DNA from: a virus
DNA length: 39,598 bases
Reading direction: 5' to 3' (one strand)
Virus record (IMG/VR): IMGVR_UViG_3300022745_000082
Location: 1 to 39,598 of that record
The notes under the pieces were generated by a model. The model was given only the letters and a program-made list of their open reading frames with translations, was not told the origin of the DNA and searched no databases. A program made the translations under genes and the position numbers. This document shows positions 1 through 39,598 of the stretch, piece after piece (within the stretch, counting starts at the first letter, position 1; each line of letters begins with the position of its first letter).

Positions 1-1175
1 GTCCAAGCTGCTTTTGCTTTTTTATAATCAGTAGGTGAAACAAAACCATCTCCACCTGTTAATGGTGAAAGTCTATCATGTACAAGAGATATATTTTCTT
101 GCAAAGCATTTGCTTTATCTGGAGTACTATTCCCAAGGACAGATATAGTTTGTCCAGTTTGTGTATCTACCAATATTTGTTTACCATCAACACTAATTAC
201 TTGCGTACTTCGTTTTGGCGAGCTCCCATTATTTGCTTTAGATAAAGCAATTTGATTAGCAAGTTTTTGTTGTGCAAGACTATCTGCATATTGACTTGCT
301 TGAGTAGTATTTTGGTACTGCTGTTGTGTCTGTTGTGCATCAAACTGTGCTTGATTGAGAGCATTTGTAGTTGCTTGCTGTGCTTTAGTAGCAGCTAACT
401 GATCAGCATTTTGTGTATAATCAAGACCTGCTTTAGCAACATCAATTGCAGCTTGACGTTGACGCTGAAGATTTGCTAACTGAGCAGCAGTAGTCTGTTG
501 CTGATTTTGTACATCTCCTCGCTGGAGAGCATAACGACGTTCTACTGCAGCTTTTTGACCTACAATAAATGGAAGGGCAATAGGCTGGTCAGTAATGTTT
601 GCATCCATGACTCCTTGTCCTTGATTAAGATTACGAAGTGTAGAATCAAGTGTTGTTTGCTGATTAGTAAGATTATTTTCAGCTGTAGTAGGAGTAAGTG
701 AACTAATTAACTTCTGATAAAAAGTATCAGCATTAGTTACAGGAGTTGTTGGAGCTTGTGTAGTTTGAGCTGTCTGAGAAGGTAAACCTGTTGTTTGAGA
801 AGCATACGCATTAATAGGCGCTGCAGCAGTACCAGTCTTAGGAAGTGAACCAGAATTAATCTGAGCTTGAGTTACAGGAACATTATTAGCAAGCGCAATG
901 GAAAGATCGCGTAGAGACGAACCCCCACTTGAGGATGGAGTAGAAGTGGTCGTTCCACTAGTAGTAGTCCCATTAGTAGTAGTCCCATTAGTAGTAGTCC
1001 CATTAGTAGTAGGTTTTGAATTAGCAATACTAAGAGCTTTAAGTTGTGCTGAAGGTCCAGTAGTAGATGTAGTAGGCGTACTTTTAATAGCCCCTGACTT
1101 AACAGCATTATTTAAGTTATTTTGGATTGCTTGAGCTTGAGCTTTAAGACTTGCTATTTGTGCTGCTGTTGCCAT
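1..1175 (-). CDS. Virion structural protein, cut by the window edge
   Basis: An open frame of 391 codons starts at the ATG at 1175-1173 and runs off the left edge with no stop. The protein is rich in Q, A, T and N. It begins MATAAQIASLKAQAQ, has a low-complexity TNGTTTNGTTT stretch near residues 55-73, and a long Q/A-rich, probably helical segment in its second half. Its last visible residues, KKAKAAW, continue in frame into the minus-strand fragment at 39598-39509 when the shared five-base ends are merged, giving about 419 aa. It sits between the glycine-rich adhesin-like gene and the ejection-type genes, so a virion or tail role is inferred. I do not recognise a family. Confidence 0.7.
   Translation of the reverse strand, partial: MATAAQIASLKAQAQAIQNNLNNAVKSGAIKSTPTTSTTGPSAQLKALSIANSKPTTNGTTTNGTTTNGTTTSGTTTSTPSSSGGSSLRDLSIALANNVPVTQAQINSGSLPKTGTAAAPINAYASQTTGLPSQTAQTTQAPTTPVTNADTFYQKLISSLTPTTAENNLTNQQTTLDSTLRNLNQGQGVMDANITDQPIALPFIVGQKAAVERRYALQRGDVQNQQQTTAAQLANLQRQRQAAIDVAKAGLDYTQNADQLAATKAQQATTNALNQAQFDAQQTQQQYQNTTQASQYADSLAQQKLANQIALSKANNGSSPKRSTQVISVDGKQILVDTQTGQTISVLGNSTPDKANALQENISLVHDRLSPLTGGDGFVSPTDYKKAKAAW
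955..1014 (-). repeat. 15-bp tandem repeat inside the structural gene
   Basis: Four near-identical 15-bp units (ccattagtagtagtc on the plus strand) lie head to tail. In the minus-strand gene they encode repeats of TNGTT. The unit keeps the reading frame, so copy number can change without breaking the gene. Confidence 0.85.
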
Positions 1176-1223
1176 ATATAATTATATTATAATTTTTAAA
1201 TTTTATTTACAATGACTATATTC

Positions 1224-2141
1224 TTATAAAACAGTTATTCGACAATATCCATTAGTTCCATTACTAGATTTTACACCTGTGGATGCATATTGAGATGTTG
1301 CAGCACCTCCTCCTGCCCCATACCCTGTTCCAATAGTTGCAATTGCTAATGCTCCTAATGAAGTAGCTCCTCCTCCTCCAGTATTGCCAATAATTGAAGT
1401 TCCTCCAATCGATGCTCCTTGATTTCCTCCAGTACTATAGGAACCTCCTCCACCGGGACCAGATATATTAGTACTTGCTCCTGTACTTGAACTACCAGTA
1501 CTTGCTGCAGCAGAAGCTGCTCCTCCATTTCCCCCAGCTTCTGCATATATAGTTAAAATACTACCAGCTCCTGAAGTCCCTCCAGTTCCACCTGAAAAAC
1601 TATTATCAATTAAACTAAATAGACCACCTGCTCCTCCATTAGCTGATACATATGAACCAAATGATGTATTTCCTCCTGATGTACCATTTGCTCCATTTCC
1701 TATAGTACTTATTGTAGAACCTAATCCACCAACTCCTACTGTTACAGTTACTTTGGATGTAACATAAAAAAATGGAATAAGTTGTGCTCTATATCCACCA
1801 CCACCTCCTCCTGTAGCAATACAAGTATTATTATAAGCAGCTCCTCCACCTCCACCAGCTCCAAAACATTCAATAAAAATAAATGTACCAGTACTAGGTT
1901 TTGTCCAAGTTCCACTTGCTGTAAAAACAATAGGTTCTTTACCTAAATTAAGAATATTAGCTACCTGATTACTAATACTACCAATTGAAGTAAGAAGATT
2001 ATCTTGAGTGAGAGCATTATTATCAGGCAATAGAGAATAGAGTACTAATTCTTGTTTATCAGAATCAGCTACAACCTGGTCAAAAAGACCTTTATTCTGT
2101 TCTTCAGAACCTCCTTGAATTGGTTGGTTAGATGGTTGCAT
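1224..2141 (-). CDS. Glycine-rich tail fibre/adhesin-like protein
   Basis: This 305-aa protein has a short N-terminal part (about 1-85) that could anchor it to the virion. After GTWTKPSTGTFIFIECFGAG comes a long Gly/Ser/Thr/Ala-rich region with GGGGGG tracts, ending in GYCRITVL. The pattern of a beta-strand start, glycine-rich blades and a terminal G-x-C-R-I strand is typical of glycine-rich phage adhesin or fibre-tip domains. The start codon lies two bases after the stop of the larger tail gene at 2144, so the two are probably co-translated. Receptor binding is inferred. The glycine tracts could vary by slippage. Confidence 0.6.
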   Translation of the reverse strand: MQPSNQPIQGGSEEQNKGLFDQVVADSDKQELVLYSLLPDNNALTQDNLLTSIGSISNQVANILNLGKEPIVFTASGTWTKPSTGTFIFIECFGAGGGGGAAYNNTCIATGGGGGGYRAQLIPFFYVTSKVTVTVGVGGLGSTISTIGNGANGTSGGNTSFGSYVSANGGAGGLFSLIDNSFSGGTGGTSGAGSILTIYAEAGGNGGAASAAASTGSSSTGASTNISGPGGGGSYSTGGNQGASIGGTSIIGNTGGGGATSLGALAIATIGTGYGAGGGAATSQYASTGVKSSNGTNGYCRITVL

Positions 2142-2143
2142 GA

Positions 2144-3928
2144 TTAAACTGCTTTACCTTCATCTTGCTTTATATCGATACTAATAATAATAGGAAGAGC
2201 AACTGGTAAAGGATTAGTCCCACTATAAGCAATTTCTAAAACAAAATTATTATAACAATAACAGTCTTTAAGTTCAGTACCATTGTAAATAACTTTTTTT
2301 TCACCGGGATTATTAGTGTTATTAATTACTGTAAGAGTTTTGCTACTCTGGAAATTATCGAAATACAAGGTTGGAGTAATAGTAGTATTTGCTGCAACTG
2401 CTCCCGCGAGTGGAATAGATACTTTTACAATATCAGCTTTAACACCTATATTAAATAGAAACCGAATTTTAGACGAAAGTGTTGCAGTTGTGCTGTATTG
2501 ATCGATACCACGAGTAGTATCATCTCTCCAAGCAGGAATACATTTAGGAGTGCGGTTTGAATTTTGCTGCATGTATTTAAGGGCTGTGACAAATGGGTTA
2601 GCTCCAGCAGATGATGTCTTCATCACATTATGAAGTCCGGTAGGAAGATTACTAGACTTTGAACCATATGCCCAAACACATGCTCCAGTACTCGGATACG
2701 TAGAGTATCCACCCCATACAATACGATTACCAAGTGCGTCTACTGCTCCGGCAAACGGTGGCAATCCTTCCTCTTGAAAAACTACTTCTCGTACAGAAAC
2801 GCCACCTTGATAGACTGAAATACGTACTCCATCCTGGGCATTTCCAGTCCAAATATAAAGCGTTCCATTTACGTTTAAGACAGCTGAAGCAATTGGATCA
2901 GCGAAATAAATTGGACCAGTTGTCCATGAATCTGAGGTAGTATCCCAAATAAGCCATGCAGAACGGCCTTGGTTAGTAGTTGTATCAGTCTGATAAATTC
3001 CAGTAATAAAAAGGTCAGTATCGTAACTTTCAATAGCAGTAGGATAAAACCCAAAAGGTAGGTCAAGCGCATTATATGCAGAAGGAGCAGTTGTTCCATT
3101 AGTATCACCTTCGTTAGTAACTTTTTTAGTATTTATTTTATTAATAATACCTTGACCATTCACAAAGTCACAGAAATATAATGAACTATCACCATGAACA
3201 TGTGCAACATGGTTTGGCATATCAACAGAACGAAATGTAGGATATTTTGTATTAGTAAGTGCAGTAAGAGCAAGAGTTCCTTTCCACCAGTTATCAGTAA
3301 TAAGTGAAGCGTCAGTACGGTTTACTGTAGCAGAACCCGTTGAAGTATCAGTGATAATTTCATTATCAACAAAATGACCATTAATGTTTGAAAGAGTAAG
3401 TGTTCCAGTAGCTCCAGCATCTACATCTGCAGTAATGATAGCTGTAGCCCCTGAAGTTCCTCCAGTAATAGTAAGTCCTACAGTAAAATTACTTGTTTGA
3501 GCGTCATAAGGTAAAGTATTAAGTGGTCCAACCCGTGAAACGTCATCTTTAGATGCTCCTGTTCCAAAGATATAAATATAGTTATTATAGTACTCAGCCC
3601 AGGTAGCGTTAGAGCCAGCAACAGTACCAAGAAGTGTCTCGCCTGTAAGATCTTTTTTGTAAAATACTACTTTACCATTTGTCTGTACAGTCCAAAGTAA
3701 GTTGTCTTTAGGATGAGTTATTTCACGAATAACTGGACCCGTAACATTAGAACTAGAAAATATTGCAGAGCCTACGGGAATAGGAAAACCTGATGTTCGA
3801 ATGTCTGTACTGATTATAGGGAGATCGGGATCAATTGCTGTAGCACTATTATAAGTTCCTTCCACACCGAAATACTGGGATGCTGCCCAGCCTTTATAAA
3901 TTTGATTTACATAAAGATTCTTAATCAC
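2144..3928 (-). CDS. Putative tail/nozzle structural protein
   Basis: This 594-aa protein is rich in aromatic, Thr, Ser and Gly residues and in short beta-strand-like repeats such as NNYIYIFGTG and NGTLYIWTGNAQDG. They suggest a beta-propeller-like body. It begins MIKNLYVNQIYKGWAASQYF. The start overlaps the stop of the adaptor-like gene by four bases (ATGA type), and the adhesin-like gene follows at once. The place directly after the adaptor is where short-tailed phages encode tail nozzle or stabilisation proteins. The exact family is not recognised. Confidence 0.5.
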   Translation of the reverse strand: MIKNLYVNQIYKGWAASQYFGVEGTYNSATAIDPDLPIISTDIRTSGFPIPVGSAIFSSSNVTGPVIREITHPKDNLLWTVQTNGKVVFYKKDLTGETLLGTVAGSNATWAEYYNNYIYIFGTGASKDDVSRVGPLNTLPYDAQTSNFTVGLTITGGTSGATAIITADVDAGATGTLTLSNINGHFVDNEIITDTSTGSATVNRTDASLITDNWWKGTLALTALTNTKYPTFRSVDMPNHVAHVHGDSSLYFCDFVNGQGIINKINTKKVTNEGDTNGTTAPSAYNALDLPFGFYPTAIESYDTDLFITGIYQTDTTTNQGRSAWLIWDTTSDSWTTGPIYFADPIASAVLNVNGTLYIWTGNAQDGVRISVYQGGVSVREVVFQEEGLPPFAGAVDALGNRIVWGGYSTYPSTGACVWAYGSKSSNLPTGLHNVMKTSSAGANPFVTALKYMQQNSNRTPKCIPAWRDDTTRGIDQYSTTATLSSKIRFLFNIGVKADIVKVSIPLAGAVAANTTITPTLYFDNFQSSKTLTVINNTNNPGEKKVIYNGTELKDCYCYNNFVLEIAYSGTNPLPVALPIIISIDIKQDEGKAV

Positions 3929-4830
3929 AGTGTAACGTAATTATTAGGGTTTATTCCTTCTTCATCATCACAGTCACTAATATCAACTGATTGCTTGCCT
4001 CCTATATCTCGAACCATCATATCGTAACCTTCAATAAAAGCTTTATTATAGAGTTCAGCTTTTGTAGTACTTGGATCGACTGAGGTAAAATAAATCTTGA
4101 GTGCTTCATAAACTGGAAGCATATCATGCGGTTCAGGAATAAGAGAAACTTCACCAATAGTATAAGTAGCAGAACCTGCAGTAATAGCAGTTCCACCATA
4201 TGTTCGTACTAAGGTTAAAGTTGAAGTAGTTGGTACAGTTGCTATTTCATACCAATAATTATCTCCCCAATTAGCAGCATTTGATTGGTCAATACGAATA
4301 TAACGACCAATCATTCCAGTTCCCCACGTAACACCTGAACCTGTTATTGTAGTAGTTGTTCCCACCGTTGCTACAGTAGTAATAGTTCCGGTAACGTAAT
4401 CAGATGCAGACAAATCACGTACAATACGACGAGCATTGAATGTAATAGTATTACCAGTAGTAGCTGGTACTGGATATAACTCAATACGTCCATCATATGA
4501 AAAATAGTGTGTAACTGAGTCAGATGTTACAACTACTTGGTTTAATTCATCCCATTCTTCACGAGAAGAAACTTCTTCAGGAATATAACGACGATTACTC
4601 ACAGTCACATAAATGCCTTGTGGTTTTTGAGTATATGCAGGTAAAATATATGCTTGCTGACCAGTAACAGTAGTTTTAGTATACTGTCGCCATAAAAAAG
4701 GCCAATCACGAGATGAAAGGATACGCTTTTCAGTCATATTAATAAGAGTATCAGCAAGTGTTAAAGTAGCTGAAGCACTATTATTAACTAGGTTGCCAAA
4801 TAAATTTCGTCGACCAACAAAAGTTTGCAT
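3925..4830 (-). CDS. Head-tail adaptor-like protein
   Basis: This 301-aa protein has an N-terminal helical part with RILSSRDWPFLWRQYTKTTV, then TGQQAYILPAYTQKPQGIYV and a beta-rich middle. The W-PFLW-x-T...Y-LP-x-V layout resembles phage adaptor proteins of the SU10/DUF6682 type that link the portal to the tail. Near the C-terminus PEPHDMLPVYEALKIYF gives the expected helical segment. Residues about 140-225 form a Thr/Gly-rich insertion. The context, between virion genes and immediately before a tail protein, supports the assignment. A generic virion protein is the alternative. Confidence 0.5.
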   Translation of the reverse strand: MQTFVGRRNLFGNLVNNSASATLTLADTLINMTEKRILSSRDWPFLWRQYTKTTVTGQQAYILPAYTQKPQGIYVTVSNRRYIPEEVSSREEWDELNQVVVTSDSVTHYFSYDGRIELYPVPATTGNTITFNARRIVRDLSASDYVTGTITTVATVGTTTTITGSGVTWGTGMIGRYIRIDQSNAANWGDNYWYEIATVPTTSTLTLVRTYGGTAITAGSATYTIGEVSLIPEPHDMLPVYEALKIYFTSVDPSTTKAELYNKAFIEGYDMMVRDIGGKQSVDISDCDDEEGINPNNYVTL

Positions 4831-4831
4831 A

Positions 4832-5224
4832 TTATTGTTTATTATTCCATTTCTTTTCCAAGTCTAGCACAAATTTTTCACGTAAGTCTAATTTTTTTTG
4901 CGCTTCATTTATCTCGTACATCTTTTCTTGAAGTGCATCTTGTTTCTCTATAAGTCCATAATAAATCGATTTACGCTCTTCAATTAGTTTAGTTATACCA
5001 TTTAATTCAGCTAGTAAACTAGATTTTTTCTCTTGTATAAGTTCACAAAAACGATCAAATTCACGCTGTTTAATGGCTTTTTCTGGGTCATAATCGTCTT
5101 TAAGCTCATTATTACCTTGAATAAGATGTTTTTGCACTTTTAAAAGACTAACATTAGCCGATACAAGCTCGTCATGCTGTTTTTTAATCGTGCTTTTAGC
5201 TTCTTTTTGGCTAAGTAATCTCAT
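4832..5224 (-). CDS. Coiled-coil protein, 130 aa
   Basis: The sequence is highly charged and Leu/Lys/Glu-rich with heptad-like spacing through most of its length. It has no signal peptide or membrane segment. It overlaps the preceding coiled-coil gene by four bases (start at 5224, upstream stop at 5221) and its stop is two bases from the adaptor start. The pair of coiled-coil genes probably acts in virion assembly or as a tail chaperone. This is inferred from position only. Confidence 0.55.
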   Translation of the reverse strand: MRLLSQKEAKSTIKKQHDELVSANVSLLKVQKHLIQGNNELKDDYDPEKAIKQREFDRFCELIQEKKSSLLAELNGITKLIEERKSIYYGLIEKQDALQEKMYEINEAQKKLDLREKFVLDLEKKWNNKQ

Positions 5225-5766
5225 TTTAAGTTCTTAATTACATTAAACTTGATGTTATTTTTATCCAAAAGTGCCTGTAGTTGACCAATATAGTAACCAT
5301 TTGTATGCTTTTCCTCCTCTCGAGCAAGTTCTAGTTTAGCCTCTAATTCCTGGTATTGTAGTCGATTTTCCTCATATGATAGTTTAGCAGTCGCTATTTC
5401 CTGTACGTGTGACTGGTATTGTAGTTTAATCAGGCTAATATCACGAAGTAAGTCACGTGTTTCTGCCTTAATATTATCATTTTCTGCTTTAAGACTAGTA
5501 TTTTCTTCACTTAAATCTGCATATAAGCTTAATTCAGCTTTCTTTTGTTCAAGGACATTTTGAATTGTAGATAATTCAGTCTTAGCATTAGAAATATGAA
5601 GTAGAAGCATATTCTCCTCTGATCGTAGGGCTCGGACACGCTCGAATATTTCCTCTAGCTCGGTCTTACTCTTCTCAACACGTTTAACAGTCTCATTAGA
5701 ACGAATGAGCAGTGTTTCAAGATTTTTAAGTATTCTCTGCTCTTCTTTTTCTAAAACATCGATCAT
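5221..5766 (-). CDS. Coiled-coil protein, 181 aa
   Basis: The sequence is nearly all heptad-like coiled coil (for example LEKKEEQ-type and LKAENDNIKAETRDLL segments) and ends GQLQALLDKNNIKFNVIKNLK. It overlaps the LamG protein gene upstream and the 130-aa coiled-coil gene downstream by four bases each, so the three are translationally coupled. Function is unknown. A trimeric stalk or an assembly factor are possible. Confidence 0.55.
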   Translation of the reverse strand: MIDVLEKEEQRILKNLETLLIRSNETVKRVEKSKTELEEIFERVRALRSEENMLLLHISNAKTELSTIQNVLEQKKAELSLYADLSEENTSLKAENDNIKAETRDLLRDISLIKLQYQSHVQEIATAKLSYEENRLQYQELEAKLELAREEEKHTNGYYIGQLQALLDKNNIKFNVIKNLK

Positions 5767-7121
5767 ACACTATTTCGTGTTCTTAATGGCGTATCAGTCG
5801 TATACGTCGCCCCCGTGATGGTGCCGTTGTTGCCATTACCTGAGCTGTCTAGGGCGGTGGTGCCGGTGGTTTCGTTGAAGAGCCACTCACCTACAAGGCC
5901 GTTGCGGGGAATAGCGTTGTTGAAGTACATATTAGCGACTTCGGTAGCAGTGAGAGCGCGGGTCCAGATGCGGGGCTCGTCCATGATACCGTTAAATGCA
6001 CGGTCTGTTGCACCTGCGCGATTACCAAAACGCATTGGTGTTGTTGCTGTCATGCCAGATAATGCACCTGTAGCGCCAGGTGTACCACTTACAACTCCAT
6101 TTACATACATTGTGATAACGCCAGCAGAAGTTACAGAGACGACTGCGAGGCTGGGAACATTCCACTTTATTGAACCATCAGCACTAAACCGAGATGAACC
6201 AGATGGTCCAGTAGCCACTACTCGTCCAGTTGAATCTGCTGTTCCTGATACACTATTTGTCGAAAATCGAAAGCCATTTAATCCGTTTGTACCTGTTGAC
6301 TTATCCATTATTTGCCCAGTTCCACCTGAACCTGGTGTTTTTGGTTTAATCCAAGCAGCTACAGTAAATCCATTTTGTAAAGAAGACACTGGTATTCCAG
6401 CATCAGGTATATCAACAAAATTACCTACTCCCCCATCAAAACTCAAAGCCGTCCCCATATCTCGTGTCAGTACACGGTTAGAGGCGAGGGTGCGGGAGGT
6501 GGTGGTGGTGCGGGTGTCGGGTATTGTCTTATTGAAGTAAATGTCATCGAACCAATATGTTTGGGCTTGTCCTGCGGTGTTACAGTTACAGTTAATTACT
6601 GCATAGGCAGCAGCTGCATTTGTAGTTAAAGTAACAGTAAGTAGTGTCCAATCGTTTGTACCAGCAGGAAGCAATGTGGTATTTGTAGATGAAAGTAAAG
6701 TACCATTAATATCATATTGCTGTAATATGACGCGACCAATTCCAGCTATAGCATTTACTGATGCAACATATGCATTTAATGTATATGAAGTATTTGCTTT
6801 AATTGGGATTCCATATTTTGTTACTAAATCTTTAGTTGTAGTAGTTTCAAATGGTGCAGACATTACTCGACCTCTACCAGTAGCATTTAGGTCAATTTTA
6901 AGCGAGTTAGAGCCAGAATGTTTATAGCTGTTATCAAAACTTCCAGCTACAGATCCTACACCGGTAATTTGCCACCAACCATATGTATCATTAACGAGTG
7001 AACCACTTGCAGTACCATCAATCCAACGACCAAGACTATTAGTCATTGGTATATTACCAGGAGACAATTCAAAATTTCCATTACGGGCTTTATTCGCTCC
7101 TACGATGCTACGCACTGCCAT
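5763..7121 (-). CDS. LamG/concanavalin-like lectin fibre protein
   Basis: This 452-aa protein has two modules. Residues about 15-195 resemble a CBM4/9-like jelly roll (ARNGNFELSPG, then SNSLKIDLNATGRG and AQTYWFDDIYFN). Residues about 225-440 are a LamG/concanavalin A-like domain (DGGVGNFVDIPDAG, FTVAAWIKPK, GIMDEPRIWTRALTATEV, GEWLFNETTGTTALDSSGNG). Such modules bind carbohydrate or surface glycans, so a receptor-binding or virion-decorating role is likely. The coding bases near 5765-6000 and 6475-6535 are clearly more GC-rich than the rest, which suggests a mosaic or host-derived origin. Confidence 0.7.
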   Translation of the reverse strand: MAVRSIVGANKARNGNFELSPGNIPMTNSLGRWIDGTASGSLVNDTYGWWQITGVGSVAGSFDNSYKHSGSNSLKIDLNATGRGRVMSAPFETTTTKDLVTKYGIPIKANTSYTLNAYVASVNAIAGIGRVILQQYDINGTLLSSTNTTLLPAGTNDWTLLTVTLTTNAAAAYAVINCNCNTAGQAQTYWFDDIYFNKTIPDTRTTTTSRTLASNRVLTRDMGTALSFDGGVGNFVDIPDAGIPVSSLQNGFTVAAWIKPKTPGSGGTGQIMDKSTGTNGLNGFRFSTNSVSGTADSTGRVVATGPSGSSRFSADGSIKWNVPSLAVVSVTSAGVITMYVNGVVSGTPGATGALSGMTATTPMRFGNRAGATDRAFNGIMDEPRIWTRALTATEVANMYFNNAIPRNGLVGEWLFNETTGTTALDSSGNGNNGTITGATYTTDTPLRTRNSV

Positions 7122-7125
7122 ACCG

Positions 7126-7410
7126 TTATTCAGTTACAACAGGGTCGGGTTCTGAAACTATAACAGGCTCTGGAATCACAATGTCTACCTTTACTCCAAT
7201 GAGAGCCTTAGCATCAGCACTTATTTCAACAGCTGGAGTTTCAGCATCTCTAGTGAATCCTAAAAGATGCTCATTAAGACGTTCAGTAAGAGCCTCTGCT
7301 TCCATTGGCATGTAGCGTGCATCATATTTATCAGTACGAACCTTACCGTTTACAGTGTAATCTACGATTACAAACTGTTCATCAATTGATTTAATCTTAA
7401 ATGAGTTCAT
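7126..7410 (-). CDS. Small virion-module protein, 94 aa
   Basis: The protein begins MNSFKIKSIDEQFVIVDYTV and ends in a Pro/Val/Glu-rich tail (IVIPEPVIVSEPDPVVTE). It has no cysteines or membrane segment. It sits four bases upstream of the LamG protein gene in the late operon. The family is not recognised. A small tail or assembly protein is possible. Confidence 0.5.
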   Translation of the reverse strand: MNSFKIKSIDEQFVIVDYTVNGKVRTDKYDARYMPMEAEALTERLNEHLLGFTRDAETPAVEISADAKALIGVKVDIVIPEPVIVSEPDPVVTE

Positions 7411-7443
7411 ATAGTTTGCTTATTTTTGGGCAAGCCCATTTGT

Positions 7444-7782
7444 TTATCTCCAGAATACTGTTAAATCTGCAGTTCCACTTACAAGTTCTACGTAAATACC
7501 AGTACCTGGAGTAGCACCCTTATAGTCAATAGTAGTACCTGCAGTTGGAAGAGCAATCTGTCCACCGACTGCTGTAGTTGAGTTAGTAGTGTTATCCCAG
7601 ACTTTAATAACTCCAGTAGTATGAGAGTTTACGAGAATACCATAAATCTGACCACTACCAGTCTTAATCAAAGTTGAAGCAGTAATGTTAGTATATGAAC
7701 ACTTAGGATAAGTGGTAATAGCGTCATTTACATCGTCAAGTGTAGTACGAAGGTCTACACGATCAATGGTATTATATCCCAT
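7444..7782 (-). CDS. Small beta-rich virion protein, 112 aa
   Basis: The protein starts MGYNTIDRVDLRTTLDDVND. The rest (SGQIYGILVNSHTTGVIKVW, then GTGIYVELVSGTADLTVFWR) reads as a beta-sandwich seen in small phage head or tail proteins. It lies between other virion-type genes, all on the minus strand. The assignment rests on composition and context. Confidence 0.5.
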   Translation of the reverse strand: MGYNTIDRVDLRTTLDDVNDAITTYPKCSYTNITASTLIKTGSGQIYGILVNSHTTGVIKVWDNTTNSTTAVGGQIALPTAGTTIDYKGATPGTGIYVELVSGTADLTVFWR

Positions 7783-7797
7783 ATATTCATTAATAAA

Positions 7798-8115
7798 TTA
7801 TTTTTTTAAATCTGGAAACTCAGTTTCTTCTTTCTTTGTTTCTACTTTAATCTTAGCATTCTCCTGGAGTGCTTCAAGTGGAGTAATTGCCTCACTTTTA
7901 ACTAGAATCTTAGGCATAAGCTCATCTCGCTTAAATTGGAGTCCAGTGTCAACATTAGCTTTATTAAGTTCACGGTCGATAAGGTGTTTAGCAAAATGAT
8001 GTGCTTTAAAATCTTCAAGGAACATAGTAGTGCCAGCTTTAAAAGTATATGCAATACCATCAAATTTCCAAGTAAAATCTTCATCAGTATAGTTACAGAA
8101 TTTAATTGCCTCCAT
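7798..8115 (-). CDS. Small conserved virion-module protein, 105 aa
   Basis: The protein reads MEAIKFCNYTDEDFTWKFDG, then AYTFKAGTTMFLEDFKAHHF and AKHLIDRELNK. The motif, a small beta unit with DGxxYTFxPG followed by FxxxHFAKHLxDREL, is found in short proteins next to capsid genes in many podovirus-like and marine phage genomes. The C-terminal 35 residues are charged and probably disordered. The role is unknown, and association with the head-tail interface is inferred. Confidence 0.55.
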   Translation of the reverse strand: MEAIKFCNYTDEDFTWKFDGIAYTFKAGTTMFLEDFKAHHFAKHLIDRELNKANVDTGLQFKRDELMPKILVKSEAITPLEALQENAKIKVETKKEETEFPDLKK

Positions 8116-8124
8116 AATTTTTAT

Positions 8125-8205
8125 TTGCAGAATTATCCCACCTGCAAGGGTTTAAACGAGAAAGCATTATTACTCCCTCATCCCAGCCCTCCATTAAGAG
8201 CTGGG
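8125..8205 (-). other. Two hairpins in the gap between virion genes
   Basis: The 126-bp gap between the genes at 8242 and 8115 holds two inverted repeats: CCCAGC/GCTGGG (8182-8187 with 8200-8205) and TTGCAG/CTGCAA (8125-8130 with 8142-8147). No T-run follows on the minus strand, so they are not classical terminators. They may be mRNA processing or stability structures in the late transcript. Confidence 0.4.
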
Positions 8206-8241
8206 TGAAAGAACAAGGTTACTCCATGCTACATTACAAGT

Positions 8242-8970
8242 CTAATCCAAAGTTACGTAGCAAGGTGTAATCTGAGTAGTAATAGTAGTCTTACAGAATG
8301 TTCCAATTGGGAACAATGTAGCTGCCATTACTTTTGCAGCACCTGCTGCTGCAGATGGAACTGCACAAGCTGTAGTTCCTACAGTCTGTATACCGTCTGC
8401 TTTAACTCCAGTAATACCACCAGATACAATCCAACCAAAGTTGTTTGCAGGAATAGCTGTAAGAGCTACGCCAACTGGAGTACCAGTAAGAGTTGTAATT
8501 GGGCACTGGATAACACCGTTATAATTGTTCTGTACGAGTGAAACTGTTACTGTACCAGAAGTAGCTACATAGAAAGCATCTTCGAGTGTAAGAGTAAGAG
8601 TTGCTCCAGAGCTAGCTGCTGGATGATCCTTAATACGAAGAGTCTGTCCTGCTCCTGTCGTACCAATTTCTACAGTAAGGTATCCTCCTGCATACTGACT
8701 AGCAGTAGCTGCAGTAGCACCAAGAGTTACTGTAATAGTCTTATCACCAACTGCAGCAGCTGCTGTTGGAGTAAGGTTTACATGGTTAGCTACAATAGCT
8801 GGAGACTGAATAACGTCACCTGCAACAAGTGCTGATGCACCTGCTTTTACGTAACGGAACTTACGTCCGTCTGGGGTATACCCCTTTTCACCAAGTACAT
8901 GCTGTTGAGTAGCACTCGACGTAAACATGTCCTGTGAAAAAATTTCTGTAGCTTGAGATAATGCTGACAT
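8242..8970 (-). CDS. Head decoration-type structural protein, 242 aa
   Basis: The protein contains DGRKFRYVKAGASALVAGDV near residue 35, then TPTAAAAVGDKTITVTLGAT, ASQYAGGYLTVEI and TLTLEDAFYV, and ends CYVTLD. This order (GRxFRYVKxGxSALVAGxVxQSP, then VTLGATAxTAxQYAGG) is typical of a structural protein family found just downstream of capsid genes in podovirus-like phages. It is beta-rich with no membrane segment. A capsid decoration or head-fibre role is inferred from family and position. Confidence 0.6.
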   Translation of the reverse strand: MSALSQATEIFSQDMFTSSATQQHVLGEKGYTPDGRKFRYVKAGASALVAGDVIQSPAIVANHVNLTPTAAAAVGDKTITVTLGATAATASQYAGGYLTVEIGTTGAGQTLRIKDHPAASSGATLTLTLEDAFYVATSGTVTVSLVQNNYNGVIQCPITTLTGTPVGVALTAIPANNFGWIVSGGITGVKADGIQTVGTTACAVPSAAAGAAKVMAATLFPIGTFCKTTITTQITPCYVTLD

Positions 8971-8982
8971 ATATTTAATTTA

Positions 8983-9516
8983 TTATGCTGTAACCGCTTT
9001 GATTACGGCGAAGTTGATAATGATTGCTCCCACTTCAGCAGTTGCTGCAGAACGGTTGTCTACAGCAATGTTGAATGAACCAGCGGCTACTGCTACTACA
9101 GATACGTATGTCATACCTGTAACTGAAGCAGCGTTAGTTGAACCAGAACGTTGTGAAACAATAACAGTATCACCAATCGCTACAGTTGAGTTTGTAACCG
9201 TAAATACGGCACTAGCTGCAGCTGCAAGAGAGGTAACGTCTGTCTGAATAGTTCCACAAAGCTTGTTGATAGTTACACCAGTTGAACGTGAGGTAATCTG
9301 TGTGACAGTACCACCCGCGCCTGTAGCGTAGCCAACACCAGCTGAAGTAGTTGAAGTACTTGTGAGACCTGCCGTTGAGGTAATACCAGCAGCAGCTACT
9401 GTTGTAGTAGAGGTAATACCAGCACCAGTAATAGTACCTGTAGTAACGATAGCTTTTGCTGAGTTGTATCCATCCTCCATAATAGGAGGAATAAATGTTT
9501 CGATTAATCGAGCCAT
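8983..9516 (-). CDS. Capsid-associated structural protein, 177 aa
   Basis: After MARLIETFIPPIMEDGYNSA comes a Thr/Ser/Gly/Ala-rich low-complexity stretch (about 25-65). Then comes a domain starting GGTVTQITSRSTGVTINKLC and continuing ASVTGMTYVSVVAVAAGSF, which matches a beta domain recurrent in phage head and tail decoration proteins. It is the second structural gene after the capsid gene, separated from it by an HNH endonuclease. No Shine-Dalgarno motif precedes its ATG. Confidence 0.6.
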   Translation of the reverse strand: MARLIETFIPPIMEDGYNSAKAIVTTGTITGAGITSTTTVAAAGITSTAGLTSTSTTSAGVGYATGAGGTVTQITSRSTGVTINKLCGTIQTDVTSLAAAASAVFTVTNSTVAIGDTVIVSQRSGSTNAASVTGMTYVSVVAVAAGSFNIAVDNRSAATAEVGAIIINFAVIKAVTA

Positions 9517-9526
9517 AATGTTTTAC

Positions 9527-10135
9527 TTAGCTGATAATGTTTTTCTTTTTTGTTGACCAAAACTTTTTAGCTCTAACTTCTTTAGTTTGTATACTTTTAA
9601 TTTTTCGACCTTCTGGAGTCCCGTGATGAAGACTAAGATGTTCTGAATTAGAAATTAATAGTAAGTTAGTAATTCTATTATCTTGTTTGTTTCGATTTAT
9701 ATGATGAATATGCTCATCGCTACGTAAATCTCTTTTTAATTCAAGAGACATTACATATCTATGTTCTTTTACATATATTCCATCTATCCGTACAAGTACA
9801 TAACCTTCTTTACTAATTGTTCTTCCCCCTTTCCAACAAGAATTATTTTCTCCTTTTCCATAATTTAAAGTTTTAATAACTTTATTTCTATGTTCTAAAG
9901 AAAGTTTTTTACCAGTATGAGCTAAAGCAATTTTATCTTTTGTTTTCTGAGATAAAACTGCTCCTAGTCTTGGTTTTAATCCTTTTGTTGAAAACGGACG
10001 AGTTGGTATTTCAAACTTTTTTAGCAGTCGAGATATTTGTTTTGGACTTTTACAAAGAACTAATCCTATTTGTTTTACTGATTGTTTTTCTTGAATGTAA
10101 AACTTTTCAAGTTGATTTTTTGTTATTTCCATCAC
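9527..10135 (-). CDS. HNH homing endonuclease (free-standing)
   Basis: This 202-aa protein has an N-terminal helix-turn-helix (EKQSVKQIGLVLCKSPKQIS, about residues 14-36). A middle segment (CWKGGRTISKEGYVLVRI) leads to the HNH core VKEHRYVMSLELKRDL, HIHHINRNKQDNRITNL and SNSEHLSLHHG (about 120-180). This is the HNH_3/GP46-type fold of phage homing endonucleases that nick DNA at intron-less target genes. It lies between the capsid gene and a decoration gene with no sign of splicing, so it is called free-standing. Confidence 0.85.
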   Translation of the reverse strand: MMEITKNQLEKFYIQEKQSVKQIGLVLCKSPKQISRLLKKFEIPTRPFSTKGLKPRLGAVLSQKTKDKIALAHTGKKLSLEHRNKVIKTLNYGKGENNSCWKGGRTISKEGYVLVRIDGIYVKEHRYVMSLELKRDLRSDEHIHHINRNKQDNRITNLLLISNSEHLSLHHGTPEGRKIKSIQTKEVRAKKFWSTKKKNIIS

Positions 10136-10141
10136 TATATT

Positions 10142-10153
10142 TGACTATAGTCA
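10142..10153. other. 12-bp palindrome between capsid and HNH genes
   Basis: TGACTATAGTCA is a perfect 12-bp inverted repeat in the 38-bp gap between the capsid stop and the HNH start. It could be an operator or a remnant of the homing insertion site. Nothing else supports a function. Confidence 0.3.
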
Positions 10154-10173
10154 CAGTAAAATAACAAGTTAAA

Positions 10174-11172
10174 TCACACAGAAGTAACGCCAGTAAGTTT
10201 TGCATGACGCTTTGGATTGGTTGAAATCAGTTCTCCACCAAGGTAGATGTGACCTACAATAGATGCAGAGTTAGTTGGCTTAATCCAGTCACTCCATGAG
10301 AAACCAAGACCAGTTACATCTGAATAATCATTTCCTGGAATATCCTGTGAACGATATGCAATTGGTGTAGTCATTGCTACTGGAAGTGCATACCAATTAA
10401 GGAAGTCTTCGTTAAGGAAATAAAGAACACCTGAAGTTGACTTTTCATCAGCGATAACAGGGAATCCTTTGTAGTACAAACCAGTGAAACCAGTTCCACC
10501 AATCATACCACCTCCTTCCTTACCAAGACTTGTACCAGGACGAGTCATCATTCCAAAATCCTTAGCAATACGCTCCTGTGGTTGCAAGAGTGATTCATAA
10601 AGAGCAAAAATAGCTTCAGAACAAAGACCAAGAGTTGTCTTTACTGATCCAGAACTTGCTGCGTTGTACAGAGTCGACATTTTAGCGAGACTAAGTACAC
10701 CAGCTGATGCTGTTACGGTAGAACGAAGCTGTGAACTATAGGTAGTACGTGAAAGTGTACCGTAAGTAGCAGCGTTAGTACCATCATCTACAATTGCTTC
10801 AAGACCAAGGAAGTCCTTACCAGAGCCAGTTCCATAGAACAATGTACCAATATCATCAGCCATATCCTGAGCAGTTGACTGCATTTCAAGTTTTGCAAGA
10901 TCGATGATTTGTGTTTCCTTATCTACTTGATTAGTTGAAAGTTCGTCAAGCGGAAGCGCAACTGTCATCTGATAAAACTTTGGTACGAATTCCAAGTTTA
11001 CACGGTTATCAGTTGCTGAGGTTGAGAATGAATCAAAACCTGAGAATGACTGACCAGTTGTATTCTTAGCGTACTTAATTGGAGCCTTAATACGTTCTCC
11101 ACTCCACTTCGATGCTTTTCCTAATACGCGAGCAGCCAGTACGTTTGAGTTAAGTACGGTGTCCACTACTTT
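10174..11172 (-). CDS. Major capsid protein, exon 2
   Basis: This 332-aa segment begins KVVDTVLNSNVLAARVLG. It contains WSGERIKAPIKYAKNTTG, SFSGFDSFSTSATDNRVN, TAQDMADDIGTLFYGTG, FLGLEAIVDDGTNAATYG and LLQPQERIAKDFGMM, and ends NPKRHAKLTGVTSV. These are hallmarks of an HK97-fold major capsid protein. Related capsids have extra N-terminal residues before this point, and here they are supplied by exon 1 at 11940-11887 across a group I intron. Proposed join: complement(10174..11172,11887..11940), 350 aa. Alternatively translation could start at the TTG at 11175, which follows AAGGAG by eight bases, but SD motifs are otherwise rare in this genome. Confidence 0.85.
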   Translation of the reverse strand, partial: KVVDTVLNSNVLAARVLGKASKWSGERIKAPIKYAKNTTGQSFSGFDSFSTSATDNRVNLEFVPKFYQMTVALPLDELSTNQVDKETQIIDLAKLEMQSTAQDMADDIGTLFYGTGSGKDFLGLEAIVDDGTNAATYGTLSRTTYSSQLRSTVTASAGVLSLAKMSTLYNAASSGSVKTTLGLCSEAIFALYESLLQPQERIAKDFGMMTRPGTSLGKEGGGMIGGTGFTGLYYKGFPVIADEKSTSGVLYFLNEDFLNWYALPVAMTTPIAYRSQDIPGNDYSDVTGLGFSWSDWIKPTNSASIVGHIYLGGELISTNPKRHAKLTGVTSV

Positions 11173-11886
11173 CAAATTTGTTACTCCTTAAAAATTAAGG
11201 GGGAAAACTTCTTCTTTAAAGTGTCTTTACACTTGAGTTTTCCTCTACCGTTTCTTTTTGTTATAGCGGTAGTTCAGACTATTACATCAGTCTTACGACT
11301 GTCTCTTCGTTTAGTCGTTGTAGGTGCGAAGTGCTCCTTTTTCTTGTAAAAATCTCATTTTGTTAAAGTAATTTTCTCGTTCTTTCATTTCTTCATTTGA
11401 AATATGATGAAACTTTACTTGTTCATTGTGAAATTTTTCTATGTACTCTTGTAGTAAATCAATCTGTCTTTTTTTGCCACACATGTATTTTCCTACATGA
11501 TTAGCAACTTTTGCAGCTGTTTTACTAGTAGCTTGCCAAGAAATAATATCAATGTTTTTACCATTTTTTGAAATGTGTGAATTTCCACCAAACATTTCTT
11601 TAAAACGTTCAACATTATTATTTCCTTTAGTAGCATTTGCTTGAGAAAATTGAATCAATGGTATGAAGGAAAATCTTCCTGATTTATTTCTTTTACAACG
11701 TTTAATTGTAATTGTACCATCTGCATCCAAGATTCCTGCTGCCCAAGCGTACATATTTTCTGTATCCATATATACTTAGTATACAGTATATAGTGTTAAG
11801 GTGCAACTTCGCTTCCTAGGCGTTATCCTCTTCAGGAACTTCGCCGTATATTAGATGAGATTTTACTTGCCCTCAGTTTTTAGTTA
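11173..11886 (-). ncRNA. Group I intron in the major capsid gene
   Basis: In the minus-strand RNA, P1 pairs exon UUGCCU with intron GGGCAA, giving the usual U-G wobble at the 5' splice site after codon 18. GCGAAGU (11812-11806) pairs with ACUUCGC (11332-11326) as P6, with the endonuclease gene in its loop. P7 is GACUA (11316-11312) with UAGUC (11281-11277), P8 is CAGUC-GUAA-GACUG (11301-11288), and P9 is CUACCG/CGGUAG (11272-11245). Two further hairpins, GGAAAACU/AGUUUUCC and CCUUAA/UUAAGG, follow. The intron ends at the G of TTTG before AAAGTA. That keeps the frame, and an in-frame TAA immediately follows exon 1, so splicing is required. The exact 3' site is the least certain point. Confidence 0.8.
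11311..11769 (-). CDS. Intron-encoded LAGLIDADG homing endonuclease
   Basis: This 152-aa, single-motif enzyme has the signature AWAAGILDADGTITIKRC at residues 8-25, so it probably works as a dimer. It continues IQFSQANATKGNNNVERFKE and CGKKRQIDLLQEYIEKFHN, as in phage and rRNA-intron LAGLIDADG proteins. It lies within the capsid intron, between the two strands of P6. Its last codons (GALRTYND, stop) also form the P6 3' strand and the P7 R element, so coding and ribozyme sequence overlap. It cleaves intron-less capsid alleles to spread the intron (established role of the family). Confidence 0.9.
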   Translation of the reverse strand: MDTENMYAWAAGILDADGTITIKRCKRNKSGRFSFIPLIQFSQANATKGNNNVERFKEMFGGNSHISKNGKNIDIISWQATSKTAAKVANHVGKYMCGKKRQIDLLQEYIEKFHNEQVKFHHISNEEMKERENYFNKMRFLQEKGALRTYND

Positions 11887-11940
11887 AGGCAAAAGACGTG
11901 ATTGCGTAGTTGTAGTTACGCGCGATCCCATAGCAGCCAT
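11887..11940 (-). CDS. Major capsid protein, exon 1
   Basis: Eighteen codons, MAAMGSRVTTTTQSRLLP, begin with the ATG at 11940 just after the scaffold gene. The next codon is TAA, the first bases of the intron. Splicing to 11172 gives ...QSRLLP-KVVDTVLNSN. A short Thr/Ser-rich N-terminus before the VDTVLN segment is what related capsids have. The ATG is preceded by an AT-rich leader without an SD motif, as elsewhere in this genome. Confidence 0.75.
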
Positions 11941-11958
11941 TTTGTTATGTCTTAAATT

Positions 11959-12690
11959 TTATAAACTACTCCATGACTTATTGCGGAGGTCCGCTGGAGT
12001 CATGTAATCCTTTTTTGCAGGCTCACTACGACTTGTCGTTGTAGTGGTATCTGCCAACTGCTTTCGAGCATCAGATTTTTCGGTATTTACTGGTTCTTTT
12101 TTCAAAGCTTCGTAAATTGCAAAACCCTTTTTAAAGTCCAAGTTATTATTGCCATCAGTCGGACTATAATCAAGCATTGTTTTCATCAGTTCGTTTTTAT
12201 CAAACTTGAGACCTTCAGCCTCGAGTTTAGCAACTTCCTGATCAATCCAATTTTGAAAGAATTGCTCTTCTTTAGCAGCTTTTGCTTGTTCTTCTTGCTG
12301 TCGAGCTAAAATACGTTGTTCAATTTCTTCAGTACGAGCCTGCTCATGAACACTATATTTTTCCCACGCAGGCTGGTTATCTCCATATAGTTCTGAGAAC
12401 CAATCTGGAATTGTAGTACTAGTTTTACTCTGCTGTGCTGCAGTAAGCTCGGCAATTTGTCGATCTCGTTCTGCATCACGTTCTCGCAGTGCTTGTAATT
12501 CGTTCTCACGTTCAATCCAGCGTGGATGCTTGTGAAAAGGAATATTATCTTCCTCTTTTGGAGTAGTAATAATTTCCTCTTCAGGTTCTTTCACGGTTTG
12601 CGACTCCGCTGGGGTTTCCTCACCCATATCTGCAAAAGGGTCTGAACCCTCTTGTTTGATGTCCGCAAATACTTCATCAAGTTTTTCCAT
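11959..12690 (-). CDS. Capsid scaffolding protein
   Basis: This 243-aa, acidic, Glu/Gln/Lys-rich protein starts MEKLDEVFADIKQEGSDPF. It has a disordered acidic N-terminus (about 1-55), a long helical or coiled-coil middle (ERENELQALRERDAERDRQI, then EEIEQRILARQQEEQAKAAK), and a basic tail ending KDYMTPADLRNKSWSSL. Composition, length and place directly before the capsid gene fit an internal scaffolding protein that is lost on maturation. Confidence 0.75.
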   Translation of the reverse strand: MEKLDEVFADIKQEGSDPFADMGEETPAESQTVKEPEEEIITTPKEEDNIPFHKHPRWIERENELQALRERDAERDRQIAELTAAQQSKTSTTIPDWFSELYGDNQPAWEKYSVHEQARTEEIEQRILARQQEEQAKAAKEEQFFQNWIDQEVAKLEAEGLKFDKNELMKTMLDYSPTDGNNNLDFKKGFAIYEALKKEPVNTEKSDARKQLADTTTTTSRSEPAKKDYMTPADLRNKSWSSL

Positions 12691-12750
12691 AGTGTTACGC
12701 AGACTAGTTATTTATTGACGATGGTCGAGAAGCGTCATGTTACCTCTGTA

Positions 12751-13089
12751 TTAATATCCTACTCCTTTACCATTTGATACAGGACCTTTCGGTGTACTGT
12801 ATACTCGCTTTTTAATTGCTTCCATTTGCATAGGTTTTTGTGCTGGCATAGGTTCAACTTTTTTTAACATATCTTTTCGAGGGTCTTCTGAACGCGTATA
12901 TTCCATTTTACCTGGAATATCCACCTTCCCTAATTTTCCAAATTTAAATTCATTTATATGCTCAGTACCACCCATTCCATTTTTCTTAGCAAGATGTTCA
13001 TATCCAAAACCTACTTTATTAAGTTCTCCATTAACTGCAGAACCAGCACGTTTGATTGCGTCTATTCCTTTTTTTAAAGTATCTTGCAT
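12751..13089 (-). CDS. Small protein between portal and scaffold, 112 aa
   Basis: This basic protein (KKGIDAIKRAGSAVNGELNK, then KKNGMGGTEHINEFKFGKLG) is rich in Lys, Gly and Met and ends in a Gly-rich tail. It starts two bases after the portal stop. The family is not recognised. Position suggests a head-assembly or ejected protein. Confidence 0.55.
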   Translation of the reverse strand: MQDTLKKGIDAIKRAGSAVNGELNKVGFGYEHLAKKNGMGGTEHINEFKFGKLGKVDIPGKMEYTRSEDPRKDMLKKVEPMPAQKPMQMEAIKKRVYSTPKGPVSNGKGVGY

Positions 13090-13091
13090 AA

Positions 13092-14915
13092 TTATTTTTT
13101 AATGTTATTACCTTTCAATACAGAAGACAAGTGGAGTTGTTGCATTTTAGCTACATTTTGCTGGTCTGCTTGTTGTGCCTGCTGTTGTTGATCTTGAACC
13201 TGCTGTGCTTGCTGTTGTGCTTGCTGTTGTGCTTGCTGTTGCTGTTGTGCTTGTAATAAATCTGGAAAAAGAGAAATTGGATTACTTTGCCATAAATATA
13301 AATTCTTAGCACTCTCTCGAGGATTAGGAAAATCTAATTTACTAAAAAGTGTAATTGGATCAAGAGCCCCATCCTTCCACAACTCCAATGCTTCACCACG
13401 CTCACTAGATGGATCACGAGGAATCATTGATCCATCTTTTACCCCGACATTTAATTGCTGATTAAACTCTGTATTCACAAGCTGGATATACTCCTGTGCT
13501 CGTTCGCTACCAATCACTGAAGCAACATGCGGTTCGTCATAATATACATACATTAATTGTACAAACCAGTTAAATACATTGTCAGTAAACTGTTCCAAGT
13601 ATGTAGAAATACCACCGCCAATACGGTCTGTATCCTGATTGCGAATGATGTTCTTACCACCAACCGTCTGCTCTCCCATTGTACCTTGAGGAGTCGAACC
13701 ACGAGTTCCAAAGATATTACGAAGCTCATTGCGATAGTCAATCAAAGACTGATACACAAATGTTGGTAATGCCTGTCCACTATCTCGAACAACTGAATTA
13801 GCAACAGGTCCAGTTGGAACCCATACAGCTCCACCATTTCGCAAAGCCCGACCAGCCTCTTTTGCTTGCTCTTGCGTAAACGCATCACCAGACACAATCA
13901 AACCACCATTAGCATTGTCTGCATTTTTATCAATCTGTGAGATACGCTTGTTTACAAGATCCTGAAGCCCAATGTTTTGCTGTATTAAGTTCGTATCGTC
14001 GTGTGGGTGTTTCCCAAGATTGAACACTGACAAGAACACATATGGCTTCTTTTTATTTTTGAAGTGGTTTCGCCCAGGTGTTACTTGACCAGGAACAGAT
14101 TGACCATATGCGTCGACAGTATCTGCTGTTTTAGTCTCATAGTTCCAATGAGGATTTTTGTTCTTAGCTAACACCTCATTATCAAGTGTCCAAAACACAT
14201 AGTCATCAGTAGTCCACATCATGTAATTAACCTTCGTCCCCATCTTCCCATTTACACGATCAGAAATAAATGTTTTTTTACTAGGAAAACGCAACGCAAG
14301 CTCACTTGCTACTCCGTCAAGCATCTCGCCAATGTAGTACCCGGTATACTCTCCTTTTTCAATTGTAGCATTTGGATCAAGAACGAGTTTCTGTGGCCGA
14401 ATTGGTATACAAGTAATGTCATTTTCCTTCATAGACCAGCCAACCTTCATAACCCCGAGCATATATAGCGCCCAGTATCGCGCGACTTGCTTCATTTGAA
14501 TATTAAGAGACAACTGATCTGCCTTAAATGATAGCATCTGTCGCACTTTCGTTGCCAACGCATTTCCCGCGTCAGTATTGTCTGCTTCAACAATTGGCTC
14601 CGCTTTTGGACGAGTAGCAATAGGTAAGAACGTCTCGAGTGACTCGAAAATGAGATTATCTACTGTCGGGCGACTATCCCCCGGCATTGTGAACTGCTTT
14701 CCTATCCAATACTGCTCATTTTTATCTTGAGCATTTTTAATCTCAGGCAAATATACTGCCCATTGTTTTTCCCAGTCTTGCTTTAGACTAATTAACTCCT
14801 CATCAGACATTGAGAGAGTAAGCTCTGGTAACAAATTTTCTTCTTGTGGGACATCTAAACCTCCTACTTTGTTAGTAGTGTCTGAGAGGGCAAAGAATCC
14901 ATCTAGTAAACCCAT
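13092..14915 (-). CDS. Portal protein
   Basis: This 607-aa protein reads LPEIKNAQDKNEQYWIGKQF, SRPTVDNLIFESLETFLPIA, QLSLNIQMKQVARYWALYML and GVMKVGWSMKENDITCIPIR, matching podovirus-type (P22/SU10-like) portal subunits that form the dodecameric DNA gate. The stem/crown part includes KKPYVFLSVFNLGKHPHDDT. The C-terminal 50 residues are almost only Gln and Ala (QQQQQAQQQAQQQAQQ), probably a helical barrel. It follows the large terminase and precedes the scaffold gene in the standard packaging-head order. Confidence 0.85.
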   Translation of the reverse strand: MGLLDGFFALSDTTNKVGGLDVPQEENLLPELTLSMSDEELISLKQDWEKQWAVYLPEIKNAQDKNEQYWIGKQFTMPGDSRPTVDNLIFESLETFLPIATRPKAEPIVEADNTDAGNALATKVRQMLSFKADQLSLNIQMKQVARYWALYMLGVMKVGWSMKENDITCIPIRPQKLVLDPNATIEKGEYTGYYIGEMLDGVASELALRFPSKKTFISDRVNGKMGTKVNYMMWTTDDYVFWTLDNEVLAKNKNPHWNYETKTADTVDAYGQSVPGQVTPGRNHFKNKKKPYVFLSVFNLGKHPHDDTNLIQQNIGLQDLVNKRISQIDKNADNANGGLIVSGDAFTQEQAKEAGRALRNGGAVWVPTGPVANSVVRDSGQALPTFVYQSLIDYRNELRNIFGTRGSTPQGTMGEQTVGGKNIIRNQDTDRIGGGISTYLEQFTDNVFNWFVQLMYVYYDEPHVASVIGSERAQEYIQLVNTEFNQQLNVGVKDGSMIPRDPSSERGEALELWKDGALDPITLFSKLDFPNPRESAKNLYLWQSNPISLFPDLLQAQQQQQAQQQAQQQAQQVQDQQQQAQQADQQNVAKMQQLHLSSVLKGNNIKK

Positions 14916-14958
14916 ATAGTTATAATATCACCATATTACTGTTTCACGTGCAACTCAC

Positions 14959-16551
14959 TTAATTTAATAACTCGAACGAGTCATCAGGATACACAAACTT
15001 CGGCTTTGGTGCCATCTCGACAGTGCTATCTGCCTTTATCTCATACCCTACAGGAATCCCTGCAAACACGTTCTCTCCACTGAAGACTTGTCCTCCGCCA
15101 TTGCTGAACTTGTCCATCCCCACGCGCCAATAGAGTGTTGCATGTGCGAAGTGGTCCATACCGTTCGAGGTTTCCCACACGCTTTGTGGAACACCGAGAG
15201 TATCTACCGTTGTGACCTTATAGAGTGTAGCGAAGTGTGACTGATACGTAGCCCAGTCATCTTGTGTACCCTGAAGAGGTATCTTCTTCCCCGCAAAGTC
15301 ATCAATCACCATCTGCATCATACGATTACGGTCGACAGTCACGTTCCCCGCCTCCTCACCTTTTCCCCAGCGAATCAACTGATACGTTTTCCGATCACGA
15401 GCGTAGTGACACAGGAACACACGCCCGGTGAACTCCTCACGCAGTCGACGGGGCTCAGTGAGGTCTGGTAGTGCATCGATTACCGCAATGCTACGAGGAT
15501 ATTTGCGTAGCAATTGTCGAATAGTGTCCCAGTCGTGTGCTATTCCATGGTAGAAAATGCCGTCTTTATTACCAAGGACATAGTGTTTTTTAAGTCCAGA
15601 GTCACAGCCAATGACCACATTATCTTGAGTGTTGATAGTAGTCGTACAGTTGCGATAGATAATGTCAGGCGTGACCTGATTACCTTCTCCAACGTAGGGA
15701 AGCCCTAACACGAAGTTAGCGAAATATTCTGCTGACTTCGTATCATGATAATTAATAATTTCCTTAGCTGTAATCCACGGTGCCATGAGAAGACTAATCC
15801 AGTACCCACTATACTCACGGTTTTTATACTTTGACACCCAGCGTCCGACACGGCGCTCTTCACGGGTTAGCTCTTTGTTGCAGTGTTTGCAGATAAAAAC
15901 TCCTCTATCACGGTCAATGCTATCGGGCCAGTCCATGTACTGCTCCCGATTACAGCCGTGACAGCGTATAAACCAATGCTTTTGGTCGGAACGAGACCAA
16001 TAACGGCTGACTCCATTCCCCTCGACACTTGGATTCGAAAAGTGCCATTCCCACTTTCGCGGACTATGCTGCAAACGTGAGGCATACTGCTGCACAACGT
16101 CTTGTTTTGAGCGGTCCTCTTCGTCATTAATAATAAGGTCTGCTGATACACCGAGCGCAGCGCGTTCTGTCCATGTGCTACGATAGTAAATAACATTGTT
16201 ACCAAACTGCTTTTGCTCGATTGAATCTTTGTCTTTTGCATACTCTGAAATGATAGGGTTATTTGATAACAAACGACTAATTTTACCTCCAATGATTTCC
16301 CGCACATCGACAGACGTGGGCATGGTGTAGATAATGTCCATGCGTTGCGTCTTGGCTAGCCATATGCTTTTGATGAGTGCCATCGTGGTGAAGCCCACTT
16401 GGGCTGCTTTGTAACACACGAGTTTAGGGGATTGGTCGGCGTATATGTCGAACAAGAACATGTGGTCACGAAAGTCTATGAGGTTTCCGCCTTCGTTTTT
16501 AATTTGGTGCTCTTGTATCCAGGCGTGGATGCTAACGTCTGATAGATTCAT
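14959..16551 (-). CDS. Terminase large subunit (GpA-like)
   Basis: This 530-aa packaging ATPase-nuclease has a Walker A-like CYKAAQVGFTTMALIKS (about residues 43-59) and Walker B LIINDEEDR (about 135-143). A four-cysteine zinc insertion, CHGCN...CKHC (about 195-225), is typical of lambda GpA-family terminases. The C-terminal RNase H-like nuclease has VVIGCDSGLKKHYVLG, SIAVIDALPDL and MQMVIDDFAGK with candidate metal-binding aspartates. It powers DNA entry through the portal and cuts concatemers. It lies between the small terminase and the portal. Confidence 0.9.
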   Translation of the reverse strand: MNLSDVSIHAWIQEHQIKNEGGNLIDFRDHMFLFDIYADQSPKLVCYKAAQVGFTTMALIKSIWLAKTQRMDIIYTMPTSVDVREIIGGKISRLLSNNPIISEYAKDKDSIEQKQFGNNVIYYRSTWTERAALGVSADLIINDEEDRSKQDVVQQYASRLQHSPRKWEWHFSNPSVEGNGVSRYWSRSDQKHWFIRCHGCNREQYMDWPDSIDRDRGVFICKHCNKELTREERRVGRWVSKYKNREYSGYWISLLMAPWITAKEIINYHDTKSAEYFANFVLGLPYVGEGNQVTPDIIYRNCTTTINTQDNVVIGCDSGLKKHYVLGNKDGIFYHGIAHDWDTIRQLLRKYPRSIAVIDALPDLTEPRRLREEFTGRVFLCHYARDRKTYQLIRWGKGEEAGNVTVDRNRMMQMVIDDFAGKKIPLQGTQDDWATYQSHFATLYKVTTVDTLGVPQSVWETSNGMDHFAHATLYWRVGMDKFSNGGGQVFSGENVFAGIPVGYEIKADSTVEMAPKPKFVYPDDSFELLN

Positions 16552-16650
16552 ATCTTATCGTATATTACATACGTCCCGCTGGTATGTTTCACAGAAACAC
16601 CTGTACATGTTTCACAAAACAAGTCTGTTCCACAGACCTCTACACGACAA

Positions 16651-17181
16651 TTAAAGCATTTCCGGCTCATGTGTAGGCTGTGCTAGTTGCTCTTTGATAC
16701 GGTTCTCGAACTCAAGGCGTATTGCCTCCATGTTCTCATCAGTAGGTTTCACGTCTACGTTCACGCTCATTACTGTCCGCTTTTCTGCAGCATACGAACC
16801 TTTGAGTTTGTAGGCCATGTCTAGGGCTTTGGATACAGCTTGTGTATCAGGTTGCCCGGTGTCGTTACCATCACGGTCGAGGTCGTTTTTGTAGAGTAGT
16901 GCCTTGTGACGTTCAGCAAGTAACCCATCAGGGAACTCATCCTGTATACGCTTTTCTATTGCTTCGATTATCTTAGGATTGCTCATAAGTTTATACGCTC
17001 GGTCGTATGCTGTTTTATCACTTGCTTTGTAGTTACGTTTTACTGCTTCAAGATGGTTACCTAGTGTGCCTATATAATCGTTGACAAAGCCTTGTTGTGG
17101 TACTGTCAATTCTTCGTATGGTTTCCGTCGTATATACCCCTCTTGTGTAATTGCAGGTGTTGGTCTATTTCTTCCCACCAT
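16651..17181 (-). CDS. Terminase small subunit
   Basis: This 176-aa protein begins MVGRNRPTPAITQEGYIRRK. The N-terminal HTH-like domain ELTVPQQGFVNDYIGTLGNH, then YKASDKTAYDRAYKLMSNPK and IEAIEKRIQDE, matches the Terminase_2/small-subunit pattern (a FVNDY helix, a YK/YS helix, then A-LMSNPKIxEAI). The C-terminus is helical and acidic. The ATG at 17181 was chosen because upstream in-frame codons lie in the coding frame of the zinc-ribbon gene, giving a 17-base overlap. It recognises the packaging site. Confidence 0.75.
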   Translation of the reverse strand: MVGRNRPTPAITQEGYIRRKPYEELTVPQQGFVNDYIGTLGNHLEAVKRNYKASDKTAYDRAYKLMSNPKIIEAIEKRIQDEFPDGLLAERHKALLYKNDLDRDGNDTGQPDTQAVSKALDMAYKLKGSYAAEKRTVMSVNVDVKPTDENMEAIRLEFENRIKEQLAQPTHEPEML

Positions 17182-17377
17182 ATGCCTTAGCGAACACTTT
17201 ACTAGTAATGCCCGTGGGCTGTGCCGTGTCCCGCACATGTTCCACAATGTACTTACGATTATCCGCCCGCCCTTTTGCGTCTAGCTTCGTATAAAGACGC
17301 TTTTTGCACTCGGTACACACTTCGGTAATACCATCTTTGGTCGTGTTGACTGGCATGTAGTTATGCACGTGTTGCAT
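17165..17377 (-). CDS. Small zinc-ribbon protein, 70 aa
   Basis: The protein contains HNYMPVNTTKDGITEVCTEC followed by KKRLYTK, a CxxC pair with an upstream His, then a basic tail ending VFAKAYGGKK. It is probably a small metal- and nucleic-acid-binding protein. It lies between the GroES-like gene (17-base overlap) and the small terminase (17-base overlap). An ATG at 17356 would remove the first overlap. Function is unknown. Confidence 0.6.
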   Translation of the reverse strand: MQHVHNYMPVNTTKDGITEVCTECKKRLYTKLDAKGRADNRKYIVEHVRDTAQPTGITSKVFAKAYGGKK

Positions 17378-17669
17378 GTTCGTCAGTTATTAGACTTGCA
17401 GTAATAGCATTGTGTGTATACGTAGCAAGCACGTCATCCTCTTTAATAAACGCCACGTCTTCGCCGTCAATACTCATAGTATCGCTTGTATATGACTTGT
17501 ATAAGACTACGTCTCCGACGTGTACTCGCGTCACGTCCTCCCCTATCGCGAGGACAGTTGAACGCTCGAGCTTCTCTGTGTTCTCACGCGCGAGAATAAT
17601 ACCGCTAGACGTGACGGTTTCCGCCTTCTCAATCGTAATCTGTATGTTATTTCCTAGTGGGGTTATCAT
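17361..17669 (-). CDS. GroES-like co-chaperonin
   Basis: This 102-aa protein starts MITPLGNNIQITIEKAETVT. It continues SSGIILARENTEKLERSTVL, DVTRVHVGDVVLYKSYTSD and ISGEDVAFIKEDDVLA-like residues. The order PLGDRVxI...(S)GIILP...GxVxAVGxG...VxxGDxVLY...Y...(I)DGEDVxFIxExDVLA is the Cpn10/GroES beta-barrel with its mobile loop (about 20-32). Phage versions such as T4 gp31 replace host GroES for capsid folding, so a role in folding the nearby major capsid protein is inferred. About 15 extra residues follow the barrel. Confidence 0.85.
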   Translation of the reverse strand: MITPLGNNIQITIEKAETVTSSGIILARENTEKLERSTVLAIGEDVTRVHVGDVVLYKSYTSDTMSIDGEDVAFIKEDDVLATYTHNAITASLITDEHATRA

Positions 17670-17854
17670 TTTGTTATAGTTTTAATCCACTCGTCGGTCT
17701 CATCCTCTTCAATTGATAATATCTCGCCCTTAGCTTGCATTTTTGACTGTATTTGACGCGTTTGGCGCACGATTGGCGCTTTGTATCGTGAATAGGTAAT
17801 AAACGCTGTAGCGGTCAAAATTGACCCAATGACAATACCTAGTAGTAGCATCAT
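17666..17854 (-). CDS. Small single-TM protein, 62 aa
   Basis: One hydrophobic segment, MLLLGIVIGSILTATAFITY (residues 2-21), is followed by a basic then acidic cytosolic tail ending EEDETDEWIKTITK. It overlaps its neighbours by four bases on both sides. Its role is unknown. A Rz-like or membrane-targeting function is possible, but it lies far from the lysis genes. Confidence 0.5.
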   Translation of the reverse strand: MMLLLGIVIGSILTATAFITYSRYKAPIVRQTRQIQSKMQAKGEILSIEEDETDEWIKTITK

Positions 17855-18045
17855 AGCAATACACTAGGCTTAGGTATGTCCTCAACTTCGAGATGCGCTG
17901 TGATACGCATGTTGTGCTTTTTGTAAACAGATTCTATGTCGGCAATAAATGCCTGTAGCTTTTCATTGTTTTCCATATCAACCATAGTATCAGGAACGTG
18001 TACAGGGACAAAGTGGGGATAATGCTTTAGACGTATGTTGCACAC
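17851..18045 (-). CDS. Small protein at the head of the late operon, 64 aa
   Basis: The first late-direction gene reads from a GTG at 18045 (MCNIRLKHYPHFVPVHVPDT). Internal ATGs at 17985 and 17976 are possible starts. The second half is helical and acidic (EKLQAFIADIESVYKKHN), then VEDIPKPSVLL. The stop overlaps the next start by four bases. The family is not recognised. Confidence 0.45.
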   Translation of the reverse strand: MCNIRLKHYPHFVPVHVPDTMVDMENNEKLQAFIADIESVYKKHNMRITAHLEVEDIPKPSVLL

Positions 18046-18141
18046 GAATAGTGACGTGTTTTAGACGTGCACGTGGGCATGTTTTGAACATGAATAGGGA
18101 CGAGTGTTGCACGATTTTAAGGCATGTATTAGAACACATTT

Positions 18142-18186
18142 TTCTCGCTTGACAAAACGAGAAAAGTGAGTGGCATATAGTGGCAT
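18142..18186 (+). promoter_or_regulatory. TTGACA with inverted repeat and tandem AGTGGCAT boxes
   Basis: TTGACA (18149-18154) is flanked by the inverted repeat TTCTCG/CGAGAA. It is followed by AGTGGCATATAGTGGCAT (18169-18186), two boxes exactly 10 bp apart, so they lie on the same face of the helix. No good -10 is seen at 17 bp, so this may be a protein-binding site rather than a simple promoter. Confidence 0.5.
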
Positions 18187-18261
18187 TAAAAACGGTACTT
18201 TCGCTACAGTATAGATATATTTTAAAAAAAAAGAAAGTTATGAAATGGAATTGGTAGTTTA

Positions 18262-18298
18262 ATGCCCCTCATGCCACTCACATATTTGACTTTGTCAA
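18262..18298 (-). promoter_or_regulatory. Minus-strand TTGACA with AGTGGCAT box
   Basis: On the minus strand TTGACA (18298-18293) is followed by AGTGGCAT (18278-18271) at the same spacing as at 18149, and a degenerate second box lies at 18269-18262. The TTGAC-TTT-GTCAA palindrome at 18286-18298 gives the element two orientations. It may drive or repress late transcription. Confidence 0.45.
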
Positions 18299-18338
18299 GT
18301 ATTCTTGTTTTAAGCCATTTAAATACCATAAAACTATG

Positions 18339-18364
18339 AGTGGCGTCAAACATTGTGGTATAAT
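18339..18364 (+). promoter_or_regulatory. AGTGGCGT box with extended -10
   Basis: AGTGGCGTCAAA (18339-18350) is followed by TGGTATAAT (18356-18364), an extended -10 (TGn-TATAAT) that can work without a strong -35. The box lies upstream of the -10 where an operator could act. The same 12-mer occurs inverted at 18513-18524. Confidence 0.5.
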
Positions 18365-18368
18365 CATC

Positions 18369-18400
18369 ATGCCACTATATGCCACTTTCAAATTTGTCAA
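18369..18400 (-). promoter_or_regulatory. Minus-strand TTGACA with tandem boxes
   Basis: On the minus strand TTGACA (18400-18395) precedes AGTGGCATATAGTGGCAT (18386-18369), an exact 18-base copy of the plus-strand pair at 18169-18186. The boxes again sit 10 bp apart. Confidence 0.5.
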
Positions 18401-18423
18401 GGGTACTAAAATAAGGCTATAAT
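18394..18423 (+). promoter_or_regulatory. Early promoter candidate
   Basis: TTGTCA (18394-18399), an 18-bp spacer and TATAAT (18418-18423) form a near-consensus sigma70 promoter pointing into the early genes. The leader would be about 190 nt before the first start codon at 18621. Confidence 0.6.
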
Positions 18424-18565
18424 ATTATACAATAAAAGTTAATGCCACGGAAGCCCACCCCTTGACACAAAAACCCAAAATTGCACAATCCAAAAGTTAC
18501 CTATCAAAAAAGTTTGACGCCACTAACACTTCTGTGTTCTAATCCACATTATCCCCACTTTTCAC

Positions 18566-18594
18566 TTTACACCCTATACACCTAGGTGTATAAC
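18566..18594 (+). promoter_or_regulatory. Early promoter with palindromic operator
   Basis: TTTACA (18566-18571), a 17-bp spacer and TATAAC (18589-18594) form a promoter about 27 bp upstream of the 18621 start. The perfect 18-bp palindrome TATACACCTAGGTGTATA (18575-18592) fills the spacer and covers most of the -10, the usual layout of a repressor operator. The half-site TAGGTGTAT recurs at 27344-27352 over another promoter. Confidence 0.7.
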
Positions 18595-18620
18595 ATAAGT
18601 ATACCAATAACACATATAAT

Positions 18621-18761
18621 ATGAAAAACACATACAACGTCTACATGTTAGGAACCAAGATAGCCACACACAACGCCCCACGTCTATCCCTTCAAGATAT
18701 TATAAAGAGACGGAAGAATGCCGAACGAAACGCCCGCTTAGTAAATATCTTTACAAAGTAA
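18621..18761 (+). CDS. Small basic protein, 46 aa
   Basis: This is the first early gene. It begins MKNTYNVYMLGTKIATHNAP and ends in a Lys/Arg-rich helix (IKRRKNAERNARLVNIFTK). It follows a promoter with a palindromic operator and is one base from the next start. Basic charge suggests nucleic-acid or host-protein binding. The family is not recognised. Confidence 0.55.
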   Translation: MKNTYNVYMLGTKIATHNAPRLSLQDIIKRRKNAERNARLVNIFTK

Positions 18762-18762
18762 C

Positions 18763-19071
18763 ATGAACTACTACAACATCACCATCACCAGTGAAAACCC
18801 CGAAGAGGACTCAATCACCTTCCAAGTTACCGCCGAAGACATCACCATCCTCGCGGATAACCTAGAACGCACCGCCAACTACAGCGACGAACTCACATTA
18901 ACCGCCGACAATGGCGAACACATAGTAATCACCCAAAACAGCGAACACGGCTACAACGCCGACCTCTATGAGTCAAAAGAGGCATACGAGAACGATAGTG
19001 ACGCAATTGGTGGAGGGTTGTGCACCGGAACATTAAAAGATGCTATTGAGATGGCAATAACTTGTCGATAA
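18763..19071 (+). CDS. Acidic early protein, 102 aa
   Basis: Strongly acidic (SENPEEDSITFQVTAEDITI, then SKEAYENDSDAIGGGLCTGT), with a beta-rich N-terminal half and no membrane segment. GC-rich codon use compared with the late genes. Small acidic early proteins often mimic DNA or bind host enzymes, but no specific family is recognised. Confidence 0.55.
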   Translation: MNYYNITITSENPEEDSITFQVTAEDITILADNLERTANYSDELTLTADNGEHIVITQNSEHGYNADLYESKEAYENDSDAIGGGLCTGTLKDAIEMAITCR

Positions 19072-19072
19072 T

Positions 19073-19405
19073 ATGCAAACAAAAACCCTAGCAGACCTCA
19101 AACGTGATATTAACCCCGGATGTTCAATAGAATTGATAGAATACCTCGACGCTACGACACAAGACCAAATACCAGAAAAACTAAAGGGTATTAGATACGT
19201 TACTAAAAAGGACACAACCGGATTCTACCTTAATCCAACACCAGAAGACGGCAAGCGCGGAAGTTTTTGCAACTTCCCAAAGGCCGGTAACTTATCTTAT
19301 ATTGGCGATACATTTTCAATTAGTGAACATTACCCACACGATAGTATGAGTCCACTTGCTGGAAAACTATACCAAAAGCGTACCTATAGATTGCTCGGAT
19401 TTTAA
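19073..19405 (+). CDS. Hypothetical early protein, 110 aa
   Basis: Begins MQTKTLADLKRDINPGCSIE and ends FSISEHYPHDSMSPLAGKLY QKRTYRLLGF. It is a compact mixed alpha/beta sequence (KLKGIRYVTKKDTTGFYLNP) with one start one base after the previous stop. Similar small proteins occur in phages and plasmids, but I cannot assign a function. Confidence 0.55.
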   Translation: MQTKTLADLKRDINPGCSIELIEYLDATTQDQIPEKLKGIRYVTKKDTTGFYLNPTPEDGKRGSFCNFPKAGNLSYIGDTFSISEHYPHDSMSPLAGKLYQKRTYRLLGF

Positions 19406-19481
19406 CGCCCCCACGCCCCGCGCATCATCATAGTATGGTGTTCGGGATCGTGGTCACGTAACAAGGCCACAATATAAATAT

Positions 19482-19652
19482 ATGACACAATACAAGGTAA
19501 ACATTTCACGTGATGAGTACGGCTATTTGCTAGTAAATGCTGATAGTGAGGAACAGGCGCGCGACATTGTAGAAAGTGGTGATTGGTCAGACGACGAATA
19601 CAACGCAAAAGGCGGTCAAATCACCGTCGATAGTATAGAAACTGTAGAATAG
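19482..19652 (+). CDS. Small acidic protein, 56 aa
   Basis: Reads MTQYKVNISRDEYGYLLVNA followed by DSEEQARDIVESGDW and GGQITVDSIETVE. A beta-alpha-beta pattern with AxxEEQAxDIVESG is seen in short phage proteins of unknown role. The leader is AT-rich (aatataaatat) without an SD motif. Confidence 0.55.
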   Translation: MTQYKVNISRDEYGYLLVNADSEEQARDIVESGDWSDDEYNAKGGQITVDSIETVE

Positions 19653-19667
19653 TACCGCAACCCGCAC

Positions 19668-19781
19668 GCTACATTATCACGATAGTGTAGCTCACGGGGT
19701 ATAGTACCCTTGCACATTGACAACATCATAACCCACCAACGCCCCGCGTATTCTGTACGCTCTATTGTGGCGGGTGGGTTA
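19668..19781 (+). other. Two-hairpin structured leader
   Basis: Between two early genes lie GCTACATTA/TAGTGTAGC (19668-19691, nine pairs with one wobble) and TAACCCACC/GGTGGGTTA (19729-19781, nine perfect pairs around a 35-nt GC-rich loop). No T-run follows, so they are not simple terminators. They sit just upstream of the 19803 start and may regulate that mRNA. Confidence 0.45.
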
Positions 19782-19802
19782 TTACATATAACACACAATA
19801 AA

Positions 19803-20171
19803 ATGTACAAAATAATTAATGAGTATGAGTTTCGTAACGCGTTTATGTCTAGCGACACCTACAAAAATAATTTCACTTATGGCGCACTAACAGCATTGTA
19901 TAACTATTTAATTGAACTAGAGACTAGTGAAAATGATGGCGAAGAGTGCCACCATGAGTTTGATATGGTTGCTATCTGTTGCGAGTGGACGGAATATGAA
20001 AGCGCGGTAGAGGCTTATGAAGCTCATACAGGCGCGGAAGCATTAACCCTCGACGAAGAGCAATCCCTTGAATGGTTAAACGACCGTACTCAAGTTATCG
20101 AGTTTGACGAAACATATACACTCGGTGATAAACTGCATGGAAGCAAGGGTGTAATTGTTGCTAATTTCTAA
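19803..20171 (+). CDS. Conserved phage-type acidic protein, 122 aa
   Basis: Starts MYKIINEYEFRNAFMSSDTY and continues NFTYGALTALYNYLIELETS, DMVAICCEWTEYESAVEAYE and TQVIEFDETYTLGDKL. This order (FxxAF..., FSYxALxALYxYLxELE, then DxVAICCEWTEYES) is a widespread small phage/plasmid family without a settled function. It is acidic overall. The ATG at 19803 was preferred over upstream alternatives because they would cross the structured leader. Confidence 0.6.
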   Translation: MYKIINEYEFRNAFMSSDTYKNNFTYGALTALYNYLIELETSENDGEECHHEFDMVAICCEWTEYESAVEAYEAHTGAEALTLDEEQSLEWLNDRTQVIEFDETYTLGDKLHGSKGVIVANF

Positions 20172-20175
20172 CAAT

Positions 20176-20436
20176 ATGGAAATAACAAACATAGAAGTTC
20201 GTTTCGTCATGCCTCGCGGTTGGACGGAACCCCTAGCAGTGTTCATGGGTAAAAGTGCCGAACGTAAATATATTACTTGGCATCATATCCATTGGGTACG
20301 TACATCATACCAACACACCGGACAGCATGGCAAGTGTGCAGATAGTTTCGCCCGCGCCAAACGCGCAACCCCTGAACAGTACGCGCCACTATTGCGCGAG
20401 CTTGAAAGTATTGGCTATAGCGTAACTATAAAATAA
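20176..20436 (+). CDS. Hypothetical protein, 86 aa
   Basis: Begins MEITNIEVRFVMPRGWTEPL and contains ITWHHIHWVRTSYQHTGQHG, then SFARAKRATPEQYAPLLREL. Several His and Trp residues are clustered. It starts four bases after the preceding stop and is two bases from the next start. The family is not recognised. Confidence 0.5.
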   Translation: MEITNIEVRFVMPRGWTEPLAVFMGKSAERKYITWHHIHWVRTSYQHTGQHGKCADSFARAKRATPEQYAPLLRELESIGYSVTIK

Positions 20437-20437
20437 T

Positions 20438-20659
20438 ATGGCCAAACTCTACGCAGAACTATCAAGCGACAAAGGTGGACGGGTAGCGAGTAAGGTGGCA
20501 GATTCTCGCCTTGTACTTACTATCAAACAAAACAATAAGATAATAGGAACAATAAAAGCCTATCCTATAAACGGGGAACCAAACGGTCACCGTATAACAT
20601 GGGAAGGAATAGACGGTGATACTCACATGATACAAAATACAGATTCTTTGAAACTGTAA
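20438..20659 (+). CDS. Hypothetical protein, 73 aa
   Basis: Reads MAKLYAELSSDKGGRVASKV then SRLVLTIKQNNKIIGTIKAY, a beta-rich small protein. It is the last gene of the first early block and is followed by a terminator at 20702. Function unknown. Confidence 0.5.
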   Translation: MAKLYAELSSDKGGRVASKVADSRLVLTIKQNNKIIGTIKAYPINGEPNGHRITWEGIDGDTHMIQNTDSLKL

Positions 20660-20701
20660 ATAGCTTACATAGCACACACGTAATTAAACGTGACAGCAAA
20701 C

Positions 20702-20738
20702 AAAGCACCAACACTACATAGTGTAATGGTGCTTTTTT
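20702..20738 (+). terminator. Rho-independent terminator
   Basis: AAAGCACCA pairs with TGGTGCTTT, and inside it ACACTA pairs with TAGTGT, forming one long hairpin followed by six T. It ends the first early block. Confidence 0.85.
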
Positions 20739-20750
20739 GTGTCTTATAAT

Positions 20751-20876
20751 TTACTTTTTCCCCTTATATCCACTTGCATAAATCGCCCTCGCCTGTTTTT
20801 CAGCTTGTGCCTTTGTTGGATACGTCTTCCCACTCGTGCCCCACTTGTACCCCCCGGCTGTTTTATGTACTGGCAT
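20751..20876 (-). CDS. Conserved 41-aa phage protein
   Basis: Reads MPVHKTAGGYKWGTSGKTYP followed by TKAQAEKQARAIYASGYKGK K. The pattern GGYKWGxSGKxYPTKAQAEKQxRAIYASGYK is a very common short basic phage/prophage protein of unknown function. It is on the minus strand, unlike its early neighbours, and is the only gene between the terminator and the 32-bp repeats. Confidence 0.8.
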   Translation of the reverse strand: MPVHKTAGGYKWGTSGKTYPTKAQAEKQARAIYASGYKGKK

Positions 20877-20912
20877 ATACCAAATTGTACCACATGCTGT
20901 GTGCTGGAGCCT

Positions 20913-21023
20913 ACCGACTCAGGTTGCGTATATGGTACTAACGTACCGACTGAGGTTGCGTATATGGTACTAACGTACCGACTCAGGTTGCGTATATGGT
21001 ACTAACGTACCGACTCAGGTTGC
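20913..21023. repeat. 32-bp tandem repeat, 3.5 copies
   Basis: Three full units (20913-20944, 20945-20976, 20977-21008) and a 15-base partial unit follow one another without spacers. Each starts ACCGACTCAGGTTGCG and contains the inverted repeat GGTAC-TAAC-GTACC at or across the unit junction. Only one base differs (C to G in copy 2). The spacing equals three helical turns, as in iterons or arrayed operators. The region lies between the helicase stop and the 41-aa gene start. Confidence 0.9.
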
Positions 21024-21035
21024 TCAGTCAAATCT

Positions 21036-22550
21036 TTAAAAGGTATCAGATCCTAAATGTCCCATACGCTGTGTGTTTTTAATAGTACCCATATCGAACT
21101 CATAACCCTTTTTCAATACTAACCCTACCCACGAACGCTTACCTCCTGTTCCCTTCTTAGTATCAATATGACTAAATCGTGTCAGTGGCTGGGCTTTGAC
21201 CATGCGTCCGAATCTCTGTGGGGTAAGTGAACTTGTATACTTATCGTCAGCAAACCATTTATAAGCAGCAAACAGCTCTTCGCTCTCAATAAGACCATGT
21301 ACATCAGGATCGAAGTACGTGTCGAGGAACTCTGCAACGGTGTCACTGCCGGCTTTATACTCCTCAATTGCGTCCTCATGTCCAGCAATGACAGTGAAGC
21401 CTCGCATCTTACGGAGGTCGTGTAGACCTTTAATCATTCGGTTCAAGATACCACTACTCTCAGCCTGGAGCTGTTCAATAAGGTCATTAACCTGTGTTCC
21501 CTCGTCGTAAAATGAACGCTTGAACTCGATGAAGATAATGCGGCGGTACATGCCGTGCTCACTTGAGGCGGGGAGGTTATTGGCAGTAAGGACACACTTG
21601 AGCATATTCTTAGTCTGAATGATGCCATTAATACCCTTACGCTCAACACGGAGGGTACTTCCAGTTATAAGGGTGCCGAGGTTGTTACTCATCTCTGATC
21701 GCTTCACGTCAACCTCATCAAACCAACAGAGTGTGCGCCCTTGTAAATTTGATCCAGCGAAGCGCATACTCTCGCCATTTAGCTCACTCAGTCGCTTCTG
21801 CGTCGCCATGTCACCGAGCACGTATGACCAGATGTCTAACAGGGTAGACTTGCCACTTCCAGGCCGGCCGATGATGGTAAGCATTTTCTGGTAACGGATG
21901 TCACTCGTGAGGAGGAGACCACTGAACTGGTTAATCACACGGACAGCGTCTGTGGCTACTTGGATATCAGTGTCAAGGAACTTGTCATATATAGGACACG
22001 TGGCTTCTGGATCGTAATCAACTGCACTTGCACGAAGTGAGAGACGGTCTGGAGTGTGCTCGGTGAACTCTAGTGTCTCGAGGTTTACCCATCCATTACG
22101 GGCGTGGAAGTACTTTGGATCAGCGTCGAACTGGTCGTGAGTTACACCGCGATAGTCGTGGATACCACGGAAGCGAACAAGTATGTTTCGTACAAATGTA
22201 TCAGTCGTATAAGAATCAAGTCCTTCAGTTTTAAGAAGTTTAACTACATACCCACGTACTGTAGCAAAGTTCAATTCATAATACGTACCTGTAAACGTGT
22301 CATAGCGCCAGTACACCTTGTCCTCACCTTCTTCAAAGCGAAGGTACTTAGACATATACGCAACGTAGTCATGGAACGCAAGAGCGTAGCGTTCGGTGAG
22401 CTTCTTCAGAGTCGCAAGCCAGGCTTTATCACTCCACTCTGGTTTTGAAAGATGCTCGAGGTAGGCCGTACGTTCAGGACATGGGTCGACATCTTGTATT
22501 GGTTCGAGTCCTTGCTCTTGTAATGCGTTATTAAGCTGTTCGATTGACAT
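21036..22550 (-). CDS. D5/P4-type SF3 DNA helicase
   Basis: This 504-aa protein has a D5_N-like region (FHARNGWVNLETLEFTEHTP, about residues 150-170) and an SF3 ATPase core. Walker A is TIIGRPGSGKSTLL (about 225-238), Walker B is LCWFDEVD (about 273-280), and LKCVLTANNLPA (about 312-323) forms the sensor/motif C. The arginine finger region MYRRIIFIEFKR follows. It is the phage/plasmid primase-helicase C-terminal type that unwinds DNA at the origin. The primase part is missing. The separate CHC2 protein at 22947 may supply it. It is transcribed opposite to the other early genes. Confidence 0.85.
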   Translation of the reverse strand: MSIEQLNNALQEQGLEPIQDVDPCPERTAYLEHLSKPEWSDKAWLATLKKLTERYALAFHDYVAYMSKYLRFEEGEDKVYWRYDTFTGTYYELNFATVRGYVVKLLKTEGLDSYTTDTFVRNILVRFRGIHDYRGVTHDQFDADPKYFHARNGWVNLETLEFTEHTPDRLSLRASAVDYDPEATCPIYDKFLDTDIQVATDAVRVINQFSGLLLTSDIRYQKMLTIIGRPGSGKSTLLDIWSYVLGDMATQKRLSELNGESMRFAGSNLQGRTLCWFDEVDVKRSEMSNNLGTLITGSTLRVERKGINGIIQTKNMLKCVLTANNLPASSEHGMYRRIIFIEFKRSFYDEGTQVNDLIEQLQAESSGILNRMIKGLHDLRKMRGFTVIAGHEDAIEEYKAGSDTVAEFLDTYFDPDVHGLIESEELFAAYKWFADDKYTSSLTPQRFGRMVKAQPLTRFSHIDTKKGTGGKRSWVGLVLKKGYEFDMGTIKNTQRMGHLGSDTF

Positions 22551-22611
22551 GAGAGTAGTGTAGCATATGAGCTTGCACGTTCAAGATACGTAGACTGGGG
22601 ATAACTTGCAC

Positions 22612-22641
22612 TTGATTTGGTGCATGAATAGGTGATACTAT
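22612..22641 (+). promoter_or_regulatory. Promoter giving a near-leaderless mRNA
   Basis: TTGATT (22612-22617), an 18-bp spacer and TACTAT (22636-22641) point at the HTH gene. The ATG at 22650 is only eight bases after the -10, so the transcript would begin at or next to the start codon. The spacer holds CATGAATAGGTGA, similar to elements at 18043 and 18089. Confidence 0.5.
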
Positions 22642-22649
22642 ACACATAT

Positions 22650-22841
22650 ATGAATAAACAAGAATTAATCAAGGAATTACTTGATACAAAACGTGAAGAA
22701 TTAGTCTGGGCATTGTCATTACAAGAGTATACTCATGAAGATATAGCATATATTATGCGTGACGCTGATCGCTCTACCGTGAGTCGTATGATTGCACGCC
22801 GTCCTGAAAACTGGCAACCTAAGTGGGTTAAACGTGGGTAA
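22650..22841 (+). CDS. Small HTH DNA-binding protein, 63 aa
   Basis: Begins MNKQELIKELLDTKREELVW and contains a helix-turn-helix, LQEYTHEDIAYIMRDADRST followed by VSRMIARRPENW. The layout resembles the sigma-70 region 4/replication-initiator-like HTH (THEDIAxIMxxxDRSTVSRMI). It is divergent from the helicase gene and may act as a repressor or activator of the early promoters. ATG at 22650 is chosen because it follows the promoter. An earlier ATT-rich start would overlap it. Confidence 0.7.
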   Translation: MNKQELIKELLDTKREELVWALSLQEYTHEDIAYIMRDADRSTVSRMIARRPENWQPKWVKRG

Positions 22842-22842
22842 T

Positions 22843-22950
22843 ATGAAACAACATTTAGAATCATTTAGAAAAGATAGAGTAAGAAAAAATGGGGAGTGGT
22901 ATTATCCTACGGCAAGATTATTAGCTCATATCAATAATTTAGCTTTATGA
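22843..22950 (+). CDS. Very small basic protein, 35 aa
   Basis: Reads MKQHLESFRKDRVRKNGEWY, then YPTARLLAHINNLAL. It overlaps the next start by four bases (ATGA), which supports it as a real gene. Function is unknown. Confidence 0.45.
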   Translation: MKQHLESFRKDRVRKNGEWYYPTARLLAHINNLAL

Positions 22951-23459
22951 AATCCACCGCCCACGGCATCCTCTCCGACATGGAGATCGAAGAGTTAGTC
23001 GAACTTAAAGACTGTATTAGTACGAACCTAACCCACGACCTAAGCCTCATACCTCGCCGACCTCTTACAGGGAATGATGACCTTGACTGGGTACGTTCAG
23101 CAGTTGATGACTACCGTATTCATGAGGTAAGTGACGAACGGTTGGCAATGCTCAAATATATTATTGGTCGTATTCAGGGGAAAGGACGTAAGTCGAGTCT
23201 CCCCGTCACTCAAGATATGATCGAACGTGCTAACGCGTACCCAATACGTGAGCTGTACATTGAAAACGACTATAGTCGAACTAAACAGCGAGGACTACTT
23301 AAGTGTCCATTTCATCCCGACGCTACGGCCTCGCTCTCGTTCAACAAGTATAATCGCTTTAAATGTTTTGGGTGTGACGCAAAGGGGAGTGCTATCGACT
23401 TCTACATGAAGCTGAATAGTGCAACCTTCGTCCAAGCCGTGCGCGCCCTCTGTGGATAA
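22947..23459 (+). CDS. CHC2 zinc-finger primase-like protein
   Basis: This 170-aa protein has the CHC2 primase zinc finger in its last 60 residues: LLKCPFHPDATASLSFN, then RFKCFGCDAKGSAIDFYM and FVQAVRALCG. The ligands are C-x2-H...C-x2-C (CPFH and CFGC). There is no TOPRIM domain, so it is only the DNA-binding part of a DnaG-type primase. The N-terminal 110 residues (MKSTAHGILSDMEIEELVEL) are helical. Together with the D5 helicase it may form a split primase-helicase. A DnaA-box-like sequence ends at its stop codon. Confidence 0.8.
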   Translation: MKSTAHGILSDMEIEELVELKDCISTNLTHDLSLIPRRPLTGNDDLDWVRSAVDDYRIHEVSDERLAMLKYIIGRIQGKGRKSSLPVTQDMIERANAYPIRELYIENDYSRTKQRGLLKCPFHPDATASLSFNKYNRFKCFGCDAKGSAIDFYMKLNSATFVQAVRALCG

Positions 23460-23490
23460 AGTGCTCTAGCGCATATGCTAAACTTACTGC

Positions 23491-24018
23491 ATGAAAAATT
23501 TGATAGCAGTAGATATTGAAACGACCGGACTTAATCCCTTGACTAGTAGTATCGTCTCCATTGGAGCGGTGCATATCGCTAGTGGGGATTCTTTTTATAT
23601 GGAGTGCCATCCATGGGAGGGGGCTGAGATAGCCGAGCAAGCCTTAGCAGTAAATGGCTTCACTCACGAGTACCTCGACCTCCTTCCATTTACTGAGGCA
23701 CATGCGGTACAGTCACTACAAGAATGGGCAAAACGATGGACTACAAATCCTATTATGCTCGCACATAACAGTGCGTTCGATCGAGGTTTCATTCGTGAAG
23801 CGTGTTTGCGAGCGGGTGTGAAGGACTCGTTTAACTTCAGAACAGTAGACGTGCATAGCATTGTCTACGCACATATCATACGCGCGGGGGATGTTCCGCC
23901 AGGACAACTATCCTTGAACAAGTGTCTCGCTTACTTCGAGTTACCACCTGAACCAACTCCACATAATGCACTTACGGGAGCGCAAATGAACGCACTGCTA
24001 TGGGGAAAAATATTGTAA
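23491..24018 (+). CDS. DnaQ-like 3'-5' exonuclease
   Basis: This 175-aa protein has Exo I LIAVDIETTGLNP (D8 and E10 region), Exo II MLAHNSAFDRGFIREA (about residues 88-103) and Exo III PHNALTGAQMNALLW at the end. This is the DEDDh fold of proofreading or RNA/DNA-trimming exonucleases. In Exo III the usual metal-binding Asp of HxAxxD is Gly here (HNALTG), which may weaken or change catalysis. It lies between the primase-like gene and the RecB-like nuclease and overlaps the latter by 19 bases. Confidence 0.85.
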   Translation: MKNLIAVDIETTGLNPLTSSIVSIGAVHIASGDSFYMECHPWEGAEIAEQALAVNGFTHEYLDLLPFTEAHAVQSLQEWAKRWTTNPIMLAHNSAFDRGFIREACLRAGVKDSFNFRTVDVHSIVYAHIIRAGDVPPGQLSLNKCLAYFELPPEPTPHNALTGAQMNALLWGKIL

Positions 24019-24593
24019 ACAGATTTAAAGTAAGACCATTAAGCTACTCGCAGATTTCGTCATTTGAGTATAACCCGGCTCAGTGGTACTCCAATTATAT
24101 CCTCGGAATACGTGAGCCAGCTAATCCAGCTATGCTCTTTGGAAATACGGTTGGAGACACGCTTGGTACACCGTCGAGTATGGTCCCTAACTTAGTGTAC
24201 CCTGGTATTAAGGAGTTCGAGCTACGGGCTAATTTAGGACCAGTGCATATAATAGGGTTCTGTGACGCATATGATCCGGAGACGAAGACACTTACCGAGA
24301 ATAAAACCAGTGCAACAAAAGATCGCTGGACACAGAAGAAAGTCGATGAACATGGGCAGCTTACTATGTATTGCCTCATGTTATTTTTACAACATAAAGT
24401 GAAACCTGAAGAGATTACGATTAATCTCAATTTTATCCCCGTTCGTACAGTGGGGTTTGACTTCGAGTTACCTAATCCCCCGACGTTTCAAACATTTCCT
24501 ACCCGTCGTACTACACGGCAAATTTTAGAGTATGCGGTTGAAATACAAAGAACAGTTAAACTTATGGATGAATATATACAACAACATCAATAA
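24000..24593 (+). CDS. PD-(D/E)XK nuclease, RecB/Cas4-like
   Basis: The 197-aa protein begins with LSYSQISSFEYNPAQWYSNY (the usual N-terminal helix of PDDEXK_1/RecB-like nucleases). It has AMLFGNTVGDTLGTP (motif with the acidic residue), IIGFCDAYDPETKTLTENKT (GxxD...ExK active site) and HGQLTMYCLMLF (QxxxY motif). It is a single-domain nuclease, likely for recombination or end processing. No Cys cluster for a [4Fe-4S] centre is visible. It is the fourth in a row of replication genes. Confidence 0.8.
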   Translation: MGKNIVNRFKVRPLSYSQISSFEYNPAQWYSNYILGIREPANPAMLFGNTVGDTLGTPSSMVPNLVYPGIKEFELRANLGPVHIIGFCDAYDPETKTLTENKTSATKDRWTQKKVDEHGQLTMYCLMLFLQHKVKPEEITINLNFIPVRTVGFDFELPNPPTFQTFPTRRTTRQILEYAVEIQRTVKLMDEYIQQHQ

Positions 24594-24598
24594 AATAT

Positions 24599-25006
24599 AT
24601 GGCAACATCAATAGAACAATTAAAAAATAAAATTATTTCACTTGAAGCTACGTTAAATCGTAAAAATCTTATTATTGAGCGACAAGCGGCTGCAATTCGA
24701 GATTATGTCAAAGAACGTGAGCCTATCACAAATGAAGAACGAGATTCTTTATTTTCTCAAATAGATCGTTTACACCGTTCACTGGTTGAACAAAGCCTAG
24801 TGGTAGATATGTATCAGCAATGGTTTACAAAGAACCAGTACTGGACACAGATACATAATAGTATAATGCAGTACAACCCTCATATTGGTCAGTATACACT
24901 TGAAGGAGGAGATATTGATATTGTTATTCCAGAAGAAGAGCACTGGGAAGTGGTTAAATATATACCAAAATTATCCACAGTTGTGATAGAAGAAGATGAG
25001 GAGTAG
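24599..25006 (+). CDS. Coiled-coil early protein, 135 aa
   Basis: Begins MATSIEQLKNKIISLEATLN with heptads to about residue 60. Then comes an acidic, Trp-containing C-terminal half (GQYTLEGGDIDIVIPEEEHW). A DnaA-box sequence (24971-24979) lies inside its 3' end. Function is unknown. It may support the neighbouring nucleases or replication proteins. Confidence 0.5.
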   Translation: MATSIEQLKNKIISLEATLNRKNLIIERQAAAIRDYVKEREPITNEERDSLFSQIDRLHRSLVEQSLVVDMYQQWFTKNQYWTQIHNSIMQYNPHIGQYTLEGGDIDIVIPEEEHWEVVKYIPKLSTVVIEEDEE

Positions 25007-25056
25007 GATATACAAGTCGTTGCGAAACACAAAAATATAAATTAAATAATAAGAAA

Positions 25057-25878
25057 ATGTCAAATACAAAAGATGTAGCCGTAGTAGACGCAGCTGCTTT
25101 AGCAGCCTTTGCTGCTCAGTTCCCACAGGAAGCAGGGTTTACTCGACTCATGTTACCTCGGATTAGTTTCAAGTCGCAGGATGTAACTGAGAAGAAAGGT
25201 AAAACTATTAATATCATTACCGAAGCTGGTACGTTTATGATTGAGCGTCCAACTGATGAGAAAGATGAGTACGGCAAATCTATCTGGTCAAAGGAAGAAA
25301 TTGGACTCGATATGGAAGCGTTCATTGTCTACCCGCGTAAGCAGCTACGTTTTTATGACGAACCAACTGAAACGTATTACTCAACGCCTATCTATGATGA
25401 TAGTGAAGACATTATTCCACTGTTCGCTGCTGGTAAGAAGATTGCTACTGGAACACCAGCAGAGCTTAAAAAGTCATTTGAGTATGTAAACACTGAAGGT
25501 AAGACTGTATCAAAGCTTGAAAACAATATAGTTCTTTATATCGTTAAAGATGAAGAATTATTCCAAATGAGTCTCAGAGGTTCTTCTATGTACTCATATC
25601 TAGACTTTGTACGTAAGACTAAACCAAGTCCACTTGCATATTCAATTCATTTTTCTTCAGCTGCACAGAAAAAAGGCTCAATCGAATGGAACCAAATGAC
25701 GTTCAAGACCGTGCGTCCAGTTACTGTTGAAGACATGAACCTGATTCAGGGACATATCGATGCAATCAAAGACGCTATTAATGCTGAACGTGAGTTTTAC
25801 GCTCAGGCAGCACAGGATGCGACCGTGACTGCAGCGGTAGTTGCAGCGTTACCAGAGGGTAAGGATGAGAATTTCTAG
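25057..25878 (+). CDS. Replication-module protein, 273 aa
   Basis: Begins MSNTKDVAVVDAAALAAFAA and contains RLMLPRISFKSQDVTEKKGK, then FQMSLRGSSMYSYLDFVRKT and SIEWNQMTFKTVRPVTVEDM. A beta-rich central part followed by an Ala-rich helical tail. Proteins of this size and position, directly after recombination nucleases, are often ssDNA-binding or recombination-mediator proteins. That is inference, since no diagnostic motif is seen. Confidence 0.5.
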   Translation: MSNTKDVAVVDAAALAAFAAQFPQEAGFTRLMLPRISFKSQDVTEKKGKTINIITEAGTFMIERPTDEKDEYGKSIWSKEEIGLDMEAFIVYPRKQLRFYDEPTETYYSTPIYDDSEDIIPLFAAGKKIATGTPAELKKSFEYVNTEGKTVSKLENNIVLYIVKDEELFQMSLRGSSMYSYLDFVRKTKPSPLAYSIHFSSAAQKKGSIEWNQMTFKTVRPVTVEDMNLIQGHIDAIKDAINAEREFYAQAAQDATVTAAVVAALPEGKDENF

Positions 25879-25882
25879 TTAT

Positions 25883-26290
25883 ATGAAAGAAACAATTATT
25901 GGAGTACTGTCATTTATAGTTGTAGTACTTTTCTTATTCGGTTTAAGTTTTTGTTATCAGTATTACAAAGTATTTTCAGCTACTCAAAGTGGTAAAGCTG
26001 AATATGCACAAGCTGATCAAAACCGTCAAATAACTATTGTTGAGGCACAGGCAGCAAATGAAGCAGCTACATCAAGAGCACTAGCTACGATTAAGATTGC
26101 AGAAGCTGAAGCACAAGCTGAAATTGCACGAGCAAAAGGTGTAGCAGAAGCTAATCGCATTATTGGAGAAGGACTAAAAGGTAATGAAGATTATCTTCGA
26201 TACCTATGGATTCAAAGTACTAAAGGACAACAAGTAATCTATATCCCAACTGAAGCAGGTTTACCTATCTTAGAAGCAGGAAAAAGATAA
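25883..26290 (+). CDS. SPFH/prohibitin-like membrane protein
   Basis: The 135-aa protein has one TM segment (GVLSFIVVVLFLFGLSFCYQ, about residues 6-25). It then has EYAQADQNRQITIVEAQAAN, an Ala/Glu-rich coiled coil (EAEAQAEIARAKGVAEANRI) and the tail LRYLWIQSTKGQQVIYIPTE plus AGLPILEA. That tail is the C-terminus of HflC/prohibitin-like phage proteins. It lacks most of the SPFH beta domain. It may organise host membrane or protect proteins from host proteases. The ATG at 25883 was chosen, since earlier starts would lie in the previous gene. Confidence 0.7.
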   Translation: MKETIIGVLSFIVVVLFLFGLSFCYQYYKVFSATQSGKAEYAQADQNRQITIVEAQAANEAATSRALATIKIAEAEAQAEIARAKGVAEANRIIGEGLKGNEDYLRYLWIQSTKGQQVIYIPTEAGLPILEAGKR

Positions 26291-26296
26291 TAAATC

Positions 26297-26388
26297 CACC
26301 AGCTCGTACGCTGGTGTCCTACCATATCAAACCCCAACGCTAGTACTTAGACGTAAGGAACGCTACTAAGTGACATGTTGTAGGACAC
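26297..26388 (+). ncRNA. Candidate structured RNA
   Basis: Downstream of the SPFH-like gene lie a seven-pair hairpin CACCAGC-tcgtac-GCTGGTG (26297-26316) and a nine-pair long-range stem GTGTCCTAC/GTAGGACAC (26314-26322 with 26380-26388). The two share GTG (26314-26316), so they cannot both be complete. Inside is a third stem ACTTAG/CTAAGT. It is not a tRNA: it lacks a T-loop and a D-arm. A switch or protein-binding mRNA element is possible. Confidence 0.45.
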
Positions 26389-26392
26389 GAGT

Positions 26393-26491
26393 ATGCGAAC
26401 CAAAAACCACCAATGCAACTACATGCCAACCGCAGACGAGCGGTATCATAAGTGCTTTTATTGTCAGAATGTAAAACGAATTAAAATATGA
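26393..26491 (+). CDS. Tiny zinc-finger protein, 32 aa
   Basis: Reads MRTKNHQCNYMPTADERYHK, then CFYCQNVKRIKI. It has Cys/His pairs (C...H...CxxC) suggesting one zinc site. It overlaps the following start by four bases. Confidence 0.45.
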   Translation: MRTKNHQCNYMPTADERYHKCFYCQNVKRIKI

Positions 26492-26616
26492 GCTATTTAA
26501 ATGTTTACATAGATACCCCTGAAAATTGGAAATGCCCAGTTAAAGGATGTACTACTGAAGTAAAACATGAACATACTACTTACTCATGTCTCCTACCACC
26601 CTCGCAACCAAAATAA
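26488..26616 (+). CDS. Tiny zinc-finger protein, 42 aa
   Basis: Reads MSYLNVYIDTPENWKCPVKG, then CTTEVKHEHTTYSC. CPVKGC and HEH form a possible C2H2-like site. It overlaps the next gene by 31 bases, so one of the starts may differ. Confidence 0.4.
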   Translation: MSYLNVYIDTPENWKCPVKGCTTEVKHEHTTYSCLLPPSQPK

Positions 26617-26975
26617 TCACCCGCATCCTTACCGATCAGGGTAGTACCTACGACAAACTCGAAGCTCGAGCGGTTGCAAAGGGTATTGATATGAATACGT
26701 TTCAGGCTGCAATGGTGATAGTACACCGGAGTAAGCTGATTGAGCAGTCAGTTAAGTTCGGGGTGATACAGTATAAGCCTCATGTTAAGCCTGTGGCAAA
26801 GCCAGGCCCACAACGTCCTAGCTATTATCCTGAGATGGATAGCACAAATGATGGCAGTGGGATTGAGGCGGACTTTAGTTATTTATTTTTAACACCGGAA
26901 GAGATGGATCGTTATAAAGCAGAAGCTGCTGGACGCAGTTACATACCTAAAAAACTTTATGCCCACAAAAAATAA
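26586..26975 (+). CDS. Hypothetical early protein, 129 aa
   Basis: The N-terminal 65 residues (TKIITRILTDQGSTYDKLEA, then AVAKGIDMNTFQAAMVIVHR) read like a small winged-helix domain. The middle is Pro-rich (KPVAKPGPQRPSYYPEMD). It overlaps the VRR-NUC gene by 17 bases. DNA binding is possible. Confidence 0.5.
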   Translation: MSPTTLATKIITRILTDQGSTYDKLEARAVAKGIDMNTFQAAMVIVHRSKLIEQSVKFGVIQYKPHVKPVAKPGPQRPSYYPEMDSTNDGSGIEADFSYLFLTPEEMDRYKAEAAGRSYIPKKLYAHKK

Positions 26976-27294
26976 CCCCCTAGAATCTGACCCTAAACTC
27001 GCTATTTTAAAATACCTTACTAAGAAAGGATACGTGTGTTGGAAACACCATAAGAACACCTACAATGCCAAGCTCGGTATCCGTATTAGTGACCCTTATA
27101 CACCTAATGGTTTGCCGGACATTATGTTTATAGATAGAGAGCAGTATGGGCAACTCGTTGGACTCGAAATTAAGCGACCAAAAGGAGGGCGAGTGAGTCC
27201 TCACCAAGTTTTAATGAAGAAGCGATTTGAGCTGAATAATGCTGTGTATGAAGTAGTAAAGTCTGTTGATGAAGTAAAGCAATTGGGCTATTAA
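26959..27294 (+). CDS. VRR-NUC domain nuclease
   Basis: This 111-aa protein contains NGLPDIMFID (D of the active site), LVGLEIKRPKGGRVSPHQVL (ExK motif followed by S/HQ) and a C-terminal V-K-S-V-DEVKQLGY strand. G-x-PD, LExKxxxGxxSxxQ is the signature of VRR-NUC nucleases of the PD-(D/E)XK superfamily, which act on Holliday junctions or flaps in phage recombination. Length is typical for phage single-domain members. Confidence 0.85.
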   Translation: MPTKNNPLESDPKLAILKYLTKKGYVCWKHHKNTYNAKLGIRISDPYTPNGLPDIMFIDREQYGQLVGLEIKRPKGGRVSPHQVLMKKRFELNNAVYEVVKSVDEVKQLGY

Positions 27295-27313
27295 ATATCA
27301 ATTTATTATCCCC

Positions 27314-27322
27314 TGTGGATAA
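27314..27322 (-). promoter_or_regulatory. DnaA-box-like sequence
   Basis: TGTGGATAA is a perfect TTATCCACA box on the minus strand. It lies in the gap just upstream of a promoter. Confidence 0.5.
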
Positions 27323-27326
27323 CCAC

Positions 27327-27355
27327 TTGACCGCCTAAGCATATAGGTGTATCTT
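27327..27355 (+). promoter_or_regulatory. Early promoter with operator half-site
   Basis: TTGACC (27327-27332), a 17-bp spacer and TATCTT (27350-27355) form a sigma70-type promoter 25 bp upstream of the 27381 start. TAGGTGTAT (27344-27352), half of the 18575 palindrome, overlaps the -10. Confidence 0.6.
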
Positions 27356-27380
27356 TAATGTATTAATCAATTAAATACAT

Positions 27381-27584
27381 ATGACATCACCAATAATACA
27401 AGAAACATATATTGATCGAGCAGATGAGATTAACCGAGCTTTACATACGCAAGACGTTCTAGCATTACGTCGTTTAGCAGCTTCAGCCATCGATGAAGAG
27501 GAGCACCGTAAACTCATTCGTGCAGCTAATCAACTCGACAACGCAGATTGGGCCTATGATCGTGTTAAGGACAATGAATTATGA
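27381..27584 (+). CDS. Small helical protein, 67 aa
   Basis: Reads MTSPIIQETYIDRADEINRA, then LRRLAASAIDEEEHRKLIRA and LDNADWAYDRVKDNEL. All-helical and charged. It overlaps the next start by four bases. Function unknown. Confidence 0.5.
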   Translation: MTSPIIQETYIDRADEINRALHTQDVLALRRLAASAIDEEEHRKLIRAANQLDNADWAYDRVKDNEL

Positions 27585-27688
27585 ATGAGTATCGACGTAT
27601 TATTTCAGACTTAGAGGTAAGCAAACGTAAAGCTCAAGAAGAATTAGATCAACTTCGATTATCATATCTTAATGACATTGTTGTATGA
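27581..27688 (+). CDS. Tiny coiled-coil protein, 35 aa
   Basis: Reads MNEYRRIISDLEVSKRKAQE, then ELDQLRLSYLNDIVV, a single helix with heptads. Four-base overlaps with both neighbours support translation. Confidence 0.45.
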   Translation: MNEYRRIISDLEVSKRKAQEELDQLRLSYLNDIVV

Positions 27689-27825
27689 AAATAATTTATA
27701 TACCATTATCAACCATAAATAATGTTTGTGATACTGGGTCCCCGCAGTGGACACATTCTTATTGGGTTCCAGTGGTAATGATAACTATCGCAATAATAGC
27801 AATTATTATAGTTTTAAAAAAATAA
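27685..27825 (+). CDS. Small membrane protein, 46 aa
   Basis: A short N-terminal part ending SPQWTHSYW is followed by one TM segment (VPVVMITIAIIAIIIVLKK) at the C-terminus. It overlaps the previous gene by four bases. It may insert in the inner membrane as a host-modifying or holin-like mini-protein. Confidence 0.5.
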   Translation: MKIIYIPLSTINNVCDTGSPQWTHSYWVPVVMITIAIIAIIIVLKK

Positions 27826-27829
27826 ATGT

Positions 27830-28402
27830 ATGACCCAAGAACTAACCCTCATTACCCGAGCAACTACCCTCATTGTTGACTCACAAGAGTCTATGATCCA
27901 AGCAGCTACAGTGCTCGGTAAAGTAAAAGAGCTTATTAAGAAGACCAAAGCTGAAGAAGAAAATCTATCAGACCAACTCGCAGAACTTGACCTTACCAAG
28001 CAATATGATACTGCCCGCGAATTACGTCTGAAGGCTGAGAAGGCTAGTAAGTTCATCAGTGAGCAGGTTAACAAGTTCCAGACCCTCGAGGCCAAGCGCG
28101 CTTCAGAAGAAGCTGCTAAACTCGCAGCTCGAGTTGAGCGAGGAACAATGAAGCTCGACACAGCAGTGCGTAAGATGGACGAGATAGTAAAGCCCCTTGA
28201 GGAGTTCAAAACTACCGATGGTGCTGTTACGTTCCGTACTATCCCAAAGCTCAATATAGTTGATGCAAATTTAATCCCTCGTGAGTACCTTGTAGTAGAC
28301 GAAGCTAAGGTATTCGCTGCACTTAAAGTCGGTACAGTAGTACCAGGAGCCCAAATTATTCAAGTTCAATCAGTCAGTAATTATGTCAACACTAAAAATT
28401 AG
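27830..28402 (+). CDS. Gp157-like early protein, 190 aa
   Basis: N-terminal helical and coiled-coil two thirds (LGKVKELIKKTKAEEENLSD, then LTKQYDTARELRLKAEKASK and SEQVNKFQTLEAKRASEEAA). The C-terminal beta domain is TFRTIPKLNIVDANLIPREY, then VPGAQIIQVQSVSN. A coiled coil followed by a P(R)EYL-V-D...PG domain is typical of phage Gp157/DUF1351-like proteins linked to phage recombination or host-nuclease resistance. Exact role unproven. Confidence 0.55.
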   Translation: MTQELTLITRATTLIVDSQESMIQAATVLGKVKELIKKTKAEEENLSDQLAELDLTKQYDTARELRLKAEKASKFISEQVNKFQTLEAKRASEEAAKLAARVERGTMKLDTAVRKMDEIVKPLEEFKTTDGAVTFRTIPKLNIVDANLIPREYLVVDEAKVFAALKVGTVVPGAQIIQVQSVSNYVNTKN

Positions 28403-28553
28403 TCCATACACAGGGAAGCCATCTAAAATGGTAAAGATGTATGTTTGTGTTTTTCCCGAAGAAAAAGCTAAGATATTTACACGTGCTAAAAAAGCTTGTT
28501 ACCATGGATCAGCTAATGAGGTTATGCGTGAGTTAATTCGGGAGATGAAATGA
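28383..28553 (+). CDS. Ribbon-helix-helix-like protein, 56 aa
   Basis: The segment KMYVCVFPEEKAKIFTRAKK, then ACYHGSANEVMRELIREMK has a beta strand followed by two helices, as in RHH repressors (Arc/CopG type). Overlaps upstream gene by 20 bases and downstream by four. It is a possible regulator of phage promoters. Confidence 0.55.
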   Translation: MSTLKISPYTGKPSKMVKMYVCVFPEEKAKIFTRAKKACYHGSANEVMRELIREMK

Positions 28554-28711
28554 CCCGTGAACAATACCACCTCCTCGCCCCAAGATTCAACCGTCATGAT
28601 AGAGAAATAGCAGCGATACCACAGAATATTAATCGAGCAGGGAAACATTATAAACGACTAATAAAAGAAATTTATGAACAAACACATCGAACGCGCCACC
28701 TGGGAAAATAG
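28550..28711 (+). CDS. Small basic protein, 53 aa
   Basis: Reads MTREQYHLLAPRFNRHDREI, then AAIPQNINRAGKHYKRLIKE. Rich in His and Arg. Overlaps both neighbours (four bases upstream, 38 downstream). Function unknown. Confidence 0.45.
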   Translation: MTREQYHLLAPRFNRHDREIAAIPQNINRAGKHYKRLIKEIYEQTHRTRHLGK

Positions 28712-28853
28712 TATCGAGGAGTATAACGAGCCTCTCACTGTAACCCACGTCGCTGTAGTAGTCATCTCAATCCTATTCCTCATTGCCCTTATCGGCAGTC
28801 TGATCTGGGGTAATCAAGGATTTGTAGAATTATTAGCGAGTTTTATCAAATAG
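28674..28853 (+). CDS. Small membrane protein, 59 aa
   Basis: An acidic N-terminus (ERATWENSIEEYNEPLT) is followed by one TM segment (VAVVVISILFLIALIGSLIW, about residues 26-45) and a short tail. It may be an early membrane or superinfection protein. Family unknown. Confidence 0.5.
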   Translation: MNKHIERATWENSIEEYNEPLTVTHVAVVVISILFLIALIGSLIWGNQGFVELLASFIK

Positions 28854-28882
28854 CTCTTTGGGGCACTTAAGGTTAAATAGAT

Positions 28883-29005
28883 ATGAAACAAATTACAGTG
28901 TTTGCAGTCAATGATTACGAGCTTATAAACCAATTACCAGACGTCGAAACAATCAAAGAAATTATTGACAATGAAAATATGACTTACACTATTCACCTAA
29001 AATAA
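28883..29005 (+). CDS. Small protein, 40 aa
   Basis: Reads MKQITVFAVNDYELINQLPD, then VETIKEIIDNENMTYTIHLK, a compact beta-alpha-beta mini-protein. No family recognised. Confidence 0.45.
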   Translation: MKQITVFAVNDYELINQLPDVETIKEIIDNENMTYTIHLK

Positions 29006-29016
29006 CACCCCACACC

Positions 29017-29427
29017 ATGTCCACACCTAAAACACCATTGCCGGAGAAGATAGACCTTACCTATCAAGGTAACATGGATACATTAAACGCTGTTCAAAGA
29101 ATCAACCAAATAATCGACTACCTCAAAGATCTAGAGAAACTAATCGAAGAAGTCCATGCCACCGCCAAACGTGAGGCAATGCGGGAAGAACGAGAACGAG
29201 CAGTAGAGATTATCAAGGATGAACTGAAAACTGCACCACTCGAAGTACAAATGAGTAAAGGTATTATCTTTGCAAGTATTGTCGGGCGCATCCTATCCCC
29301 CAACAGTGGAGCAGATAAAGAGGCTTATGAAAGAAACCACTCACACCGCCATTGTCCTGACACTAACTCACCATGTGGTTTTGAAGGGAAACACCGCTGT
29401 TGCTTGTGTGGAACAGAGAGTAAGTAA
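29017..29427 (+). CDS. Hypothetical protein with C-terminal Cys/His site, 136 aa
   Basis: A helical N-terminal two thirds (AVQRINQIIDYLKDLEKLIE, then REERERAVEIIKDELKTAPL) is followed by a zinc-type tail with HSHRHCPDTNSPCGFEGKHR and CCLCG. It may bind zinc and nucleic acid. Function unknown. Confidence 0.5.
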   Translation: MSTPKTPLPEKIDLTYQGNMDTLNAVQRINQIIDYLKDLEKLIEEVHATAKREAMREERERAVEIIKDELKTAPLEVQMSKGIIFASIVGRILSPNSGADKEAYERNHSHRHCPDTNSPCGFEGKHRCCLCGTESK

Positions 29428-29443
29428 TAATAATAATTAAATC

Positions 29444-30094
29444 ATGAAAGTATATAACACACTTGAAGAAGTGAATGAGGATATTGTAGATAACGTACTC
29501 ACTATCCAGGGAGATGTGACCTTCACAATGCCATTACTCAAGATAGATGCGAGTATTTTAGTCAAGGCAGGGAACATCAAGGCATGGAACATCAATGCAG
29601 GGAGCATCGATGCATGGAACATCGATGCAGGGAACATCAATGCAGGGAGCATCGATGCATGGAACATCGATGCAGGGAGCATCGATGCATGGAACATCAA
29701 GGCATGGGACATCAATGCAGGGGACATCAATGCAGGGGACATCAATGCAGGGAGCATCAATGCAGGGAACATCAAGGCAGGGGACATCAATGCAGGGGAC
29801 ATCAATGCAGGGGACATCAATGCAGGGAGCATCAATGCAGGGAACATCAAGGCAGGGAACATCAAGGCAGGGAACATCAATGCAGGGGACATCAATGCAG
29901 GGGACATCTCATTTTATGCCGTCTGTTGGTCATACTTTTCACTTAAGTGTAAATCAATTGTAGGTCGCCGAGAGAAGTCAAAATACTTCTGCTTAGATAA
30001 AGAAGTAGAGATTATTACCGAACCAGAAGTAATCGAAATGACTGTCGCTGAAATCAGTAAAGCACTTGGAAAGACGATTAAGATTGTAGAATAA
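29444..30094 (+). CDS. Pentapeptide-type repeat protein
   Basis: This 216-aa protein has an N-terminal unit ending VTFTMPLLKIDASILV and 23 five-residue repeats of the form [KND]A[GW][DNS]I (about residues 41-155), predicted to fold as a right-handed beta helix. A conserved C-terminal domain follows (ISFYAVCWSYFSLKCKSIVG, then SKYFCLDKEVEIITE). Proteins with I-x-A-x-D repeats and this tail occur in Firmicutes and phage genomes and are of unknown function. Pentapeptide proteins such as Qnr/MfpA mimic DNA, but the classical A(D/N)LxG pattern is not exact here. The repeats are also near-identical in DNA. Confidence 0.75.
   Translation: MKVYNTLEEVNEDIVDNVLTIQGDVTFTMPLLKIDASILVKAGNIKAWNINAGSIDAWNIDAGNINAGSIDAWNIDAGSIDAWNIKAWDINAGDINAGDINAGSINAGNIKAGDINAGDINAGDINAGSINAGNIKAGNIKAGNINAGDINAGDISFYAVCWSYFSLKCKSIVGRREKSKYFCLDKEVEIITEPEVIEMTVAEISKALGKTIKIVE
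29564..29908 (+). repeat. 15-bp tandem repeat array, 23 units
   Basis: Units close to GGGGACATCAATGCA follow head to tail for 345 bp. The array is almost free of synonymous drift, and because 15 is a multiple of three other frames also stay open. Units differ mainly by one or two bases (GGGA/GGGG, CAA/CGA). This points to recent slippage or recombination-driven growth. Confidence 0.9.
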
Positions 30095-30121
30095 GTAGAA
30101 CGAGATGGGTGGCTCACTCCT

Positions 30122-30271
30122 GTGACGCTAGACACGAAGGAGGCGAAAATCTTTGGATACAGTCATAGGCGCGAGCTACTCATCAACAGATTACAAGCGA
30201 GGGATAAGAAACAAACGTATGAAGAAACTATTACAAAGATGGCTAGACGTACAGCCAAAATGCGACCATAA
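30122..30271 (+). CDS. Candidate small gene with unusual start
   Basis: Right after the TAA at 30092-30094 the same frame stays open and reads VERDGWLTPVTLDTKEAKIF, then GYSHRRELLINRLQARDKKQ and YEETITKMARRTAKMRP, stop at 30269-30271. It looks protein-like. Possible start GTG at 30122; there is no ATG. It overlaps the zinc-ribbon gene at 30219 by 53 bases. Either a real gene with a non-ATG start, a readthrough extension of the repeat protein, or chance. Confidence 0.35.
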   Translation: MTLDTKEAKIFGYSHRRELLINRLQARDKKQTYEETITKMARRTAKMRP

Positions 30272-30455
30272 ATGCACCTGTATTACGCCAGAACAGCTTA
30301 CCAATGCCGTAAATCAAGCCGTATCGAAGTATACCGAAGCAACCTGTTCACGATGTGGCAAGAGGATATTTGCACACTATGGTGGCTTCTATCGTAACGC
30401 AGAAGGACTTGTGTTTTGCTCTACTGAGTGTGTGAAGCTTATTAGCGAGGGATAA
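30219..30455 (+). CDS. Zinc-ribbon protein, 78 aa
   Basis: Begins MKKLLQRWLDVQPKCDHKCT and has CSRCGKRIFAHYGGFYRNAE followed by FCSTECVKLI. Two CxxC-type pairs form a treble-clef/TRASH-like zinc site, and an N-terminal DHKCTC gives extra ligands. A longer form from the TTG at 30153, preceded by AAGGAGG, would add 22 residues. Function unknown. Confidence 0.6.
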   Translation: MKKLLQRWLDVQPKCDHKCTCITPEQLTNAVNQAVSKYTEATCSRCGKRIFAHYGGFYRNAEGLVFCSTECVKLISEG

Positions 30456-30473
30456 GATTTTGGAGGTATAATA

Positions 30474-30587
30474 ATTGGTGACATACAAGCCCCAGAGTAC
30501 TACAGTTCATTAAATGGCAAGCTCCACCCGCACTATGGTACAAACTGTACTTGTAGATTTAAAAGCATAACCCCCTCACATGAATAA
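30474..30587 (+). CDS. Candidate small gene filling an intergenic gap
   Basis: After the TAA at 30453-30455 the same frame stays open for 43 codons to the TAA at 30585-30587: IGDIQAPEYYSSLNGKLHPH, then YGTNCTCRFKSITPSHE. GGAGG at 30462-30466 lies seven bases before an ATT at 30474. No normal start codon exists in this frame. Listed with low confidence. Confidence 0.25.
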   Translation: MGDIQAPEYYSSLNGKLHPHYGTNCTCRFKSITPSHE

Positions 30588-30819
30588 TATTGAGATAGAG
30601 GTAGTGTGTGCTGAAGAAAGATTAAAACAATTCTGTAAGCGAACTGATTTGGAAGAACCAAAGATACAAGATTATCCGGTTCCAACACCTAGCCTAAAGG
30701 AGACGTTGTTTGAAAATATAGATAAGGCAATGGAGGGAAAAGCAGCTAGTGAATTTGAGCGAGGATTTGACGAAGGACTTGAAGTTGCCAAACTTATTAT
30801 TAACCGCTTAATGCCGTAA
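30580..30819 (+). CDS. Acidic early protein, 79 aa
   Basis: Reads MNNIEIEVVCAEERLKQFCK, then LKETLFENIDKAMEGKAASE and FERGFDEGLEVAKLIINRLM. All helical and acidic. Its last codons form the first copy of a 31-bp direct repeat. No family recognised. Confidence 0.5.
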   Translation: MNNIEIEVVCAEERLKQFCKRTDLEEPKIQDYPVPTPSLKETLFENIDKAMEGKAASEFERGFDEGLEVAKLIINRLMP

Positions 30820-30826
30820 CATGACA
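30796..30826 (+). repeat. 31-bp direct repeat, copy 1
   Basis: Covers the 3' end of the 79-aa gene and the start of the next (attattaaccgcttaatgc, then cgtaacatgaca). An exact second copy lies at 31026-31056, 230 bp away, flanking the 65-aa gene. Confidence 0.9.
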
Positions 30827-31018
30827 GCTCAAGATATAATTGATACACAAGATAAACTTTTGATTAGAATCTACAATTGTATTCTGGATTTAGAAAAAGA
30901 AAATGAAGGAAATGAGCCTTTTCTTCTTGCTTGTAGGTTAATAAGACAACGCGAAATTTGGGGTAATATGAGTATGGGGTGCTATATAAGAGTTCCATCG
31001 TCTCTGGCTGATAGATAA
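30821..31018 (+). CDS. Inserted small gene, 65 aa
   Basis: Reads MTAQDIIDTQDKLLIRIYNC, then ILDLEKENEGNEPFLLACRL. It lies between two copies of a 31-bp repeat that joins a gene end to a start codon. This looks like a 230-bp insertion or partial duplication in the array of small genes. Function unknown. Confidence 0.5.
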   Translation: MTAQDIIDTQDKLLIRIYNCILDLEKENEGNEPFLLACRLIRQREIWGNMSMGCYIRVPSSLADR

Positions 31019-31025
31019 TGAACAC

Positions 31026-31056
31026 ATTATTAACCGCTTAATGCCGTAACATGACA
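31026..31056 (+). repeat. 31-bp direct repeat, copy 2
   Basis: Exact copy of 30796-30826. It is non-coding except for the ATGACA start of the next gene, so the upstream gene end has been duplicated. Confidence 0.9.
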
Positions 31057-31377
31057 CACACAGATGAAGTGGTAGGTTGGAAGGAAAATTTACGTGATTG
31101 GTGGTACTCAGTACAGGACTTGCTCGCGGATAAGGATGTTTGTCTACATGAGCGCAAGCGTGTAGAATTTGAACACATAATCCAAAAAGCCCTAACCACC
31201 GCCCAGTCCGCTAAGGTGGAGGAGGTGCGAGTTTCAATCAAACGTGAACTAGACGAATTGTCGGATATGTTCGGTCGAATAGGTGACAAAGAGGTAGTAC
31301 ACACTATTGGCCGTGTCCGTAAGCGTATAGCTAAAGTACTCCCCACCCCTGCCGAGGTTACTAGTCATAAGAAATGA
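31051..31377 (+). CDS. Hypothetical early protein, 108 aa
   Basis: Reads MTHTDEVVGWKENLRDWWYS, then EFEHIIQKALTTAQSAKVEE and RELDELSDMFGRIGDKEVVH, a helical, charged protein. It overlaps the AP2/HNH-type gene by four bases. Function unknown. Confidence 0.5.
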   Translation: MTHTDEVVGWKENLRDWWYSVQDLLADKDVCLHERKRVEFEHIIQKALTTAQSAKVEEVRVSIKRELDELSDMFGRIGDKEVVHTIGRVRKRIAKVLPTPAEVTSHKK

Positions 31378-32006
31378 GTATGACTACGTTTACTCATGGG
31401 CATAGTACGAACAGCCGACTATACCGTTGCTGGCAATCCATGAAAGCAAGGTGTGATAACCCAAACAATACAAAGTATGCCAATTATGGTGGTCGAGGCA
31501 TCACCTATCAATCATCATGGAAAAATTTTGAGGCTTTCTTGCGTGATATGGGTGACTTGTACTATGCACATGCTTTTATGTTTGGTGAGAAAGATACTAC
31601 ATTAGACCGTATCAATTCAGATAGACGATACTCAAAGAAGAACTGTCGTTGGGCTACTAGAGCAGAGCAAACGCGCAATCGCAAAACATCTGTTTACTAT
31701 AAGGGAGAGTATTCTTGTGATGCGTCTATACGCCTCGGTGGTGATATTGACTCAGTCAATGTAAGGATGAGACACGGTTGGAGTTTAAATAAGGCATTCA
31801 CAACCCCTTTCAACAAAACACGATTGATGAATAAGTACAAATACAAGGGCCTTGAAATGACAGTGCCAGAGCTGGCTAAAGTCAATGGATTAAAGCCTAA
31901 GACGATAATGGCGCGAATAGAGAAGTATGGCTGGACAGTAGCTCGTGCTGTTGAAACGCCAGCCAAACACAACGTAGACTTATCAAAGACGGATGTAACA
32001 AATTAA
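31374..32006 (+). CDS. AP2/HNH-type endonuclease-like protein
   Basis: This 210-aa protein contains LYRCWQSMKARCDNPNNTKY, then YGGRGITYQSSWKNFEAFLR, LDRINSDRRYSKKNCRWATR and AEQTRNRKT. The order YRxWxxMKxRCxNPxxxxYxxYGGRGI...DRIxxxxxYxxxNCRWATxxEQ is a common phage DNA-binding, homing-type nuclease family. The C-terminal part (ELAKVNGLKPKTIMARIEKY) is an HTH. It was probably inserted among the small early genes. Confidence 0.75.
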   Translation: MSMTTFTHGHSTNSRLYRCWQSMKARCDNPNNTKYANYGGRGITYQSSWKNFEAFLRDMGDLYYAHAFMFGEKDTTLDRINSDRRYSKKNCRWATRAEQTRNRKTSVYYKGEYSCDASIRLGGDIDSVNVRMRHGWSLNKAFTTPFNKTRLMNKYKYKGLEMTVPELAKVNGLKPKTIMARIEKYGWTVARAVETPAKHNVDLSKTDVTN

Positions 32007-32011
32007 AGTAT

Positions 32012-32170
32012 ATGAAAATAGTAAAAAAAGAATGGATTAAAGATAGCAATGCCATTTATGTTACCCCGCTTATTGGCTTTAGTTATGGGAAACACTACGA
32101 TACTGCAATTTGGTTTGGTTGGTTTAGTTACCTCTTTACAATCGTATTTACTGCTAAGGAAAGTAAATAA
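32012..32170 (+). CDS. Small aromatic-rich protein, 52 aa
   Basis: Reads MKIVKKEWIKDSNAIYVTPL, then YDTAIWFGWFSYLFTIVFTA. Amphipathic or weakly hydrophobic C-terminal half, possibly membrane-associated. Function unknown. Confidence 0.45.
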   Translation: MKIVKKEWIKDSNAIYVTPLIGFSYGKHYDTAIWFGWFSYLFTIVFTAKESK

Positions 32171-32171
32171 C

Positions 32172-32369
32172 ATGACCCCCCTCCAAGCCGCCGACCACAA
32201 GCAAAACAACAGCACCAAAACCCTCTTACTCTACTACTTTGGTGAGCCACTCTATCGCGAAACAGTTTCGCGCGAGATATTGTTGGAACTCGTGGACCTG
32301 CTCCGATCCGATCTAGAGGACGAAAAAATGAGCCATAAAACAACGCTATTAATGCTATGCCCATCATAG
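32172..32369 (+). CDS. Small helical protein, 65 aa
   Basis: Reads MTPLQAADHKQNNSTKTLLL, then VSREILLELVDLLRSDLEDE. The ATG at 32172 lies one base after the preceding stop. Function unknown. Confidence 0.45.
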   Translation: MTPLQAADHKQNNSTKTLLLYYFGEPLYRETVSREILLELVDLLRSDLEDEKMSHKTTLLMLCPS

Positions 32370-32494
32370 ACACTACCCAAATCTTCCCCCGCACCGCCGC
32401 CAACATCCGGCGTGTCATCCAGGCGAAGCATCCGGGGAAGGTGATTGAGATACACATGCAGGCGGGTGGGGATGTTGTTTATTCGGTTAAGTGA
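32357..32494 (+). CDS. Small basic protein, 45 aa
   Basis: Reads MPIIDTTQIFPRTAANIRRV, then IQAKHPGKVIEIHMQAGGDV. GC-richer than its neighbours. It overlaps the previous gene by 13 bases. Function unknown. Confidence 0.45.
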   Translation: MPIIDTTQIFPRTAANIRRVIQAKHPGKVIEIHMQAGGDVVYSVK

Positions 32495-32500
32495 GAGGGT

Positions 32501-32629
32501 ATGAAACTAACTTATACAGACGGTAAGAAGGAGTATCCAACACCAGGATTGGCGTTGTTAGGTAGTTTATTTAGACGTGAACGCATGCGCCGAGCTTTAC
32601 CGAGGATTGAAGGGAACATGAAATATTGA
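32501..32629 (+). CDS. Small basic protein, 42 aa
   Basis: Reads MKLTYTDGKKEYPTPGLALL, then GSLFRRERMRRALPRIEG. Strongly basic. It is the last gene before the structured intergenic region. Function unknown. Confidence 0.4.
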   Translation: MKLTYTDGKKEYPTPGLALLGSLFRRERMRRALPRIEGNMKY

Positions 32630-32710
32630 CATTACGAATAATATATATTCGACTAACAAGATTATATAGCTATTCTTTTACACCCAAAAGGAGACGTTAT
32701 AGAATAGGGA

Positions 32711-32821
32711 ATGTCCTCGCAAAATTTTGATATAGATTTTGATTTACCAGTAATTGAGTCAGTTGCAATGACTAAAGTACGTGTATCAGTGAGCGATAAC
32801 GTCTGTATCAGTTGCCAGTAG
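32711..32821 (+). CDS. Short peptide with FDIDFDL leader-like start
   Basis: Reads MSSQNFDIDFDLPVIESVAM, then TKVRVSVSDNVCISCQ (36 aa). The FDxDFDL segment resembles the FNLD-type recognition box of lanthipeptide leaders, and the tail has Ser and two Cys (SVSDNVCISC). No RiPP modifying enzyme is in the window, so a RiPP precursor is only a possibility. AAAAGGAG lies 18 bases upstream. Directly followed by the structured RNA. Confidence 0.4.
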   Translation: MSSQNFDIDFDLPVIESVAMTKVRVSVSDNVCISCQ

Positions 32822-32823
32822 CT

Positions 32824-32900
32824 CCACCGTCCACTGGGGTATGACTCCAGTAATAAGAGCCATGAAGCCTCTACTTTAGGGGGGCTAGTGGACGGGGTGG
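32824..32900 (+). ncRNA. Candidate multi-stem structured RNA
   Basis: A long-range stem closes the element: CCACC-GTCCACT (32824-32835) with AGTGGAC-GG-GGTGG (32887-32900). Inside are ACTGG/CCAGT (32833-32851) and AGAG/CTCT arms, giving a three- or four-way junction of about 77 nt. It lies between a mini-gene and a terminator. tRNA rules (T-loop, D-arm) are not met. Could be a phage regulatory RNA. Confidence 0.45.
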
Positions 32901-32953
32901 CGCACCACAGCGAGCCTCTTAATAATGTACCGTTGACGCTTATCCTAACAACT

Positions 32954-32977
32954 AATCCTCCTCGCCGGGGATTTTTT
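32954..32977 (+). terminator. Rho-independent terminator candidate
   Basis: AATCC (32954-32958) pairs with GGATT (32969-32973) around a C-rich loop, followed by a run of six T. Ends the main early transcript. Confidence 0.6.
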
Positions 32978-33046
32978 GTATTAACTTTCCTCCATATTTT
33001 CTTTATCTTAATATGCTATGCTTATAGCAGAACTGATCTTTAACAA

Positions 33047-33289
33047 ATGGAGGCTTACGTGGATAAACAACTGTCGAAAGATGAGCTTGCACAGGCTCAT
33101 CAAGACCTATTTGGCGCACCGTGCGCTATGACACAGTGTGGGGAGTGCGATGAGTTTATTCCGGTGCATTTGGCAACCGTAACGACTTACCATATCACAC
33201 CCTATATTACTGAAGTCGAGCATTTTTGCGGACCAGAATGTGCAATCATCAACTGGCGCAAACTGCATGGGGTGCAACATGTCGAATGA
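33047..33289 (+). CDS. Zinc-ribbon protein 1 of a GC-rich cassette
   Basis: 80 aa: MEAYVDKQLSKDELAQAHQD, then CAMTQCGECDEFIPVHLATV and HFCGPECAIINWRKLHG. CxxC pairs (CGEC and CGPEC) bind zinc. It starts a three-gene cassette with GC content near 50 percent, higher than nearby genes, and is preceded by a promoter-like TTAACT...TATGCT stretch. Function unknown. Confidence 0.6.
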   Translation: MEAYVDKQLSKDELAQAHQDLFGAPCAMTQCGECDEFIPVHLATVTTYHITPYITEVEHFCGPECAIINWRKLHGVQHVE

Positions 33290-33545
33290 GCCAGTTGCAG
33301 AAATCGAACGTATGCTTGCGCTCGAATACGAACTACCCGACCCAGGTCCGCAGTTCCCTGTCAAGGCGTTCAACAGCCGTCTCGGGCAGACACTTTGTGA
33401 GGCGTGCGACCACGGCGTTGATATGGGCGAGATGATTTTCTTGTCAGTGAGTCAGGATAATTTTGGCTACGGCTATTACCATCCGGAGTGCGTCCTGGCC
33501 GACCCGAAGTTGCTTGAAGCGTTCAACAAAAAGGTGGAGCAATGA
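33279..33545 (+). CDS. Zinc-ribbon protein 2
   Basis: 88 aa: MSNEPVAEIERMLALEYELP, then LCEACDHGVDMGEMIFLSVS and YYHPECVLADPKLLEAFNKK. CEAC and HPEC form a zinc site. Overlaps the previous gene by 11 bases and the next by four. The ATG at 33279 was preferred over more upstream starts inside the previous gene. Function unknown. Confidence 0.6.
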   Translation: MSNEPVAEIERMLALEYELPDPGPQFPVKAFNSRLGQTLCEACDHGVDMGEMIFLSVSQDNFGYGYYHPECVLADPKLLEAFNKKVEQ

Positions 33546-33727
33546 CGCGAGAACCAGATTACAATGCTCATTACCACTGTGTGTGGTGCCATGGGCTGAA
33601 GGCTAAGGCCGGCATCATCTTCGTTGACGACAAACCCGTATGCCGCGAAGGAGACTGCAAGGATGCGTACTATCGGAATAACCGCCCTCACCCTGTTCCT
33701 CGTGGAATGTGGGTCAGCGAACGGTAA
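33542..33727 (+). CDS. Zinc-ribbon protein 3
   Basis: 61 aa: MTREPDYNAHYHCVWCHGLK, then AGIIFVDDKPVCREGDCKDA and YYRNNRPHPVP. CVWC and CREGDC form a zinc ribbon. It closes the cassette. Function unknown. Confidence 0.6.
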   Translation: MTREPDYNAHYHCVWCHGLKAKAGIIFVDDKPVCREGDCKDAYYRNNRPHPVPRGMWVSER

Positions 33728-33848
33728 ACGTCGCCCACCTTGCATTAAACGCAAACCCATTCGTCGTTGAAAGGAGCGTGATCCAATCTTGACTGTCAGG
33801 AACAGACTGACCATACAAAAATCCCAAACGCGCCCGTGCGCATGGGTA

Positions 33849-33870
33849 TAGCATCCTTTCGAGGGTGCTA
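33849..33870 (+). terminator. Terminator after zinc-ribbon cassette
   Basis: TAGCATCC-tttcga-GGGTGCTA (one G-T wobble) followed by TTTTATT forms a likely terminator. Confidence 0.65.
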
Positions 33871-33906
33871 TTTTATTAATATACTTTATAAGTTCCGTAC
33901 TAGGTA

Positions 33907-33944
33907 CAACACACCGCCAATTTCTTGGCGGTGTGTTGCTTTTT
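33907..33944 (+). terminator. Strong terminator between early and lysis genes
   Basis: CAACACACCGCCAA pairs perfectly with TTGGCGGTGTGTTG around a four-base loop, then GCTTTTT. The 14-bp stem separates the rightward early genes from the leftward lysis gene at 33955. Confidence 0.85.
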
Positions 33945-33954
33945 ACTCTAAGTA

Positions 33955-34515
33955 TTACTCTAAGTAATTTTTATACTCACCCGAGTTGTAGCATGTCCAG
34001 TCTTTAAAGTTACCACGAGCTTGATACAAATATCGAGCCATTTTAATGTTATCCTCTACGTCTGTCCGGTAGTTTCCATAGCCTAGCTTTTTTGCTGTAG
34101 CGTCCCAGTCACGAGCATGAATTTGAAAAATTCCAAATGATTCTTCACGTCCATAACTTTGTACATAATGACTTTGAGCATTACTAATTAGTGAACTTTC
34201 ACATTTAGCAATAGCTATCGCAGTATTAGGTGCTTCAGTAAATGTTTCTCGAATGAGACGTTCAATACCTTCTTTACTATATTTTACCTCAATTAATACC
34301 TCTTTTGGTTGTAATATTTCACTCGATGCTACAGCTGTATTAATGACAGTTAATGGCTTACTTTGAGCATCAATAAACAATCCTAAAAATATACCTCCTA
34401 CTATACTTAAACACACAATATACTCCCACCGTGTTGTCACGCGCTCTGCTTTATAGCGACCTTGACGATCACGTTGTTGCATACTTTCTGGGCTTAATGA
34501 ATAAATGAGCACCAT
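33955..34515 (-). CDS. Membrane-anchored SLT-type lytic enzyme
   Basis: 186 aa. A basic N-terminus and one TM segment (WEYIVCLSIVGGIFLGLFID, about residues 30-49) act as signal anchor. The catalytic domain is AIAIAKCESSLISNAQSHYV, then REESFGIFQIHARDWDATAK and EDNIKMARYLYQARGNFKDW. CES carries the catalytic Glu; SFGIFQI matches SLT/lysozyme families, and RGNFKDWTCYNSG ends the domain. It degrades peptidoglycan. It is last in the lysis cluster. An alternative start at 34482 (MQQRDRQGR) is possible. Confidence 0.8.
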   Translation of the reverse strand: MVLIYSLSPESMQQRDRQGRYKAERVTTRWEYIVCLSIVGGIFLGLFIDAQSKPLTVINTAVASSEILQPKEVLIEVKYSKEGIERLIRETFTEAPNTAIAIAKCESSLISNAQSHYVQSYGREESFGIFQIHARDWDATAKKLGYGNYRTDVEDNIKMARYLYQARGNFKDWTCYNSGEYKNYLE

Positions 34516-34567
34516 ATAGGTGCTCCCTCTCTATCTAGTATACGCTATTTTTTGAGCTAAAAACGAC

Positions 34568-34576
34568 TTATCCACA
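34568..34576 (+). promoter_or_regulatory. DnaA-box-like sequence
   Basis: TTATCCACA is a perfect DnaA-box consensus in the gap between two lysis genes. Confidence 0.45.
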
Positions 34577-34578
34577 TA

Positions 34579-34610
34579 CTAAAAAAAGCCTATAAATAGG
34601 CTTTTTTTAG
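34579..34610. terminator. Bidirectional terminator in the lysis cluster
   Basis: CTAAAAAAAGCCTAT pairs perfectly with ATAGGCTTTTTTTAG (32-bp palindrome with flanking A and T runs). It can end transcription in either direction and would separate the SLT gene from the upstream holin-peptidase genes. Confidence 0.8.
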
Positions 34611-34642
34611 CTCCGGCCAAGACACGGCCTACAAGTAGTATA

Positions 34643-34825
34643 CTACTTCTTAAAAAGAAATCCAACTACATCACTACGCTCGAGTTGGTGCCAGACTACA
34701 AGGATAAATGCAATTGCATCTCCTACATTTGTAATGAATTGTATTAATTCAATGTTTGTTACATGAACACCAATAAAACCAAGTAACATAATAACTGCAG
34801 CCAAACCATTTTTTGAGATAATCAT
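34643..34825 (-). CDS. Holin candidate, two TM segments
   Basis: 60 aa with two hydrophobic segments (LAAVIMLLGFIGVHVTNI, then VGDAIAFILVVWHQL) and a charged tail (RSDVVGFLFKK). Size, topology and place between the peptidase and the SLT enzyme fit a small holin that opens the inner membrane. It overlaps the peptidase gene by four bases. Confidence 0.6.
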   Translation of the reverse strand: MIISKNGLAAVIMLLGFIGVHVTNIELIQFITNVGDAIAFILVVWHQLERSDVVGFLFKK

Positions 34826-35667
34826 TTTGTTTTGTTTTTAACAAGTAATTCTACCATTTGCTGCATTAATTTTACAGCTTTAATAAGTAGCGATTTATGC
34901 AATGCAGGTTTATAATCCCATTGCATAGTATATCCATACCAGACGTTTCCATTCTGGAAATACTCCTCACCCAACCACTGCCAACCATTTTCTCCTACTG
35001 AATGACCCCAAGAATTAAAAATACCAATGTACTTTTTCCCATCAATAAGTTTTGCTTTACCTGCAAAGATCCAGTGTGCCCATTCCCATTGTACGGGAGG
35101 TTTAGGAAACTTACTTCTCCAAGTCCCATTATTAGAACCATACACAGCAATACAACAACCATAGTTACTGCTAATAGCATTAGCTATAGTCTCTATATCT
35201 CCATTTACCTGTAAATATGAAAGTGGTTTACTAATTTCTGCATTAGCTATTCCTTCGGCAGTAAGTACGGGGATAGTCTCCATAAATCGTTCAGATGGTG
35301 GTTGTCCATTTTCATATGAAACAGCGTCCTTTTCTAAAGCAAAACCATTTTTAATAACAAAATCAGATAATGGTTTACCCATAGAACCACCACCAGGAGC
35401 AAATACATGTGAGTAAGGCCAGCGAGCAGATCGGGGCTCGTATGTTCCTGTCGCTACAGCCTCAAGGACTGCTCCATAGTGTGCCCAGGCTTGTCCACCA
35501 CATGAACCAGAACCATTCTGGTCTGTTACTACCATAGTAGCTTTAATTTCTTTTTCTACATCAAATCCTGTGTTCCAATCAAATGCGCCTCGTGGTATGA
35601 AGTGAAAATCACGTATATCATACTGATCATGAATTGCTCCATTTGTTATTTCTGACGGGTATCCCAT
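34822..35667 (-). CDS. Papain-family (C1-like) cysteine peptidase
   Basis: 281 aa. VVTDQNGSGSCGGQAWAHYG (about residues 45-64) has the oxyanion Gln and catalytic Cys. WEWAHWIFAGKAKLIDGKKY has the His and IGIFNSWGHSVGENGWQW the Asn, in the order of papain-like peptidases. It has no signal peptide. Located among the lysis genes, it may cleave peptide cross-bridges, a host surface layer or virion proteins. Lysis is the more likely role from position. Confidence 0.8.
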   Translation of the reverse strand: MGYPSEITNGAIHDQYDIRDFHFIPRGAFDWNTGFDVEKEIKATMVVTDQNGSGSCGGQAWAHYGAVLEAVATGTYEPRSARWPYSHVFAPGGGSMGKPLSDFVIKNGFALEKDAVSYENGQPPSERFMETIPVLTAEGIANAEISKPLSYLQVNGDIETIANAISSNYGCCIAVYGSNNGTWRSKFPKPPVQWEWAHWIFAGKAKLIDGKKYIGIFNSWGHSVGENGWQWLGEEYFQNGNVWYGYTMQWDYKPALHKSLLIKAVKLMQQMVELLVKNKTK

Positions 35668-36020
35668 ACATTAGTATTAGCTATTTGATTTGTATTAATA
35701 AGATTTAATCTATCTTGAGCAAAAAAATAACTTAAAACTGCGAGTCCTCCCATTCCAAGCCAAATAAATTTTTCTAATAAACGAACACGTCCATTAGTAT
35801 ATGTTACAAGTTTTTCTATTTTTTCGTGTACTTCAGTGTGACCGTCTAATTTTTCATTAATATTAGAAATACCATTTTTAACAGTAATTAATTCTACTGG
35901 TAATCCTTGAACATAACTCTCAAGTTTATCCAATCTTTCAAGAGTAATAGGAGATGGGGATTGGTGTTTTCTCCCTTCTTCAAGACCTCGAACATAATCT
36001 TCTGTAAATGGATTCTTCAT
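35646..36020 (-). CDS. Coiled-coil/TM lysis-associated protein
   Basis: 124 aa beginning MKNPFTEDYVRGLEEGRKHQ. It has a coiled coil (LERLDKLESYVQ, then ISNINEKLDGHTEVHEKIEK) and one TM segment (FIWLGMGGLAVLSYFFA, about residues 88-104) near the C-terminus. A helical stalk plus C-terminal TM resembles XhlA-type phage membrane proteins near holins. Overlaps the peptidase gene by 22 bases. A GTG at 36044 would extend it by eight codons. Confidence 0.6.
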   Translation of the reverse strand: MKNPFTEDYVRGLEEGRKHQSPSPITLERLDKLESYVQGLPVELITVKNGISNINEKLDGHTEVHEKIEKLVTYTNGRVRLLEKFIWLGMGGLAVLSYFFAQDRLNLINTNQIANTNVWDTRQK

Positions 36021-36027
36021 AATATTA

Positions 36028-36123
36028 TTAGTAAACTTGATCACTGGCTCCGAAGTAATCCATTAAAACAGGAATAATCTGCGGATCTGTTTGCATTGTA
36101 TCAAGAATAGTTCCAATAATCAT
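36028..36123 (-). CDS. Small peptide before lysis genes, 31 aa
   Basis: Reads MIIGTILDTMQTDPQIIPVL, then MDYFGASDQVY. It fills the gap between the ejection-type gene and the coiled-coil/TM gene. Function unknown. Confidence 0.4.
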   Translation of the reverse strand: MIIGTILDTMQTDPQIIPVLMDYFGASDQVY

Positions 36124-36141
36124 GGGGGTAGTAATAATAAC

Positions 36142-37995
36142 TTATTTTTTACTATAGTCAGTTGTGCTAAAACCACCAGTATTTAATAAAGCTGAACTAA
36201 TTGAAGAGTTGCCATTCATCCAGTCAGTTAGGAGTGTTACTGGAGTGATTGGGGCTAGTAAGTTTATAGCATCATTAGTAGGAGTAGGAGGTTTTCCACT
36301 ATAATCTGAACCTTTCCAATGGTTAATTATTGGGGACCAAATAGGTGCAGCTTTACCTGTAAAGAAATCTTGAAATGCATCAAGTGGTGTATATTGACCA
36401 AATTTAGCAATTTTATTTCCATAAATTTCAATACGAGTCCAAACTCCTTTATTTGATTTACGCCAAAATCCCCATTTACCATCGTGCATTGTAGGTATAG
36501 CTGATGCCATTACTTTTAATATAGGTCGATATGGGCCAACTACATTTACCCATTTATCATTAGCTTTGTCTATTCTAATTTGACCAAAATGAGAATCGCG
36601 AGGATCAATAGCAGTTGACCCAGGATTAATAGCTTCATATATCTGCATTACAGTAAAAAAAGTAGTAGCAGAAATCGCTAAATTTTTACGAGCTTGGAAT
36701 AAAGCTACTCGATCTGCTTTTACTTTTGGATTAAACTGATGAGCTGTAAGAGTATTGGCTACTCCTTTCATTAATCGCACAGAATAAAAATATAAATTTA
36801 ATTTTTTAGATGCCCCTTCAAAAGTATTAAGTCCACCTCGTCCAGTCATAGAATTAATAGTTTCACCAAGAGCTTCAGCATGAGCTTTATTTTTAATATT
36901 TTCACCAGATTTCTTAGATATTTCAATCATTGTGTCAGCTAAATCAGCCCGTAGTTTAACAGCATTAATTGCATATGCATCACTTCCTACTTTAAAAAGT
37001 CTTCCTAAAACTGGAATCTGCTCTGGAATATTAGATGGGATAGCCTCTTCACGACCAATTCCTAAACTTACTTTCATTCGTGCATAATTTCCATTAATAG
37101 CATTAACTCGAGAAGCAACTTCGGCTTTTTGTAGAAATAAAGCTTCTCCTGATTTAAGAGTAGGATTAAATGCTTTTAAAGAATTAAGGAAACTAGTTGC
37201 TCCTTTCTTCCATAAAAGTGGATTCCATATAGTATTTATTCCTTGGTTTCCTGTAAAAGAAATATCAATACTAGATTTAAAACTTTTTACTAACGAGGCC
37301 CATTCTTCAAAAGAATTTAATCGCTTGAAAGCATTAATTAAACCAGCTGCTTGTGTATCAGGAAGAAGTGTTGATACGTAATCATCAAAAGCAACTTTAT
37401 TTTTACCGTATTCCATACGGGTTTTAAAATCTGCCGCTGTTTCTTTTCCAGTTTGCTGTCGTTCAATATATTTAGGATCTTGAACAATCGTATCCATTTT
37501 CTCTTTAAGGGCTGTTAATTCATTAGCCTTTTTAAGAATAGTAGTGGTTTCTTCAGGAGTAATATTAATACCAAGTCTTTTATCAGTAAAATCACTAAGC
37601 ATTGCTTGTATGTCAGTTTCACTCATTACATCTTTAATGCTATTTACTTTACGTATAAATTCAGTTTTTACTTCAGGTTTGAGTCCTGCAACAGTAGAGG
37701 CCCAGTCATCAATACCTTCAGTTTGAAGTTTTTTAAGATAATTTTTTTCTCCATCAGTTAAAAATTCTCGACCTTTTTTACTAGCCTTTGCAAGTAAATT
37801 TGCATTTCGTCTGCGATTATAAAGCATCTTTTCTTCAAAAAGAGCATTTACATTTTTCGCATTTTCATCACCAACAAGTTTTTTAAAGAAAGCTCGTCTG
37901 TCATTAGATGATAAATTTTCTAATGTAGAAAACTGAGACTTTTTATATTCTCGAATAAATGCCTCATGTGCAAACTTAGGTAAACAGAAATTCAT
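36142..37995 (-). CDS. Large internal virion/ejection-type protein, 617 aa
   Basis: Begins MNFCLPKFAHEAFIREYKKS. The N-terminal 120 residues are helical and charged (LSSNDRRAFFKKLVGDENAK), the middle is a long helical region, and segment NLYFYSVRLMKGVANTLTAH is basic-aromatic. The C-terminus ends STTDYSKK. Large helical proteins between tail and lysis genes in short-tailed phages are usually ejected with DNA. No enzymatic motif is seen. The ATG at 37995 is chosen since the longer start overlaps the upstream gene. Confidence 0.55.
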   Translation of the reverse strand: MNFCLPKFAHEAFIREYKKSQFSTLENLSSNDRRAFFKKLVGDENAKNVNALFEEKMLYNRRRNANLLAKASKKGREFLTDGEKNYLKKLQTEGIDDWASTVAGLKPEVKTEFIRKVNSIKDVMSETDIQAMLSDFTDKRLGINITPEETTTILKKANELTALKEKMDTIVQDPKYIERQQTGKETAADFKTRMEYGKNKVAFDDYVSTLLPDTQAAGLINAFKRLNSFEEWASLVKSFKSSIDISFTGNQGINTIWNPLLWKKGATSFLNSLKAFNPTLKSGEALFLQKAEVASRVNAINGNYARMKVSLGIGREEAIPSNIPEQIPVLGRLFKVGSDAYAINAVKLRADLADTMIEISKKSGENIKNKAHAEALGETINSMTGRGGLNTFEGASKKLNLYFYSVRLMKGVANTLTAHQFNPKVKADRVALFQARKNLAISATTFFTVMQIYEAINPGSTAIDPRDSHFGQIRIDKANDKWVNVVGPYRPILKVMASAIPTMHDGKWGFWRKSNKGVWTRIEIYGNKIAKFGQYTPLDAFQDFFTGKAAPIWSPIINHWKGSDYSGKPPTPTNDAINLLAPITPVTLLTDWMNGNSSISSALLNTGGFSTTDYSKK

Positions 37996-37996
37996 A

Positions 37997-39502
37997 TTAA
38001 CAAGGTTTAATATTTTTAATAAAATCAACAATATCTGACTTTGTAAAAGCTTTATTTTCTATATGTTTTTTTAATGATTGATAGTCATTTGGTATATCTT
38101 TTCCTTTTAAAATAGCATTTTTACGAGCATTTTGTATATCTTGAATAATATTTAGTGGAGAATTTTTATTACTATTAAAACCAGACTCACCAAGACCTTG
38201 AGCGTTAAGACTTCGTTGTTTACCAATAGGTGACTTAATAAGATCATGAATTAATTGACTATCAAGATTCTCTGAAGCATGTCGAGCTACAGCATTAAAA
38301 AGAATTTCACCATGTCCATGTATACTTTTATTAACAGGTATTTTACCTGTAGCCATATCAATAGCTGATTGCATATCATTAGTCATTAAGTCAGCTACAT
38401 TTTTTTCAATTGCTTTATATGATTCAGGAGTATATTTAGATTGTACTTCAGGAGGTAATTCATCAAATCCTTGTTTAACAAGTTTTTTATTTAAATCACG
38501 AGCTACTTTAGTAATAGCCCCAGTTTTCTGAGGAGTGACAACTTTATTTTCTACAGGTTTAACAGTTGTTGTTTCTATAGGTACTACCTTTGTTTCTATA
38601 GGTACTACCTTTGTTTCTATAGATTTAGTTTTTGCTAAAACAGGAGTTGATTCTACAGGTTTAAATTCTGCTGGCTTCACCTCTGGTAACTTACTATAAA
38701 GAGGTGTATCGGTAGTAATAGTCGGTAACGTAGACTTTGCTTTAGGACCCATCTGAATCGTTGGCATCTGGTCAGGAGTGAGGTATGGAGTCTGGATATT
38801 TACAGGTGTAGCGTTTTGTTCAGCACTACGAACAGGCAATTCTTTTGTAATTGGTACTGTTCCTGTCTTGGTATATTCACTTTTTGGCATTACGTCAATA
38901 GCTGATTGAACACGTGATTTAAGGAGTCCTCCTTTTAATGGAGCTATAGCCCCACCAATAACTGTAGCATTAACTATACCTCCAAGTACTCGTTCAGCTG
39001 GAGTAAGAGTTCCATCTTGCGGATTTGCTGCCCCCCACTTTTGTAGATATGGCGTTTGTGCAAGTTTGTCTCCAGCAAACTGAATAGCTTTACTTGGTCC
39101 TGCCATAAATGGTGCTACTGGTGAAGATACTGTATTAACAGCACCTGCACCTATATTAAGTAATCCTTCGCCACGTTGTATAAGAGATTGATTTGGTCCA
39201 GTAAGTTGTCCATATCCTTGTGATACTTGTGATACTCCACTTTTAGCTGCATCTATAATTGGTTGTACAGTATTATTATAAAATGCTCCAGGAATGGCTT
39301 TAAAGAATTTCCCGGTCATTCCTAAAGGGCTATTAGCATATTGTGTAGCCTGATCATACTGGTTTTGTTCCAATTTCAGATTTTTAGTACTTTTCGGATT
39401 AAAATTCTCATCTAAATATTTAGATAAATTACTACTACTACTGCTAGGAGTAGTAGTAGTTTTACCAAAAGACTTATCTAAATAATCATTTAAATTAGAC
39501 AT
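37997..39502 (-). CDS. Ejection-type virion protein with repeat, 501 aa
   Basis: N-terminus Ser/Thr-rich (KTTTTPSSSSSNLSKYLDEN). A membrane-like segment (GGIVNATVIGGAIAPLKGGL, about residues 169-188) and a Pro/Thr/Val-rich linker with the repeat ETKVVPIETKVVPIETT follow. The helical C-terminus contains IHGHGEILFNAVARHASENL. Its position between the junction-spanning gene and the 617-aa protein suggests an internal virion protein. Family not recognised. Confidence 0.55.
   Translation of the reverse strand: MSNLNDYLDKSFGKTTTTPSSSSSNLSKYLDENFNPKSTKNLKLEQNQYDQATQYANSPLGMTGKFFKAIPGAFYNNTVQPIIDAAKSGVSQVSQGYGQLTGPNQSLIQRGEGLLNIGAGAVNTVSSPVAPFMAGPSKAIQFAGDKLAQTPYLQKWGAANPQDGTLTPAERVLGGIVNATVIGGAIAPLKGGLLKSRVQSAIDVMPKSEYTKTGTVPITKELPVRSAEQNATPVNIQTPYLTPDQMPTIQMGPKAKSTLPTITTDTPLYSKLPEVKPAEFKPVESTPVLAKTKSIETKVVPIETKVVPIETTTVKPVENKVVTPQKTGAITKVARDLNKKLVKQGFDELPPEVQSKYTPESYKAIEKNVADLMTNDMQSAIDMATGKIPVNKSIHGHGEILFNAVARHASENLDSQLIHDLIKSPIGKQRSLNAQGLGESGFNSNKNSPLNIIQDIQNARKNAILKGKDIPNDYQSLKKHIENKAFTKSDIVDFIKNIKPC
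38566..38634 (-). repeat. 21-bp repeats in ejection-type gene
   Basis: Two exact adjacent 21-bp units (tttctataggtactacctttg type) plus partial flanking copies encode ETKVVPI repeats. They keep the reading frame. Confidence 0.7.
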
Positions 39503-39508
39503 GTATAG

Positions 39509-39598
39509 TTATCCTGTATAATCCTGAATATTTTTAGGATTAATAAATTCGTTAAATATAACATCAAATTTAGAAGGATCTTCTCCTGAAGAAGTCCA
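39509..39598 (-). CDS. C-terminal end of the window-edge structural protein
   Basis: A minus-strand frame enters from the right edge and reads WTSSGEDPSKFDVIFNEFIN, then PKNIQDYTG, stop TAA at 39511-39509. It lacks a start. Merging the shared gtcca at the window ends places it exactly in frame after KKAKAAW of the fragment at 1-1175. The stop lies six bases before the next gene start at 39502. Confidence 0.75.
   Translation of the reverse strand, partial: WTSSGEDPSKFDVIFNEFINPKNIQDYTG

Follow-up and report, generated by a model that had tools for sequence, protein, structure and literature searches.

Introns in phage capsid genes are already known as a kind. The major capsid gene of LittleE, a cluster J mycobacteriophage, contains an intron whose splicing was established by RT-PCR and N-terminal sequencing (PMC3706429). 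The same source cites a group I intron in the capsid-subunit gene of the lactococcal phage Tuc2009, whose likeness to the present case is known from that citation alone. In crAss-like phages of the Delta and Zeta groups, group I introns are found in the MCP gene, sometimes several per gene, and one such gene is in five pieces (PMC7886860). In Jug phages, group I introns number in the thousands, and metatranscriptomes support some of them (PMC12363816).

The locus analyzed here lies in a DNA stretch of 39,598 nucleotides from an uncultured bacterial virus (IMG/VR record IMGVR_UViG_3300022745_000082, positions 1 to 39,598; hereafter, the window). Its major capsid gene is very probably split after codon 18 by a group I intron that carries an I-CreI-type LAGLIDADG enzyme in its P6 loop and that would splice itself out and home. 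As in LittleE, a group I-like intron (about 0.8 kb in that phage) with a LAGLIDADG-like ORF resides in the major capsid gene; in LittleE, however, the endonuclease-like frame is on the opposite strand, the intron is called only "most likely" group I, and neither the phage nor the insertion site nor the sequence is the same (PMC3706429). The crAss-like introns belong to another phage lineage and were identified mainly by endonuclease domains (PMC7886860). No description of this insertion site, phage or intron lineage was found in the literature and collections searched.

Continuity of the capsid gene across the insert

The 333-aa ORF 11175-10174(-) matches the phrog_9953 major head protein profile (1e-42). 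Exon 2 covers profile positions 23-327, the N-terminal part of the profile being without match, and the ORF is short of the first 18 capsid residues. Exon 1, directly followed by an in-frame TAA after its last codon at 11887, provides the missing N-terminus, as in homologues. Among the 44 IMG/VR homologues fetched, the close ones carry a peptide like MAALGTRVTTTTQSKLLP in frame, immediately before KVVD, and an intronless example reads uninterrupted across the junction, with MAAMGSRVTTTTQSKLLP followed directly by KVVDTILNSNV. Joining 11887 to 11172 yields a 350-aa protein in which no residue is gained or lost at the junction compared with the homologues. As these are contiguous through the junction, the window carries an insert of 714 nt (11886-11173) at LLP-KVVD (the hyphen marks the insertion point). 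The intron is absent from nearly all capsid homologues, and the junction DNA is variable at third codon positions among relatives.

Every coordinate that the earlier note had given for exons and intron checks, as does the 350-aa joined product. Its observation that the capsid frame lacks N-terminal residues is borne out by the relatives, which carry exon 1-like residues contiguous with exon 2; homologues beginning exactly at the TTG at 11175 without these residues, which it had named beforehand as counter-evidence, are not what is found.

Table 1. Positions in the window of the split capsid gene, its intron and the neighboring genes
Feature	Position	Strand	Details
Terminase	16551-14959	(-)	
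Portal	14915-13092	(-)	
243-aa acidic protein, scaffold position	12690-11959	(-)	
Exon 1, major capsid gene	11887..11940	(-)	54 nt, 18 codons, peptide MAAMGSRVTTTTQSRLLP
Group I intron	11173..11886	(-)	714 nt; starts TAA, last base G
P1	11867..11892	(-)	exon UUGCCU 11892-11887 + intron GGGCAA 11872-11867; U.G at splice site; from sequence and predicted fold
P3	11854..11860 with 11308-11302	(-)	UCUCAUC with GAAGAGA; both-side changes in 6/7 pairs, 23 cores
P4	11845-11842 with 11822-11819	(-)	GGCG with CGCC; invariant in 23/23 cores
J4/5 and J5/4	within 11819..11845	(-)	both AA
P5 hairpin	11837-11826	(-)	UCCU-GAAG-AGGA
P6	11806..11818 with 11321..11332	(-)	UAGGAAGCGAAGU with ACUUCGCACCUA; both-side changes in 4/4 tested pairs
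LAGLIDADG homing endonuclease gene	11311..11769	(-)	152 aa; PF00961
P7	11316-11312 with 11281-11277	(-)	GACUA with UAGUC; invariant; encloses P3′ (11308-11302) and P8
P8	11301-11288	(-)	CAGUC-GUAA-GACUG; covariation in 3/3 tested pairs
P9 hairpin	11245..11272	(-)	CUACCG/CGGUAG; both-side changes in 5/6 pairs
Last hairpin and conserved 3′ end	11173..11200	(-)	CCUUAA/UUAAGG 11200-11186; 3′ end AGUAACAAAUUUG
Exon 2, major capsid gene	10174..11172	(-)	332 codons + stop
HNH homing-type endonuclease gene	9527-10135	(-)	HNH_3, 3.8e-8; between capsid stop and next gene

Group I core, endonuclease and proposed mode of action

The insert displays several features of membership in group I: the core helices P3, P4, P6, P7 and P8 in P3/P7 pseudoknot order, a P1 with U.G formed by an internal guide, and a G at the 3′ splice site, which is reached after P9 and two further hairpins. 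Helices P6, P7, P8 and P9 lie where the earlier note had located them, and P1, P3, P4 and P5 are present as well. The fifth P3 pair is an A.A mismatch; the same pair is missing in six relatives too. Folding of the ORF-less intron gave a z value of -5.1 against 200 shuffles. The predicted fold contains P1, P4, P5, P6, P9 and the later hairpins, and places the P7/P8 region in a competing pairing, the folding program being unable to form the P3/P7 pseudoknot. A search for P10 by eye in the window intron found no clear pairing, and a promoter/terminator scan gave nothing above chance.

Related introns were collected with DNA patterns taken from the intron core only, with no exon sequence. Those with both halves resolved, 23 including the window intron, were used for covariation; cut down to their paired segments, the 23 cores align without gaps. 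Standard pairs occupy 99.0% of the pair cells, vs. 73.8% in shuffled and 31-41% in slid cores. Changes on both sides occur in 18 of 29 pairs, and double-changed pair cells amount to 162, compared with 44.9 in the shuffles. Covariation is found in P3, P6, P8 and P9, whereas P4 and P7, which formed part of the search patterns, are invariant partly for that reason and therefore uninformative in this respect. Cores were included when at least 6 of 7 P3 pairs were present, and for P9 the 3′ strand was selected by best complementarity; the evidence from these two helices is therefore weaker than that from P6 and P8, whose placement followed from position alone. Both the fold z value and the covariation show that the core pairing is beyond chance, and comparison with related sequences confirms the group I identity of the insert.

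A match of the Rfam group I model at 11173-11886, suggested in the earlier note as a check, did not materialize: RF00028 (Intron_gpI) has no match on the window, either at gathering or at E<=10. The gathering cut-off of this model, 50 bits, is a threshold for detection and does not define the class. At gathering, eight loci bearing capsid introns, related or otherwise, were missed as well, and at a lax threshold a single relative was matched (L049, 4524-4829, 21.8 bits), in the same register of core helices. The miss on the window reflects low sensitivity of the model, not absence of the intron; with that one sub-threshold match as the sole exception, the related introns escape RF00028 too, so the check is not decisive.

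The 152-aa protein encoded in the intron matches PF00961 above the cut-off (3.9e-5), and its single LAGLIDADG motif is AAGILDADG, with the acidic residue. A profile made from nine enzymes of the lineage finds I-MsoI (7e-25) and I-CreI (about 1e-12), and the AlphaFold model of the protein (pLDDT 86.6) matches I-CvuI, I-CreI and I-MsoI. The single motif and the predicted alpha-beta-beta-alpha-beta-beta-alpha fold are membership features of the I-CreI type. The three known enzymes likewise have one LAGLIDADG motif, about 150-170 aa and the same predicted fold, and are also encoded by group I introns; they differ in showing only 13-18% identity to the window enzyme. I-CreI, I-CvuI and I-MsoI sit in algal organelle rRNA genes. 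By analogy with these relatives, the window enzyme would be expected to act as a homodimer. When related loci were searched for with the LAGLIDADG protein, no relatives were obtained, whereas the intron DNA pattern retrieved some, because the enzymes of the lineage are too diverged. The placement of the gene in the P6 loop, as proposed in the earlier note, holds for its start; its last codons and stop, however, run into P6′ and the first P7 strand.

The exact insertion with respect to homologues, the covarying catalytic core, the matched P1 and the intact enzyme fold argue together for a group I intron. From these features we infer splicing in vivo, cleavage by the endonuclease and homing. Guanosine would attack after U11887 and the exon would then be ligated to A11172, after G11173, giving the junction ...CUUUUGCCU-AAAGUAGUG... 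and a spliced transcript that would be translated into the 350-aa capsid protein. When a co-infecting phage has an intronless capsid allele, the endonuclease would cut that allele in the LLP-KVVD region, and repair would copy the intron in.

Large amounts of capsid are required, hence splicing efficiency must matter, and the lineage is found mainly in late structural genes. On these grounds the intron might be thought to regulate capsid production, by being retained under some conditions and spliced under others, rather than to be a purely selfish element. We consider this reading, which the earlier note had raised, unsupported and improbable: the intron is missing from nearly all homologues, it carries a homing enzyme, and neither a regulatory structure nor a second form was seen in it.

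It is even less probable that capsid synthesis starts at TTG 11175, with the 18 upstream codons and the LAGLIDADG gene as a remnant or free-standing gene and splicing unnecessary. A good Shine-Dalgarno-like GGAG does precede this TTG, and little of the head-protein profile falls outside the 333-aa ORF, but in close capsid homologues the N-terminal residues are in one frame with the remainder. Moreover, GGAG...TTG corresponds to the intron's last hairpin and its conserved 3′ end, which recur in related introns whatever the gene or frame: AGTAACA then TG, after a small hairpin, closes most of them. In the related intron of locus L017 the 3′ end reads CTG-ACG, with no start codon. TTG 11175 was rejected as a start site, since it is part of the conserved intron 3′ end. 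A dead or dying group I intron, splicing inefficiently and sequenced from a defective variant, is just as improbable: although a single sequence in the set has the intron at this site, no helix is broken, the endonuclease frame and both flanking exons are intact, and P4, P7, J4/5 and J5/4 are the same as in all relatives.

For a group I intron at this position, gene callers would give a 333-aa capsid protein with a false start and 18 residues missed, while the Rfam group I model remains silent.

Related introns: insertion sites and interrupted genes

Introns are also found at other sites of homologous capsid genes. In L017 a related intron lies 12 nt downstream of the window site, after ...LVD, with its P1 re-matched to its own exon (UGUGGAU/GUCCACA). 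Compared with the window, its 5′ core is 84% identical, the intron ORF 57% and exon 2 68%, and its enzyme has diverged to 37% identity. An HNH-type gene is located at about 1750-2244 in L017, immediately upstream of the intron-bearing capsid gene. One homologous capsid gene, that of L033, has by eye two group I-like inserts with HNH-type ORFs (2102-2973 and about 3687-4556), quite different from those above, at RVT-TTTQ and near FTGL-FFKGFP; the P1 of the former (AGUCACU/GGUGACU) has a guide that fits its own exon. Three of the four insertion points in the window, L017 and L033 fall within about 40 nt of coding sequence. As far as sequences can tell, such an arrangement is what homing or repeated insertion produces, and the intron is probably a mobile element.

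Two introns of the same lineage per capsid gene were observed in L046, L049 and L062. The second intron of L046 and of L062 has a LAGLIDADG gene, that of L062 being recognized only by its LAGLIDADG frame; the second L049 intron has a P6 loop of just 107 nt and no full gene.

Major capsid genes are interrupted by 18 of the 23 resolved introns. Twelve are in phrog_9953-type genes (window, L017, two each in L046 and L049, L057, L058, L059, L062, L066 and L087), as called by profile matches or homology to L057, or by visible homology only for L062. Five are in phrog_267-type capsid genes (L047, L070, L071, L102 and L106; for L071, L102 and L106 the matches are weak, 1e-4 to 6e-4), and the gene interrupted in L074 is an SU10-type capsid gene. 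The rest comprise L064 and L095, which are probable cases, L055, to which no gene was assigned, and L063 and L065, with introns in a large phrog_14959-type protein (L065 by eye). Introns of the lineage whose 3′ half was not resolved are located in capsid genes (L068, L077, L078, L096), in tape measure genes (L073, L081 and, by eye, L093), in several genes for phrog_14959/24896 proteins (including L069, L083 and L084; others by eye) and in an anaerobic ribonucleotide reductase gene (L067).

These assignments suggest that the lineage sits mostly in virion structural genes, capsid genes being the commonest; the enrichment is suggestive and not proven, as the counts are non-independent and the patterns may favor one branch. 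The earlier note had considered capsid introns with LAGLIDADG enzymes to be far less common than introns in other genes. That view fits the few published examples but fails within this lineage. When a related core stripped of its ORF was compared with 50,697 phage records by distant blastn, no match was returned, the lineage being unseen in that collection. Tentatively, these introns may represent a distinct group I lineage, below the Rfam cut-off and specialized in virion structural genes, whose members occupy major capsid genes from no fewer than three PHROG families, at several positions and in some cases twice per gene, and carry either LAGLIDADG genes within the P6 loop or HNH genes near P9; conserved late structural genes would be the preferred homing targets of the lineage, hence the pattern. 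As the wider lineage shows, capsid introns that carry homing enzymes are more than a few stray cases among phages. Capsid genes make up most of what a DNA pattern from the intron core alone retrieves, and the introns so obtained offer a starting point for asking why mobile introns take up residence in the genes whose products are required in the greatest quantity.

Genome neighborhood

On the minus strand, terminase, portal, acidic protein, split capsid gene and HNH gene follow one another, with further genes beyond. The distance from the end of the capsid match to the start of the next gene is 24-56 nt in 14 relatives; the HNH gene is therefore an insertion. The capsid gene is thus both split by an intron and directly followed by an endonuclease gene. 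Neither the nearest annotated capsid relative (a TM7 phage, 32%) nor the terminase (many unrelated phages at about 25%) fixes the host. On the plus strand, positions 31374-32006 encode a 210-aa protein that by eye resembles an AP2/HNH-type homing protein, with no Pfam match, and positions 29444-30094 encode a protein in which a five-residue unit (INAGD/INAGN) recurs many times almost unchanged, pentapeptide-like in appearance.
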